Shown: one piece after another, positions 1-54,006 of the stretch
Layout of the letters: the number at the start of each line of letters is the position of its first letter
How positions within the stretch are numbered: position 1 is the first letter of the stretch
Origin: Candidatus Gastranaerophilales bacterium
Lineage (GTDB): Bacteria; Cyanobacteriota; Vampirovibrionia; Gastranaerophilales; Gastranaerophilaceae
Assembly (NCBI GenBank): GCA_947587615.1
Contig: CANPYC010000014.1
Coordinates: 1 to 54,006 of the forward strand
Length of the DNA: 54,006 nt
Reading direction: 5' to 3'
The notes under the pieces: generated by a model
The model's input: only the letters and a program-made list of their open reading frames with translations
What the model was told of the DNA's origin: nothing
Database searches by the model: none
Made by a program: the position numbers and the translations under genes

Positions 1-235
1 AGAACTGTCAGATGAATCCGAAGAGTCAGAACTGTCAGATGAATCCGAAGAGTCAGAACTGTCAGATGAATCCGAAGAGTCAGAACTGTCAGATGAATCC
101 GAAGAGTCAGAACTGTCAGATGAATCCGAAGAGTCAGAACTGTCAGATGAATCCGAAGAGTCAGAACTGTCAGATGAATCCGAAGAGTCAGAACTGTCAG
201 ATGAATCCGAAGAGTCAGAACTGTCAGATGAATCC
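1..235. repeat. 27-bp tandem repeat array encoding DSSDSSDSS
   Basis: About 8.7 head-to-tail copies of a 27-bp unit (plus strand starts AGAACTGTCAGATGAATCC) run from the window edge to about 235. There are no spacers, and the copies are identical or nearly so. On the minus strand each unit encodes nine residues (three Asp-Ser-Ser triplets) in frame with the gene starting at 1869. Near-identity of synonymous positions suggests recent expansion by slippage or unequal recombination. The array continues beyond the window. Confidence 0.95.
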
Positions 236-1869
236 GAAGTATGAGGCATATGAGTTGTATGAGGCTCTTCAATTACATCTGCTGCCATTTCCGGAGTTTC
301 TACCAAGTAATTAACATTTTCAAGAGCGATTTTTTGGTTATGATATCCGTCATCTTCATCGTTTTCAGCTAATGAAGATATGTCAATATCTAATATAGCG
401 TCTACTCTGTCTTCTCCATTAACATTTTCAAGCTCTTGATTGATAATACTCAATAAATCTTTGTTGTCGTTATTTTCTGCAATTTGTTCAATAGCGTTAG
501 CAGACAAGGCTTTAATAGTGTCGAGCTTTTCTTCTGCTCCTTCAACACCATCTTCATAATCTTGCATTGCTTGATCCAACGCTTCTTTCATTGTTATTGT
601 TTTGCCGTTTTCATCTGCATCATATTCAACATAATTTAATAAGTCTTGAGTAGAGGAAATATCATCATCGGTGCCATATTCGCCATCTTCACCATACATT
701 AAAACAGCGTCCGTATTTACTGCGCTATTGTATACTTGAGCATTCTCATATTCTTGTTTTGCAAGCTCAAGCATTTCTTCTTCGGATATATCTTCAGAAG
801 CGAGAAATCTTAAAGAAGCGTCAGGCGTAGTAAGAGTTACATTACCGTTTTGGTCGGCACTTTTTATAATTGCGTCTATGTATGTACTAAGATTGTCGTT
901 TGTATTTTTAAATATTTCACTATTATCCGCATTGCTTCCTAAAGCATTTAATATTGCAGCACCTTCATTTGTATCAAGTGCGCTTGCTCCCTCAAGTCCA
1001 TACTGTTTTGCTAAGGCTGTTTTAACAGCATCTACCGAGTCTTCATAATTATTCGGGTCAATATTTAATTCAACTTTATCAGAAACTGCATTGATTGTTT
1101 TTTCTTTTGAAATCTTATTGCCTGAAACGGATGAGCTATTAAGAAGCGAAAGTGTAGGACAGGAAATATACTGTATATTTTTGGTGTTTCCCAATGAAAA
1201 GTCTGTGTCAAAAATCAAATCCGGAGAAATTTGGCTGGGGCTTACATCATCGGGCAGATTTTCATAACCATTTTGTACATTATTTAATTTGTTATAGATT
1301 GTTTGAGCAACATCATCTACTTTAGTAGAGTCTATATTTTGTAGGTTGCTTAATTCGTTTTTAATGTCTTCCGGGGTAACATTTTCGTTCGTAAGTGCAT
1401 ATATACCGATACTGTCGGAAATATTTTTAATATCTTCCTCGTTTAAATTATCCGCAGCATCTTTTGAATATAAGCCATTTATTACATCATTGGCAATTTG
1501 TTTAGACTTATGTGTAATATTAACGCTGTCTAACATCCAGTCGTTTTCTTCAATAATTTTCCAAGCGGCAGCATTTTTTTGATACGGAGTTAAGGTTTGT
1601 CCGTCATACTCATATCTTTGTGAAATGATGTCATCCATCTGGTTTTCTGAGCTAAAATCTAATCTGTGAATAGCCTGATTAGGAGCTTTTTGTTGTGTAT
1701 TACCCGTTACAACCGTTAATGAAGCAGCGTTGTTTCCTGCATATAACGGACCGTTTTCTGTTCCGTCAGGACGTGTGTTATGTACGTTCTGCGTCATATC
1801 GGGATTGCTCAGAGATGATTTTGTAATATAATTTTGAAGTTTTTTAAATGGTTGTAAAAAATCTGACAT
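1..1869 (-). CDS. Acidic DSS-repeat protein, C-terminus off the window (partial)
   Basis: An open frame of 623 codons runs from an ATG at 1869-1867 to the left edge without a stop. A Shine-Dalgarno-like AGGAAGG lies about 10 nt upstream (complement of 1879-1885). The body is rich in Asp, Asn, Glu and Ser, with no N-terminal signal peptide or membrane segment visible. Near residues 400-410 there is an acidic D-G-E-Y-G-T-D-D-D stretch resembling a Ca-binding loop. From about position 235 downward it becomes a pure (Asp-Ser-Ser)n tail encoded by 27-bp repeats. Such tails are typical of extracellular stalks in SD-repeat adhesins, but no LPXTG or other sorting signal can be checked because the gene is cut. 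I do not recognise the family; function unknown. Confidence 0.85.
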   Translation of the reverse strand, partial: MSDFLQPFKKLQNYITKSSLSNPDMTQNVHNTRPDGTENGPLYAGNNAASLTVVTGNTQQKAPNQAIHRLDFSSENQMDDIISQRYEYDGQTLTPYQKNAAAWKIIEENDWMLDSVNITHKSKQIANDVINGLYSKDAADNLNEEDIKNISDSIGIYALTNENVTPEDIKNELSNLQNIDSTKVDDVAQTIYNKLNNVQNGYENLPDDVSPSQISPDLIFDTDFSLGNTKNIQYISCPTLSLLNSSSVSGNKISKEKTINAVSDKVELNIDPNNYEDSVDAVKTALAKQYGLEGASALDTNEGAAILNALGSNADNSEIFKNTNDNLSTYIDAIIKSADQNGNVTLTTPDASLRFLASEDISEEEMLELAKQEYENAQVYNSAVNTDAVLMYGEDGEYGTDDDISSTQDLLNYVEYDADENGKTITMKEALDQAMQDYEDGVEGAEEKLDTIKALSANAIEQIAENNDNKDLLSIINQELENVNGEDRVDAILDIDISSLAENDEDDGYHNQKIALENVNYLVETPEMAADVIEEPHTTHMPHTSDSSDSSDSSDSSDSSDSSDSSDSSDSSDSSDSSDSSDSSDSSDSSDSSDSSDSSDSSDSSDSSDSSDSSDSSDSSDSS

Positions 1870-1991
1870 CTTTGACTGCCTTCCTATAAATGTTGTTCTA
1901 CTATTTATTATGAATAATCCACAAAATTAAGTGTTTAAAACACACATTTGCTTCCAACTTTACAATTTTTTACATAAAAAATTCCTTTAAG

Positions 1992-2375
1992 TTAACATCC
2001 GAATAATTTTTGTACCATTGTTTTTGTAATTTGTGCCATAAATATTTTTTTAATTGTTTCAAAGTTAAGCGACTTTAACCCTTTTGAAAGATTTAAAGAT
2101 TTTATCAAAATTATAATTTGAATACTATCAATAATAATCGGTATTATTTTACTCAATTGCACTAACTTCTTATTGGTAAAAATTGATACAATTTTATTAA
2201 TGTTAACAATAATTTGCTTCAATTGCGTATTAATTTCAAGAATCATATCTTTAATTAAAAATAATTCTTTATTAAGCTCTCGAACACGCTTTTCAAATTC
2301 AAGCAATTTTAGAACCGCAAGAGAGGTAAGGATGATTTCTAAAAATATTGTTACTATAAAGATAAAATCTAGCAT
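1992..2375 (-). CDS. Small membrane protein with coiled coil, unknown function
   Basis: 127 residues. An N-terminal hydrophobic helix (about residues 3-24) is followed by a heptad-like, charged helix (about 25-65). A second hydrophobic stretch (about 75-95, I/L-rich) and a basic tail follow. The layout recalls single-pass coiled-coil proteins such as DUF948-type, but I cannot assign a family. It lies between the DSS-repeat gene and the divergently transcribed murT-like gene, with about 65 bp of shared upstream region. An ORF on the opposite strand (2173-2388) is its shadow. Confidence 0.6.
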   Translation of the reverse strand: MLDFIFIVTIFLEIILTSLAVLKLLEFEKRVRELNKELFLIKDMILEINTQLKQIIVNINKIVSIFTNKKLVQLSKIIPIIIDSIQIIILIKSLNLSKGLKSLNFETIKKIFMAQITKTMVQKLFGC

Positions 2376-2440
2376 TGTTGTATTATAATAGATTTATTAA
2401 AATATTCACATATACAAATTGCGTATTTTTAAGGTAGTGC

Positions 2441-3820
2441 ATGGATTTTAAAACATCAGTTATATGGTCAAATAAAATTTATAAATTTTTAAAAAAATTT
2501 AATCTGGAAGGCAATTTCGACTTAGACAATATAATAGACAAAAATTACCCTGAAATCTTAGTAAAATTGCAAACGTACTCCAGGCACGAAAAAATTGCTC
2601 TTTGTGCTACAAACGGTAAAAGAACAACAACGGATATTTTCAACTCAATACTAAGGGCAAAAAACAGAAGTATTATAACCAATGTTGAAAAGAGTGCAAA
2701 GCTTTATCCTGTTTTAACTTCAATAGTTTTAGATTTGGCAAAAAGTTTTGATAATGTTGCTGATATTGCTCAAAAAGACAACTATACAATGGCTTTTGAT
2801 GAGTTTGAAATTTTGAAATATTTTAATTCCATGAGATTTGACTATCTTTTATTACACAATCTTTTTGTCGATCAAAAAAGTCTCATCGGTTTGGAAGAAA
2901 AAAGAAAAAATATTCAAAGTGCAATTTCTCTTAATTCTAAATTAAATCTTGTTATTAATGCTGATGAGCCAATGTTTTTTAACATAGATGAAATTAAAAA
3001 TGATACTGCGGTTAACAAAAAAAGAAGAAAAATATTCTATGGCTTTGATTCAATAGAATGTTACGAAAATTCAGATTTATCGCAAAAAAACGATATTCAA
3101 AGATGCCCTAAATGCAAATGTTTGCTGGATTGGAAAAGCAGATTTTATTCTCACATCGGTCAGTATGATTGCGATTGCGGTTTTAAAAGACCTGAGCTTG
3201 ATATTAGGGCTTGTGCAAAAGTGTTTTGGGATTATTCTTTTTTAACGGTATATTACAAAGAAGATAAATTTGTCTTTAAACTTCCTTTTGGCGGGGTTTA
3301 CAATGTCTACAACGCTCTTGGGGCAATTGCTCTTGCAATTTCATTAAATATCGACAGAAAAACAATTACAAAAGCTCTTGAATGCTATAATACAATTAAA
3401 GCAAGAGATGATGTTTACAGATACAAAGGTAAGAAAATTAAAATAAAAATAATAAAAAATCCGACTTCCCTCTCTGAAGCCGTGCGGGGTTTGTGCGGAG
3501 TAAAGAATGTTAAAGTTGTTATTTGTTTTTCTGATGATACTGTTGATGGGGTTGATACAAGCTGGATTTGGGATAGTAACCTTAGCGCATTGGCAAATTT
3601 TGAAAATAAAGTTTATGTTTGTTCAAACAGATATGATGATATGGCGCTTAGACTTAAATACGCAAACGTAAACCCCAGTTTTATCATCATGGATTTGCTT
3701 GTAAAAAGAGCAATTGAATCTTGTTTTTGGGAACTGGAAGAAAATGAAAGCATGCTGATTTTAACTGTTCCATCATTAGCTGAAGACGTTTATGAAGTAC
3801 TTGAAAAGAATTGTAAGTAA
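2441..3820 (+). CDS. murT: MurT-like Mur ligase (lipid II isoglutaminyl synthase, ligase subunit)
   Basis: 459 residues with the MurT layout: Mur-ligase ATPase core (about 45-320), an inserted four-Cys zinc-ribbon-like element (C-P-K-C at 222-225, later C-D-C at 244-246), and a C-terminal DUF1727-type domain containing D-G-V-D-T-S-W-I-W-D, close to the D-G-R-D-x-S-W-I-W-D signature. MurT works with the glutaminase GatD to amidate the D-Glu of lipid II in the cytoplasm. No gatD is adjacent. The ATP loop reads T-N-G-K-R-T-T-T (Lys60, Arg61), where the family has Thr directly after the Lys. That Thr normally helps hold Mg, so activity is worth checking. The ATG follows a short AAGG at about 2431. 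Confidence 0.82.
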   Translation: MDFKTSVIWSNKIYKFLKKFNLEGNFDLDNIIDKNYPEILVKLQTYSRHEKIALCATNGKRTTTDIFNSILRAKNRSIITNVEKSAKLYPVLTSIVLDLAKSFDNVADIAQKDNYTMAFDEFEILKYFNSMRFDYLLLHNLFVDQKSLIGLEEKRKNIQSAISLNSKLNLVINADEPMFFNIDEIKNDTAVNKKRRKIFYGFDSIECYENSDLSQKNDIQRCPKCKCLLDWKSRFYSHIGQYDCDCGFKRPELDIRACAKVFWDYSFLTVYYKEDKFVFKLPFGGVYNVYNALGAIALAISLNIDRKTITKALECYNTIKARDDVYRYKGKKIKIKIIKNPTSLSEAVRGLCGVKNVKVVICFSDDTVDGVDTSWIWDSNLSALANFENKVYVCSNRYDDMALRLKYANVNPSFIIMDLLVKRAIESCFWELEENESMLILTVPSLAEDVYEVLEKNCK

Positions 3821-3966
3821 AAATATACAAATTATTTGCAATAATTTGACAAAAGTTATAAAATATAACAATCAACTATTTGTGTGTTGAAATCTTTTAA
3901 TTATTTAAAAATTTTTTGCACCGGTGGTCGGATAATTACAAAAACTTAAACAAGGAGACCAAAAAA

Positions 3967-4239
3967 ATGTACGAAGATCAAACTCTGGTTTGCGAAGATT
4001 GCGGTAAAGAATTTGTATTTAGCGCAGGTGAACAAGAATTTTACGCTCAAAAAGGTTTGCAAAATACCCCTAAAAGATGCCCTGAGTGCAGAAAAGCAAG
4101 GAGACAAAAATCCAGAAGAAAAATGTATGACGCAACTTGTTCTCAATGCGGAGCGCAAACAAAAGTTCCTTTTAAACCAACGGAAGGAAAAGAAATATTC
4201 TGCAAAGAATGCTTTGCAAAAAGAAACGCAAGTGCTTAA
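3967..4239 (+). CDS. Zinc-ribbon (CxxC) small protein
   Basis: The start is placed at the ATG at 3967 because AAGGAGA ends 7-8 nt upstream; a longer frame from 3916 has no ribosome site. The 90-residue product carries four CxxC pairs: C-E-D-C, C-P-E-C, C-S-Q-C and C-K-E-C. This fits two zinc ribbons of the 'probable zinc-ribbon / CxxC-x17-CxxC' type, joined by a very basic stretch (K-A-R-R-Q-K-S-R-R-K). Likely a cytoplasmic nucleic-acid-binding or ribosome-associated factor, by analogy only. A strong terminator follows at 4258-4283, so it appears to be monocistronic. Confidence 0.8.
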   Translation: MYEDQTLVCEDCGKEFVFSAGEQEFYAQKGLQNTPKRCPECRKARRQKSRRKMYDATCSQCGAQTKVPFKPTEGKEIFCKECFAKRNASA

Positions 4240-4257
4240 AAATTCAAAAAATAAAAT

Positions 4258-4283
4258 CAAAACCGCCTATTTGGGCGGTTTTT
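4258..4283 (+). terminator. Rho-independent terminator after the zinc-ribbon gene
   Basis: AAACCGCC-TATTT-GGGCGGTTT stem-loop followed by a T run, 18 bp past the stop codon. The stem is GC-rich against an AT-rich background. Confidence 0.9.
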
Positions 4284-4353
4284 TGCTTTATAAATTTGCA
4301 AAAAAGTAAATTTATGTTTAAAATAGTTACATTGATAATTATAAGGAAACAAA

Positions 4354-6189
4354 ATGTCGTCTTCTAGTGAGAATATTGATATTTCAGACAGTAATAATAT
4401 AGTAGAGGCACTTAGCGAGGATAAAAAAAGAGCGGATAATTCTAAAAGAAGGGCTGTAATTAGAGCGTTTTTAGCAAATATCGGAATTGCTCTTGTTAAA
4501 TTAATTTGCTTTTTCTTTTCAAGAAGTTCTGCAATGCTCGCTGAAGCAATCCATAGCGGAGTTGACTCTTTCAATAGCATTTGTTTAATGGTCGGAATTA
4601 AAAGGGGTTCTCGCCCTGCCGATAGCGAACATCCCTTTGGATACGGTTTAGAAGCTAATATTTGGGCAATGTTTGCTTCTTTATTAATGCTTGCAGGTAC
4701 TTTTGTTGCTATGTATAACGGCGCCGATAAGCTTATTAATCAGCATGACTCAATGGAATTGTTAAAAAACTTTAACTGGATAGCTGCTGCCTTAATAATG
4801 AGCATGTTTTTTGAAGGCTGGGCTGTAACAAGCGCTACAAATGCAGTTTTAGAAGAAGTGCAGGTGTATGTTAAAAATCCGCTTGCAAGGTTTTTTGTTT
4901 CTTTAAAATATATTAGAAAAGTTCAATCTCCCACAACAAAATTTGTTTGGTATGAAGATAGCGCAGCTTTTTTGGGTGTTCTAATCGCTCTTTTATCTTT
5001 AAGTATATCAAAATTTTTAATGGCGCCCGAGTTTGCCTATGTTCCTGACGCTGTTGCTTCAATTATAATCGGTGTAATACTTTTCTTTCTTGCTCTCTAT
5101 TTAATTAAAAATAACGTAAGCTCCTTAACAGTGCAATCGGCAGAGCCAAGAGTTGAAGAAATTATAAGAAATGTTGCAAGTACTATCCATGGTATAACGC
5201 ATGTTGTTGAGCTTAAGACAATGGACTTAGGGACTTCGGGTCTTGTAATTAATATGACTATTGAAGTTGACCCTCAAACGCAGATGAAAGACGCTGATGA
5301 CATTGCGCACATGCTTGAGAGAAAAATTAAAAAGCATGTTAAAAATATTAACGATGTAACAATTGAGCTTCAAGCGCATGATCAGGAAGATAACTGGGAA
5401 GAAAAGTTTGAAAAGCTTATAAAAGAAGGACAGAGAATTGAAGCAATTGATTCTCATGAAGCAACAATGCTCTCTAATTTCTATTCTTTTGCAAATACGG
5501 TTGTAAAAGAAATTATGATACCAAGAACGGAGATTGTTTTTGTTGACAGTAAAAATAATATTGATGAAGTTGCGGATATTATAATTAAATCGGGTCATAC
5601 AAGGTTACCTATATATGAAGATAATGTTGATAATATTATCGGAATAATTAACGCTAAAGACGTTTTAAAGGTTATAAAAAACAATAACGTAAGCGCTGAT
5701 TTTTCTATTAAAAGCCTTGCAAGAGATATTTTAATAGTTCCTGAAAACAAATTTATAAGCGATTTATTGTCTGATTTTACATCTTCAAAAAATCAAATAG
5801 CCGCTGTTTTGGATGAACACGGAGGAATTGTAGGTATTGTTACAATTGAAGATATTTTAGAAGAAATTGTCGGGGAAATTTATGATGAATTTGATAAAAT
5901 CGAAACCCCCGAGATTGTAAGAATAGATACAAATACGCTTAATGTTTCATCAAAAACCTGTATTGATGATATAAACGAAAAATATGATCAAGATATTCCA
6001 AATGAAGATTTTCAAACAATCGGAGGCTATGTTTTCGGTTTACTTGGAAGAGAACCTGAAGTAGGCGATGTTGTTGAAGATAAAAATATAACTTATACAA
6101 TTTTAGAGCTGGATGGGATAAAAATTACAAGAATAAAAATGCACAAAGATACACCGTTTAGCGAAAAAGTTCAAGAGGAGCAGCAATGA
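4354..6189 (+). CDS. CDF (ZnT9-like) cation transporter fused to CBS pair and CorC/HlyC domain
   Basis: 611 residues in one uninterrupted frame. Residues about 30-345 are a cation diffusion facilitator: membrane helices, H-S-G-V-D (His67, Asp71), S-E-H-P-F-G-Y and Y-E-D-S-A-A, followed by a cytoplasmic ferredoxin-like domain (about 260-345). The E-H-P-x-G and E-D-(S/T)-A-A motifs resemble the ZnT9 branch. Residues about 385-505 are two CBS motifs (I-M-I-P-R-T-E at the start, D-E-H-G-G-I-V-G-I-V-T near the end), and about 520-600 is a CorC_HlyC domain. CBS-CorC modules normally sit on CNNM/HlyC membrane proteins and bind adenine nucleotides and Mg, so nucleotide-gated metal export is a reasonable inference. 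It overlaps gpsA by 4 bp. Confidence 0.88.
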   Translation: MSSSSENIDISDSNNIVEALSEDKKRADNSKRRAVIRAFLANIGIALVKLICFFFSRSSAMLAEAIHSGVDSFNSICLMVGIKRGSRPADSEHPFGYGLEANIWAMFASLLMLAGTFVAMYNGADKLINQHDSMELLKNFNWIAAALIMSMFFEGWAVTSATNAVLEEVQVYVKNPLARFFVSLKYIRKVQSPTTKFVWYEDSAAFLGVLIALLSLSISKFLMAPEFAYVPDAVASIIIGVILFFLALYLIKNNVSSLTVQSAEPRVEEIIRNVASTIHGITHVVELKTMDLGTSGLVINMTIEVDPQTQMKDADDIAHMLERKIKKHVKNINDVTIELQAHDQEDNWEEKFEKLIKEGQRIEAIDSHEATMLSNFYSFANTVVKEIMIPRTEIVFVDSKNNIDEVADIIIKSGHTRLPIYEDNVDNIIGIINAKDVLKVIKNNNVSADFSIKSLARDILIVPENKFISDLLSDFTSSKNQIAAVLDEHGGIVGIVTIEDILEEIVGEIYDEFDKIETPEIVRIDTNTLNVSSKTCIDDINEKYDQDIPNEDFQTIGGYVFGLLGREPEVGDVVEDKNITYTILELDGIKITRIKMHKDTPFSEKVQEEQQ

Positions 6190-7181
6190 AGTTAACTGTA
6201 TTAGGCCCGGGGTGCTGGGGGCTTACAATTGCAAAATTGTTAAATAATAATTTTGATGAAATATGTGTTTGGGGAAGAAAAGAGGACTTAACCCCGATAT
6301 TAGTAAATGAAAAAAGGATTGAAAAACCTCTTAAAATTGAGCTTGATAAAAAGGTTCAAATAACATCCGATTTAAAAAGTGCAATAAAAGATTCTGTAAT
6401 TATTCTTCTTGTTGTTTCAACATCGGGTATAAGAAGCGTTTGTGAGCAAATTAAAAATATAGGCGGACTAGAAAAAAATCAAATTCTTGTTAATTTATCA
6501 AAAGGGCTTGAATTGCCTTCCCTAAAAAGAATGTCTGAAGTTGTATTGGAAGTTTTACCTGATATTAATTTTGCTGTTCTATCAGGGCCGACACTGGCTA
6601 GAGAAATTATTGAAGGCAGACCAACGCTAGCGACAATTGCTTCAAATGATATGAATATTGCAAAAAAAGCGCAAGAGCTGTTGAATGTTCCATCACTTTT
6701 TAGGCTTTATACAAATTCAGATATGATTGGAGTGGAACTTGGTGGAAGCCTTAAAAATGTTATAGCTATTGCTTCAGGGTTTGCAAGCTCTATGGGGCTA
6801 GGGGATAACCTTAGAGGGTCGCTATTAACTCGTGGAATGGCGGAAATCGTAAGAGTAGGAGTTGCGCTCGGTGCTAAAAGTCAAACGCTGTATGGACTAT
6901 CAGGCATGGGAGATTTAATTGCAACAGCTTCAAGCCCTTATTCAAGAAACTATACCGTTGGTTCATTGATTGCGCAAGGTAAGAAAATTGATGATATTTT
7001 AGCTCATCTTGGTTCAGTCGCAGAAGGCGTTAAAACCTCAAAAGCGCTATGCGAATTAGCAAAAAAATTAAATATTGACCTACCTGTTTCAAACGCTATT
7101 TATGAAGCGGTTTATACGGATATTACACCGAAAGAAATTTTGGATAAATTGATGAATAGAAAGTTGAAAGAAGAAGATTAA
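6186..7181 (+). CDS. gpsA: NAD(P)-dependent glycerol-3-phosphate dehydrogenase
   Basis: 331 residues, normal length for GpsA. The dinucleotide loop at the N-terminus reads G-P-G-C-W-G (usually G-A-G-S-W-G). S-G-P-T-L-A-R-E follows mid-protein, then E-L-G-G-S-L-K-N-V with the catalytic Lys, and G-L-S-G-M-G-D-L with the S-R-N substrate loop. It reduces dihydroxyacetone phosphate to sn-glycerol-3-phosphate for phospholipid synthesis in the cytosol. The ATGA overlap with the CDF-CorC gene upstream and the TAATG overlap with the next gene indicate a translationally coupled operon 4354-7618. Confidence 0.95.
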   Translation: MKLTVLGPGCWGLTIAKLLNNNFDEICVWGRKEDLTPILVNEKRIEKPLKIELDKKVQITSDLKSAIKDSVIILLVVSTSGIRSVCEQIKNIGGLEKNQILVNLSKGLELPSLKRMSEVVLEVLPDINFAVLSGPTLAREIIEGRPTLATIASNDMNIAKKAQELLNVPSLFRLYTNSDMIGVELGGSLKNVIAIASGFASSMGLGDNLRGSLLTRGMAEIVRVGVALGAKSQTLYGLSGMGDLIATASSPYSRNYTVGSLIAQGKKIDDILAHLGSVAEGVKTSKALCELAKKLNIDLPVSNAIYEAVYTDITPKEILDKLMNRKLKEED

Positions 7182-7618
7182 TGAAAAAAATTTTATTCTG
7201 TCTGGGATTATTTATTCTCTTAGGAGGAGTTGCAAGCGCTGATTATAATTTGAATATTGGCGCAAGAAACATAACTTTTGTTGATGATGAGTTTAAGTTT
7301 TATGAAAATTCAACTTGTTTAACTAAAGAACAGGTGCAGGAGTTATTCCCCGATTACGAAATTGTTTTAATATCAAGTTTCAATTTTGATAAAAAATATA
7401 CGCTTCAAAATTCCTCTTTTAGAACAAAAAAGATATTACTTTTAAATGACACAAACAGAACTTTTCACGGGTTTGAAATTTATCCTAACGCTTCAAGAGT
7501 AGAATATAAAAAGGGTGAAAAAATCGGAGCGCTTAAAGCTTTAATTACGGTACACGGAAAGAAAAATGTTCGCCTTAAACACTTTGGCGGTGATGAATTT
7601 GAAATTGTTGTAAAATAG
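7181..7618 (+). CDS. Small exported protein, unknown function
   Basis: 145 residues. A clear signal peptide (M-K-K, hydrophobic core, cleavage likely after A-S-A near residue 20) precedes a beta-rich domain of about 125 residues with no cysteines in mature catalytic positions. The start overlaps the gpsA stop (TAATG), so the gene is coupled to gpsA. No family recognised; a periplasmic or surface protein is the most that can be said. Confidence 0.7.
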   Translation: MKKILFCLGLFILLGGVASADYNLNIGARNITFVDDEFKFYENSTCLTKEQVQELFPDYEIVLISSFNFDKKYTLQNSSFRTKKILLLNDTNRTFHGFEIYPNASRVEYKKGEKIGALKALITVHGKKNVRLKHFGGDEFEIVVK

Positions 7619-7641
7619 TATACTTTTTACAAGCTTAAGCT

Positions 7642-10600
7642 TTAATAATTCAAAATACTTTCAATACATTTAAACAGCTCTTCCTGTTTAAATACATTCT
7701 TTTGAATATATCTTACAACTCTTGTTTCTTCGATATCTTTTATATGATTTCCAATGGGTTCCGAGCTTACAATAATTACGGGGAAATTTTCATAATTTTT
7801 GTTCTTTCTTAATTCTCTGACAAAATCAAACCCGTTCATTTCAGGCATTTGAACATCTGACACAATTAAATCAAACTTTGTATCTTTAATTTTTTCAAGA
7901 GCATTGAGAGGATTTGTTGCGGTTGAAACGTTGTAACCCTGACTCGAGAGAATATTTTTTTGCAAAATCCTTGTTGTATGAGAATCATCTACAATTAAAA
8001 TTTTATATTTTGAATTATCTCTTGTTTTTAATAATTCTGTTTCGGAAATTATCCTAACACCTGTTTTTTTGGTGCTCAAAGTCGAGATGATGTCTGAAAT
8101 ATTTAAAATCAGGCAGGCTTCGCCGTTTGCAAGGGTAGTTATGCCCGAGATATGTTTAACTTTATACAGAGGTGCAGCAAGTTTTTTATGAACAATTTCC
8201 TGATCGGAAATTAATTTTTCCACTATAACTCCAAAGATTGTGTTTTCTGTTTCAATTATCATAATTGTATATTTATTTGTTTCTTTTGGAATGTCTTTGA
8301 AGTTTAATATTTGAGAAAGGGAATATAATACAACCGCAGCGCCGTTGTAGATAAAATAGCTCTTGTTGTCTTTTTCAAAAATATCATCAGAGTTAATTCT
8401 TGCAATTGTTTTTATTACCGAAGTTTCAATTGCAAAAAGTTCTTTTTGCTCTTCGATTATAAATACCTTTTTGGTTGCAACCGTGGCGGGCAGGGTAATT
8501 CTAACGATTGTACCTTTATTAACCTGAGAAAAAATATCAATCCTTCCCTGCATTTGATTAATTTTACTGTTTACAATATCAAGCCCTAAGCCTCTGCCTG
8601 ATAATTCCGTTACAAAATCTTCCGTAGAAAACCCCGGGTAAAAGATTAAATTTGTTAATTCCTCGTCGCTGATTGCGTTGAGCTCTTCCTGTGTTAAAAT
8701 TTTCTTTTCAAGCGCTTTGGATTTAATTTTTTCAATATCCAAACCCCTGCCGTCATCCTTAACATCAATTATTACCTTGTCGTCTTTATGACTTGCAATA
8801 ATCTCAATTCTACCCGTAGGATTTTTACCGAGCATTTTTCTTGTTTCGACATCCTCAATTCCATGGTCAATAGAATTTCTGATAATATGCATTAGAGGAA
8901 TTTTAATTTCTTCAATTATTGTTTTATCGGCGGTAATATCAGCCCCTTCGATAATTAAATCAATTTTTTTGTTTTTATCTCGGGCAATATTGTGTACCAT
9001 TCTGGGGAAAAGTTGAAAAATGGTTGAAAGAGGCAATATTCTCATATTTTTTACCATTGTTTCAATTTCCGTTGTGGTTGAATTAAGCTTTGTTTCACTT
9101 TCCTGTAATTGCTTATACAAAAGCTGCATTTCTTTAATTAATGCGGTAATTTTTTCGCTGTGCTGTTCGCCTAAGGTGCATAGCTGTTTATTGTAGGCAA
9201 TAATTTTCCTGTAATCCCAAGTACCGTTTGTCGGATTGGACAAATATTTTTTATCAAAATATTTGATGTAATAATTCATCTTGGAAAAATTCTTTTGCCA
9301 CTCGGATAAATCAATGCTGATTTTTTTAGCCAGAGAAAGCTGTTCATTGGTTTTAATTTTTGAAACAATAAGTTCACCAATCTGTCCTACCAGATTATCA
9401 AGCTTAACAGAATCAACTCTCAGGGTTTTAATTTCGGTATTTGTAATCGTATTCAGAATATCTTTTTGGGTTTGCTCAACGTTACTCTTATTGGCTTTAG
9501 CAGCATTATCTTTTTGCTGAAAAGCGGACAGGGTTTTAATTACTTCAATTTTTGTCAGAGCATCTTTAATTTTTTCTTTATCAAAACCTTTTATAGAGCT
9601 TAAAACTTCTTTTATTCCCATTGAAACGTCATGGGTTAAGTGCAGCTTTTTTTCTTTGAACAGACTTAAGATGTCTTTAACATCCTGATAAATTTGTTTT
9701 TTTGAGCCATCAACGGCGCTTAGAGCAAGATTAGCAATAATTTCTATTGCTTCAGGGTAAAAGTCGCAATTAAGCTCCATCAAAGGCAGTCTTTGCATAA
9801 TTTCATCAAGCTTATCTGTTTTTAAGAGCTCTGCATTTTTAACATCAGGAACAACTTTTTCTTCTTTTTCTCTAACAGTGCTGAGCTTTTCAATGACAAT
9901 TTCATAGTAATCTTTTCTTTTTATGTGCTCCCTATCAAGATAATTGGTGAAATTTTCAATAAACGCACTTAAAGAGTTATTCAATTCAAGAAAAGAGTAC
10001 TCTTTATTTTCGCTTTTTTTAAATTTTTCCGATACATTTAAAAGATTATTGGCACACTGTTTAATAATTTGAATTTTTTCTTCGGGGTTATCACGAATTA
10101 AGCTTATAAACCTTTTTAAAGGCTCGTCCAAATTGTACACGCAATTGAAATCATTGCTTTTGCGGGCACTTGAAACGCTGTAGAGGATACTTATTATAAG
10201 CTCTTCCATATTATCAAACTTAGAAAGAAAATCTTTTTTATAAGGGTCTGTTTCTTCTTCAATATTGGCTTGTCGTTCTTCGTTTTGATAGTTTTTTGCA
10301 ATATATTCAAGCTTTTGAATATATTTTTGATAATCGGGGCTTTTAAATTCTTCTTTTTGAATCACGGTATTTTCAATCAGCATTGAAATAAATTCCAAGC
10401 ATTCCGATATTGTATCCGTAATTGTTCCCGTTATTGTAAGCTTATTTTCTTTAACAAGACTTATGATATCTTCAATCTTATGTGCAATATTTTGAATATC
10501 GTCAAACCCGAGCATGCGTGCAGACCCCTTGAGGGAGTGGGCATCTCTAAAAAGCTGCATTGCAAGTTCGGGATTATTTTCTTTTTCAAGCATTAAAAGC

Positions 10601-10686
10601 TTGGTATCCATTGAAGAAATTATTTCAAAACTTTCCTGCTGAAAAATGTTTAATATTTCATTAAGTTCTTCTTTTTGAAATTCCAT
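7642..10686 (-). CDS. cheA: Hybrid chemotaxis histidine kinase CheA (Hpt-kinase-CheW-receiver)
   Basis: 1014 residues. The Hpt domain is at the N-terminus, with phospho-accepting His50 in A-H-S-L-K-G-S-A. A helical linker (about 110-400) carries no second Hpt His motif. The dimerisation and ATPase domains (about 430-735) show I-R-N-S-I-D-H-G near 605 and D-D-G-R-G-L-D near 647. A CheW-like domain (about 735-870) and a C-terminal receiver (about 893-1013, S-D-V-Q-M-P with the phospho-Asp) follow. This layout resembles the PixL/ChpA-type kinases of pilus or phototaxis systems more than enteric CheA. The MCP gene lies just upstream, 18 bp away in the same direction. Confidence 0.93.
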   Translation of the reverse strand: MEFQKEELNEILNIFQQESFEIISSMDTKLLMLEKENNPELAMQLFRDAHSLKGSARMLGFDDIQNIAHKIEDIISLVKENKLTITGTITDTISECLEFISMLIENTVIQKEEFKSPDYQKYIQKLEYIAKNYQNEERQANIEEETDPYKKDFLSKFDNMEELIISILYSVSSARKSNDFNCVYNLDEPLKRFISLIRDNPEEKIQIIKQCANNLLNVSEKFKKSENKEYSFLELNNSLSAFIENFTNYLDREHIKRKDYYEIVIEKLSTVREKEEKVVPDVKNAELLKTDKLDEIMQRLPLMELNCDFYPEAIEIIANLALSAVDGSKKQIYQDVKDILSLFKEKKLHLTHDVSMGIKEVLSSIKGFDKEKIKDALTKIEVIKTLSAFQQKDNAAKANKSNVEQTQKDILNTITNTEIKTLRVDSVKLDNLVGQIGELIVSKIKTNEQLSLAKKISIDLSEWQKNFSKMNYYIKYFDKKYLSNPTNGTWDYRKIIAYNKQLCTLGEQHSEKITALIKEMQLLYKQLQESETKLNSTTTEIETMVKNMRILPLSTIFQLFPRMVHNIARDKNKKIDLIIEGADITADKTIIEEIKIPLMHIIRNSIDHGIEDVETRKMLGKNPTGRIEIIASHKDDKVIIDVKDDGRGLDIEKIKSKALEKKILTQEELNAISDEELTNLIFYPGFSTEDFVTELSGRGLGLDIVNSKINQMQGRIDIFSQVNKGTIVRITLPATVATKKVFIIEEQKELFAIETSVIKTIARINSDDIFEKDNKSYFIYNGAAVVLYSLSQILNFKDIPKETNKYTIMIIETENTIFGVIVEKLISDQEIVHKKLAAPLYKVKHISGITTLANGEACLILNISDIISTLSTKKTGVRIISETELLKTRDNSKYKILIVDDSHTTRILQKNILSSQGYNVSTATNPLNALEKIKDTKFDLIVSDVQMPEMNGFDFVRELRKNKNYENFPVIIVSSEPIGNHIKDIEETRVVRYIQKNVFKQEELFKCIESILNY

Positions 10687-10704
10687 TTCACAACCTGATT
10701 TGTA

Positions 10705-11751
10705 CTATACAACCGATTTTTTTAAGTCGTTTGAAGCGTTTTCCATTTCCTCAAAGATTGTTTCGTTCTCTTTAGCGATAAGATAGCTTTGCTGTGCAAT
10801 TTGTGACATTTCTTTTATGAAGGTATCCGCTGTTTTTGAATCTTTATCAATTTGCTGTGTTGAAGCTATAATTTCTTTCATATCGGAAGAAATTTCGTTC
10901 ATAACCCCTATTAACTGTTCAATATTATCACTGATTATATGAGCATGCTCTAAACCCGCTTCAATTTCTTTCGTACCTTCTTCGGTAGCTAGTACCGTTG
11001 AATTGGCTGTTTGTTGAATATCATTAATTAAAGAGATAATTTTTGTTGTTGCCTGTTTTGATTCATCTGCCAGTTTTCTGATTTCTGAAGCAACAACAGC
11101 AAAGCCTTTTCCGTGTTCTCCCGCTCTGGCTGCTTCAACGGCTGCGTTAAGAGCTAATAAATTTGTTTGTTCCGCAATATCTTCAACAAGACCGATGGTT
11201 GATGAAATTGATTGAACAAAGTCTGACAATTCAAGAATTAATTCAGCTATTGTTTGAATTTTATGTCTTATTGAAAACATTTTTTCAATATTTGTTTTAA
11301 CTGCCCCGTATTCATTATTTGTAAAGTTTAAAGATTGATTTGTTTTGTCGTTTGCTTGATTTGTTAAATCAATCATACTCAGGGAAAATTTTTGTAAATT
11401 ATCGATTAAATTTTGTATATCTTCAATTTTTGCGCTTGAAACATTGTTATTTTCGATTTGAGAATTATTTTTATTTTGAAAATTGTTAATTTGTTGTGCC
11501 GTCTTTTCAAAAGAAGAAATTACAACCCTGTCAAGCGGACGTTTTACCATATTCTTGCTGCATTCAAAAATAATGGTTAAGACTATAAAGGCAATTATTA
11601 CCGCTGCGAACAAATTAAACCCTTCAAAGCCTCTGAAATTAGCAAAATAAAACACTACAAGCATTGCAGCCAAAACAGCTGTCGAATCAAAAATTTGTTT
11701 TTTAAATAATTCTTTTGAAATGTTAATTTTATTATCTACTTCTTTTAGCAT
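10705..11751 (-). CDS. Methyl-accepting chemotaxis protein without periplasmic sensor
   Basis: The start is set at the ATG at 11751-11749, preceded by AAGGGTGG; the frame is open to 11850, but that would overlap the divergent gene and add an unlikely leader. The 348 residues begin with two closely spaced membrane helices (about 17-60) separated by only about ten residues, so there is no periplasmic ligand domain and no obvious HAMP. The signalling tip reads [19 protein letters not shown], the MCP hallmark. It would dock to the hybrid CheA encoded next to it through the CheW-fold proteins. What it senses is unclear: membrane state or a partner protein are options. Confidence 0.9.
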
Positions 11752-11815
11752 ATTCCACCCTTGAATAAAACAATGTATAATCTGAATATAATAATTATAA
11801 CCTAATATAAAATAT

Positions 11816-13258
11816 ATGACAAAAAAAGTAATAATTATAGATGATAGCATAACTCAACTAAATATATTAAAAAACGCTTTTATCAAGGCGAATTTTGGAG
11901 TTTGGACTTTTCAAAACGCAAAAGACGGTTGGAAGGCGATTTTTGAAGTTGCGCCGGATTTAATCATAACAGACGCAATTATGCCTCAAATGGGCGGTTT
12001 TCAGCTAATCAGAGCAATTAGAGAAAATGAAAAAATTTCAAAAATTCCTCTGATTGTATACAGTATTCTAAACGATACTTCAGCAAAATATTACATAAAA
12101 GAAAAAATGTGCGAATATTTTTTAAGAAAAAACGATAATACATCAGAGCTTGTAGAATTAGCGCAAAAAATTGTTGAGAATTATTCCGTTGATGATGAAT
12201 ATAAAGCACAAATCTTAAAAGCAAAAAGTTCCCTGCCTAAGCTTGAAAACGATAAAGTTGAAAAAAATAGAGAAATTGGGGAAAATGAAATCAATCAACA
12301 GAATGAAAAACCAAAAGAGGAAGACTTTAGCGAGGATGAACTGAATAAAAAATTCAAAGAAAATTATGACTTTTCTTTTTGTGATGAAAAATTGATTTCC
12401 AATCTTTTTTTAATACTTTATCCTAAGTTTAAGTATGATTTAGCGATAATTTCTCTTTATTCTTTTGGGAAAAAGAAAAACACTGCTTTTTTTGATATTA
12501 AAGACATATTAATAAGCCCGATATTTCAAAAAAATATTTTAGCTAAATATGAAGCAAAAGACAGTATTTTATATAAAAAATATTCTCCCGAGCTAAAGAC
12601 AATAGTATCAGAGGATGAATTTTTATCAAAGATTGAGTTTGTTTTTGAAAACAAAGATAATACAAAAATATACTGCGTATTTTATTCTAAAGAAAAACTA
12701 AAATGGCAAAATGAAAATAATATTGAAATTACAAAAAATCTTTTGGATGATTTCTTTAAGGCAAGATTTATCAACAAAAGCTCAAACTCTAATCAAACAA
12801 AAGGAATTGCAAAAAAATATCTTATCGATAACTCGGATTTATCGTATTCAAAGAAGCTTAAGCGTTCTGATTTGTCAAATTCTTATTTTGTCATAGTCCA
12901 TATAAATAATTTTTATGATATTGAACCAAATCTTAATCTTGAAGAAACGGATATTTTTAATTCAAAAATAACACAAGGGATTATGAGCTGTCTTGATAAA
13001 GATGAAGAAGTATACAAAAATGAAAATGATGAATACAATGTTTTAATGTTTGCACCTGATGAAAATAAAGCGCTATACAAGCTAAACTGTATATTAAAGG
13101 CACTTGAAGGGATTGTAGTAAATAATCAAAAACCTGATATAATAATAAGTGCAATTAATTGTAATATTGATGGAAACATTGATATTGCTCAAGCTAAAAT
13201 AAGAGCGAAAAACAATCTTGAAACAAATACAACGGAACAAAAAGTGATAATACAATAA
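11816..13258 (+). CDS. Response regulator: receiver plus C-terminal degenerate GGDEF-like region
   Basis: 480 residues. The receiver domain (1-125) has the acidic pair I-I-D-D and the phospho-Asp53 in I-I-T-D-A-I-M-P. A charged linker (about 140-185) leads to a middle domain of about 150 residues that I cannot name. The last 140 residues follow a GGDEF-domain pattern: [14 protein letters not shown] sits where R-x-G-G-D-E-F-x-V-L-L would be, and the end [11 protein letters not shown] resembles the A-D-x-A-x-Y-x-A-K-x-x-G-R-N tail. With the active-site residues gone it would be a binding or scaffolding domain, not a cyclase. This reading is by eye only. TAATG coupling to the next CheW gene. Confidence 0.75.
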
Positions 13259-14295
13259 TGCAGCAAAATTCTTTAACATTTCAATCAAGTTCACAATTAC
13301 AAACTAATGACGAGAGCGAAAACTATACTTTAATAGAAATCAATAAAAAAGTATGTGCGCTTAAAACGTCTGATGTACTTGAGATTACAAAAATTATGGA
13401 GCTTGAATATCCCAACAAAATGCCCTCTTGTGTTTTGGGGATAATAAAATATGAGCAAACTCCGCTTGCTTTGTTGGATATCAGAGAAGTATTCAAAAGA
13501 GAGAGAATTGTTTATGATTTGAGCGCTAAAATTGTCGTAATTGAAACAAATACTACAAAAACTTCAATAATCTGTGATAGGGTTTTAGATATTAAAAAAC
13601 TTTCAAAAAATAAAATTCATAAGCTGCCTTATCAATCAGACACAAATTTTTACGATGGAATTTATATAAACAACGAAGAAAATATTTATCTTTTAAATAT
13701 AGATAAAATTTGTCAATATATTGAACAACACCCTGAAAAATATGAAAACACGGAACCCGCTTCAAACTATATTGTTTCTGATGATGAAGCAAAAAAAATT
13801 TTGAAAGAAAGAAAAAACTTTTTAATTAAAGATATTCAGGATGTTCAAAATAATACCCCTTTATTCGATAGAGGCGTTTCCTTTTTAATTAACGGGGTTA
13901 AATATTATATCAACATGGCAAGCATAAAAGAATTTTACAAAGTCAACAATTCAAAATTTATTAAAGTTCCCAATACCCCCGACTTCATCTTTGGGCTTGT
14001 AAACATCAAAGGAGATTATATAACCGTTCTTGATATAAGAAGATTTTACTCTAATCCAAAAACAACAATAAAAGAAAAATCAACAATCATTATTCTTAAT
14101 TCTCAGGAATATAAAATCGGAATATTGGCAGATGAAATTTGCGAGAGCATAAACGTTGATTTTGAAGAAATTCTGCAAAAAAGAATACAAACGCAAGAGG
14201 ACGGTAAAATGTCCGAATTTGTTAAGGATAATGAAATTTATCAGGTAGTGGATATTGAAAAACTATTTCAAGATGACAGATTGACTATTGCATAA
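13258..14295 (+). CDS. Double CheW-domain coupling protein
   Basis: 345 residues with two CheW-like domains in tandem (about 20-150 and 205-340). Each has the family's L-x-I-x-x-V-x-x-I pattern followed by V-L-G-I-I-K-Y or F-G-L-V-N-I-K-G and L-D-I-R, typical CheW landmarks. It should bridge MCP arrays and the hybrid CheA. The start overlaps the upstream receiver gene (TAATG), so the two are made together. Its 3' end overlaps the convergent DUF115 gene by 33 bp. A tandem CheW protein can link neighbouring kinase/receptor units in arrays; that role here is inferred. Confidence 0.85.
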   Translation: MQQNSLTFQSSSQLQTNDESENYTLIEINKKVCALKTSDVLEITKIMELEYPNKMPSCVLGIIKYEQTPLALLDIREVFKRERIVYDLSAKIVVIETNTTKTSIICDRVLDIKKLSKNKIHKLPYQSDTNFYDGIYINNEENIYLLNIDKICQYIEQHPEKYENTEPASNYIVSDDEAKKILKERKNFLIKDIQDVQNNTPLFDRGVSFLINGVKYYINMASIKEFYKVNNSKFIKVPNTPDFIFGLVNIKGDYITVLDIRRFYSNPKTTIKEKSTIIILNSQEYKIGILADEICESINVDFEEILQKRIQTQEDGKMSEFVKDNEIYQVVDIEKLFQDDRLTIA

Positions 14296-16188
14296 TGCAG
14301 TGTAACAATTTTTGAGATAAACTCTTCCCCATTCAATAATTGCTTCGAGCTCTCCTATTGTTTCAAGTGCGCAGTTGTAGTCGTTTAAATAGTCTTTATC
14401 AATTTTTTCAATAAATTTTAATAATAAACTTGTTGTAATTAAACCAATGTGTTCATCTTTTCTTTGAGAGATTATTTTTGATAAATTTTCTTTGTGTTTT
14501 TTGAATAATTTTTCTATATTTGAAGTTATTGTTTTTTTAATTTTTAACTCGTTTAAAATTTTTCTCTCAAGAACAACCTCATCTTTGAATAAAACATATA
14601 AATCCAACAGCTTCAGTCTTAACTGCTCTGTTCTTTGCTTGAGATATTCAAGGTCATAGTTCGCACTAAAATTATCAAGATTAATTTTTTCAACAGGATT
14701 TAGATTTTCAACAAGCTCACTCAGGTTTTTGTTTTCAAACCCGTTAATTTGCGCTCCTCCCGTTGAGCAATTGTATAAAAGAATGTTGGGACTATCTTTT
14801 TTAACTTGTTTTGCAGCTTTTTCAAAGTAATCAATAAAAAGCGCAAAACCCGTTTGTGTCGGGATATCTTTTCCGTCTTGAGATTTTGTAGTATAGATAT
14901 TGTCGTTGTAAAAATTTAAAATATTTTGCGCAGAAAGCCTTGCTCTTTCGATTGTCAGGCAGGTCTTTAAAAGAGAAGCTGCAAATTTTTCAAAATCTTC
15001 AACTTTTATAACATATTTTTTTAATTTTTCGTCATAAACGCACTCAAGCTGTTCATATTGGCTGTTTTTGGCATAGCATTTTCCGTCTTGATAGGCTAAG
15101 TCCTGCCCCACGAGAATTATTTTTTCAAAACCCATTAAATAGGCGCTCATAAAAGCACTATAAGACACTGTCCCTATTGTTTCAAGGCCATCATTCAACT
15201 TTAAGGAGTTTCTAAGCCAATCATTTAAAAAATTTCCCGCTGAAATATAGTTAAAAGTTTTTCTTGTTTCAAGATTAAAAAATGCGCAATTTGCAAATGC
15301 TTCGCAGATGAAATAATGTTCATTTGGGTTAATTCCCTCAAGATGTGAAGTTGTGTTTACGGTTTCAACGTTAACTATAAAATCAGGTTTTATGTTGTTT
15401 TCATTGAGGAGTTTAATTGTTGTATTAACCGCAAAAATTACAAATTTATCCTGATTATTTTTAATTATTTCTATATTTTTCTTTAAGGAAGGCCCTGAAG
15501 AAAGAACAATTGCGCATTTTTCTTTGTAAATATCTTTTAGAGCATTAATTGAAGGGTTTTTTGATATTTTACCGATATTATAAAGAGTATTATATACTGC
15601 ATAAGGTGCTTTAAGAGTAAGGGTATTTTTATAGGCGCTGTGTGCACCTTGGGCTTTTTGTGCAATTGATACAATATCTTTTATATCATCTTCAAAAAGT
15701 TTTTTATAAGACGATAGAAAACTTACGGTAATTTTTGTATCGGTATTGGAATAAATTTTTACATAATCGCTCAATTTATCTTTATCAGAGCATAGAATAA
15801 CGTTTTGTTCAAAAAGAGCGTCAATGTTTGCAATTGATAAAACGAGATTTAATAATTCAAGGTTTGGTTCATAGACTATTATCTTTGCTTTTTTAATTGT
15901 TTGAGCCATTGAATCAACCAGATATCCTAAACCAAGCCCGTATATAATTCTGATTGAGTTTGAATTATCAATATCTTCAAGCTTTGTTACGATATTTTGC
16001 GCTTCTTCAACGGCGCCAAACTCGCTGTGCAGCAAAGTATTATTAAAAAGAATGTTATACTCGCCGTTTTCGTTTTGAACGGGGCTGATATTTGACTTTT
16101 TATTATCAAACATTAAAATTTTATCACATAAGCTTTTATCATAGTTAGCTATATGACCTATATTTTTTAATAATACTTTATTTTCCAT
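14263..16188 (-). CDS. DUF115 / MAF flagellin glycosylation accessory protein
   Basis: 641 residues. The central DUF115 (6-hydroxymethylpterin pyrophosphokinase MptE-like) domain contains L-S-S-G-P-S-L-K-K-N, then A-V-N-T-T-I-K-L-L and P-D-F-I-V-N-V-E, and later L-V-G-Q-D-L-A-Y. A Rossmann-like N-terminal part (I-Y-G-L-G-L-G-Y) precedes it and a helical C-terminus follows. MAF proteins are needed for loading pseudaminic or legionaminic acid sugars onto flagellin in Campylobacter, Aeromonas and relatives. Here this fits the flagellar genes, although no flagellin or sugar-synthesis genes are in the window. Convergent 33-bp overlap with the CheW gene. Confidence 0.85.
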   Translation of the reverse strand: MENKVLLKNIGHIANYDKSLCDKILMFDNKKSNISPVQNENGEYNILFNNTLLHSEFGAVEEAQNIVTKLEDIDNSNSIRIIYGLGLGYLVDSMAQTIKKAKIIVYEPNLELLNLVLSIANIDALFEQNVILCSDKDKLSDYVKIYSNTDTKITVSFLSSYKKLFEDDIKDIVSIAQKAQGAHSAYKNTLTLKAPYAVYNTLYNIGKISKNPSINALKDIYKEKCAIVLSSGPSLKKNIEIIKNNQDKFVIFAVNTTIKLLNENNIKPDFIVNVETVNTTSHLEGINPNEHYFICEAFANCAFFNLETRKTFNYISAGNFLNDWLRNSLKLNDGLETIGTVSYSAFMSAYLMGFEKIILVGQDLAYQDGKCYAKNSQYEQLECVYDEKLKKYVIKVEDFEKFAASLLKTCLTIERARLSAQNILNFYNDNIYTTKSQDGKDIPTQTGFALFIDYFEKAAKQVKKDSPNILLYNCSTGGAQINGFENKNLSELVENLNPVEKINLDNFSANYDLEYLKQRTEQLRLKLLDLYVLFKDEVVLERKILNELKIKKTITSNIEKLFKKHKENLSKIISQRKDEHIGLITTSLLLKFIEKIDKDYLNDYNCALETIGELEAIIEWGRVYLKNCYTALCNSQSVILK

Positions 16189-16218
16189 AGTCTATATGTT
16201 AGCATTAAGTTGTTAGTT

Positions 16219-16812
16219 ATGGCAAATTTGAAAAATAAATTTTTAATTTTAATTTGTTTGTTAATACTGTTTTTTGTTAATTCAGTTGCGACTGCTAATG
16301 AGAATATTTCAAGAACAAAAATAGTTGATTGGGAAAATATATATAATTCTCTTGAAGAAGCGGATTTTGACTATATCTTTGGAATTGACCCCAATCAAAC
16401 CGATGAATATAAAAAATATATTCACTCTCCTTATCCTCTTTTTAGAACGGGCGTTAATTTGGTTTTTAAATCTAAAACAATTCCTCCGGGGTACTATCTT
16501 TTAACTCCGAGAGAAAAAAATTTTAAAACTTACGTTCTGTTTAAAGAAAACGGCAGAGTGTCTTATGTTATTCCGACTTATGAAGTCGATATAGTGCCTG
16601 AAGCGTTCTATGATGAAAAATTTCCCCATAAAAAACCGACTTTAGGAGAAAAGATTGCAGCAAAGACAATGAAAACTATAGGAAACAAAAAAAATCAACG
16701 AACCCCCATACCTAAAGCTTATGTTGAATTTGATGATGTCGGTTATTATTATAATATGATATTATATTATGGAGAAAAGAAGTACAGTCTGATTTTTAAA
16801 AAAGACGAATAA
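16219..16812 (+). CDS. Exported protein, unknown function
   Basis: About 197 residues from the ATG at 16219; an in-frame TTG at 16210 is an alternative, and neither has a clear ribosome site. The N-terminal signal peptide has a long hydrophobic core and probable cleavage after V-A-T-A. The mature part is aromatic-rich (many Tyr and Phe), with a P-P-G-Y-Y-L-L-T-P-R segment and a basic K-rich region near residues 140-160. No catalytic motif seen. It precedes another exported protein by 17 bp and may share a transcript with lspA, which is fitting for a secretion-related cluster. Confidence 0.65.
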   Translation: MANLKNKFLILICLLILFFVNSVATANENISRTKIVDWENIYNSLEEADFDYIFGIDPNQTDEYKKYIHSPYPLFRTGVNLVFKSKTIPPGYYLLTPREKNFKTYVLFKENGRVSYVIPTYEVDIVPEAFYDEKFPHKKPTLGEKIAAKTMKTIGNKKNQRTPIPKAYVEFDDVGYYYNMILYYGEKKYSLIFKKDE

Positions 16813-16829
16813 TTAAGCAAAGGGAAAAG

Positions 16830-17681
16830 ATGAAAAATAAATTAATAATACTTTTTTTGCTTTTGGGAATAAGTGCAAATATTCCTGCTAACGCTGCAAT
16901 ATTCAACAAGTCGAATTATGAAGTTAAAAAAGTTTTAAAAAACCATACAAAAGCAATGGAAGAACATAACATTGAGAAGGTTTTAAGCTGTTATGACAAG
17001 GATTACAAAAGTTCAGACGGCTTTGATGTCAATGATTTAAAAGTTATGCTTGAAAAGATTTATAATTCTTATTCAAATATAAAATATAAAATTAAAATTA
17101 ATCATATAACGGCCTATGACAACTGGGCATTGGTTCAAATGTCCGATGAAACAAAAGCAAGCGTATACTCGGACGCTAAAAAAACAAAAGAAAAAATGGG
17201 CAGATTGGAAGGAAAAAGCACCTATAATGTCTATTTGAAAAAAATCGGTAATGATTGGAAAATTATCCAAGACGATATTCTAACGGAAGAAACAAGCCTC
17301 AAATACGGAATAGCAAATAAAATTGATATGGATTTAATAACTCCTCCTTTTGTAAAAGAAGGCAGTGAATATGATTTATCTTTGAAGATGAATAAACCTG
17401 ATAATATTGTTGCGGTTGCTTCAATTTCAAATGAAGAAATTGTTTATCCGCCGGATGATTTTAGCGAGAAGTTTAGAAAAATGCCCGAAACGGGAGATTT
17501 AGAGCGCCTTGTAAAAGCCAATGAAAAAAATCTTGATGAATATGCTATCGCCTCAATAGGTTTTACAAAGTTTACTCTGAACGAAGAAGAAAGAAAGGCA
17601 AGAATAGAAATTCTCGGTATGGCATACATTATGAAAAGAATAAATATGTATAAAATTAAAGAATTGGCGGAGAATAATTAA
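16830..17681 (+). CDS. Exported NTF2-like (SnoaL/DUF4440-type) protein
   Basis: 283 residues with signal peptide (cleavage near A-N-A at about 22-24). Residues about 30-150 have an NTF2-like pattern: V-L-K-N-H-T-K-A-M-E-E-H-N followed by V-L-S-C-Y-D, then alternating strands ending K-I-G-N-D-W-K-I-I-Q-D. This is the arrangement of SnoaL/DUF4440 domains. The C-terminal 130 residues are unassigned. NTF2-like domains bind small ligands or peptides; no enzyme role can be read here. A Shine-Dalgarno-like AAGGGAAA lies about 7 nt upstream, and a TAATG overlap couples it to lspA. Confidence 0.7.
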   Translation: MKNKLIILFLLLGISANIPANAAIFNKSNYEVKKVLKNHTKAMEEHNIEKVLSCYDKDYKSSDGFDVNDLKVMLEKIYNSYSNIKYKIKINHITAYDNWALVQMSDETKASVYSDAKKTKEKMGRLEGKSTYNVYLKKIGNDWKIIQDDILTEETSLKYGIANKIDMDLITPPFVKEGSEYDLSLKMNKPDNIVAVASISNEEIVYPPDDFSEKFRKMPETGDLERLVKANEKNLDEYAIASIGFTKFTLNEEERKARIEILGMAYIMKRINMYKIKELAENN

Positions 17682-18178
17682 TGAAAGATAAAAAAGCACT
17701 CATTTTTTATTTTTTAATGGGGCTTATACTTCTTGATTTTGGAAATCAGCTTAAAAAAATCAGCTATAATCCGTATTTTCAGCTAAAAACCAACCCTGTT
17801 TTTTCAATTGTGCACGTTAATAACTCAGGCGGAGCTTTCAGCCTTTTTCAAAACGGGGCTCAAATACTTGCGATTTTAGGAATAATCGTAATTTTATTTT
17901 TAATTTATTATGTGTACAAAAACATATCTTTTAAAGATAAATTTTCGCTTTTATCAATTACCCTTTTTTCCGCAGGAGTTTTGGGTAATTTGATTGAAAG
18001 AATAAAATTCGGATATGTTGTAGATTACATAAAGCTTAATTTTATCAACTTCCCCGTGTTTAACAGTTTTGATATAATGATTTGTGTCGGGATAATTCTT
18101 TATGTTATTTTCGTTTTGATTGATTTTAAAGGTTTAAATTTTAAATGGAAAAGGAAAAAACAACACAAATCACAATAG
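17681..18178 (+). CDS. lspA: Lipoprotein signal peptidase (signal peptidase II)
   Basis: 165 residues, four membrane helices. The two catalytic aspartates are recognisable in V-V-D-Y-I and F-N-S-F-D-I-M, preceded by G-N-L-I-E-R. V-N-N-S-G-G-A-F-S matches the conserved N-x-G-A-A-F-S region. LspA cuts the signal peptide of prolipoproteins at the inner membrane after lipid attachment. The usual N-terminal D-x-x-x-K reads D-F-G-N-Q-L-K-K here. It is coupled to the upstream exported-protein gene (TAATG) and overlaps the pseudouridine synthase by 34 bp, a common lspA-rluD arrangement. Confidence 0.92.
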   Translation: MKDKKALIFYFLMGLILLDFGNQLKKISYNPYFQLKTNPVFSIVHVNNSGGAFSLFQNGAQILAILGIIVILFLIYYVYKNISFKDKFSLLSITLFSAGVLGNLIERIKFGYVVDYIKLNFINFPVFNSFDIMICVGIILYVIFVLIDFKGLNFKWKRKKQHKSQ

Positions 18179-19128
18179 ATGAGAATAATATAAACAAGCG
18201 TCTTGATGTTTTTATTGTTGAATATTTTAAAAATCAATATCAAAGAAGTAAAATTACCGATTTTATTAATAAAGAGTGTGTTTTTGTCAACTCAAAAAAG
18301 CAAAAAGCTTCTTATAAATTAAAAAATAATGATATTGTTTCATTTTCAAACGCTGCGCTTGAAGATTTTTTTAATGCTGATTTAGTGATAAAACCTTATG
18401 AATATAAGCTTGATATAGTTTATGAAGATAATGATTTAATTGTTATTAACAAACCAAAGCAAATGCTTACTCATCCGACAAAGTATGATAGAGATAAGAC
18501 CTTGTGTAATGCTTTGGTTTATCACTGTAAAAATAATTTATCCGATATTTCAGGCTCGGATAGACGAGGAATAGTTCACAGGCTTGATAAAAATACGGCA
18601 GGGCTTATTGTTGCAGCTAAAAATAATGACTCTCATAAAAGTTTGGCTAATCAAATTAAAGAGAAAATCGCAAAAAGAAAATATCTTGCAATTTCTTTAG
18701 GTGAATTTAAAGAAAAAGAAGGTATAATTGATAAAGCGCTGATACATTATATTCATGATAATGTTAAAATGGAAACGGTATCTGATGATAAAGGTTTAAG
18801 TGCAATAACAATATATAAAGTTGTTGCACAATATAGGGGTGCTGCGCTTGTTGAGCTTGAGCTTAAAACGGGAAGGACACATCAAATCAGAGCGCATCTT
18901 GCTTCAATTAACCATCCTGTTTTTGGTGATGATTTATACGGGGCAAAAAGTTTTTTAAGAAGTGAATTTTCTAATTTAAAAACAACGCAGCAGTTGCTTC
19001 AATCTTATTATCTCACTTTTTTACATCCTAAAACAAATAAAAAAATGGAATTTACATTAAGCGAAAATCAATTCAGCGAAGATTTTATAAAAGTACTAAA
19101 TTTTTTAAGGAGAAAAAATGAATATTAA
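18145..19128 (+). CDS. rluD: RluA-family 23S rRNA/tRNA pseudouridine synthase
   Basis: 327 residues. An N-terminal S4 RNA-binding domain (about 10-75) is followed by the catalytic domain. The family signature I-V-H-R-L-D-K-N-T-A-G-L carries the catalytic Asp, and L-K-T-G-R-T-H-Q-I-R-A-H-L with P-V-F-G-D-D-L-Y-G lies further on. It isomerises uridine in structured RNA. S4-containing members with this genomic position next to lspA are usually RluD, but the exact target cannot be told from sequence. The 34-bp overlap with lspA implies coupled translation. Confidence 0.9.
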   Translation: MEKEKTTQITIDENNINKRLDVFIVEYFKNQYQRSKITDFINKECVFVNSKKQKASYKLKNNDIVSFSNAALEDFFNADLVIKPYEYKLDIVYEDNDLIVINKPKQMLTHPTKYDRDKTLCNALVYHCKNNLSDISGSDRRGIVHRLDKNTAGLIVAAKNNDSHKSLANQIKEKIAKRKYLAISLGEFKEKEGIIDKALIHYIHDNVKMETVSDDKGLSAITIYKVVAQYRGAALVELELKTGRTHQIRAHLASINHPVFGDDLYGAKSFLRSEFSNLKTTQQLLQSYYLTFLHPKTNKKMEFTLSENQFSEDFIKVLNFLRRKNEY

Positions 19129-19348
19129 TTTGGAATTGTTTGATATTTGCTATATTTTATCGGGGTTTATTTTAGCAAGCGTCATATTTTCTTTTTATAT
19201 TTCAAAATTAAAAAAAGAAATTAAGATGATAAAAAGACAATATGAAAAAAAATCAATAGGTGCCGATGACTCCGAGTTGAAAATTAAAACTCTTGAAAAC
19301 AAGGTAAAAACTCTTGAAGCTGCTCTAAAGAAAAAAATAGAAAATTAA
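19118..19348 (+). CDS. Small single-pass membrane protein with coiled coil
   Basis: 76 residues. One N-terminal membrane helix (about 8-27) is followed by a basic patch and a heptad-patterned helix ending K-T-L-E-A-A-L-K-K. The ATG is preceded by AAGGAGAA at ideal spacing, within the end of the pseudouridine synthase gene (11-bp overlap), which supports real translation. Unknown function; the last gene of the 16219-19348 run. Confidence 0.65.
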   Translation: MNINLELFDICYILSGFILASVIFSFYISKLKKEIKMIKRQYEKKSIGADDSELKIKTLENKVKTLEAALKKKIEN

Positions 19349-19441
19349 AAGAGCTTATTTAAAAGGGCTTATTAATTTTTTGTTAAGCTAAAATTATTAA
19401 TATGTTAATAACCTTATATTTAGCTAAGGTTAGCTCTTTTT
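19343..19441. terminator. Probable bidirectional terminator between convergent genes
   Basis: AAAAGAGCT at the end of the plus-strand gene pairs with AGCTCTTTTTT at about 19429-19440, enclosing an AT-rich arm with nested TTAGCTAA-type pairing. T runs exist in both orientations, fitting convergent genes on each side. The long loop makes it weaker than a textbook terminator. Confidence 0.5.
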
Positions 19442-19451
19442 TGCGCAGTCT

Positions 19452-20222
19452 TTAGCTTTCCTGATTAATTAAAAATAGTGTACGATTTATTCTGTTTAGG
19501 AGATTTTCTTCTTCTTTTTTAATATTGCTGTTGCTGTATTGTCCTTGCTGCGTCGGGATATATCTTGAATAATAATTAGCGTCATACTTTAAATTTCCTA
19601 AAACTTTAGCATAATAATTGGTTGCTAAAATATCTTGGTAGCTCTCTTTTAAGGACTCGGAAGAGTTTTCATACTTTGTTTTTAAATTTTTAACATATAA
19701 ATCAATTAAATTTACACACCCGTTAAAGCGCTGAATATCTCCTTGGTTCATAATGCAATCCCTTAAACTTTGAAGAGCAAATTTTGTTTTTTGAAGATCG
19801 TTAACATAATTAGAACTTTTCTTTTCTTTAACAATGACATCTAAAAACAAGGAATCATCAAAAGGTGCGGGTTTTAAATTTTCATCATCAATATCTTCTC
19901 TATCGGGGATTTTTGCTCCAATGTCATTTGTTGAAGCGGAATTTTGATTTTTATATTTAAAATCTTCTTCGATATCGGGAAGTTTTCCCCAATAACCGCT
20001 TGAATTTTCTTCTTTTTTGTTTTTCTTCTTGAATAAGTTAAACTTTTTACTTGTCGTTTTTTTGATATTATTTGTTTTATTTTCAATATTTGTCTGTATT
20101 TTTGTTTTTGGTTTTGCGTCAGAAAAATTTGAATTTGTGAAAAAATCTTCCTCGCAATAAGCAGAAGTTATTGCAAGGAAGTATAATAATATCGTAAAGA
20201 GAGAAATAAAAAATTTTTTCAT
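19452..20222 (-). CDS. Exported protein downstream of the hook/rod gene
   Basis: About 256 residues from the ATG at 20222; an in-frame ATG three codons earlier (20231) is also possible, and either overlaps the stop of the hook/rod gene region. Signal peptide M-K-K-F-F-I-S-L-F with cleavage likely around T-S-A or A-Y-C. The next 130 residues are low-complexity, Lys/Asn/Asp-rich and probably disordered; the last 110 residues are helical with two Cys (C-I-M-N and C-V-N-L) that could form a disulfide. By position in a flagellar operon it might act in the periplasm during rod or ring assembly, but no family is recognised. Confidence 0.6.
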   Translation of the reverse strand: MKKFFISLFTILLYFLAITSAYCEEDFFTNSNFSDAKPKTKIQTNIENKTNNIKKTTSKKFNLFKKKNKKEENSSGYWGKLPDIEEDFKYKNQNSASTNDIGAKIPDREDIDDENLKPAPFDDSLFLDVIVKEKKSSNYVNDLQKTKFALQSLRDCIMNQGDIQRFNGCVNLIDLYVKNLKTKYENSSESLKESYQDILATNYYAKVLGNLKYDANYYSRYIPTQQGQYSNSNIKKEEENLLNRINRTLFLINQES

Positions 20223-20223
20223 A

Positions 20224-21060
20224 CTAACCATCTAACAATCCCATTGCGGTTTGTAATAAATCTTTGTAACTTGACATAATCTTACCCGATAGGTCAAGCT
20301 GCGTTTTAGCTTCTTGCCAATATACGGCATTGGCTTTAAAATCAATATTGGAAAGCTCGATAAGACCGCTTCTTACTTCGCCTCTACCGATTACGGGTTT
20401 ACCAGAGTATGCTGTTTCAACATATTGCCCCTGTTTAAATTCAAAAAGCTCTTGAGGATTGTGAAAATTCATTAAAGCGAGTTTAAATAAGGGAGTGCAG
20501 TCTTTTCCGTTATTTGCTTTTCCATACAGGATACCATCTCCTTTAATTTCAAATTCATCATATTTTCCTAAGTATTTTCCGTTATCAGGGTCAATCCAGA
20601 GTTTAATTTCCGTTGTAGGAACGGCAAGCGCACCGCCTTGAGCGATTGAATCTTCAAAAGCTTCATCGGATAACGACTTTGTGCCCGACATTATCTCGCC
20701 TTTATCGTTTAAGATATATCCTTGTACTTTAGAGCCGTCAGAGGCTCTATAGACTCCTTCTGCGTCAAATTTAAATTCGCCCAAGCGAGTATAAGAAACT
20801 CCGCCTTCATCGTTTCTTAAAACAAAGTAGCCGTTACCTTCCAAAAAAACATTCTCAGGTGAAGTCCCGGGGATTGCTTTACCTTGTCCCATATTTTTTA
20901 AAATTCTGTCGGGTACGGCTGAGTCAAGATATGTTTTAAACGTTACCTGATTTTCTCTATACCCCGGAGTATACAGGTTTACCATGTTTTCTGATAGAGC
21001 ATTCATCCAATGAACGGTTGATTTTTGCGTATTCATTGCATTTATAAACATATCTCTCAT
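20224..21060 (-). CDS. Flagellar hook/basal-body rod family protein (FlgE/FlgF/FlgG type)
   Basis: 278 residues. The N-terminal rod-family helix ends in N-L-Y-T-P-G-Y-R-E-N, matching the N-x-x-T-x-G-F/Y consensus. The FlgE/F/G core reads L-E-G-N-G-Y-F-V-L followed by Y-T-R-L-G-E-F-K-F-D and G-V-Y-R-A-S-D-G. A C-terminal helix (I-E-L-S-N-I-D-F-K-A to L-L-Q-T-A-M-G-L-L) closes the D0 domain. The length is near FlgG/FlgF and far short of most hook proteins, but a compact FlgE is possible. The neighbouring FliK-like and FliJ genes would favour a hook role. Exported by the flagellar system, so no signal peptide. Confidence 0.85.
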   Translation of the reverse strand: MRDMFINAMNTQKSTVHWMNALSENMVNLYTPGYRENQVTFKTYLDSAVPDRILKNMGQGKAIPGTSPENVFLEGNGYFVLRNDEGGVSYTRLGEFKFDAEGVYRASDGSKVQGYILNDKGEIMSGTKSLSDEAFEDSIAQGGALAVPTTEIKLWIDPDNGKYLGKYDEFEIKGDGILYGKANNGKDCTPLFKLALMNFHNPQELFEFKQGQYVETAYSGKPVIGRGEVRSGLIELSNIDFKANAVYWQEAKTQLDLSGKIMSSYKDLLQTAMGLLDG

Positions 21061-21065
21061 AAAAA

Positions 21066-21704
21066 TTACCTCTTTTTATTTTCTTTTTGGTTTTTATTGT
21101 TTTTATTTTCATCTTTATATTTTGAATAGCCTAAAGATGAATAGTTTATGTTTTCATCATCAAATCTCTGTTTTAAGCTTGGAATATTATTTTTTAAATA
21201 ACTCTCGACTTCTGAGGTGCCCGGGATAAAATGTGCTTGAATTTTTCCTTCTTTATCAAGTTTTAATATAACCGTTATGTTATTTTCAAAATCAAGCCTT
21301 ATCGGTTTTTTAGACTCCAGTGAAGATTGAAGCATACTTAAAAGCGGACTTGTTGCATTAATTTTTTTATTATTAAAATCGGAAATATTAAGTTTATCAT
21401 CTTCAATTGTATAGTTAATTAAATTTTGTTGATTTAGGAGATTTATAAAAAATATTGCGTCATTTACCCCGATTTTATCAGCGTTAATATCAAACTCAGC
21501 ACCGAAATCAAGCTCTAAAAATTTATCGTTTATGGCTGTTAGAGTGTCTTTTTCTTCTTTTTGAAAAAAATTTTCGATAATTTCTTGAAGCCTTTTTGAT
21601 ACGTTGTAAAAGTCGTTTTGCTTAGGCGAGATATATTGATTTTGCTCTATTTGAGCGGTTTTTTTATATTCATTATTTGGTATTTGATTGGTTATTTGCT
21701 GCAT
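21066..21704 (-). CDS. fliK: FliK-like flagellar hook-length control protein
   Basis: 212 residues, short for FliK (usually over 350). The N-terminal part is Asn/Gln-rich. The last third follows the FliK C-domain pattern: P-I-R-L-D-F-E-N-N-I-T-V-I-L-K-L, then G-K-I-Q-A-H-F-I-P-G and Y-L-K-N-N-I-P-S-L-K-Q-R-F. That domain talks to FlhB to switch export from hook to filament. It sits between fliJ (touching at 21704) and the hook/rod gene, which supports the call. A short ruler region would predict a short hook or a different measuring mechanism. Confidence 0.7.
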   Translation of the reverse strand: MQQITNQIPNNEYKKTAQIEQNQYISPKQNDFYNVSKRLQEIIENFFQKEEKDTLTAINDKFLELDFGAEFDINADKIGVNDAIFFINLLNQQNLINYTIEDDKLNISDFNNKKINATSPLLSMLQSSLESKKPIRLDFENNITVILKLDKEGKIQAHFIPGTSEVESYLKNNIPSLKQRFDDENINYSSLGYSKYKDENKNNKNQKENKKR

Positions 21705-22189
21705 TAATAGTCCCGATTTTCTTTTTCAATTTGTTCTAACAGCTCTTGTTCTTCTTTTTCGTTTCTCTGTCTTATAAAATATTTTTGAGAGCCGATTTCA
21801 TTAAGTTCTTTAAGCTCAAGCGCTTTTTGTTCTCTAACATATTCTTCTTTTTGGTTTTCTTTGTGTTTTTCTAATACATTTACTTCCTGTTCTTTGACTT
21901 TTAGAATTTCTTTTTCTTTATTTAGGTTGTCAATTGCTTCTTGCTTTTGTTGTTTGAGTTTTTCGTCCTCTTCCCAAAGATGTTTAATGAAATTATCATA
22001 CTGTTCATACATCATAGGGTTAGCACTTCTCATTTGGTTTGTTAAGTCTTTAATTTGCTGTTGGTTTTGGATTATTAAAAGTTCAATTCTATCTACTTCT
22101 TCTTGAGCTTTTATAACAACTTGAAGCTGTTCTTCTTTTTTTCTTATTCTTATTTCTAAGATTTTTTGAAGTCTATATCTAAAAGGCAT
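21704..22189 (-). CDS. fliJ: Flagellar export chaperone FliJ
   Basis: 161 residues, almost entirely a charged coiled coil. The start P-F-R-Y-R-L-Q-K-I-L-E-I-R matches the F-x-F-R-L-Q-x-V-L-x-x-R opening of FliJ proteins, and length and composition fit. FliJ links the ATPase FliI to FlhA and escorts export cargo in the cytoplasm. First gene of the minus-strand run fliJ-fliK-hook/rod-exported protein, divergent from 22325 with a 135-bp shared upstream region. No fliI is present in the window. Confidence 0.8.
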   Translation of the reverse strand: MPFRYRLQKILEIRIRKKEEQLQVVIKAQEEVDRIELLIIQNQQQIKDLTNQMRSANPMMYEQYDNFIKHLWEEDEKLKQQKQEAIDNLNKEKEILKVKEQEVNVLEKHKENQKEEYVREQKALELKELNEIGSQKYFIRQRNEKEEQELLEQIEKENRDY

Positions 22190-22324
22190 AACATTTTATT
22201 TGATAGTACAATTTTAGTTTACGGCATTGATTATCTTTTATTTAATAAAAATTTGAATAAAGTCAAAAAATCAACTAAATATATGATTTTAAATGAATAA
22301 AATATAGCCGATAATTTAATTACT

Positions 22325-23251
22325 ATGATTAGGGGAAAAGTATTAAAATTTCTTATTCTTTTGAGCTTGTTTTTATTAACAAACTCTGCTTTAGCGCTTG
22401 AAAAAATCGGTATAATAACGGATACTCTTTTAACTCCTGTTAATTATTATAACGCATATTTTAGAACCCCTGAATTTTTTGCTTCAGATATCAGAAGCCA
22501 ATTAATGAAAAAAGAAGTTGAAGTTATTCCGCTTGATGAAACCCAAAACGCCCTTAAAAGAGCGGGCTTAAGGCAATATGATTTAGAAGCTCTTCAAGGG
22601 TTGCAGCAAGGCTATAACCTTGAATATCCCCTATTAAAAAAGATTGCAAAAGAAATCGGAGTAAAAAAACTCGTTGTTGTAACAATGGGAATGGATGTAC
22701 AGAGGGATTTTCTAAAAAACACCATTTGGAATATAGCTAACGTTTCAGGTACGGATGTAGTTAATCCGACTCATAGAGTAAGTGTTTATACTACTTTAGT
22801 TGATGTTGAGAATGAAGTTGTATTATGGGAGAGTATTTACGCCAAGAATATCAGAAACAATAAGTTTAAAAATCTTGATACAACAATTTCAAATAATTAC
22901 GAAGGTATGCTAAGATTAAAAGAATACTCTAAATATATAAGTCCTGATATTGCTTATAATGTTAAAATGAAAATGCTGAATGCTAATTATGTTGAACCGC
23001 CAACATATATTACAAAAGAAAATCTTGTTCAGTATGCAAAAGACAGACATAATATAGGCTCTAAAAAAGAATTATCAGAAATCGAGCGAAAAAAATGGGA
23101 TACAGAAAAGCTCAAAAATGACAGCAAACAAAATGTAATTAATGTTGCAAATACAACAAAAGAAGGCGCAGTAACTTTAGGCGGAAAAATTAAAAACGGT
23201 TGCGTTAATCTTAAAAACAAAATATTTAAAAAGAAAGTAGATTGGCTATAA
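22325..23251 (+). CDS. Exported protein at the head of the fliL-fliN run
   Basis: 308 residues. Signal peptide with cleavage after A-L-A near residue 24. The mature domain (about 25-200) alternates strands and helices: K-I-G-I-I-T-D near the start, L-L-K-K-I-A-K-E-I-G-V-K-K-L-V-V-V-T-M-G-M-D in the middle, and V-Y-T-T-L-V-D-V-E-N-E-V-V-L-W-E-S later. This arrangement resembles outer-membrane helper domains of the CsgG/LpoB/FlgT type, but that is a visual impression only. The C-terminus is basic with K-K-x-x-F-K-K-K. It directly precedes fliL, so a role in the periplasmic basal body is plausible. Confidence 0.65.
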   Translation: MIRGKVLKFLILLSLFLLTNSALALEKIGIITDTLLTPVNYYNAYFRTPEFFASDIRSQLMKKEVEVIPLDETQNALKRAGLRQYDLEALQGLQQGYNLEYPLLKKIAKEIGVKKLVVVTMGMDVQRDFLKNTIWNIANVSGTDVVNPTHRVSVYTTLVDVENEVVLWESIYAKNIRNNKFKNLDTTISNNYEGMLRLKEYSKYISPDIAYNVKMKMLNANYVEPPTYITKENLVQYAKDRHNIGSKKELSEIERKKWDTEKLKNDSKQNVINVANTTKEGAVTLGGKIKNGCVNLKNKIFKKKVDWL

Positions 23252-23279
23252 ATAGTAATTAAACAAATTGGAGGTAGTA

Positions 23280-23897
23280 ATGGCTAAACCGGCTGACAAT
23301 AAAGACAATAATCCGAATAAAAAACCTGCTCTTGAATTAAGTCCGAACACAATGATTTTACTTAATAACATTGTAGTTATTGTAGTGGTTGTGGTTGCGC
23401 TTATTGCCGCAGTTTTATTTTTAAATACATCCATGAAAAAAGAAATTGCAAAAGTAGCCCCCGAATCGGAACAAAGTCAAGATGAAGAAGATGAAGAAAA
23501 ACAAGAAGGTATAATGCTTGATTTGGGCGATTTTGTGCTAAATTTGGCTGATGTAACCTCAAGAAGATATTTAAAAGTAGGAGTTGCTCTTGAAGTATCA
23601 AAAACGGAAGAAGAAGTCCTTGCTTCTGAGGCAGCGCCCTCATCCGGAGGACACGGCGGACACGGTGAAGCTGCCCCTGTTGATATTAATGCTAAAATTG
23701 CAAACGACATGCAAAGATATAAACCCGCTATGAGAGATGCTATTATTTCTGTTTTATCAAACAAAACTTCCGACGAATTATCAACAAATGTCGGAAAAGA
23801 AATTGCAAAAGAAGAAATCTTAGAGAACATAAACGCAATTTTTGAAGGTCAAAGAGAGGTAATGAGAGTAAGCTTCGGACAATTTATAATCCAATAA
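23280..23897 (+). CDS. fliL: Flagellar basal-body-associated protein FliL
   Basis: The start is set at the ATG at 23280, with GGAGG at 23270-23274; an in-frame TTG at 23268 lies before the ribosome site and is rejected. 205 residues: cytoplasmic tail, one membrane helix (about 25-50, V/I/A-rich), acidic linker, then the FliL domain with D-L-G-D-F-V-L-N-L-A, R-Y-L-K-V-G-V-A-L-E and the C-terminal V-S-F-G-Q-F-I-I-Q. A His/Gly insert (G-G-H-G-G-H-G) sits mid-domain. FliL surrounds the stator units and supports torque. Next gene is fliN, 13 bp on. Confidence 0.88.
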   Translation: MAKPADNKDNNPNKKPALELSPNTMILLNNIVVIVVVVVALIAAVLFLNTSMKKEIAKVAPESEQSQDEEDEEKQEGIMLDLGDFVLNLADVTSRRYLKVGVALEVSKTEEEVLASEAAPSSGGHGGHGEAAPVDINAKIANDMQRYKPAMRDAIISVLSNKTSDELSTNVGKEIAKEEILENINAIFEGQREVMRVSFGQFIIQ

Positions 23898-23910
23898 GCT
23901 TTAAGGTTTG

Positions 23911-24825
23911 ATGATGGAAGAAAATAACAACGAAAATATTGATAAAATCAAAGAACAATCTTCAATGTTTAATTCTGATGAATCATTGAATAACCCTGAC
24001 GAACTAAATTCAATGTTTGATGATAAACAGAATTTAAACGCTGCTTCAATGTTTGACAGCTCTCAAGACGCTGATGATTCTTTAAATAACTCAGCAAATA
24101 ATTCCTCAATGTTTGATGAAAATAATGCGGATTTTAATTCTGAAAACGAAAATCAAGGTTCAATGTTTGATGAAAATAATTCTCAACCGCCTCAAGATTT
24201 AAACAGCCAAGACCAAAGCACTCAAGAGCTTGAAGATATTTCAAGCCCGCCTGATGAAAAGTTGAATAACAGCTTTTTTGAAAATAATACCGACAATATT
24301 GATAGCAGTATCGATAATAACCTTGACAATAGCTTTGACAACCCTGCTGATAATGATATTAATAATAAAGCGCAAAATGATATCAATGTTAATGTTATAG
24401 ATGATACAGCCAATGACATTGTTAATTCTTCTGATAATTATGAGAAAGATGAAACCCCTATTGCTTGCGAGAGTTCAGGCTCCGAGCTTTTAAATCATGT
24501 TTGTTCAAAAGAACTTGTTACGGTTCGTCCTGTTAAATTTCAAGAATTTGCCGAAACTCCCCCTGTTCGCACAATTAAAAAAAATCTTGATATTATGCAG
24601 GATATTTCAATGCATGTAAGTGTTGAATTGGGAAGGACAAAGTCTTCAATAAAAGAAGTTATGGAGATGGAAAAAGGGTCTGTAATTGAGCTTGATAAAA
24701 TTGCAGGTGAACAGGTTGAAATATATGTAAATGAAAAACTTGTGGCAAAAGGCGAAGTTATTGTAATTGAGGATAAATTTGGTGTAAGAGTTACTTCAAC
24801 AAATGTTGCAAAACCTCTCGTATAG
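23911..24825 (+). CDS. fliN: Flagellar switch protein FliN/FliY with long Asn/Asp-rich N-terminus and SMFD repeats
   Basis: About 304 residues from the ATG at 23911. The last 80 residues are a SpoA (FliN C-ring) domain: V-S-V-E-L-G-R-T-K-S-S-I-K-E-V, G-S-V-I-E-L-D-K and V-N-E-K-L-V-A-K-G-E-V-I-V-I. The first 170 residues are low-complexity Asn/Asp/Ser with five copies of a Ser-Met-Phe-Asp/Asn motif spaced roughly 15-25 residues apart. Another conserved-looking stretch (about 180-215, with two Cys) lies between. The SMFD repeats could be short docking motifs for a partner such as CheY-like proteins; that is inference. It follows fliL directly. Confidence 0.85.
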   Translation: MMEENNNENIDKIKEQSSMFNSDESLNNPDELNSMFDDKQNLNAASMFDSSQDADDSLNNSANNSSMFDENNADFNSENENQGSMFDENNSQPPQDLNSQDQSTQELEDISSPPDEKLNNSFFENNTDNIDSSIDNNLDNSFDNPADNDINNKAQNDINVNVIDDTANDIVNSSDNYEKDETPIACESSGSELLNHVCSKELVTVRPVKFQEFAETPPVRTIKKNLDIMQDISMHVSVELGRTKSSIKEVMEMEKGSVIELDKIAGEQVEIYVNEKLVAKGEVIVIEDKFGVRVTSTNVAKPLV

Positions 24826-24827
24826 AA

Positions 24828-25460
24828 TTATCTTGCAATTCCTGTTGCATCCAGTCCGTATATAAATACGTCAGCACCTTCCGTATTGGGGGCTTTAATA
24901 CCGTTTACATCAATATATACCTGTCCCCAGCATTTAGCATTATCCATATTTTGAGTGTTTTTGTTATAAACTTTTTTTGTTACTTTTGTATTTGATTCTG
25001 GTTGATAAACAGCGGGACAATCTTTTATTGAATCGTATTTTTGAAAACCAAGAGCAATATCACCCGTTAATTTACCTCCGAGGGTTGTTGTGTCAGAGCA
25101 GTATTGCGTATATTTACAAAAACCGTCCGCTTTTTCAAATTTTATGTATGTTTTATACATATCAAATATATCGGCAATTTGTGCTTCTTTGGTTGAGTCG
25201 TCTTTTTTATAAGTCGTAAAAGTAGGTTTTCCTACAACCGTTGTAATAAAAGTTGAAGTAGGGAGGCTTGTTGTTTCGTTAGCTATAATATTGGCTGAAG
25301 CTTCTTCAAGAACATCTATTGCTTTATATAAAGAGGCTGTTTGTGTTTTTGAGTCAATATCCCCGCGTCTTATTGCGGATAACATAACAGTAGCAAGAAT
25401 GCCTATGATAATTAAACATACAAGTATTTCCGCTAAAGTAAAAGCGTATTTTTTAATCAT
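24828..25460 (-). CDS. Type IV prepilin-like / pseudopilin protein
   Basis: 210 residues. A short basic leader M-I-K-K-Y-A is followed by the prepilin peptidase motif F-T-L-A-E (Glu at +5) and a hydrophobic helix, I-L-V-C-L-I-I-I-G-I-L-A-T-V. The rest is a globular domain with four Cys (C-K-Y-T-Q-Y-C, C-P-A and C-W-G) likely forming disulfides. Proteins of this kind are processed at the inner membrane and assembled into type IV pili or type II secretion pseudopili. It sits convergent to fliN with 2 bp between stops. No pilus assembly genes are in the window. Confidence 0.85.
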   Translation of the reverse strand: MIKKYAFTLAEILVCLIIIGILATVMLSAIRRGDIDSKTQTASLYKAIDVLEEASANIIANETTSLPTSTFITTVVGKPTFTTYKKDDSTKEAQIADIFDMYKTYIKFEKADGFCKYTQYCSDTTTLGGKLTGDIALGFQKYDSIKDCPAVYQPESNTKVTKKVYNKNTQNMDNAKCWGQVYIDVNGIKAPNTEGADVFIYGLDATGIAR

Positions 25461-25578
25461 AACTACCTCTTATCTGTTTCTTATATTATATGTCATTTTT
25501 TAAGTTTGGCAACAAATAAAATGTTACATAATTTAAAAAAATAATACAAAAATTTGATTTAATGATAAATTGTAAAGT

Positions 25579-25749
25579 ATGGAAACTTTATTTGAGGATG
25601 ACTTTGTAAACGGCAAATTTTTGTCTTTTATGAAAGCTAAAATTGAACAGGAACAACTTGATAAGACAATTGATGAAATTGACTATCTTAACAAAGTTCA
25701 AAGTCATAGCTTGGATAAAACAATAAATACAATAAAATTAAATAAATAA
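25579..25749 (+). CDS. 56-residue protein coupled to the DUF2344 gene
   Basis: ATG at 25579, stop TAA at 25747-25749, overlapping the ATG of the next gene (TAATG). 56 residues, acidic N-terminus (E-T-L-F-E-D-D-F) then a helical, Lys/Asp-rich tail. The TAATG junction and the open frame argue for a real gene, though no good ribosome site is visible. No family recognised. It could be a small partner of the DUF2344/RNase E pair or simply a leader peptide that couples translation. Confidence 0.55.
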   Translation: METLFEDDFVNGKFLSFMKAKIEQEQLDKTIDEIDYLNKVQSHSLDKTINTIKLNK

Positions 25750-26438
25750 TGTCTACTCAAAACATATTCAAATATAGAATAAAACTTAAAAAAAATAATG
25801 AATTAAAATTTATATCTCATCTGGATTGGCAAAATTTAATCTTAAAAATTTTCAGAAGGTGTGAGCTTAAACTTGTACTATCCGAAGGTTTTAATAAAAT
25901 GCCAAAAGTGTCTTATTCGCCTGCTTTACCAATATTTATCGAGTCCGAGTGCGAACTTGTAAATTTTCAAACCCATGAACCTTTAGATGATAATTTTTCT
26001 CAAAATTTTAAGAAACATTCACCTAACGGAATTGAACTTGTTGATTTGTATGATATCAGCAATAATTCAAACGAACCGAAATCGCTTGAAAAATATATCC
26101 AATGGGCTCAATATGAGGCTCAAGTTAAAAACGACAAAAAAAATATTTACAATTTAGAAAAAATAAGATATATTATAGAAAAGTGTTTATCTTCAAATGA
26201 ATTATTCATGACGAAGAAAACCAAAAAAGGTATAGAAAAAACGCTAAATTATCGAACTTCCCTGAAATCCGTTGAGGTTAAGGATGACAACCTGCTTATT
26301 TTTACTTTAAAAGCAGGGCAGGATGAGAATATTCCCGCAATTAGAGCTGATGAATTTCTAAAGTCATTGTTCCTTAGGGATGATATTTTCAAAATTAAAA
26401 GGGTAAAGTTTTTCGATACCGATTTAAAGGTTATATAA
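25749..26438 (+). CDS. DUF2344 (TIGR03936) family protein
   Basis: 229 residues. The opening Y-R-I-K-L-K-K-N-N-E-L-K-F-I-S-H-L-D is the family's signature beginning (radical-SAM-linked protein domain), followed by S-E-G-F-N-K-M-P-K and S-Y-S-P-A-L-P. In many bacteria this domain is fused to, or next to, a radical SAM protein; in others, as here, it directly precedes ribonuclease E/G. No radical SAM gene is present in the window. The biochemical function is not established. 21 bp to rne. Confidence 0.85.
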   Translation: MSTQNIFKYRIKLKKNNELKFISHLDWQNLILKIFRRCELKLVLSEGFNKMPKVSYSPALPIFIESECELVNFQTHEPLDDNFSQNFKKHSPNGIELVDLYDISNNSNEPKSLEKYIQWAQYEAQVKNDKKNIYNLEKIRYIIEKCLSSNELFMTKKTKKGIEKTLNYRTSLKSVEVKDDNLLIFTLKAGQDENIPAIRADEFLKSLFLRDDIFKIKRVKFFDTDLKVI

Positions 26439-26459
26439 GTTTAAAGGATTTTTAAAATT

Positions 26460-28364
26460 ATGTCTAAAAAAATTGTAATTTCCGAAAAAGATAATATTGC
26501 AGCGGTTATTGAAGATAATAAAGTCTGTGAATTTTTTGTTTCAAAAGGCGATGTATTATTAGGTGACGTTTATTTATCCCGTGTGGATAACGTTTTACCT
26601 TCCATTGAAGCGGCTTTTGTTGATGTCGGAATGAATGACAAAATGGGCTTTATTCATGCCGATGATATTATGGGAAAAGGCTCTCTTAAAGAAAAAGTAA
26701 AACCCAATCAAAAGCTTATTGTTCAAGTTATTAAAGAGCCGACAGGTCATAAAGGCCCGAGAGTTACTACTTCTCTATCGCTCCCCGGCAGGTTTTTGGT
26801 TTTGCTGCCCGATGAAAAAGGGGTAAATGTTTCTAAAAAAATTACTTCTCAAAAAGAAAGAGCAAGACTGAAGTCAATTGTCAGCCTGCTTAAACCCGTA
26901 GGAGTAGGAGTAATAGTAAGAACGGAAGCGGAAGGGCAGACGGACTCGGAAATTCAAGAAGATTTAGAAATTTTACTTGAAAAATGGAATTCAATTGTTA
27001 ATGCGGCAGATAGCGCTAATCCTCCCACATTGCTTTATAGAGATCAGGATTTATTATACCGTGTTATAAGAGAAGCATGCGACTCAACGGTTGAAGAAAT
27101 TCTTGTTGATACTGCTTTTGCGCTTCATAGAACTACGCAATTATTGCAGCATTGGAATATGCAGGTTAAAGTAAGTATACACAAAGGAGGAGAGCCGCTT
27201 TTAGTTGCAACGGGTGTTAATAAAGAAATTTTAAGCGCTCTTAACACTAAAGTTAATCTGCCCTTGGGAGGTTATCTGTTTATCCAGCAAACAGAAGCGC
27301 TTACGGTAGTGGATGTTAACTCGGGTAAATTTACAAGCTCATCAAACCAAGCTGAAACTATTCTAAAAACAAATATTCAAGCGGCGGATGAAATCGCTCG
27401 TCAATTGAAGCTTAGAAATATCGGCGGAATGGTTGTAATAGATTTTATCGATATGGCTTCTCGTATGGATAAATTGGCGCTTTTAGAGCATTTTGAAATG
27501 GTTTTGGATAAAGATAAGGCAAAACCGCAAATCGGTCAATTGTCTGATTTAGGACTTGTTGAATTAACAAGACACAGACAAGGACAGAGTTTATCCGAAA
27601 TATTTACAAAAAAATGCGATAAATGTCAAGGACAAGGTTTTATTATTGATGATTTGAAGTTTTCAACACCAACGGCAGTTGGAGAAAACAGAGCGAAAAT
27701 GAACAAAATTAAAGGACCTTTTGGTTCTAACTTTAGCTCAAATAATGAAAATGCACAGTATTCCAATACAAAGAATTATAAATTTGACAAAAACCAAAAG
27801 AAAGATAAAAACAAAAATCAAAATCAAAACTTCCAAAATCAACAGAAAAACTCTGAACAAAATGCTCAAGAAATTACAAAAATTCAACTTAGCGAGCTAA
27901 TTGACGATTTAATTAAAGATGTTGTGATGGATAATAATATCCAATCGGATGAACAAAAAACGCTTCAAGCAGAGCAAAAAGAACCAAAAGAACAACTGAG
28001 AGAAGAAGACAATATTCAAGAGCAGAATATGCCAAAGGAAAATCAAAATCCCGAGGAAAAACCTTTTGAAAAAAGCCCTGAACAAGGTATTGAGCAAGAT
28101 ATTGAACAAGGTATCGGCGAAAAAGGTATTGAAAAGAAAATTGAAAATTTTGAAAATACAGAGCAAAAACCTCAGCAAATAACCTCTCAGCATCAAAAGG
28201 AAGAGGTAGTCGAAACAAAGAAGCTTTCAAGGAAAGCAAAGAAAACTAAAAAGAAAGAAATTGAAGCAAAAGAAAACCTTGAGCTTGGCGCAAATCAGAC
28301 TGAAAGCGAAGAAAAGCCTAAAAAAAGAACAAGGAGAACCAAGAGTGCTAAAACAACAAGTTAA
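26460..28364 (+). CDS. rng: Ribonuclease E/G
   Basis: 634 residues. S1 RNA-binding domain (about 35-115, with G-D-V-Y-L-S-R-V), then the RNase H-like catalytic domain containing V-D-V-N-S-G-K-F and V-V-I-D-F-I-D-M, whose aspartates hold the metal. The zinc-link region C-D-K-C-Q-G-Q-G-F follows at about residue 385. The final 220 residues are Lys/Gln/Glu-rich and disordered, with local E-Q-G-I/E-Q-D-I repeats, and may bind RNA or partners, as the RNase E tail does. Cuts single-stranded AU-rich RNA in mRNA decay and rRNA processing. Its end overlaps the FliO-like gene by 20 bp. Confidence 0.93.
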   Translation: MSKKIVISEKDNIAAVIEDNKVCEFFVSKGDVLLGDVYLSRVDNVLPSIEAAFVDVGMNDKMGFIHADDIMGKGSLKEKVKPNQKLIVQVIKEPTGHKGPRVTTSLSLPGRFLVLLPDEKGVNVSKKITSQKERARLKSIVSLLKPVGVGVIVRTEAEGQTDSEIQEDLEILLEKWNSIVNAADSANPPTLLYRDQDLLYRVIREACDSTVEEILVDTAFALHRTTQLLQHWNMQVKVSIHKGGEPLLVATGVNKEILSALNTKVNLPLGGYLFIQQTEALTVVDVNSGKFTSSSNQAETILKTNIQAADEIARQLKLRNIGGMVVIDFIDMASRMDKLALLEHFEMVLDKDKAKPQIGQLSDLGLVELTRHRQGQSLSEIFTKKCDKCQGQGFIIDDLKFSTPTAVGENRAKMNKIKGPFGSNFSSNNENAQYSNTKNYKFDKNQKKDKNKNQNQNFQNQQKNSEQNAQEITKIQLSELIDDLIKDVVMDNNIQSDEQKTLQAEQKEPKEQLREEDNIQEQNMPKENQNPEEKPFEKSPEQGIEQDIEQGIGEKGIEKKIENFENTEQKPQQITSQHQKEEVVETKKLSRKAKKTKKKEIEAKENLELGANQTESEEKPKKRTRRTKSAKTTS

Positions 28365-28782
28365 AAAAGCTTTTTTGTTTGGTTATATTTTAATATTAAT
28401 GTTTGGATTAAGCCCTTTTGCTTTAGGAGCGAGAGAAGAGCAAATCCCTGTTTTTCTTGACAGTGAGCAAAGCGAGAGAATTATTCACAGCAATATTCAC
28501 GTTAAAGATAATAATATTGAACCTATAAACACTTCAAAAGTTAAAAAGGGTGTTGTTCCAAACCCCAAGCAGGAAGGCAAAAAAGTAATGTTTTTGTTTC
28601 TTAAAACAATGCTGATTGTTGCTTTTAGCTCAGGTGTTATTTATCTTGTTTTGGTATTTATAAAAAAATTTTATGGAAGTGCTTTTGTGGAAAACGTTGG
28701 TCAAGAGTATGACGCTTTTGACTTAGCCGCCCCTACAACGAAAGAGGATGCATTAAAATCTTTTTTGAATAAAACAAGATAA
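28345..28782 (+). CDS. FliO-like small membrane protein
   Basis: The start is placed at the GTG at 28345, with AAGGAG at 28331-28336; the frame is open further upstream inside rng but without a ribosome site. 145 residues: hydrophobic N-terminal signal segment (F-L-F-G-Y-I-L-I-L-M-F-G-L), a short external part, one strong membrane helix (about residues 85-108), and a cytoplasmic tail. This signal-TM-tail arrangement is that of FliO, which helps assemble the FliP export gate. The sequence itself is too variable to prove it. Linkage to fliL/fliN, 3.5 kb upstream on the same strand, is mild support. Confidence 0.5.
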   Translation: MLKQQVKKAFLFGYILILMFGLSPFALGAREEQIPVFLDSEQSERIIHSNIHVKDNNIEPINTSKVKKGVVPNPKQEGKKVMFLFLKTMLIVAFSSGVIYLVLVFIKKFYGSAFVENVGQEYDAFDLAAPTTKEDALKSFLNKTR

Positions 28783-28829
28783 GGACTTCCCTCTTTTTTA
28801 TTTTAGACAATTCAGACAGCTAAATAACT

Positions 28830-29156
28830 TTAAGCAACGCTATCTTCCTTTTGCTCTGAAGTATTATTTAATATTGTTTGTTCATCGGGAAGTCCTTGTG
28901 TTTTTAGCAGAATATCAACAATGTTCTTCATTTGACACTTAAAGGAATAACCTGCTTTTGTTATGGGACAAATTTCACAACGGCAGTTGATTTTGTAACA
29001 TTCAAGCGCTTGCGGTGTCCAGTTTTGTACTATTGAATCTGAAATTACCCCGTTGGTTTGGCATACAAAGTATTCTTTGCTTATGGCTTTTCCATAATTA
29101 ATGTTCAAGTTTTTCCCCTCAAGTCGTAGTAAATCTTGTATAATTATATTATGCAC
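28830..29156 (-). CDS. Small Cys-rich protein, unknown function
   Basis: 108 residues. The centre reads W-T-P-Q-A-L-E-C-Y, then C-R-C-E-I-C-P-I-T, then K-C-Q-M-K, five Cys in about 27 residues, suggesting a metal site (zinc or iron-sulfur). The flanks are helical. I have an impression of related proteins with E-C-Y..C-x-C-x-x-C..C-x-M-K in Gastranaerophilales but cannot verify it. It is transcribed away from the ribosomal-protein genes, its promoter lying in the long noncoding region to its right. Confidence 0.6.
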   Translation of the reverse strand: MHNIIIQDLLRLEGKNLNINYGKAISKEYFVCQTNGVISDSIVQNWTPQALECYKINCRCEICPITKAGYSFKCQMKNIVDILLKTQGLPDEQTILNNTSEQKEDSVA

Positions 29157-29210
29157 TATAATTGATAATTTTTCAAGCCTGTGTTTGGTGTTGCGCTCGG
29201 GTAATTTTTG

Positions 29211-29304
29211 CGTTCGGATTTCTTAAAGAAACGGCGGGGAAGTTATAATAACTTGTTAGGATGTTTTGGGGCTGCGAAGTGAAGTCTGTATCTTTAGCCC
29301 GCCG
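29211..29304 (+). ncRNA. Candidate structured RNA (unassigned)
   Basis: CGGCGGG (29232-29238) pairs perfectly with CCCGCCG (29298-29304); inside, AAGTTA (29240-29245) pairs with TAACTT (29249-29254). Just upstream TTTCTT-A-AAGAAA forms a further palindrome (29219-29231). This GC-rich island stands out in a roughly 30% GC region. No riboswitch, tmRNA, RNase P or tRNA signature was recognised. The transcribed strand is not certain; the plus strand has TATAAT at 29157-29162 with a TTGTAT at suboptimal 15-bp spacing. It lies upstream of the rpsE promoter, so it is probably a separate transcript if real. Confidence 0.35.
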
Positions 29305-29422
29305 ACATTAAAATTAAAGCAAATTATTTCATAAAGTTTTTACACATGGCAATCTTGCCGTTGTGCTTATTTCAACTCCTTAAATTAACCCTCATCCGAC
29401 ATACAAAACTTTTAAAAAAGTA

Positions 29423-29451
29423 TTGCATTTTATTTTTTTTATTTATAAAAT
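29423..29451 (+). promoter_or_regulatory. Probable sigma70-type promoter for the rpsE operon
   Basis: TTGCAT, 17-bp spacer, TAAAAT. Transcription would begin near 29458, giving a leader of about 165 nt before the rpsE GTG. This is the only well-spaced pair seen close to the operon and explains how rpsE is expressed although the upstream half of the spc operon is missing. Confidence 0.55.
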
Positions 29452-29623
29452 ATTTCATGTCAGAAATCCCAACATCGAACATATAAAAAACAACTTTTGA
29501 AAAAAAGTATTTTTTCGTGTTCATTTTTTATTTTAATTTTTTTGGGATAACACCCCGACTCGATAAAATAACCAAAAATTACTAAAATTACTAAAGAAAA
29601 TTACATTAAGAAAGGTAATAAAC

Positions 29624-30286
29624 GTGGAAGAAAACAAAGAAATCCAAGAACAAGAAGTTGAACAAGAAACTGTAACACAAGCTGTAACAGAAGAAACAAC
29701 TGCTCAAGAAACAGCGCAAGGCGCTTTTGAAGAAACAACCGAACACAAAAGACCTTCCAAAAAAAGCAGAAGAAGAAAAATCGAAACGGTTGAACCGACC
29801 GAATCAGAATGGAAGGAACAAGTTGTTCAAATCCGCCGTGTAACAAAAGTTGTAAAAGGGGGTAAAAAACTTTCTTTTAGAGCCATTGTTATTGTGGGAA
29901 ATAAAAAAGGTCAAGTTGGAATGGGTGTAGCTAAAGCTGCTGAAGTTATTATCGCTATCCAAAAAGCAGTAGCAGACGCAAGAAAAAATCTTGTAAACGT
30001 ACCTATTTATAACACAACAATTCCTCACATGATTCAAGGCCGCTCAGGTGCGGGCTCTGTTATCTTAAAACCCGCTTCAAAAGGTACCGGTGTTATCGCA
30101 GGTGGTGCTGTTCGTGCAGTATTAGAACTTTCGGGAATTGAAAACATCTTATCAAAATCTTTAGGTTCTAAATCTCCTCTAAACGCTGCAAACGCTGCTC
30201 TTAATGCTCTAAAATCTTTAAGAACATTTAAAGACGTGGCTGCAATAAGAGGTATCAGCGTAAAACAAATGTTAGGACAAAAATAA
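29624..30286 (+). CDS. rpsE: 30S ribosomal protein S5 with acidic N-terminal extension
   Basis: 220 residues from a GTG start, with AAGAAAGG about 9 nt upstream. From about residue 62 on it is ordinary S5: [28 protein letters not shown] and [15 protein letters not shown]. The first 55 residues are an extra Glu/Gln/Thr-rich tail ending in a basic patch ([11 protein letters not shown]). S5 helps decoding fidelity in the small subunit. It is the first gene of a truncated spc operon. Confidence 0.97.
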
Positions 30287-30302
30287 TTTAAAGGTAGAAA
30301 AA

Positions 30303-30485
30303 ATGGCAGATAAAAAAATAAAAATTAAACAGGTAAAAAGCACAATCGGTGCTTCAAAACAACAAATTAAAGTTGTTCGTGCTCTTGGTTTAACTAAAAA
30401 AGACCAAATAGTAGAACACAATGAAAGTGCTACAATTGTCGGTATGGTTAAAAAAGTTCCTCATATTGTAGAAATCGTAGATTAA
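30303..30485 (+). CDS. rpmD: 50S ribosomal protein L30
   Basis: 60 residues, usual length. I-K-I-K-Q-V-K-S-T-I-G matches the L30 opening, and A-L-G-L-T-K-K-D-Q and V-x-G-M-V-K-K-V-P-H follow in place. A ribosome site AAGGTAG lies before the ATG, and the gene is 16 bp after rpsE. Part of the spc operon order S5-L30-L15-SecY-Adk. Confidence 0.95.
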   Translation: MADKKIKIKQVKSTIGASKQQIKVVRALGLTKKDQIVEHNESATIVGMVKKVPHIVEIVD

Positions 30486-30509
30486 TAATTAGGAAGGTTT
30501 GAAAATATA

Positions 30510-30953
30510 ATGTTAAATTTAGAAGATTTAAGACCGAATGAAGGCGCAACTCATGCTAAAAAACGCAAGGGCAGAGGTATTGCTTCAGGTCATGGTAAAA
30601 CTTCCTGCCGTGGAAATAACGGTGAAGGACAACGTTCAGGCAACTCTCACAAACGTGGTTTTGAAGGCGGTCAAATGCCCTCATATCGTCAAATGCCTAA
30701 ATTAAAAGGTTTTAAAAATAAATTCAGAGAAAATTCAGCTATAATTAACGTATCAAATTTAGCTAAATTAGACACTGAAGTTGTTGATTTAGCTTATCTT
30801 CAAGAAAACAATAAAGCTGATTATTCCGCTGTCGCTTTAAGAATCTTGGGAAATGGTGAAATAACTAAGGCTATTACGGTTAGAGCAAGTTATTTTAGCC
30901 CGAGTGCAAAACAAAAAATTGAGCAGGCAGGCGGAAAGGCAGAATTAGTATAA
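30510..30953 (+). CDS. rplO: 50S ribosomal protein L15
   Basis: 147 residues. Typical L15 start L-E-D-L-R-P-N-E-G-A with the glycine/arginine-rich extended region (K-G-R-G-I-A-S-G-H-G-K-T, G-F-E-G-G-Q-M-P) and R-L-P-like centre here reading R-Q-M-P-K. L15 threads through 23S rRNA late in assembly. AGGAAGG precedes the start; TAATG overlap with secY couples translation. Confidence 0.96.
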   Translation: MLNLEDLRPNEGATHAKKRKGRGIASGHGKTSCRGNNGEGQRSGNSHKRGFEGGQMPSYRQMPKLKGFKNKFRENSAIINVSNLAKLDTEVVDLAYLQENNKADYSAVALRILGNGEITKAITVRASYFSPSAKQKIEQAGGKAELV

Positions 30954-32293
30954 TGCAACAAAATATCGATTCAGATAAAGTTGTGCAAAATTTAATGGCA
31001 AGTTGGCAAGCAAGCGGATTAAAGCAAAAGCTTATATTCACTTTTGCCATTATTGCCATGTTTAGATTTGGGGCACAATTACCAATTTTTGGTATCAACA
31101 ATCAAGTATTTCAAAACCTTGCAAACGGAAATAACTTAATAGGCTTCCTTGATATGTTCTCGGGCGGCGCATTGGGTAAGGTTTCAATATTTGCGCTCGG
31201 TATCGGACCTTATATTACCTCCTCAATCATTATGCAGCTTTTGGCGGTTATTATTCCTTCTTTGGAAAAAGCGCAAAAAGAAGACGGCGAAGCAGGAAGA
31301 AGAAAAATTCAACAAATTACAAGAATATTTACGGTTTTCCTTGCTTTCTTCCAGTCGATTATCTTTGCGCTTGCGCTCTATAAGCTTCCGGGTGCAATCT
31401 CTCACGGGGTTAACCCTTTAATGTTCTTTATAGGCTGTACGGTTTCATTATCGGCAGGCGCTATAATAGTAATGTGGCTTGCGGAATTAATAACGGAAAA
31501 AGGGGTCGGAAACGGCGGTTCTCTGTTGATTTTTGCAGGTATTATCGCAGGTATTCCTTTGTACTGCAAAAATACAGCTATACTTGTTTCACACGACAGA
31601 GCCCTGCAATTTGGTCTTGTTGTTCTTACGGCAATATTTCTTGCTTCAATAATATTCATTATTATACTTCATGAAGCCGCAAGAAAAGTTCCGATTGTTT
31701 CAGCCAGACGTCAGGTTGGAAACAAGGTTTATGGCGGACAGAATACAAATATTCCCTTTAAACTTAATCCGGGCGGTGTTATGCCGATAATTTTTGCGGT
31801 TGCAATTCTTTTATTCCCTGCAACGGTGCTTGGAATAGTTGAACACATGCACTTTAAAAACGTTATAATTGCAAGCATTTTTGAAAAATTAAATATGGTT
31901 TTCGGTGTAAACTCAATAAGCTACTATGTAATTTATTTTGTTTTAATCGTTACTTTAACATTTTTCTATGCTTCAATTATTCCTTCAATGCAGCCTAAGG
32001 AAATTGCAAACAACTTAAAAAAATACGGTTCGGCTATCCCGGGGGTTAAGCCGGGAAAACCTACGGCAGATAAATTAAATGAAATATTAACGAGAATTAC
32101 TCTAATCGGGGCGCTTGCGCTTGGTATAATTGCTCTTATCCCTACGGTAGCTACAAAAATTACAAATATTACCACTTTCCAAGGGATAGGCGCAACAAGC
32201 TTAATCATCCTTGTTGGTGTAGCTCTTGATTTCATTAATCAAATCAAAACTCACATGTTAGCTAAGAACTACGAAAGTTTCTTAAAACAATAA
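30953..32293 (+). CDS. secY: Preprotein translocase subunit SecY
   Basis: 446 residues, ten membrane helices. Recognisable landmarks: F-R-F-G-A-Q-L-P-I-F-G-I in helix 1, L-D-M-F-S-G-G-A-L-G-K plug region, G-I-G-P-Y-I-T-S-S-I, and the cytoplasmic loop with R-R-K-I-Q-Q-I-T-R. It forms the Sec channel used by the signal-peptide proteins in this window. Start overlaps the rplO stop; adk follows after 10 bp. Confidence 0.97.
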   Translation: MQQNIDSDKVVQNLMASWQASGLKQKLIFTFAIIAMFRFGAQLPIFGINNQVFQNLANGNNLIGFLDMFSGGALGKVSIFALGIGPYITSSIIMQLLAVIIPSLEKAQKEDGEAGRRKIQQITRIFTVFLAFFQSIIFALALYKLPGAISHGVNPLMFFIGCTVSLSAGAIIVMWLAELITEKGVGNGGSLLIFAGIIAGIPLYCKNTAILVSHDRALQFGLVVLTAIFLASIIFIIILHEAARKVPIVSARRQVGNKVYGGQNTNIPFKLNPGGVMPIIFAVAILLFPATVLGIVEHMHFKNVIIASIFEKLNMVFGVNSISYYVIYFVLIVTLTFFYASIIPSMQPKEIANNLKKYGSAIPGVKPGKPTADKLNEILTRITLIGALALGIIALIPTVATKITNITTFQGIGATSLIILVGVALDFINQIKTHMLAKNYESFLKQ

Positions 32294-32303
32294 AGGTGAA
32301 AAA

Positions 32304-32969
32304 ATGAAGAAAGTATTTATATTTTTAGGACCTCCGGGTTCGGGTAAAGGTACACAAACTTCAAGATTATCAGATAAATTATCAATTCCGCATGTTGATA
32401 CGGGTTCGTTGCTTAGAAAAAATATTCAAGATAACACAGAACTTGGTAAAATCGCAAAAGGATATATTGATAAAGGGCAATTGGTTCCAATAGAGGTTGT
32501 TTCAGAGGTAATTAAAGACAGGCTTCAAAAAGACGACTGCCAAAACGGCTATATTTTAGACGGTTTCCCTCGCTCTATTGAGCAGGCTCAAGCTCTTAAA
32601 GATATTTTAGCAAGTCTTGATAAGTTTACTCTTAAAGATGATACTTTAGCTATCTATTTTGATATAGATAACGAAGTTTTAATTCAACGCTTGATAAATC
32701 GAAGAAGCTGCCCAAAATGCGGAACAATATACAATTTAATTTCTAATCCTCCAAAGATTATGGATTATTGCGACATCTGCGACACTAAACTTACTCAAAG
32801 AAAAGACGACAATGAGCAAACAGCTCGTGCTCGTTTTGAAACTTATGAGAAAGAAACGGCTCCCCTGTATGAATACTTTAAGCAATTGGGTATTTTAAGG
32901 GAAATTAAGGCAGATAAACCAATAAGCGAGATTTGGGAAGATTTAAAACAAATTGTATTTGAAGAATAA
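32304..32969 (+). CDS. adk: Adenylate kinase (zinc-type LID)
   Basis: 221 residues. P-loop G-P-P-G-S-G-K-G-T near the N-terminus, G-F-P-R-S-I-E-Q-A in the AMP site, and a long LID carrying four Cys (C-P-K-C and C-D-I-C), the zinc-binding form common in Gram-positive bacteria and some other lineages. Interconverts ATP, ADP and AMP. Last gene of the spc fragment, closed by a strong terminator. Confidence 0.97.
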   Translation: MKKVFIFLGPPGSGKGTQTSRLSDKLSIPHVDTGSLLRKNIQDNTELGKIAKGYIDKGQLVPIEVVSEVIKDRLQKDDCQNGYILDGFPRSIEQAQALKDILASLDKFTLKDDTLAIYFDIDNEVLIQRLINRRSCPKCGTIYNLISNPPKIMDYCDICDTKLTQRKDDNEQTARARFETYEKETAPLYEYFKQLGILREIKADKPISEIWEDLKQIVFEE

Positions 32970-32970
32970 T

Positions 32971-33005
32971 AAAAGTGCCTGATATTAACTATCAGGCACT
33001 TTTTA
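32971..33005 (+). terminator. Strong terminator after adk
   Basis: AGTGCCTGATA-TTAAC-TATCAGGCACT, an 11-bp perfect stem followed by TTTTTAT. It ends the rpsE-adk operon, showing that map, infA and rpmJ do not follow here. Confidence 0.93.
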
Positions 33006-33052
33006 TATAAATTTTAAACTAATTTTAAACCAAAGCTTTATATTCTAAAATA

Positions 33053-33081
33053 AAAACCGTAAATCAAATTACGGTTTTTTA
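33053..33081. terminator. Bidirectional terminator for the GH13-like gene
   Basis: AAAAACCGTAA-ATCAAA-TTACGGTTTTTT: a perfect stem flanked by A and T runs, so it can act on either strand. It lies just past the stop of the minus-strand GH13-like gene. Confidence 0.8.
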
Positions 33082-33105
33082 TAATATTTCCAAACAGTAT
33101 ACAGC

Positions 33106-35427
33106 TTAAATCATCTTATAAACCTTAAACTCACCGGGTTTTAATTCATTAAATGCAATTTCTCTCTCAATCGGCTTTTCAAGCGGTTTTTCTTTAAATT
33201 CGCATTTATTCATTTCATCATTTGAAAATTCAAAATATGAAACCAATTTTTTACCCTGTTTTAATTTAACGGTATTATTTTTTGTTGTTGCGCCTTTTAC
33301 ATTCTTCTTTTCGCAGTGACCGTCGGGAAATTGTACATCTTTTAGCTCGCTTGGCGAGAAGTAATTTGCAACAATTAAATAGGTTATTTGCTGCGTATTT
33401 TTCTTTTGTTTTTCGTTATCGGGAACAATTTCCCAACATACAAAACCGTTAGCGTCCTGATTATGCAGCACGGCTCTACCTGAATTAATGAGCTCATCTC
33501 GTTGAGCAAAGCGGTTGAGTGCATTGAATTTTTCAAAGAAATCCCATTCGTTATTTCTTATCATTGAAATTTCTTTAGATATAACCCTTTCGATTCCGAC
33601 TCTTGTAAAGCTTTCGTCTCCATCAACAAAAAGTGTCGGGCGGGAAGCAAATTTACCTCCCGGTATGAATTTAATTTTGAACCATTTAAATAATGCCCCT
33701 TCCTCGCTGAGTTGTCCTGGGTATTGGTTGATTTCTCTAAATTCGCCATCTTGATTGTTATAAGTTTTCAAAATTGACAAAGGGTTATTTTTACCATTCT
33801 TTTGGTTGTATGTGGAAAGTCTTAAATTATCGTTTATCATCTGCTCGGGTGTTTTAATGCTTTGACAAACAATATCATCACCCCACAAAAGGTCAAATTT
33901 CATATCCTTGTGATATTCCTTAAAATATCCGTCCCAGAGCATATATTCGGCTAAAGTTGCGAAGTAGGGTATTCTTTTTTTAATATTTGAATTAATTTTT
34001 CCAAGAACTTTTGCAGGTATTCTATAACTCAAAGGCTGATCTTTTTTGTCTTGAGAAACTTCATCAACAATATGATCTATATGATCAACCCTAAAGCCGT
34101 CAAAATTATATTCTTTTTGAAGCATATCCGTATATTCAAGATAAAAATCTACTACTTCGGAGTTATATTTATTTAATTCAAAGTGATAGAAATAATATGG
34201 AGTTTGACAATCTAAATTTGCAAAGTGAGTTACATCTTCGCTTTTATAGTTGTAGTGTTTAAATATCGGATATTTTCTTCCTTTGCTCATCATATCAAAA
34301 ACGGGAACGCCCGCAGAACACCAAGCACCACCGGGCATTGTCCAAAGGTTCTCTTTTATTAATTCTTTTATTATTTCATCCTGACAAACAATATCATCTT
34401 CTGTTTTTGCAGGTTTTTTATTAACTCTTGTGATAATTTCAAGAGCTTTCTTTTGCAATTCTATTTGTTTTTGAGAAAAGCTCATCTTATAAGAAACAAG
34501 AATTTTATACTCTTTTATTTCCGCTTCGATTTCATCAGCGATTTTTTGTTGAATTGCACTGTACTTTTTTGGATTTCCGTTTAAATTTTCAATATAGAGT
34601 TTTTGAAGCGCAAATATGTCATCTTCATTATATTTATTTTCCTTAACAAGTTGAGCGCATAAAGCATTCAAATAGCCTATTATATTTGTTGTTGCTTCTT
34701 CAATATCTATCCAACGGGCTACATAGGGCTTTGATAAAACAACCTTTGAAAAACGGGCTGTTTGAGGAAGAATATCATAAATTACAGGGTGATTGCAAAG
34801 CTGTGCAAGCTCTATAAACAATTTAACCTGTGCTTTTGCGTCAAGCCCTAAAAACTTCATTAAATTATCATCTTGAAGTTTTGAAGAAACATCCGTTGCT
34901 TTAGGCAGATATGCGCAATCAAATTCTCTTGTGGAAAAAGGAATCAGATACAATGTAGTTGGCATTATGCCGAGTTTTTCATTTCCGCAATCAAGCCCAA
35001 CTAAACATTTAACCCAATCGATAAAATGTCCCGTGCATTCGCTTTGATTACCGTCGCCTAAAGCGCTTAAGGATAAAAGTTTAATGTTATGACCTTCGTG
35101 TTTAAACCAATTTGAATTTTTGATATTTTTCCTTGCAAGGACAGAAGGGTTTGTAAATTCAATAAATTTATTGTTTTGAATTGTTTTTGAATATTTCAGT
35201 TTTTCAATTAAGCAAAAAATCGCTTCTGCGGAATTTAATTCTTCCAAAATCTTGTAATGCGGATATGGAAGATAGCCATATTTTTCGATTATCTTAGAAA
35301 GATAGTCTTTTCTATCTTCTTTAATTTCATCAACTCTATATATCTGAGCAATTTTTGCAAGTAAAACATCCAATTCTTTTGACTTAAAATTTGCTTCATT
35401 ATTATTTTTCTTTAATAAATTTAACAT
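33106..35427 (-). CDS. GH13-like (alpha-amylase superfamily) protein
   Basis: 773 residues, no signal peptide. The GH13 nucleophile motif is visible as F-D-G-F-R-V-D-H-I-D-H (Asp448), and the acid/base Glu as F-A-T-L-A-E-Y (Glu494). An earlier P-V-I-Y-D-I-L-P-Q-T (about 214-223) sits at the region-I position (normally D-x-x-x-N-H). The remaining sequence is unlike ordinary amylases, with a large N-terminal region (1-200) and a helical insert (about 265-360). It is probably a cytosolic glucan or sugar-active enzyme; specificity cannot be read. A monocistronic gene with its own terminator at 33053-33081. Confidence 0.7.
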   Translation of the reverse strand: MLNLLKKNNNEANFKSKELDVLLAKIAQIYRVDEIKEDRKDYLSKIIEKYGYLPYPHYKILEELNSAEAIFCLIEKLKYSKTIQNNKFIEFTNPSVLARKNIKNSNWFKHEGHNIKLLSLSALGDGNQSECTGHFIDWVKCLVGLDCGNEKLGIMPTTLYLIPFSTREFDCAYLPKATDVSSKLQDDNLMKFLGLDAKAQVKLFIELAQLCNHPVIYDILPQTARFSKVVLSKPYVARWIDIEEATTNIIGYLNALCAQLVKENKYNEDDIFALQKLYIENLNGNPKKYSAIQQKIADEIEAEIKEYKILVSYKMSFSQKQIELQKKALEIITRVNKKPAKTEDDIVCQDEIIKELIKENLWTMPGGAWCSAGVPVFDMMSKGRKYPIFKHYNYKSEDVTHFANLDCQTPYYFYHFELNKYNSEVVDFYLEYTDMLQKEYNFDGFRVDHIDHIVDEVSQDKKDQPLSYRIPAKVLGKINSNIKKRIPYFATLAEYMLWDGYFKEYHKDMKFDLLWGDDIVCQSIKTPEQMINDNLRLSTYNQKNGKNNPLSILKTYNNQDGEFREINQYPGQLSEEGALFKWFKIKFIPGGKFASRPTLFVDGDESFTRVGIERVISKEISMIRNNEWDFFEKFNALNRFAQRDELINSGRAVLHNQDANGFVCWEIVPDNEKQKKNTQQITYLIVANYFSPSELKDVQFPDGHCEKKNVKGATTKNNTVKLKQGKKLVSYFEFSNDEMNKCEFKEKPLEKPIEREIAFNELKPGEFKVYKMI

Positions 35428-35564
35428 AAAAACCTCTATCCCCCATAAAATTATTCTATCAGAAAAAAAACAATGAAACTTAATTGATACAATATTTAAT
35501 ATTTTAAGATTAGTTTTTGTTTAAACCTGTTTACTTTAAGCTATAGCAATATATCATACTAAGA

Positions 35565-37016
35565 TTATATTTTTCCTAAAATCGTAAGCTTGTATTCAAG
35601 AGCTATTTCTTCAAAGCTGACAACGGGAATATCCATAAAAAGTTGAGAAACAAGTATAAAAATTATTTGCCTGTATTGATGATTTGTGATTATAATTGCG
35701 TTTTGTTCAATTATATCTTTTTTAAGCTCTTTTAAAACTTTTCTTAATTTTGAAAATTTGGACAGGTCTATTCTTACGTTTGAGTCTGTTTCGTTCGTTT
35801 GTTTTTCAAGTAAACTCAAAGTATCTTCATCAATTTCATAGGCAAAAATTTCTTTGTCTTTGTTTGCAACCGAGTTTGAAATCTGCCTTGCCATAGAAAG
35901 CCTTAAACGCTCTAATAAGTCCGACTTGTTGGGGTCGTCTGAAAAATCATTCAGTTTTTCAAAAATATAGACAATATCTTTAACCCCAACCCTCTCTCTA
36001 ATCAGTTGAGTAAGGATATATTTAAGCTCTGAAAGGCTTAAAAAATCTCCAACGGTTGAATCGGTTAAAAATGAATTTTGAGTGTTTAAATAATCAATAT
36101 ATCTGTTTAAGTCGTTATAATCAAAGATTTCATCAACATGAGAAATTGAGTAATATTTTAAATAATTTGCAATATATTCGGCAGCTTCAAGTCCTTCCAC
36201 CCAAAAATTTGCGCAATCTTCTTTTTTAACCCATATTATTTTTCTTTTTGTCAAAGGGTCTTTTTCTTTAATTGAATGTTTTGGTGCTTTATCAACATTC
36301 AATTCATCCTCATAAAACATTATATAGTTAGGATAAGCCTTTGAAGAAGCAACACTTACCCCATGGATATTTATTGTAAATTCGTATTCATCAAGCGAAG
36401 AATTTTCAATGAATTGAACCTTAGGAATAATATAACCCAACTCCTGTGTTAAATCCTGTCTTGTTTTAACAACTTGAGAAAGAAGGTTTTTCTCGTTTGA
36501 AAAATCACAAACGCTGTAACATTCGCTCGACAAGCTTATTGATAATTTTTCTTCGCCTAAAAACTTCGCCATCTTAGACGGCGCTAAGACATCTTTTAAA
36601 TCTCTTTTTAAGTCATTAAGCTCATCTATATCTTTTTTAATTTCATCGTTTAAAAGTTCTCGCTCGGTGTCTTTAGAGCTTTCTAAAAATTTTTTAACAC
36701 GTTCGATTTTTTCTTTTTTATCTTTAATTTTTTTTTGAAGATTTAAACAAAGCTCGTAAGGCTCTTCTTTAGAATAAAGCATACGCTCAACAGTGCTTCT
36801 GAAGTTGATAATATCATCATCAACTTCATCGGGTGCGTTTTCAACTTCTCTTACAAAAATACAATTATAAACTATTTTTGAATTTTGCTCTGCTTCATAT
36901 ATTGAATACAACTCCCAGCCCGTAGTTGACATCGCATTAAGTGTATTTTCAAGCAACGCTGTTTCATCCGTCGGGATTGATTTTATAGAAAATTCTTGTC
37001 TGAATTGTTTTGCCAT
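35565..37016 (-). CDS. Soluble FlhA C-domain paralogue with N-terminal DUF4177-like domain and coiled coil
   Basis: 483 residues, no membrane segment. Residues 1-57 have a DUF4177-like pattern (ending T-G-W-E-L-Y-S-I-Y and I-F-V-R-E), 85-143 a charged coiled coil, and 150-483 align by eye with the cytoplasmic domain of the FlhA encoded at 49567-51654. Matching blocks: T-Q-E-L-G-Y-I-I-P-K versus T-D-D-L-G-Y-I-I-P-N; L-T-Q-L-I-R-E-R-V-G-V-K-D-I-V-Y-I-F-E-K versus F-V-N-L-I-R-E-K-V-S-I-K-D-V-I-F-I-F-E-R; and L-L-E-R-L-R-L-S-M-A-R-Q-I versus I-L-S-E-R-L-R-A-A-L-G-R-Q-I. FlhA-C is the docking ring for export chaperones, so a free copy might hold, compete for or relay cargo. Known examples of this architecture are unknown to me. 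Confidence 0.85.
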   Translation of the reverse strand: MAKQFRQEFSIKSIPTDETALLENTLNAMSTTGWELYSIYEAEQNSKIVYNCIFVREVENAPDEVDDDIINFRSTVERMLYSKEEPYELCLNLQKKIKDKKEKIERVKKFLESSKDTERELLNDEIKKDIDELNDLKRDLKDVLAPSKMAKFLGEEKLSISLSSECYSVCDFSNEKNLLSQVVKTRQDLTQELGYIIPKVQFIENSSLDEYEFTINIHGVSVASSKAYPNYIMFYEDELNVDKAPKHSIKEKDPLTKRKIIWVKKEDCANFWVEGLEAAEYIANYLKYYSISHVDEIFDYNDLNRYIDYLNTQNSFLTDSTVGDFLSLSELKYILTQLIRERVGVKDIVYIFEKLNDFSDDPNKSDLLERLRLSMARQISNSVANKDKEIFAYEIDEDTLSLLEKQTNETDSNVRIDLSKFSKLRKVLKELKKDIIEQNAIIITNHQYRQIIFILVSQLFMDIPVVSFEEIALEYKLTILGKI

Positions 37017-37079
37017 ATTTATATATTACCACGTAAAAAATATTATGATATGATTAAAATATTAATTATGGGGTAAATT

Positions 37080-37691
37080 ATGAATTTTACTAAAAAATAT
37101 TTGGATTTTTGTTTCAATAAGGAAAATTTAATTGCGCTTTTTGCTCTTGTTTTAAGCGCTTTTTTAATTTTATTTTTTGACTTACGTGAAATTTATGAAA
37201 ACAGTCTTTTGGAAAATGTTCAGCTAATTATTCTTTTTGCTTCTTTTATATATTGCTTTAGAGCTAAAAAATATAAAATATTTTTTCATATTGTTGCTAT
37301 GGTTGTTTTTTTGATGTTTCTAAGAGAAATAAGCTATGGCAGAGTATTTTTACCAAAACCGCCCGGAGGCGGGGTTGATGCGATGTATCCGTGGTCGCAT
37401 TATAAATATGGCTTTTTGGTTGATTATATTGTGGGTTTATATATAGCGGTCGGCACATTATACGGAATTATTAAAAAAGTTTGGATTGATATATTTGAAA
37501 TTGTTAAAAATATAAAATTTCCTTTTTGGAGTTTGTTTTCAGGCTTAATTTGCGTAATTATTCAAATTGTTTCTGAGGGCAAATTTCATAATTCATGTAT
37601 TGAAGAAACAGCTGAGCTTGTTTTGTATTGCTTAATTTTTGCTGTTATCGCAATATACGTTAAAAAAATTAATAGTCTTGAAGGAAAATAA
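37080..37691 (+). CDS. Integral membrane protein, unknown function
   Basis: 203 residues with about five to six membrane helices. A conserved-looking central loop reads L-R-E-I-S-Y-G-R-V-F and P-P-G-G-G-V-D-A-M-Y-P-W-S-H-Y-K-Y-G, probably facing one side of the membrane. No transporter or enzyme family recognised. It precedes galE by one base, so a role in envelope polysaccharide metabolism is possible but unsupported by motifs. Confidence 0.65.
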   Translation: MNFTKKYLDFCFNKENLIALFALVLSAFLILFFDLREIYENSLLENVQLIILFASFIYCFRAKKYKIFFHIVAMVVFLMFLREISYGRVFLPKPPGGGVDAMYPWSHYKYGFLVDYIVGLYIAVGTLYGIIKKVWIDIFEIVKNIKFPFWSLFSGLICVIIQIVSEGKFHNSCIEETAELVLYCLIFAVIAIYVKKINSLEGK

Positions 37692-37692
37692 A

Positions 37693-38697
37693 ATGTCTGA
37701 TTTAATTTTAATTACAGGTGCAGCAGGATACATAGGAAGTCATTGCGCCTTAGCACTTTTAGAAAAGGGTTTTAAACTTGTCATTGTTGATAATCTTTCA
37801 ACGGGGCATATTGAAACAATTGAAACATTAAAAAAATATGGCTCGATAAAATTTTACAATAAAGATTTGATTAATCTTTTAACACTTGACGAGGTTTTTA
37901 AAGAGAATAAAATTGAAGCGGTCTTTCACTTTGCGGCATATTCTCAAGTTGCGGAGTCGGTTAAAAATCCGAAAAAATATTATGAAAATAATATCATAGG
38001 AACGCTTAATCTGCTTAGCAAAATGCTTGAATATGATATCAAAAAGTTTATATTTTCTTCAACTGCCGCAACTTATGGAGAACCTAAATACACTCCGATT
38101 GACGAAAATCATCCCCAAGAACCTGTTAATCCTTACGGAAGAACAAAACTGTTTATTGAAAAAATTTTGGATGATTACGATAAAGCCTACGGCTTAAAAT
38201 CCGTAAGGTTAAGATACTTTAATGCTGCGGGAGCTGACAGCAAAACCAGAATTGGCGAATGGCACAACCCCGAGACGCATTTAATTCCGAATATTTTAAA
38301 ATCTGTTTTTGAAAAAGGAAAAACCTTTGAACTTTATGGGGATAACTATAACACTAAAGACGGCACCTGTGAAAGAGATTATATAAATATTGAAGATTTA
38401 ATCAATGCGCATATTTTAGCCTATGAATATTTATCGAACGGCGCAAAAACAAACTTTTTCAATCTTGGTTTAAGCAAAGGAATTACGGTTAGAGAGGTTT
38501 TTGAGAGTTGCGAAAAAATAACAAACAAAAAAATTCCTCTAAAAATTATGCCAAAAAGAGAAGGTGACCCCATGAGGCTGGTTGCGGATAATTCAAAGGC
38601 GCAAAAAATTCTAAATTGGAAGCCTCAAAATAATCTTGAAAAAAGCATAAAAACCGCTTATGAGTGGGAGAAAAAACTTCAGGGAAAGGAGTTATAA
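37693..38697 (+). CDS. galE: UDP-glucose 4-epimerase
   Basis: 334 residues from the ATG at 37693 (AAGGAAA just upstream; the frame is open further left inside the previous gene). Extended SDR: G-A-A-G-Y-I-G-S-H near the start, F-H-F-A-A-Y, the catalytic S-S-T-A-A-T-Y-G and Y-G-R-T-K with the active Tyr and Lys, and R-Y-F-N-A-A-G-A. It interconverts UDP-glucose and UDP-galactose in the cytosol for glycans. The first copy of the three-copy repeat follows 9 bp after the stop. Confidence 0.95.
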   Translation: MSDLILITGAAGYIGSHCALALLEKGFKLVIVDNLSTGHIETIETLKKYGSIKFYNKDLINLLTLDEVFKENKIEAVFHFAAYSQVAESVKNPKKYYENNIIGTLNLLSKMLEYDIKKFIFSSTAATYGEPKYTPIDENHPQEPVNPYGRTKLFIEKILDDYDKAYGLKSVRLRYFNAAGADSKTRIGEWHNPETHLIPNILKSVFEKGKTFELYGDNYNTKDGTCERDYINIEDLINAHILAYEYLSNGAKTNFFNLGLSKGITVREVFESCEKITNKKIPLKIMPKREGDPMRLVADNSKAQKILNWKPQNNLEKSIKTAYEWEKKLQGKEL

Positions 38698-38706
38698 TAT
38701 AAAGTA

Positions 38707-38850
38707 TTAAGTTTTGTAAAGAAATAATCTTTATTTAGCAATTCAATAATTTAAATATACTTTATATATATGTAAGACATAAATAACCTCCCCCTACACA
38801 TAAAGTTTTATATAAAGTTTTAACCTCTCCATTAGCGAGAGGCTTTTTAT
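38707..38850 (+). repeat. Three-copy intergenic element, copy 1 (candidate small RNA with terminator)
   Basis: About 144 bp. It shares an almost identical left half with copy 2 (40336-40469): TTAAGTTTTGTAAAGAAATA, then TTTATATATATGTAAGACAT, then a C-rich AACCTCCCCC. It ends in the stem-loop ACCTCTCC-ATTAGC-GAGAGG followed by T5 (38822-38848). Read as a unit: AT-rich promoter-like part, short transcript with an exposed C-rich segment, rho-independent terminator. It may equally be just the galE terminator region in a MITE-like repeat. Confidence 0.75.
38822..38848 (+). terminator. Terminator within element copy 1
   Basis: CCTCTC-CATTAGC-GAGAGG followed by CTTTTTATT; the same hairpin recurs at 40441-40467. 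Confidence 0.85.
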
Positions 38851-38893
38851 TATTTAAGGGTAGTGGTTTATAAGGTGAAATTTTATAGCGAAG

Positions 38894-39070
38894 ATTTGTG
38901 GGTAAAAATTTGGCAAAAATTACTCACAAATAATTTAGCGTTACCTCTATTACACGCAAAAAAATTTGTGGGTAAAAATTTGACAAAAATTACTCACAAA
39001 TAATTTAGCGTTACCTCTATTACACGCAAAAAAATTTGTGGGTAAAAATTTGACAAAAATTACTCACAAA
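38894..39070 (+). repeat. 70-bp tandem repeat with operator-like palindromes at the Fic promoter
   Basis: Two and a half copies with a period of 70 bp (starts 38894, 38964, 39034). Each carries the imperfect inverted repeat TTTGTGGGTAA ... TTACTCACAAA around a TTGACA-like or TTGGCA core. The copies are separated by a 27-bp spacer with AATTTAGCGTTACCTCTATT. The third palindrome ends only 14 bp before the TATAAT of the Fic gene. This looks like a three-site operator or three hairpins in tandem. Confidence 0.85.
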
Positions 39071-39089
39071 ATTAAAAATCTGTTATAAT
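39060..39089 (+). promoter_or_regulatory. Probable Fic promoter overlapped by the last palindrome
   Basis: TATAAT at 39084-39089 with TTACTC about 18 bp upstream as a weak -35; the -35 lies inside the right arm of the third inverted repeat. Binding there would block RNA polymerase. The gene's ribosome site AAGGAGC follows at about 39108-39114. Confidence 0.45.
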
Positions 39090-39121
39090 AAATTTATAAT
39101 TACTATTAAGGAGCGCTAAAA

Positions 39122-40228
39122 ATGTCTTACACACCATCTAAACCTAAAGCAATCAGCGAAATTGAAGTTGATTTTTCTTCTTTAATTTCTTTAATGGGTA
39201 TGGCTCATAGTACCTTATCTAATTATAACGGTGCGCTAAGTCATTTAGTTAACCCTGAAATTCTTTTAGCTCCAATGACAACAAAAGAGTCTGCAATGTC
39301 ATCTCAAATTGAAGGTACGCAAGCAACATTCGCTGATGTTATGCAGCATGATGCAGGTGAAAATTTTGAAGTTTATAAGAAGAACGATATTCAAGAAGTG
39401 TTAAATTATAGAAACGCAATGGCTTATGCTGTTCAATTGCTCAATGAGCGCCCTTTTATTCATTTGAATATGGTTCGAGATATTCATAAAGTCTTGCTTC
39501 AAGGGGTTAGAGGGGAAAACAAAGCAAGGGGGGAATTTAGAAAAATTCAAAATTGGATTGGTGAAAAAAATTGCCCGATTGAAAAAGCAAGTTTTATTCC
39601 GCCCGCACCTAATGAAATAATTAGTTATTTAGATGAATGGGAAAAATTTATTAATTCAGATTATGTTGATTTATTGACTCAATTAGCTATTGTACATGCG
39701 CAATTTGAAATTATCCACCCTTTTTTAGACGGCAACGGAAGATTAGGGCGCTTATTAATTCCCATATTTTTATATTCAAAAAAATATTTATCTTACCCGA
39801 TTTTTTATTTGAGTGAATATTTTGAAAAACATAAAGATAATTATTATAAATATTTAAAAGGAATAACCCTTGAAAACGACTGGCAGAGCTGGATTAAATT
39901 TTTCTTGGAGGCAATTGTCAATCAGTCTAAAAATAATATATCAAAAGTTAATCAAATTTTAGAACTATATAACAGAATGAAAAATATTATTCTGCAAACA
40001 ACAAAATCTCAATATTGTTCAAATATTATTGATACAATGTTTTCAAAACCGATATTTACAACAGGCATTTTTTCAAGTATGACAAATATTACAAACAGAA
40101 AAACCGCAAATTTAATCTTGCAAAAATTAGCGGAAAAAAATGTTATAGTTTTAATTCGTGAAGCAATCGGAAGCAAGGGAAATCTTTATTCTTTTCAAGA
40201 ATTGATTGATATTATAGATAAGGATTAA
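39122..40228 (+). CDS. Fic family protein (probable AMP transferase), self-inhibited type
   Basis: 368 residues. N-terminal Fic_N region has S-A-M-S-S-Q-I-E-G-T, matching the (S/T)-x-x-x-E-(G/N) inhibitory helix (Ser60, Glu64), so it is class II with the inhibitor built in. The Fic core motif H-P-F-L-D-G-N-G-R-L-G-R spans 199-210 with the catalytic His199. The C-terminus (about 300-368) looks like a winged helix. Fic enzymes usually AMPylate a hydroxyl on a target protein. No separate antitoxin gene is adjacent. The gene sits between two direct copies of an intergenic element and behind a repeated operator-like array, which suggests autoregulation and a mobile or duplicated cassette. Confidence 0.93.
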   Translation: MSYTPSKPKAISEIEVDFSSLISLMGMAHSTLSNYNGALSHLVNPEILLAPMTTKESAMSSQIEGTQATFADVMQHDAGENFEVYKKNDIQEVLNYRNAMAYAVQLLNERPFIHLNMVRDIHKVLLQGVRGENKARGEFRKIQNWIGEKNCPIEKASFIPPAPNEIISYLDEWEKFINSDYVDLLTQLAIVHAQFEIIHPFLDGNGRLGRLLIPIFLYSKKYLSYPIFYLSEYFEKHKDNYYKYLKGITLENDWQSWIKFFLEAIVNQSKNNISKVNQILELYNRMKNIILQTTKSQYCSNIIDTMFSKPIFTTGIFSSMTNITNRKTANLILQKLAEKNVIVLIREAIGSKGNLYSFQELIDIIDKD

Positions 40229-40335
40229 GTTATTATAAATTAATTATAGGGGTTGCTTGCGATATAGAGTATTTTTTAAGGTGATTGCTTAGGTAATTGT
40301 TTAGATGTTTATTTAGGCGATTGTTTAGTTAATTG
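40229..40335 (+). repeat. Degenerate GATTG-TTAG repeats after the Fic gene
   Basis: Between 40280 and 40335 the sequence cycles through imperfect units of the type GATTGCTTAGGTAATTGTTT, then GCGATTGTTTAGTTAATTGT. Function unknown. No ORF here; this is part of the 302-bp gap between Fic and queA, whose remainder is element copy 2. Confidence 0.45.
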
Positions 40336-40469
40336 TTAAGTTTTGTAAAGAAATAATCTTTATTTAGCAATTCTATAAAAGAAATATACTTTATATATAT
40401 GTAAGACATAAATAACCTCCCCCCTACGTATAAAGTTTTAACCTCTCCATTAGCGAGAGGCTTTTTATT
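40336..40469 (+). repeat. Three-copy intergenic element, copy 2
   Basis: About 134 bp, direct repeat of 38707-38850 with a 9-10 bp deletion before the hairpin. It keeps TTATATATATGTAAGACATA, the C-rich AACCTCCCCCC and the terminator (40441-40467). The copies on both sides of the Fic gene are in the same orientation, so recombination between them would remove or duplicate the Fic gene. Confidence 0.75.
40441..40467 (+). terminator. Terminator within element copy 2
   Basis: Same hairpin as copy 1: CCTCTC-CATTAGC-GAGAGG, then CTTTTTATT. Confidence 0.85.
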
Positions 40470-40530
40470 GCCTGAATAAGAGGTTTTATTGTTTAAGTGT
40501 CGGCTTTTATCTTCATGTTTAATTTTACTT

Positions 40531-41586
40531 TCATCTTTCAATAAACATGCAATCGCCATAGCTAAAAAAGCGGTATTTTTCATCAACTGCCTTTTTGTAT
40601 GCGCTCATAACAAAATCCTTACCTGCAAAAGCGCAAACAAGCATAATAAGCGTTGATTTGGGAAGATGAAAATTAGTTATTAATTTATCAACCGATTTTA
40701 TTTCATAAGGCGGATAGATAAAAATATTTGTTGCATCTTTTGTTGCAATGATTTTTCCATATTTTTGAACTGTTGCTTCTAAACACCTTAAAACCGTTGT
40801 ACCGACTGCAATTATTGAAGCACCTTCTCGCTTATTTTCAATTATTTCTTGAGTTTTAGATGATATTATAAAACTCTCAAAGTGCATTGTATGATTTTCA
40901 ATTTCGTCAACTTTAACGGGCATAAATGTTCCTAAACCGACGTTTAGAGTAATGTATGCAATTTTTACACCCTTGTTTTTAATTTTTTCAAGCAATTCTT
41001 TGCTAAAATGCAACCCTGCGGTAGGAGAAGCAACGGAGCCAATATTTTTTGCAAAAACCGTTTGATAATCATTTTTATCTTCTTCGTTTGCATTCCTTGA
41101 AATATAAGGAGGTAGAGGAATTGAGCCGTATTTATCTAAAAGAGAATAAATATCATCACCGCTATAAATAAGCTCAACCACAACTTTTGGGATTTCATTT
41201 TCAGAGTTTGCGCTCAACCTTTCAACAAGTTTAATTTTAAAATCGTCGCTAACTTCTAAAACCTCGTCACCAGCTACTCTTTTAGCGTTTTTTGTCAAAG
41301 CTTCCCAATGATTATTGTTGTCAAGAGGGTTAAGCAAAAATACTTCAACTTTTGCTCCCGTCTTTCTTTTTGCAATAACTCGGGCGGGATAAACCTTTGT
41401 ATCATTCAAAACAAGGATATCATCTTTTTTTAGCAAGTCTAAAACATTATAAAAATAAAGGTTTTTAATCTCTTTGCTTTTTGAATTAAGATACATCATT
41501 GCGCAATTTTCTCTATCTTTAAGAGGTTTTTGAGCAATTAATTCATCAGGCAAATAATAGTTAAAATCATTTGTTTTAAGACCCAT
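40531..41586 (-). CDS. queA: tRNA S-adenosylmethionine ribosyltransferase-isomerase
   Basis: 351 residues, standard length. N-terminal F-N-Y-Y-L-P-D-E-L-I-A-Q-K-P is the usual QueA opening. D-T-K-V-Y-P-A-R and A-S-P-T-A-G-L-H-F and F-H-L-P-K-S-T-L-I-M-L-V-C-A-F-A-G follow as in the family. It adds epoxyqueuosine to tRNA wobble G34 after Tgt. It lies 2 bp after gcvPB on the same strand, in an apparent operon. Confidence 0.95.
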   Translation of the reverse strand: MGLKTNDFNYYLPDELIAQKPLKDRENCAMMYLNSKSKEIKNLYFYNVLDLLKKDDILVLNDTKVYPARVIAKRKTGAKVEVFLLNPLDNNNHWEALTKNAKRVAGDEVLEVSDDFKIKLVERLSANSENEIPKVVVELIYSGDDIYSLLDKYGSIPLPPYISRNANEEDKNDYQTVFAKNIGSVASPTAGLHFSKELLEKIKNKGVKIAYITLNVGLGTFMPVKVDEIENHTMHFESFIISSKTQEIIENKREGASIIAVGTTVLRCLEATVQKYGKIIATKDATNIFIYPPYEIKSVDKLITNFHLPKSTLIMLVCAFAGKDFVMSAYKKAVDEKYRFFSYGDCMFIER

Positions 41587-41588
41587 AT

Positions 41589-42926
41589 CTATTCTTTTAA
41601 ATCCAATTGTCTTGCGGCTCTTACTTCATCAACTCTTGATACGGGAGTGGTTTTTGGGTAATCGTGGTAGTTAGCACCATCTTTAATTTCATTAGCAATT
41701 TTTTTCATAACATTAATAAAATTATCCAAAACCGCTTTTGTTTCGCTTTCTGTCGGTTCAACCATAAAAGCCTCATGGACAATTAAAGGAAAATATATTG
41801 TAGCGGGGTGAATATTATCATCCATTAATCTTTTGGCTATATCAAGCGTTGAAGTACCCTGCTCTTTTTTATCCGTATTATCTATAACAAATTCATGGGC
41901 GCAGTGGCAATCAAATGCCATTTTATAATCATTCTTTAAGCTGTCTTTAATATAATTTGCAGCTAATACTGCGTCAGTTGAAACATCTTTTAGGGATTTA
42001 CCCATCATATAAATATATGTATAAGCTTTAGTTAAAACATTAAAATTACCGAAAAAAGCGCTGACTTTACCGATTGACTTAGGATAGTCATAATTTCTTT
42101 TATACATCCCATCAATTAATTCAATTCTTGGAATTGGAAGATATTTTCTCAATTTTTCAACAACGCCGATTGGACCTGCACCGGGGCCTCCGCCTGCGTG
42201 GGGAGTTGAAAAAGTTTTATGAAGATTTATATGAACAACATCAAACCCCATTAATTTAGGGTTAGTATAGCCCATAATAGCGTTAAAATTAGCACCGTCA
42301 TAATATAATAAAGAGCCGTTATCGTGCATTATTTTTGAAATTTCCGATATTCCATCGTCAAAAAGCCCTAAAGTATTGGGGTTTGTCATCATGATTGCTG
42401 CAATATCGCTATTATATTCTTTTACAAGCTCTTTTAATTTTTCAATATCAACATGCCCTTTGTTGTCTGATTTTACTTCAACAACTTCAAACCCGCACAT
42501 TGCAGCACTTGCAGGGTTTGTTCCATGGGCATTATCGGGAATTATAACCTTTTTTCTTAAATCGTTATTATCTTCAAAATATTTTTTAATAACCATCATC
42601 CCGCTAAATTCGCCATGAGCGCCTGCGCAGGGTTGAAGGCAAATTTCATCCATGCCTGTTATAATTTTTAAATAGTTTTGAAGCTCATACATTAATTTTA
42701 GCGCACCTTGGCAGTCAATATCATCCTGATTAGGATGAAGATTTGAAAACCCCTCAAGACGACTTACCCATTCATTAACTCTCGGGTTATATTTCATAGT
42801 ACAAGAACCAAGCGGATAAAAACCTTTTTCAATACAGAAATTTTTATCAGATAATTCTTTATAATGCCTCATTAATTCAAGTTCTGTTTTATCTTCGAGT
42901 TTAAGCTCTGTTGTTCTTTTTTCCAT
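41589..42926 (-). CDS. gcvPB: Glycine dehydrogenase (decarboxylating) subunit 2
   Basis: 445 residues. F-Y-P-L-G-S-C-T-M-K-Y-N-P is the GcvPB signature. D-N-A-H-G-T-N-P-A-S-A and N-L-H-K-T-F-S-T-P-H-A-G-G-G-P-G hold the pyridoxal-phosphate Lys. With GcvPA it decarboxylates glycine and passes the aminomethyl group to the H protein. Its N-terminus is shorter than many homologues, starting just before R-H-Y-K-E-L-S. No gcvPA, gcvT or gcvH is in the window; gcvPA could lie elsewhere. Confidence 0.95.
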   Translation of the reverse strand: MEKRTTELKLEDKTELELMRHYKELSDKNFCIEKGFYPLGSCTMKYNPRVNEWVSRLEGFSNLHPNQDDIDCQGALKLMYELQNYLKIITGMDEICLQPCAGAHGEFSGMMVIKKYFEDNNDLRKKVIIPDNAHGTNPASAAMCGFEVVEVKSDNKGHVDIEKLKELVKEYNSDIAAIMMTNPNTLGLFDDGISEISKIMHDNGSLLYYDGANFNAIMGYTNPKLMGFDVVHINLHKTFSTPHAGGGPGAGPIGVVEKLRKYLPIPRIELIDGMYKRNYDYPKSIGKVSAFFGNFNVLTKAYTYIYMMGKSLKDVSTDAVLAANYIKDSLKNDYKMAFDCHCAHEFVIDNTDKKEQGTSTLDIAKRLMDDNIHPATIYFPLIVHEAFMVEPTESETKAVLDNFINVMKKIANEIKDGANYHDYPKTTPVSRVDEVRAARQLDLKE

Positions 42927-43013
42927 ATAACCCCACGTTAATGCTATATAAATAATTATATAACAAAATAATTAAGATTAAATTTAATTCCTTAATTTTT
43001 GTTTTAAACAACG

Positions 43014-43041
43014 AAAACCCTCTTATTTCTAAGAGGGTTGA
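43014..43041. terminator. Symmetric hairpin ending the copy 3 transcript
   Basis: AACCCTCTTA-TTTC-TAAGAGGGTT with a T-rich tail on the minus strand (TTCGTTGTTT). It lies about 70 nt beyond the C-rich core of copy 3 on the minus strand and would end a roughly 150-nt transcript; it may also terminate something on plus. Confidence 0.65.
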
Positions 43042-43110
43042 AAATCTTTTTGCTTGATTCTCGTGTGAAAAGGTTAGTGTGTTAGTTAGTGTGTCTTGTG
43101 TGTGAAATCC

Positions 43111-43206
43111 ACTTTATAAGGGGGAGGTATTTATGTCTTACATATATATAAAGTATGTTTTAATTATAGAATTGCCTAAATCAATTAATTTGTTTACATA
43201 ACTTAA
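43111..43206 (-). repeat. Three-copy intergenic element, copy 3 (inverted)
   Basis: On the minus strand it reads TTAAGTTATGTAAACAAATT, then GGCAATTCTATAA, then TTTATATATATGTAAGACAT and ACCTCCCCC, the same order as copies 1 and 2. After the core the sequence differs: a G-poor C/A-rich stretch (TTTCACACACAAGACACAC) and another terminator. The core is kept while the flanks and the terminator changed, which favours function over simple recent duplication. Confidence 0.7.
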
Positions 43207-43351
43207 CAATTTCCTAAAGCAGACAAATAGCTTGCTTTTTAGAGGTGCAACTAAAAATATGTTAACTTTTGTAAATATTATATATATTAAAGCAATTTTC
43301 AATTCAAAAAATACTTTATTTAAATATAGAATTAATACGGAAAAGTTTAAT

Positions 43352-43789
43352 ATGATAGGCGAAACAGCACGAGTACAATCTCAAGAATACCAATTTTTAC
43401 AAGCAACAAGACCTGAGCGCAAATACGGCGAAGCTTCACAATCGGCAAAAGAATATAAAACGGCTTCAAAAACCCCCGAAAGTTATCCTCAAAAGAAATA
43501 TTCGATTGATGATTATAATTTAGCTTATGCGGTTGCTAACGGCGATTATAAAGTTACATCGGGCAAAAATATTTTTATACCTCAAACAAGCCCGATACAA
43601 CCTTTCGGTACGGAAAAAAGCCCTTCAGGCGATAAAAAAGCATTACTGAATACTCATATAGACAGTTTCCAAGAAACACTGGATAGAGAATACTCAATCA
43701 ATAACACATTAAAATATGTAAATGCAAATGATGGCGAAGTTCATCCGATATACGGCGAAGACGAACATGAATTATGTTTTGTATCGTAA
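43352..43789 (+). CDS. Small protein, unknown function
   Basis: 145 residues from the ATG at 43352 (GGAAAAG upstream). The protein is polar, Lys/Ser/Tyr-rich and lacks signal or membrane segments: mid-part Y-S-I-D-D-Y-N-L-A-Y-A-V-A-N-G-D-Y, C-terminus E-H-E-L-C-F-V-S. Not recognised. It stands alone upstream of a terminator (43887-43922), near the flagellar operon. Confidence 0.55.
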   Translation: MIGETARVQSQEYQFLQATRPERKYGEASQSAKEYKTASKTPESYPQKKYSIDDYNLAYAVANGDYKVTSGKNIFIPQTSPIQPFGTEKSPSGDKKALLNTHIDSFQETLDREYSINNTLKYVNANDGEVHPIYGEDEHELCFVS

Positions 43790-43886
43790 GCTCGGCACAA
43801 AAAATTAAACAAACGTTATAAAATACGAAAACGCTGCTCGATTAAATAACGTTAACAATAGAAAAGAAAAGGAATATGGGATTAGA

Positions 43887-43922
43887 TTAAAAAAGAGTTG
43901 ATTAAATATCAACTCTTTTTTT
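43887..43922. terminator. Bidirectional terminator
   Basis: AAAAAGAGTTGAT-TAAAT-ATCAACTCTTTTTTT: perfect stem with A and T runs, between the convergent genes ending at 43789 and 43954. Confidence 0.92.
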
Positions 43923-43953
43923 GTTCCTTGTGTTTATTAATGTTTTTCTAACT

Positions 43954-44760
43954 CTAACTAAATACTTTAAATGAACTTTCAATATTACCTTCAATAACCT
44001 TAGAAACGCTGTCCATTTCTGTTTGGATTGCATTTCTTTCCGTTTCCAGTTCGTCAAGTTTCATCTCTAACATTTTATCAACTTTTTGAATTTTAGTCTG
44101 AACTCTTTGATATTCGGCTTCTGCCGCTGCGTCGTCGCTTTTATCGTATTCTTCCGTAATTGCGCCGCCGCCGATTGTTTCCCATCCTTCGGTATTAAAT
44201 TTTTTAGTTACGTTAACACCGTCAAATTCATCATTATATGTTGCAAAATAATATTCACCGCTTTTAATTGCGTCTTGGAAGCTATCAGCGTCATCAAGCC
44301 CTTCAACAATCATAAAATCGCTTTCGCTGAACATCGGGGTTTGTGAAATTTCAGTCGTAGCTTCTTCTTCGCTGCCTTCCTCGGGAGTTATTGTTTTTGT
44401 TACGGTTCTGTTATTTGCCTGAATTATTGCATCTCTATCTTTTTCATTTGCTACAATAATCTTATTTCCTGAAGAAGAAACAAGAAATAATTTTTGAGAT
44501 GAAGAGGAGAGCCCTTCTTGCTGTTGATTCATGAAGTTTTTATAGTTGTTATAGGTAATATCAACTGTTTGCTTTTCTGCTCCCATGAAGCTAAAGGTTA
44601 ATTTGCGGTTGGTTGTCTGGTTTTGATAAAGCGTTGTAGCTTGATCAAGCTGATTTGACAACTGTAAACGCTGAAAATTTATTTGTTGAGCTTCGTATTC
44701 AACGTTGCTTTTCCTAGCTGTTAATTGCAAAAACCTTGCTTGGCTTGCAGAAAGCCCCAT
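43954..44760 (-). CDS. Lineage-type coiled-coil protein (M-G-L-S-A-S-Q-A-R), possibly a surface or filament component
   Basis: 268 residues. Both ends are amphipathic helices: N-terminal S-A-S-Q-A-R-F-L-Q-L-T-A-R-K to about residue 50, C-terminal R-N-A-I-Q-T-E-M-D-S-V-S-K-V-I to the end. The middle (about 55-215) is polar and acidic with repeated Gly, Asp and Ser. Helical termini flanking a variable middle recall flagellin, hook and hook-associated proteins. I have an impression of similar proteins in non-flagellated Gastranaerophilales, so a flagellar role is not established. AAGGAGA precedes the ATG. Adjacent to the flagellar operon, divergent from the transglycosylase. Confidence 0.6.
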   Translation of the reverse strand: MGLSASQARFLQLTARKSNVEYEAQQINFQRLQLSNQLDQATTLYQNQTTNRKLTFSFMGAEKQTVDITYNNYKNFMNQQQEGLSSSSQKLFLVSSSGNKIIVANEKDRDAIIQANNRTVTKTITPEEGSEEEATTEISQTPMFSESDFMIVEGLDDADSFQDAIKSGEYYFATYNDEFDGVNVTKKFNTEGWETIGGGAITEEYDKSDDAAAEAEYQRVQTKIQKVDKMLEMKLDELETERNAIQTEMDSVSKVIEGNIESSFKVFS

Positions 44761-45038
44761 GGCTCATTCTCCTTAAACTTTATTGTCTAACAATATATAT
44801 ATCGGCAAAATCAAGAAATACTTTAAATAAGTGAGCAAAAAAATTAAATTTTTGTTACATTTTGTAATATAATATTTTTATAATATTTACTGGACTTTTT
44901 TAACAAAATCATTAAATTAAAACAGCAATTCAAATAAGAAAATTCATATTTCATACAGTTAAACCAAAAACAATTAATTAGCTCAAGAATACAGTTTTAG
45001 TGACGTTTGTTAATCTAAGGGGAAGATACAATTTAAAT

Positions 45039-45713
45039 ATGTTTAGTGCGCAAATCCAAAATTATATAGATTCATCAAGCCAAACCCAAGCTTATAATCG
45101 GATAAATGAACTAAATAACTATATCAATTCTTTTTATCCGGCAAAGCAAACTTCAAAGGAAGATAAATTATCCGCTTTTCAGGAAATCTTAGCCCAATCA
45201 AAAGCACAAACAAATTCAAACAGTGTTTTTAATCTTGATTTACCTCCGAATATTAAAGAAATTAAACCTCTTCCTTTCGGTTCTCTGTCGAAAATTAAAT
45301 TTGGCAATAAAACGGATAATTCCCCCGTTTCTAAAACCAAAGCGGCAATTTTAGACTATGTAAAAGAAGCAAGCGAAAGATACGGAGTGGATGAAAAATT
45401 AATCAAAGCTTTAATAAAACAGGAATCAGGGTTTAATCCTAACGCCGTATCAAGCGTCGGCGCCAAAGGGCTTATGCAGTTAATGCCAAAAACAGCACGG
45501 GCTCTTGGTGTTCAAGATGTATTTAACCCGAGAGAAAATATAGATGGCGGGGTGAGATATCTAAAGCAAATGCTTGATAAATATAACGGAAATACAATTC
45601 TTGCTTTAGCTGCATATAATGCAGGTCCGGGGGCGGTTGACAAGTATGACGGAATACCTCCTTATAAGGAAACTCAAAACTACGTAAAATCAATTTTAGC
45701 TCAATATCTGTAA
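45039..45713 (+). CDS. Lytic transglycosylase (SLT domain), flagellar-type
   Basis: About 224 residues from the ATG at 45039; a GTG at 45000 is also in frame but lacks a ribosome site. AAGGGGA precedes the chosen ATG at a rather long distance. The C-terminal SLT domain (about 115-220) has I-K-Q-E-S-G-F with the catalytic Glu, [10 protein letters not shown], and [10 protein letters not shown]. It cleaves peptidoglycan, probably to let the rod through, as FlgJ does in enterics. No signal peptide, so it may leave via the flagellar exporter. It is 18 bp upstream of fliE in the same direction. Confidence 0.85.
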
Positions 45714-45731
45714 ACGATAAAGGAATAAAAA

Positions 45732-46040
45732 ATGGATAAGATTAATCAAATAAATATTTTTAATAAATCAAATATTCCTCAAACGACGGGCGGTATCTCA
45801 TTTTCTGATGACACTGTTCAACAAAAAAGCTTTAAGGATGTCGTTGTTGATATGATGTCCGAATTGAATGAAGTAACAAATAAACCTCAAAAATTAGCAC
45901 TTGACGCTATGCAAGGTAAAGCCGATATCCATGACGTTATGAGTGCAATTGCTCAAAGTGAACTAACCGTTCAAGCAGCTACAACGGTGACGGGTAAAAT
46001 CCTTCAAACGTATGAAAAAATCATGCAAATTCAGATTTAA
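45732..46040 (+). CDS. fliE: Flagellar hook-basal body protein FliE
   Basis: 102 residues, normal length. The FliE pattern is clear: F-K-D-V-V, A-M-Q-G-K-A-D-I-H-D-V-M-S-A-I-A-Q-S-E-L and a helix ending Y-E-K-I-M-Q-I-Q-I. FliE connects MS ring to rod. AAAGGAAT precedes the ATG. flgB and flgC, often upstream, are absent from the window. Confidence 0.93.
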   Translation: MDKINQINIFNKSNIPQTTGGISFSDDTVQQKSFKDVVVDMMSELNEVTNKPQKLALDAMQGKADIHDVMSAIAQSELTVQAATTVTGKILQTYEKIMQIQI

Positions 46041-46085
46041 CCTTAATTTTAAACAACTATAATAGTATAATTTAATTATAATTAT

Positions 46086-47804
46086 ATGGAAAACTTTGAC
46101 CTAAAAAAATTAACGGAAAATAAACCGCTTCTATACACAATAATAGGTTGTATAGGAGCTGTTGTTATAATGTTTTCCATAATGATAGCGGTAATTATAA
46201 ATACTTCAAACTCATCAGGCAATGCTTCGCAGGATAAAAAAATTAAAGCTGCCGAGCGTGTAATAAAAAACGACCCCGTAACCTTGTTTACAACGGATAA
46301 CGCAGGTAAAGCACTTGAAGTTCAAGCACTTCTTGCAAGAGAACAAATAACTGCAACAAAAGTAGATAACGGTTCTAAAGTTAGTATTGTTTTAAAAGAA
46401 TATACAGCCGACCAAAGAGACAGAGCTCTTTTGACAATCGTTAAAAGCGGACTTTTAGATGAGCACACGGGTTTAGAAATATTTGATAAAGGCGATTTTA
46501 CATCAACAAAAGATGATAAAAAGATAAGGCTTGTAAGAGCAATTAACGGAGAATTAGCAAGACTTATAAGAAAAATTCCGCCGATTGAAAACGCTCAGGT
46601 ATTTATCTCAATCCCGGAGCAGACTTTCTTCTCGCAAGACCAAAAGCCGATAACGGCAACCGTTCAAATAACAATGCCATCGGGCGAGCGTTTGGATAAT
46701 ATGAAGGTAAAAGCAATATCTAATTTGCTTTTAGGTGCTGTTCACGGACTTGAATCGGATAATATTTCAATAACCGACACAAACGGAAATGTCTATAATT
46801 CAATCATAGGCGCTTCTGATGACGCAATAGCAAAAATTGAAGAAAACGATAAATACATGCAAACAAAAGTCAATGCTCAGCTTGATAAAATATTGGGTAA
46901 AGGTAACTATATTGCTACTGTTTCAACGTTTTTAACTCAATCACCAATTGAAAAATCAAGCATAGTATATGACCCTGATAAAAAAACATCAATATCGGAA
47001 CAGGAATTTTCGGAAAGTTTAGGAGATAATCATAACGACTCAACGTCATCAGGCATGAACCCCGTTAGCGTATATGTTCCCGACGGAGTTAAAGGAAGCG
47101 TACAGCAGGGAACTTCCTCTCAGGATAGAAAATACAATAGAACCGCAACAGAAACTCAATACGGAATATCTAAAACGCAAATAAACGAATATTTAGCAGC
47201 AGGAATAATTGAAGAAATATCAATAGCGGTATCAATTGAAGAAAGCGCTATTCCTTCAAGTATGAGCCTTTATGAGCTTAAAACATTAATTGCAAATGCC
47301 GCAAGTCCAAAGGTTTCACCCGATAATGTTTCAATTGCTTTTGTTGAATCAAACAGCCTTGTATTAGCTCCCGATAAGGAAAACGAGCTTCCGCAGGTTG
47401 AAGAATCAGGTAATCCCTGGTGGGTTGTGGGTGCTGTTCTTTTGTTGGGTCTTGTTATGGGATTATCTCATATCGGTAAAAAAGTTAAAACGGAAGCCAA
47501 AAAGCAAGAGCAAGAGCTTGAATACTTAAGACAAGTAACCGCAAATCAGGAACAACAGCTAAAAGATGTTACTCAACAGGCAACAAGTTTGATTGCCCAG
47601 CAGGAGAAAATGGCTCAAAATATGATTGAACAAAAAAATCAATATACACTCGCTCTTGAACAGGCAAAATCAATGGCGCAATCAAGGTCGAGCGTTCCTC
47701 GAGGAGATTTGTTTGACGCAATCAGCGAATTAGAATCGGATTTTAATTCAATTGACGAAAATGAAGCGATAGAAAAAATTAAAAACTGGATAGAAAGCGC
47801 ATAA
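46086..47804 (+). CDS. fliF: Flagellar MS-ring protein FliF
   Basis: 572 residues. Membrane helix near the N-terminus (about 15-40). The first ring-building motif region has L-F-T-T-D-N-A-G-K-A-L-E-V, followed by the FliF core I-N-G-E-L-A-R-L-I-R-K-I-P-P-I-E-N-A-Q-V-F-I-S-I-P-E. A second helix (about 440-460) and a cytoplasmic coiled-coil tail (Q-rich) to dock the C ring follow. It forms the base platform in the inner membrane. The next gene starts 8 bp after its stop. Confidence 0.94.
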   Translation: MENFDLKKLTENKPLLYTIIGCIGAVVIMFSIMIAVIINTSNSSGNASQDKKIKAAERVIKNDPVTLFTTDNAGKALEVQALLAREQITATKVDNGSKVSIVLKEYTADQRDRALLTIVKSGLLDEHTGLEIFDKGDFTSTKDDKKIRLVRAINGELARLIRKIPPIENAQVFISIPEQTFFSQDQKPITATVQITMPSGERLDNMKVKAISNLLLGAVHGLESDNISITDTNGNVYNSIIGASDDAIAKIEENDKYMQTKVNAQLDKILGKGNYIATVSTFLTQSPIEKSSIVYDPDKKTSISEQEFSESLGDNHNDSTSSGMNPVSVYVPDGVKGSVQQGTSSQDRKYNRTATETQYGISKTQINEYLAAGIIEEISIAVSIEESAIPSSMSLYELKTLIANAASPKVSPDNVSIAFVESNSLVLAPDKENELPQVEESGNPWWVVGAVLLLGLVMGLSHIGKKVKTEAKKQEQELEYLRQVTANQEQQLKDVTQQATSLIAQQEKMAQNMIEQKNQYTLALEQAKSMAQSRSSVPRGDLFDAISELESDFNSIDENEAIEKIKNWIESA

Positions 47805-47812
47805 AAGGAAAT

Positions 47813-48766
47813 ATGGCACAAGGAGACTTAAAAAGTTTTGATTATGAAGCGTTCGCAAAAGACTTGTCCGAACAAGCCAGTCAGGTTGTGCCCTCTGATA
47901 TTGAGAAAGACGATAAAAAATTTGTAATAGAGCTTATATATCGTTTTTGTCAAATGGCGGGAGAAGCTCTTGTCAAAGAAGAAAATTCAAAATTAAACGC
48001 TCAAGAAGCAAGTCTTGTTACTCAATTTATCGGCGAATGGATTTTCCATAAATCAATTGATATTATAAGAGCAAATATTGATATGCAGCACCGTGAGGGC
48101 ATTCTTCAAAAAGTTGCTTTCACTGTTTTTGATATTGCAAAAAAAGCTGTTGAAAAAGGTATACCGCAGGAACAATTAATAAATCTTGTTGAAGCACAGG
48201 TAAAAAAGAGCTTCACAAAAGCTCTTGAGGACTTGGAAGCAAGAGGAATTTTATCAAAACAGGTTACGCAAAACGCACTCAGCCAGTCAAACATTGATAC
48301 AATGGCGATTGAACAGGTTGAAGAAGAAACAAGAGAAGAAATTCTTAACATGAGTGACGCTAAAGTTATCAAGCTCGCTTCTCTTGCCGTTTTAATCAAA
48401 AACTTTCCGCATGATAAATTGAAAAACGTTTTACAAAACTTTGATAAACCCGAGAGGGATGTTTTAATAAAATACTTAAAAATGCCTGATTTAGAAGAGA
48501 AATTGGATATGAAAGCAACGATTAAATGTTTTGAAGAAATTAAAAACACGCTGCCTGAGGCGGTTGTCATAAGTTACGAAAAAGCATTCAAGAAAATGTA
48601 TAAAATTGTAAAAAATTCGGATAAAAATAAAATTTTGAATATTATAGAGAATGAAAGACCTGCGGTTATGGAATATGTATTATCCTGCTACGGCAGTAAA
48701 AGAAAAAAAATTCCGGCTTATATTGCAGATGTAATATCTAAATATTTAGAAGAAAAAGTTTCATGA
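47813..48766 (+). CDS. Divergent FliG-position protein
   Basis: 317 residues, all helical, no membrane segment. By position between fliF and fliH it should be FliG (usual length about 330-340). I do not see FliG landmarks such as the E-H-P-Q-x-I-A middle-domain motif or the charged M-F-x-F-E-D / R-x-I-Q C-terminal motif. The last 130 residues include V-L-I-K-N-F-P-H-D-K-L-K-N-V-L-Q-N-F and I-E-N-E-R-P-A-V-M-E-Y-V, which could be a strongly changed armadillo-like FliG domain. Start ATG at 47813, stop overlaps fliH by 4 bp. Confidence 0.5.
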   Translation: MAQGDLKSFDYEAFAKDLSEQASQVVPSDIEKDDKKFVIELIYRFCQMAGEALVKEENSKLNAQEASLVTQFIGEWIFHKSIDIIRANIDMQHREGILQKVAFTVFDIAKKAVEKGIPQEQLINLVEAQVKKSFTKALEDLEARGILSKQVTQNALSQSNIDTMAIEQVEEETREEILNMSDAKVIKLASLAVLIKNFPHDKLKNVLQNFDKPERDVLIKYLKMPDLEEKLDMKATIKCFEEIKNTLPEAVVISYEKAFKKMYKIVKNSDKNKILNIIENERPAVMEYVLSCYGSKRKKIPAYIADVISKYLEEKVS

Positions 48767-49566
48767 TAATAAGAAAAAAAACAGATAAATCAAAAGAAGG
48801 AACATCCTCTCAAAATATAATAAAACCAAACTCTAAAAGAAATATTATAAAAAAAGAGGATTTAAATTTTAACAAAAAAGAGCAAATAAAAGAAATTGAC
48901 CCTAAGCCCTTAAAACAGGAAACAAAAGAAAACCAAACGCAGTTAGAAGATTTTGAAAAAATAGATATTTCAAACATAGATTTTAAAGAAAGAATTGAAA
49001 GAAGAAAAGGGGAAAGAAGAAGGGGCTATCGAAGAATTGACGAAAGGTCTTTAGTTTCAAGAGCACAACAGGAAGCCCATACAATTAAAGAGCTTGCGGC
49101 AAGAGAAGGCTATAAAACGGGGCTTTTGAATGCTCAAGGGCAAATAGAAGATATAAAGTCTGCAATTGCAGAATTTTTATCTTCAAAAGATAAAATGTAT
49201 GAAGAGTTTTATCCACATATTATGGAAATTTCTTTTGAAATTGCAAAAAAAATTATTAAAAAAGAAGTGGAATTATCTGATGAAGTATTGAAAAATGTTA
49301 TTATGTCTGTTTTGGATGAGATAAGCTCTGATACTCAAAAGATTGAAATTAAAGTAAATTCAACCGATTACGAATTTGCAAGCGCTTCAATACCCGAGTT
49401 TATGGAACATAAACAAATTCAAGCAAGAATAATCGTTTCAAAAGATGATTCAATTGAAAAAGGAAGCGCAATTGTAATAGCAAATAACGGAGTAATTGAC
49501 GCCGATTTTAAAACACAGCTTGCAATTCTGCAAAATGCCTTCGGTATCTATACGGGAGGGCTTTAG
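48763..49566 (+). CDS. fliH: Flagellar assembly protein FliH
   Basis: 267 residues. A charged disordered N-terminus leads to R-A-Q-Q-E-A-H-T-I-K-E-L-A-A-R-E-G-Y-K-T-G, the usual FliH heptad-and-glycine start, then a C-terminal domain resembling the V-ATPase E subunit. FliH normally holds the ATPase FliI, yet no fliI follows: flhA starts directly after the stop. ATGA overlap with the FliG-position gene. Confidence 0.88.
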   Translation: MIIRKKTDKSKEGTSSQNIIKPNSKRNIIKKEDLNFNKKEQIKEIDPKPLKQETKENQTQLEDFEKIDISNIDFKERIERRKGERRRGYRRIDERSLVSRAQQEAHTIKELAAREGYKTGLLNAQGQIEDIKSAIAEFLSSKDKMYEEFYPHIMEISFEIAKKIIKKEVELSDEVLKNVIMSVLDEISSDTQKIEIKVNSTDYEFASASIPEFMEHKQIQARIIVSKDDSIEKGSAIVIANNGVIDADFKTQLAILQNAFGIYTGGL

Positions 49567-51654
49567 GTGGCAGCAGCGGGTAAACAAGGCGGAAATCCTG
49601 CTTCGGAAATTCTTCTGGCAGGGTTTGTTATAGTTTTAATATTAATCCTACTTTTGGAAATGCCTTCTTGGGTTATTAACTTTTCAATAAGCTTCAATAT
49701 TACTCTTGGTATTGTCTTATTGATGATATCTTTGTATGTTAACAAACCCCTTGAACTTGCCGCTTTTCCATCCATTCTTCTTATCGGAACGGTGTTTAGG
49801 CTTGTACTATCCATTGCTTCAACAAGGCTGATTTTATCAAAAGGAGACGCAGGAGAGGTTGTCGAAGCTTTTGGAAATTTCGTTACGGGCGGAAATATGG
49901 TCGTTGGCGGTGTTATCTTTTTAATTATCACAATTGTTCAATTTATGGTAATTACAAAGGGAGCTGAGCGTATTGCGGAAGTTTCCGCACGTTTTGCGCT
50001 TGATGCCATGCCCGGTAAACAAATGACAATTGACGCCGATTTTAACGCAGGTTTAATTTCTCCTGATGAAGCGGTAAGAAGAAGAGAAGAACTTCAAAGA
50101 GAATCAAGCTTGTATGGTTCAATGGATGGTGCAATGAAGTTTGTAAAAGGTGATACAATAGCAGGTATTATTATCACTTTAATTAATATCATAGGCGGTT
50201 TAATTATCGGTATTATATTAAACGGAATGAGTCCCGAGGACGCTGTTTCAAAATATACCATCTTAACAATAGGTGACGGTTTATCTTCTCAAGTTCCTTC
50301 TCTTTTAATGGCTATTTCATCAGGTATAGTGATGACCCGTGCAACAGGGGGCGGTGTTGCTTTGGGTTCCGATTTGGCGGTTCAAATTTTATCAAAACCG
50401 ACAAGCTTATTTTTGGCTTCAGGGTTCTTGATTTTAATTGCACTGTCTTCTCCTGTTACGGGTTTACCCTGGTTTCCTTTTGTTATATTTTCTGCCGTTT
50501 TAATTATGGGAGCACTCTCTGTTTTGGTTAATCAGGATGTTCAACAGCAATTAGGGCAATTGGACGCCGTTAAACAAAATATGCAGGATTTGGTTAACCC
50601 TAATAAAATGTATGAAAGATTAGGGGTTGATGTTTTATCTCTGCAAGTTGGAGCAGGATTGCTTGTTATAGCAGACCCCGAACAAGACGGGCAATTATTG
50701 GCTAAGATTGCAGCCCTGAGGCAAAGAGTAACGGATGATCTCGGCTATATTATTCCAAACATCAGAATTATGGACTCATCCGCAATTGGAGATAATGAAT
50801 ATCTGATATCAATTCGAGGTAACCCCGTTGCAACGGGAACGGTATACCCGGGTAAACTTATGGTAATAGCCGATCAATATGAGGCATTGGGTAAAAAACT
50901 ACCTGAAAATGCAATAGTTTCGGTTGAGCCGACGTTTCAATCGCAGGCTTATTGGCTTAATCCGCAACATATCGGAAAAAATGATAAAATTCAAGCGGTT
51001 GATGCCGTTGATGTTATTGTTACGCACTTACAAGAGTGCGTTAGAAAATATGTTGATGAGGTAATGACAAAAACGGATGTCTTAAAGCTTATGGAGCTTG
51101 TTAAATCCCAAGACCCGACGCTTGTTAATGACCTTGTACCGACAATTATTTCAACATCCGATTTAAGAAAGATTTTTGTTAATTTAATAAGAGAAAAAGT
51201 TTCAATTAAAGACGTAATCTTTATTTTTGAAAGATTATGCGATTATGCAAGATTTTCAAAAGAACCCGATATTTTATCCGAAAGATTAAGAGCGGCGCTT
51301 GGAAGGCAAATTTGTCTATCTAACGCAAATAAAGAAAAAGTTTTATATGCTCTAACTTTATCTGCCGAATGGGAAAAAACACTTGACGATTCCTGCCAAA
51401 GAACTGAACTTGGTACAATGTTTTTATTAAACCCAATGCAAGTTCAAGAGCTTATTGAGTCAACCGCAACAACTCTTATGCGCTCTCAAAGCGCAATCGG
51501 TGTTCAGCCTGTAATACTTTGTTCTCCAAGAATAAGGCTGCCGCTTTATCAAATGCTCGAGCGCCATATACCTACAATTGTCGTTATATCATACTCCGAA
51601 TTGATAACAGATATTCGAGTAGAGGCGATTGATACAATCGGAGAAGGATATTAG
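49567..51654 (+). CDS. flhA: Flagellar export gate protein FlhA
   Basis: 695 residues, GTG start directly after the fliH stop. About eight membrane helices (20-320) with the FHIPEP signature R-F-A-L-D-A-M-P-G-K-Q-M-T-I-D-A-D and G-L-I-S-P-D-E-A. The cytoplasmic domain (350-695) holds L-G-Y-I-I-P-N-I-R, L-I-R-E-K-V-S-I-K-D and L-G-R-Q-I. It is the proton-driven export gate whose C-domain ring receives chaperone-bound cargo. A soluble paralogue of that domain is encoded at 35565-37016. Last gene of the operon. Confidence 0.97.
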   Translation: MAAAGKQGGNPASEILLAGFVIVLILILLLEMPSWVINFSISFNITLGIVLLMISLYVNKPLELAAFPSILLIGTVFRLVLSIASTRLILSKGDAGEVVEAFGNFVTGGNMVVGGVIFLIITIVQFMVITKGAERIAEVSARFALDAMPGKQMTIDADFNAGLISPDEAVRRREELQRESSLYGSMDGAMKFVKGDTIAGIIITLINIIGGLIIGIILNGMSPEDAVSKYTILTIGDGLSSQVPSLLMAISSGIVMTRATGGGVALGSDLAVQILSKPTSLFLASGFLILIALSSPVTGLPWFPFVIFSAVLIMGALSVLVNQDVQQQLGQLDAVKQNMQDLVNPNKMYERLGVDVLSLQVGAGLLVIADPEQDGQLLAKIAALRQRVTDDLGYIIPNIRIMDSSAIGDNEYLISIRGNPVATGTVYPGKLMVIADQYEALGKKLPENAIVSVEPTFQSQAYWLNPQHIGKNDKIQAVDAVDVIVTHLQECVRKYVDEVMTKTDVLKLMELVKSQDPTLVNDLVPTIISTSDLRKIFVNLIREKVSIKDVIFIFERLCDYARFSKEPDILSERLRAALGRQICLSNANKEKVLYALTLSAEWEKTLDDSCQRTELGTMFLLNPMQVQELIESTATTLMRSQSAIGVQPVILCSPRIRLPLYQMLERHIPTIVVISYSELITDIRVEAIDTIGEGY

Positions 51655-52188
51655 TTGTAATATTGCGCTATATTGCTTAAGATAAAATTACACCCCGTAC
51701 ATAATTACAAGAATTTTTGAACTGTACCCCTAAAAAGCAATTAATGAATTATTAAAATTAAAATTTATACAAAAAGCATTCAAAAATAGAATGAAAATAA
51801 CTTAAAAACTCAGATTTAAAAGAAGCAAAAAAAATTATTCAGAATATATTCGCAACTAAAGATGGTGTATTACGGATAATTTGAACGAATTAAGAAGTGA
51901 AAACCGCTTGGGTAATGCGCCAATAGAAAGTTTCTTCGGATATTTAAAAGATAAATTAGAATATAAGAAATGTAATATAACAATGAAAGATACTAATGGG
52001 GGTTAAATAAAATGACACCTTTGAGTTTAAAATTATTACTTAAGTCCTGCTGATTACCCCCCCCTTTTTTTTTAGCGGGTGCAGCTCATTTTTGCCTAAT
52101 AAAATATATTAATACATTTAACTGAGTTGAATTTTATAAAATAAAAGCCACACTATATCTTTCGACAAAACAGCGGCAACTTTACAAT
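51655..52188. other. Gap with decayed transposase and no intact gene
   Basis: Between flhA and the SRP RNA. Apart from the IS3 remnant (51872-52053) there is a CCCCCCC-TTTTTTTTT run (52057-52073) and AT-rich DNA. No good promoter or terminator for flhA is seen. Confidence 0.6.
51872..52053 (+). pseudogene. IS3-family transposase remnant
   Basis: One frame reads T-D-N-L-N-E-L-R-S-E-N-R-L-G-N-A-P-I-E-S-F-F-G-Y-L, recognisable as the end of an IS3-family (IS150-like) integrase domain, where D-N-A-x-x-E-S-F-F is diagnostic. The frame stops at 52004-52006; a shifted frame then gives K-M-T-P, also typical of these proteins, until a stop at 52051. Upstream domains are missing. No terminal inverted repeats were found. 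Degenerate and inactive. Confidence 0.65.
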
Positions 52189-52207
52189 TAAAAAACCTCC
52201 AAGGTAA
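52189..52207 (-). terminator. Terminator of the SRP RNA
   Basis: On the minus strand ACCT-TGG-AGGT followed by TTTTTTAATT, ending the SRP RNA. Short stem but a good T run. Confidence 0.55.
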
Positions 52208-52402
52208 AATTTATACCCGCAACATTTGCCTTAGGGCTGCTATGTTTCCATCCTGACCCGGTTGGGGCAATGCTGCGCCATAAAGTTTTACGATATCATC
52301 GACTTTTTAATTTTCAAACTGCAACCGTTATTGCCTCACGATATACTCTGCACCCGACATTGGCTTTCGGTCAAGAGGAAGCAACCCCCCGTGAAGTGTG
52401 GC
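52195..52402 (-). ncRNA. ffs: Signal recognition particle RNA (ffs/scRNA)
   Basis: On the minus strand GGGTCAGGATGGAAACATAG followed by CAGCCC is the conserved domain IV core, where Ffh binds: symmetric loop TCAGG opposite AGCAG, closed by an AUG-GAAA-CAU GNRA tetraloop hairpin. Outer arms GCATTGCC and GGCAAATGT pair. About 110 nt of sequence lies upstream of domain IV from the likely start (52402), so this is probably the long form with an Alu-like domain, not the short 4.5S form; the Alu fold was not worked out in full. A -10 with extended TG (TGCTACAAT, 52409-52417) lies just upstream. Works with Ffh to target membrane proteins. Confidence 0.87.
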
Positions 52403-52408
52403 AATAGT

Positions 52409-52436
52409 ATTGTAGCATAAAAATTTAAATATTTTA
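52409..52436 (-). promoter_or_regulatory. SRP RNA promoter (extended -10)
   Basis: Minus strand TATGCTACAAT gives TACAAT with TG one base upstream; a weak -35 (GTTAAA/TTAAAA) is about 18 bp further. It places transcription start near 52402, in good agreement with the RNA. Confidence 0.5.
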
Positions 52437-52507
52437 ACTTATTGTTAAAATTCATAACATTTAGAATTGAAGGCGCCGGCTTAACGGGTATTTTGCCTAA
52501 CAAAATA

Positions 52508-53863
52508 TTACTTTTTAGCCCACCAATTATAAACAGGTATTCCAAGCAAAGTTATAATTAGCCCGGGGATTGTATAAGCAGGCTTAAACAAAGTTAAAAT
52601 AATTACAATCACTGAACAAACAGCAATAAAAACAACAGGGATAAAACTCGGCACACGATATACATTTTGTGTATTCTTATACATTTTTCTCATTTTAAAA
52701 ATACCAAAAATTGTAATAATGTAAAATATTACCGACGAATAAAGCACATAATCAAGAAGCTGAGCATAATTTCCCCAAAGAATCAGCATGCAAATCCAAA
52801 AACATTGAAACCAAAGCGAATTTTGAGGAACCTTTGTTCGTCTTTCGATATAGGCAAGTTTTCTAAAAAACACTTTTTCTTTTGCCATTTTATAATATAC
52901 TCTTGAGCCTGTTAAAATCATTCCATTGGCACAGCCAAAAGCGGAAATTGCAATAATAAGAGCGATTATACCGAGAGCTTTTTGAGGAAAAATATTCAGA
53001 AACATTTGCGCAACAACAATATCTTCAGGGGATGTTTTAATCATCTCAAGACTAAGGGTTGATAAATAAATCATATTCAAAAGAAAATACAGCCCCACAA
53101 CAAGCGCTGAACCTATAAAAAGCGCTTTTTTAATGTTTGTTTTAGGGTTTTTAATCTCGGAAGTTATAAAAGTAACATTATTCCAGGTGATTGAAGCAAA
53201 TAAAGCGCCAACTATGCTCATTGAAACAATTTTCAGGGTATTAAAATCTAAATTTATCGAATTATTCGCCAAAGAAAAATTAGAGCTCAAAATATCCGCC
53301 CTAAAACCGAAAAACACCCCGCAGATAATAATTGCAACAATTGAAGCGACTTTTGTAAAAGTGAAAATGTTTTGAACAAAAACACCTTCTCTAATTCCTT
53401 TTGAATTAATAAACGTGATTAAAATTACCGTAAATATTGCAAACAACTGCTGATAAGAGAGTGAATAATTTAAAAAAGTAAAAACTTTGTTGGAGTAACT
53501 TAAAATCGGAAAAATTAACCCTAAAAATTTTGCCATGGCAATATTAACGGCAGCCAAAGTACCCGTTTGAATAACAAGAAAAAGCGTCCAGCCATATATA
53601 AAAGCAAGCTTTCTTGAGAATATTTTTTCAAGATAGATATATTGACCGCCTTCGTCAGGTATGGTTGAAGAAAGCTCTCCATAGCATAACGCACCGAAAA
53701 TTGTAATCATGCCTGCAATTAGCCAAGTGAGTATTAAAAGAATTGCGGAATTTGTGCCCCTTGCAATATGGCTTGATACAATAAAAATCCCGCTTCCAAT
53801 CATTGAACCCGCTACGATTGAAACTGCGTCTTTAAGATTTAGAGTTCTTTTAAGTTCAGACAT
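52508..53863 (-). CDS. APC-family amino acid permease
   Basis: 451 residues, 12 predicted membrane helices. G-S-M-I-G-S-G-I-F in helix 1 is the unwound substrate-binding segment of APC transporters, and Y-G-E-L-S-S-T-I-P-D-E-G-G-Q-Y-I-Y-L follows in place. It resembles the LAT/SteT-like exchangers or y+-type permeases; the substrate is not identifiable. The start ATG is at 53863, with a divergent promoter region to the right. The SRP RNA is the next feature downstream on the same strand. Confidence 0.9.
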   Translation of the reverse strand: MSELKRTLNLKDAVSIVAGSMIGSGIFIVSSHIARGTNSAILLILTWLIAGMITIFGALCYGELSSTIPDEGGQYIYLEKIFSRKLAFIYGWTLFLVIQTGTLAAVNIAMAKFLGLIFPILSYSNKVFTFLNYSLSYQQLFAIFTVILITFINSKGIREGVFVQNIFTFTKVASIVAIIICGVFFGFRADILSSNFSLANNSINLDFNTLKIVSMSIVGALFASITWNNVTFITSEIKNPKTNIKKALFIGSALVVGLYFLLNMIYLSTLSLEMIKTSPEDIVVAQMFLNIFPQKALGIIALIIAISAFGCANGMILTGSRVYYKMAKEKVFFRKLAYIERRTKVPQNSLWFQCFWICMLILWGNYAQLLDYVLYSSVIFYIITIFGIFKMRKMYKNTQNVYRVPSFIPVVFIAVCSVIVIILTLFKPAYTIPGLIITLLGIPVYNWWAKK

Positions 53864-53895
53864 ATTATGATGATAGCATAAAAATTTGATTAAGG

Positions 53896-53924
53896 GGGTT
53901 GATTTTATAATTTGTGATATAATA
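53896..53924 (+). promoter_or_regulatory. Extended -10 promoter reading off the right edge
   Basis: TGATATAAT at 53916-53924 (TG one base before TATAAT) without a good -35. Transcription would begin around 53931 at AAGGG. It serves the hairpin-rich transcript at the edge. Confidence 0.5.
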
Positions 53925-53930
53925 AACTAA

Positions 53931-54006
53931 GGGTAAGCCCTAAAGCTCACTCTTCCTTCTCAAAACAACGTCTTGCTAAGACCAAATGTTTGAGAAAGGG
54001 GGTTGC
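53931..54006 (+). ncRNA. Hairpin-rich transcript cut by the window edge (ncRNA or leader)
   Basis: GGGTAAGCCC forms a small hairpin, then CTCAAA (about 53959) pairs with TTTGAG near 53990, with an inner GTCTT-GCT-AAGAC hairpin; CCTT and AAGG extend the outer stem. No ORF begins here. It could be a structured RNA gene (6S RNA is one possibility, not shown) or the leader of a gene beyond the window. The sequence ends before it can be identified. Confidence 0.35.

Follow-up and report, generated by a model that had tools for sequence, protein, structure and literature searches.

A gene on the reverse strand of the window, a 54,006-nucleotide stretch of a Candidatus Gastranaerophilales genome, encodes a 483-residue protein with an ATG start (35565–37016). 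Sequence comparison and a structural model identify this protein as a complete FlhA cytoplasmic domain (FlhA_C) that lacks the membrane part. The gene is conserved across the order Ca. Gastranaerophilales, which consists of non-photosynthetic gut relatives of cyanobacteria, and the properties described below suggest that the gate-less FlhA_C is an accessory component of type III secretion that has so far gone unrecognised. FlhA and SctV have so far been treated as single gate-plus-ring proteins; a partial search of the literature gave no description of or precedent for an FlhA_C protein without the gate, in agreement with the initial annotation of this DNA.

Identity and predicted fold of the protein

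The Pfam profile PF00771 (FHIPEP) matched residues 129–473 over profile positions 321–654 of 657 (E=1.3e-46), and the score of 159.9 bits against a curated cut-off of 29.1 placed the protein within the FHIPEP domain family. Because the match spans only positions 321–654, the protein corresponds to the cytoplasmic half of FlhA; the membrane gate of FlhA and SctV is absent and a DUF4177-like N-terminus is found instead. The TIGR01398 FlhA profile matched residues 139–483 with 148 bits (E=2.5e-43) and the hrcV/SctV profile gave 100 bits, values below the respective equivalog cut-offs of 772 and 692. Alignment by BLASTP with FlhA-B, the other FlhA encoded in the window, gave 29% identity (E=1e-45). 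The initial description of the gene as an FlhA_C paralogue with no membrane part was therefore upheld. The blocks that it had noted in common between residues 150–483 and the FlhA of the window do reflect homology, but this homology begins near residue 121, within the linker, and not at residue 150.

The best relative in the PDB by phmmer was the FlhA_C structure 3mix (E=4e-23; E=6e-50 when a profile of 37 orthologues was used). A monomer model calculated with AlphaFold2 had a mean pLDDT of 79, and its top Foldseek match was 6ch2, FlhA_C with FliT-FliD (E=6e-21, TM 0.83 by target), so that the structural check proposed earlier also returned a solved FlhA_C.

Organization of the N-terminal region and linker

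Residues 1–62 (36831–37016, reverse strand) are predicted to form a DUF4177-like domain with a strand-helix-strand-strand arrangement, modelled with a pLDDT of 85. The matches to PF13783 were weak, being obtained for 24 of 27 orthologous N-termini with a best value of E=5.5e-5, and the window sequence itself gave E=0.029, below the curated cut-off. A fold search with this domain gave nothing better than E=0.014, with dodecin and KCTD5 among the best rows. The domain is followed by a predicted coiled-coil hairpin at residues 86–143 (36588–36761, reverse strand) composed of helices 86–113 and 116–143 in the AlphaFold2 secondary structure, consistent with the DUF4177-like domain and coiled coil originally described ahead of FlhA_C. 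The second helix of the hairpin aligns with the linker of FlhA-B in the BLASTP alignment.

Alignment of the free-standing copies with FlhA-B revealed a linker-arm motif, P-x-x-M, at residues 146–149 (36570–36581, reverse strand). M149 was placed at the position of Salmonella W354 by an ungapped count back from G368, with methionine standing for tryptophan. The four FlhA_C domains D1–D4 occupy residues 150–483 (35568–36569, reverse strand) and were assigned from the profile match, Foldseek and mapping on Salmonella FlhA; T256 is found in place of F459 of the chaperone dimple.

Distribution, selection and genomic context

Among 191 genomes of the window's family, 184 carried the gene, a genome being scored as positive if its top match was well above the strength of an FlhA-B match. 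Six of the other seven genomes had a match of FlhA-B strength only and one (G031) had none. Sampling of 22 further genomes across six sister families of the order showed the gene in 21, and the named relatives are Ca. Gastranaerophilales, Galligastranaerophilus and Avigastranaerophilus. Of 21 same-genus pairs compared by NG86, seven had a pS below 0.68, and their dN/dS values of 0.10–0.16 are evidence of purifying selection on the gene sequence. The dS values are to be read as rough: one of the 21 pairs was saturated at synonymous sites (pS 0.76) and yielded no finite dS, and many more approached saturation.

An assembly artefact or pseudogene was ruled out by the conserved full length and the dN/dS of about 0.1 in the non-saturated same-genus pairs, and a phage origin was rejected as no relatives were found among viral contigs. 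The lone match in the phage collection, an unverified 'Bacteriophage sp.' scaffold (MT835847.1, L195), is a full-length FlhA of 677 residues that groups with bacterial FlhA. One genome given as 99% complete (G045) contains the gate-less gene and a shorter FlhA_C paralogue, but no full-length FHIPEP match, which may reflect either an assembly gap or a real loss.

No fixed operon partner was found across 20 loci, and in most genomes the gene is unlinked from the operons of the second type III set (B set) described below. In the window it stands outside the type III operons, in line with the earlier reading of a single gene outside the flagellar operon. In two similar genomes (G196 and G201, loci L041 and L045) the gene is followed after 147 bp by a fliJ-fliK-flgD-flgE run, the genes of which were read by eye.

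A second type III gene set

Three FHIPEP genes are present in the window's genome: canonical FlhA, which adjoins FlhB on another contig, FlhA-B and the gate-less protein. FlhA-B (49567–51654, forward strand; PF00771, 721 bits) is a divergent full-length FlhA and, according to the tree, the closest full-length paralogue of the gate-less protein. The initial annotation had correctly noted an FlhA in the window, but this is not the canonical flagellar protein. The genes that precede it on the forward strand encode a lytic transglycosylase upstream of fliE (45000–45713; PF01464, E=2e-35), a FliE-like protein (45732–46040; PF02049, E=1e-14), a FliF-like MS-ring protein (46086–47804; PF01514, E=4e-36), a 317-residue protein in the position of FliG between FliF and FliH (47813–48766; no Pfam match over threshold, same order in L180) and a FliH-like subunit (48763–49566; PF02108, E=4e-18). 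Genes assignable to either the B set or the flagellum encode FliN-like C-ring (23908–24825, forward strand; PF01052, E=9e-23) and FliL-like proteins (23268–23897, forward strand; PF03748, E=6e-22) and, on the reverse strand, FliJ-like (21704–22189; PF02050, E=7e-4, below cut-off), FliK-like (21066–21704; PF02120, E=5e-6, below cut-off) and FlgE/F/G-like axial proteins (20224–21060; PF22692, E=1e-9). In L180 the B set additionally comprises proteins resembling FlgB, FlgC and FlgF/G, as judged by eye. At a separate location from the FliE-to-FlhA-B genes there is a FliN-like/FliO/FliP/FliQ/FliR run, in which all but FliP were likewise identified by eye. Judged from its genes, the B set appears to encode a second type III export apparatus that is distinct from the flagellum.

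Such an apparatus is indicated in each of the 42 family genomes surveyed. FlhA-B is present in 42/42, the gate-less gene in 37/42 and canonical FlhA in 17/42; FliP divides in the same way (FliP-B 42/42, the other class 17/42), flagellin occurs in 18/42 and FlhB was found also in flagellum-less genomes. The gate-less gene was identified in 16 of the 17 genomes with canonical FlhA and in 21 of the 25 without it, most of which also lack flagellin. A role as a flagellar partner, as implied by the initial annotation, was therefore rejected on the grounds of co-occurrence. The gate-less gene does occur with FlhA-B, although this says little, as FlhA-B is universal in the 42 genomes and the test is consequently low in power. 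Sampled genomes outside the order have FlhA-B without the gate-less protein, which is thus not a required part of the B apparatus. Occurrence in genomes devoid of flagellar and injectisome genes, named at the outset as grounds for abandoning the idea, was not seen: the gene was not found in the sampled genomes of a family of the same class (f8) that is without any FHIPEP protein.

Earlier papers reported that the set of flagellar genes is complete in some members of the group but only partial in other genomes, which was read as loss (PMC3787301, PMC4040986). These incomplete sets, taken within the order for a partial or decaying flagellum, may instead be the B set. A start-anchored N-terminus, MGLSASQAR, is common to the protein encoded at 43954–44760 (reverse strand) of the window and its relatives, comprising 3–11 otherwise different proteins per genome; it is possibly a candidate type III signal.

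Descent and other gate-less FlhA_C proteins

In a tree of FlhA_C domains the free-standing proteins formed one clade (100/100), which grouped with FlhA-B and was split from canonical FlhA (100/100). The stem branch of this clade was 1.47 changes per site compared to 0.23 for FlhA-B. This tree traces the clade to a duplication within the FlhA-B lineage, accompanied by loss of the gate. In other classes of the phylum, gate-less FlhA_C proteins cluster with a second full-length FlhA from their respective lineages and are separated from the clade of the order (100/100), indicating that the gate was lost more than once.

These other gate-less proteins mostly lack D2 or the dimple aromatic. Among 16 further paralogues the segment 430–486 is reduced to 7–22 residues in 12, compared to 59 in FlhA-B, meaning that D2 is largely missing. 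D2 is present in L071, L086 and L087, but position 459 is occupied by T or L, and in L088 it is occupied by Y. Where the dimple could be aligned, the other-class proteins have a non-aromatic residue at 459, while L182 and L184 align poorly there. The latter are two related proteins from two genomes of another class in which an HTH_17 DNA-binding domain is fused to a gate-less FlhA_C (L182:3315-4556 and L184:2765-4018; E=1e-11 and 4e-13). Three other proteins (L082:4042-5823, L083:2633-4411 and L190:2222-4306) combine FlhA_C with an N-terminal part similar to the protein that occupies the FliG position in the B set (E=2e-10 for L083 and 5e-6 for L082 by BLASTP; L190 by eye), followed by hydrophobic stretches. 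In G241, outside the order, a 289-residue gate-less FlhA_C gene (L071:1998-2867) lies directly downstream of FlhA-B.

Residues conserved and replaced relative to FlhA

The cytoplasmic ring of FlhA and SctV is nonameric, and FlhA_C is a platform for export chaperones. In Salmonella the linker around W354 binds either D1/D3 or the dimple of the neighbouring subunit and controls chaperone docking (PMC8166844). The proline of the arm motif is conserved in 37/37 free-standing copies and the methionine in 34/37, and both are conserved in 21/21 FlhA-B sequences. R391 and W465 are also retained in 37/37 copies. The chaperone dimple formed by D456, F459 and T490 is not intact: D456 is present in 36/37 copies, F459 in 0/37, and T490 is replaced in most by charged or polar residues. 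The position of F459 is occupied by T, S, N, L or K, mostly T or S, whereas it is aromatic in FlhA-B (16/16, and 21/21 in a larger set) and canonical FlhA (6/6). G368 is replaced by serine in 35/37 copies. Identity to FlhA-B was highest for D3 (36%) and D1 (32%), followed by D4 (20%) and D2 (16%); the low value for D2 alone says little, because D2 is also the least conserved domain within FlhA-B (46%).

Proposed role and alternatives

We tentatively propose, by analogy with the Salmonella linker and at somewhat less than even probability, that the gate-less protein is an accessory subunit that docks on the FlhA-B ring, capping it or setting its choice of substrate. After duplication of FlhA-B the gate would have been lost and the DUF4177-like domain and hairpin gained. 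The P-x-x-M arm and the D1/D3 faces would engage a subunit of the FlhA-B ring in the manner of a neighbouring FlhA's linker, while its own dimple would have lost the ability to receive either a chaperone or an arm. Docking sites on the ring would be capped or occupied, setting the substrates taken by the gate, and the N-terminal domain and hairpin may carry a signal or a partner. The earlier suggestion that the protein joins or modulates the ring is plausible in this form, as D3 and the linker arm are among its best-kept parts, with the ring now tied to FlhA-B. Counting against the proposal are the sampled genomes outside the order that have FlhA-B but not this protein, the lack of linkage to the B operons in most genomes and the placement of the arm by an ungapped count with methionine for tryptophan. 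If correct, the proposal would represent modulation of the ring in trans and a naturally occurring case in which arm and acceptor functions are separated.

An accessory arm-donating regulator is favoured over a cytosolic sink or shuttle that binds the chaperone-cargo complexes of FlhA, as first suggested, because the dimple aromatic is lost in 37/37 copies and other gate-less FlhA_C proteins mostly lack the aromatic or D2. Although D456 and W465 are retained next to the dimple and FlhA_C is a known chaperone platform, the replacement of F459 by mostly T or S, the changes at T490 and the absence of D2 from several other paralogues make this improbable. Service to the canonical flagellum is highly improbable and is largely refuted by the flagellum-less genomes that carry the gene; the fliJ-fliK-flgD-flgE neighbours in G196 and G201 would favour it, but the protein is closer to FlhA-B than to canonical FlhA.

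The long stem branch, the loss of the G368 hinge of the GYXLI motif, the unlinked gene and the low D4 identity to FlhA-B would be expected of a protein that had left type III export and formed its own soluble ring or scaffold from a reused FlhA_C fold. This is rather unlikely given the vertical retention of the gene in an order in which FlhA-B, too, is found almost throughout, the conservation of the arm motif and D3, and the absence of the gene from those sampled genomes that lack FHIPEP proteins altogether. The protein might alternatively sense or regulate the state of export: its FlhA_C-like part would bind a free export component and the N-terminal domain relay the signal. This reading is indirectly supported by the HTH_17 fusions and by the FliG-like or helical N-terminal parts of other gate-less versions. 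The HTH fusions were however derived separately from a different FlhA, no signalling role for DUF4177 was found in the literature searched and no regulatory gene was consistently linked in the 20 loci, and a sensor is considered unlikely. A wider form of the docking proposal, which we regard as doubtful, is that gate-less FlhA_C recurs in the non-photosynthetic lineages of the phylum as a regulatory module of their second, non-flagellar type III systems. Such a module would dock through its arm without taking cargo, and its interchangeable N-terminal domains, a DNA-binding one among them, would serve to report or control the state of export.

Comparison with known systems

The protein resembles FlhA_C (Pfam FHIPEP, TIGR01398) in its fold, the order of D1–D4, the linker and residues R391, D456 and W465, and differs from FlhA in lacking the gate, in the replacement of F459 and G368, in the added DUF4177-like domain and hairpin and in scoring far under the equivalog cut-off. 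The cytoplasmic domains of the injectisome proteins SctV, CdsV and InvA share the fold (Foldseek TM 0.71–0.86 by target), but these proteins also have the gate and the profile score is lower than for FlhA (hrcV 100 compared to 148 bits). The nearest known idea is that of the FlhX/YlqH-type proteins, free-standing C-terminal domains of FlhB, in which the cytoplasmic domain of a gate protein is likewise encoded alone, although of FlhB and not FlhA. FlhX has been named as a flagellar secretion protein (PMC9321776). The HTH_17 and FliG-like fusions (L182, L184, L082, L083 and L190) are similar in combining a gate-less FlhA_C and degraded dimple with a new N-terminal domain, but are separate derivations or branches that are rarer or found in other classes, and L082, L083 and L190 differ from the protein of the order in their hydrophobic stretches.
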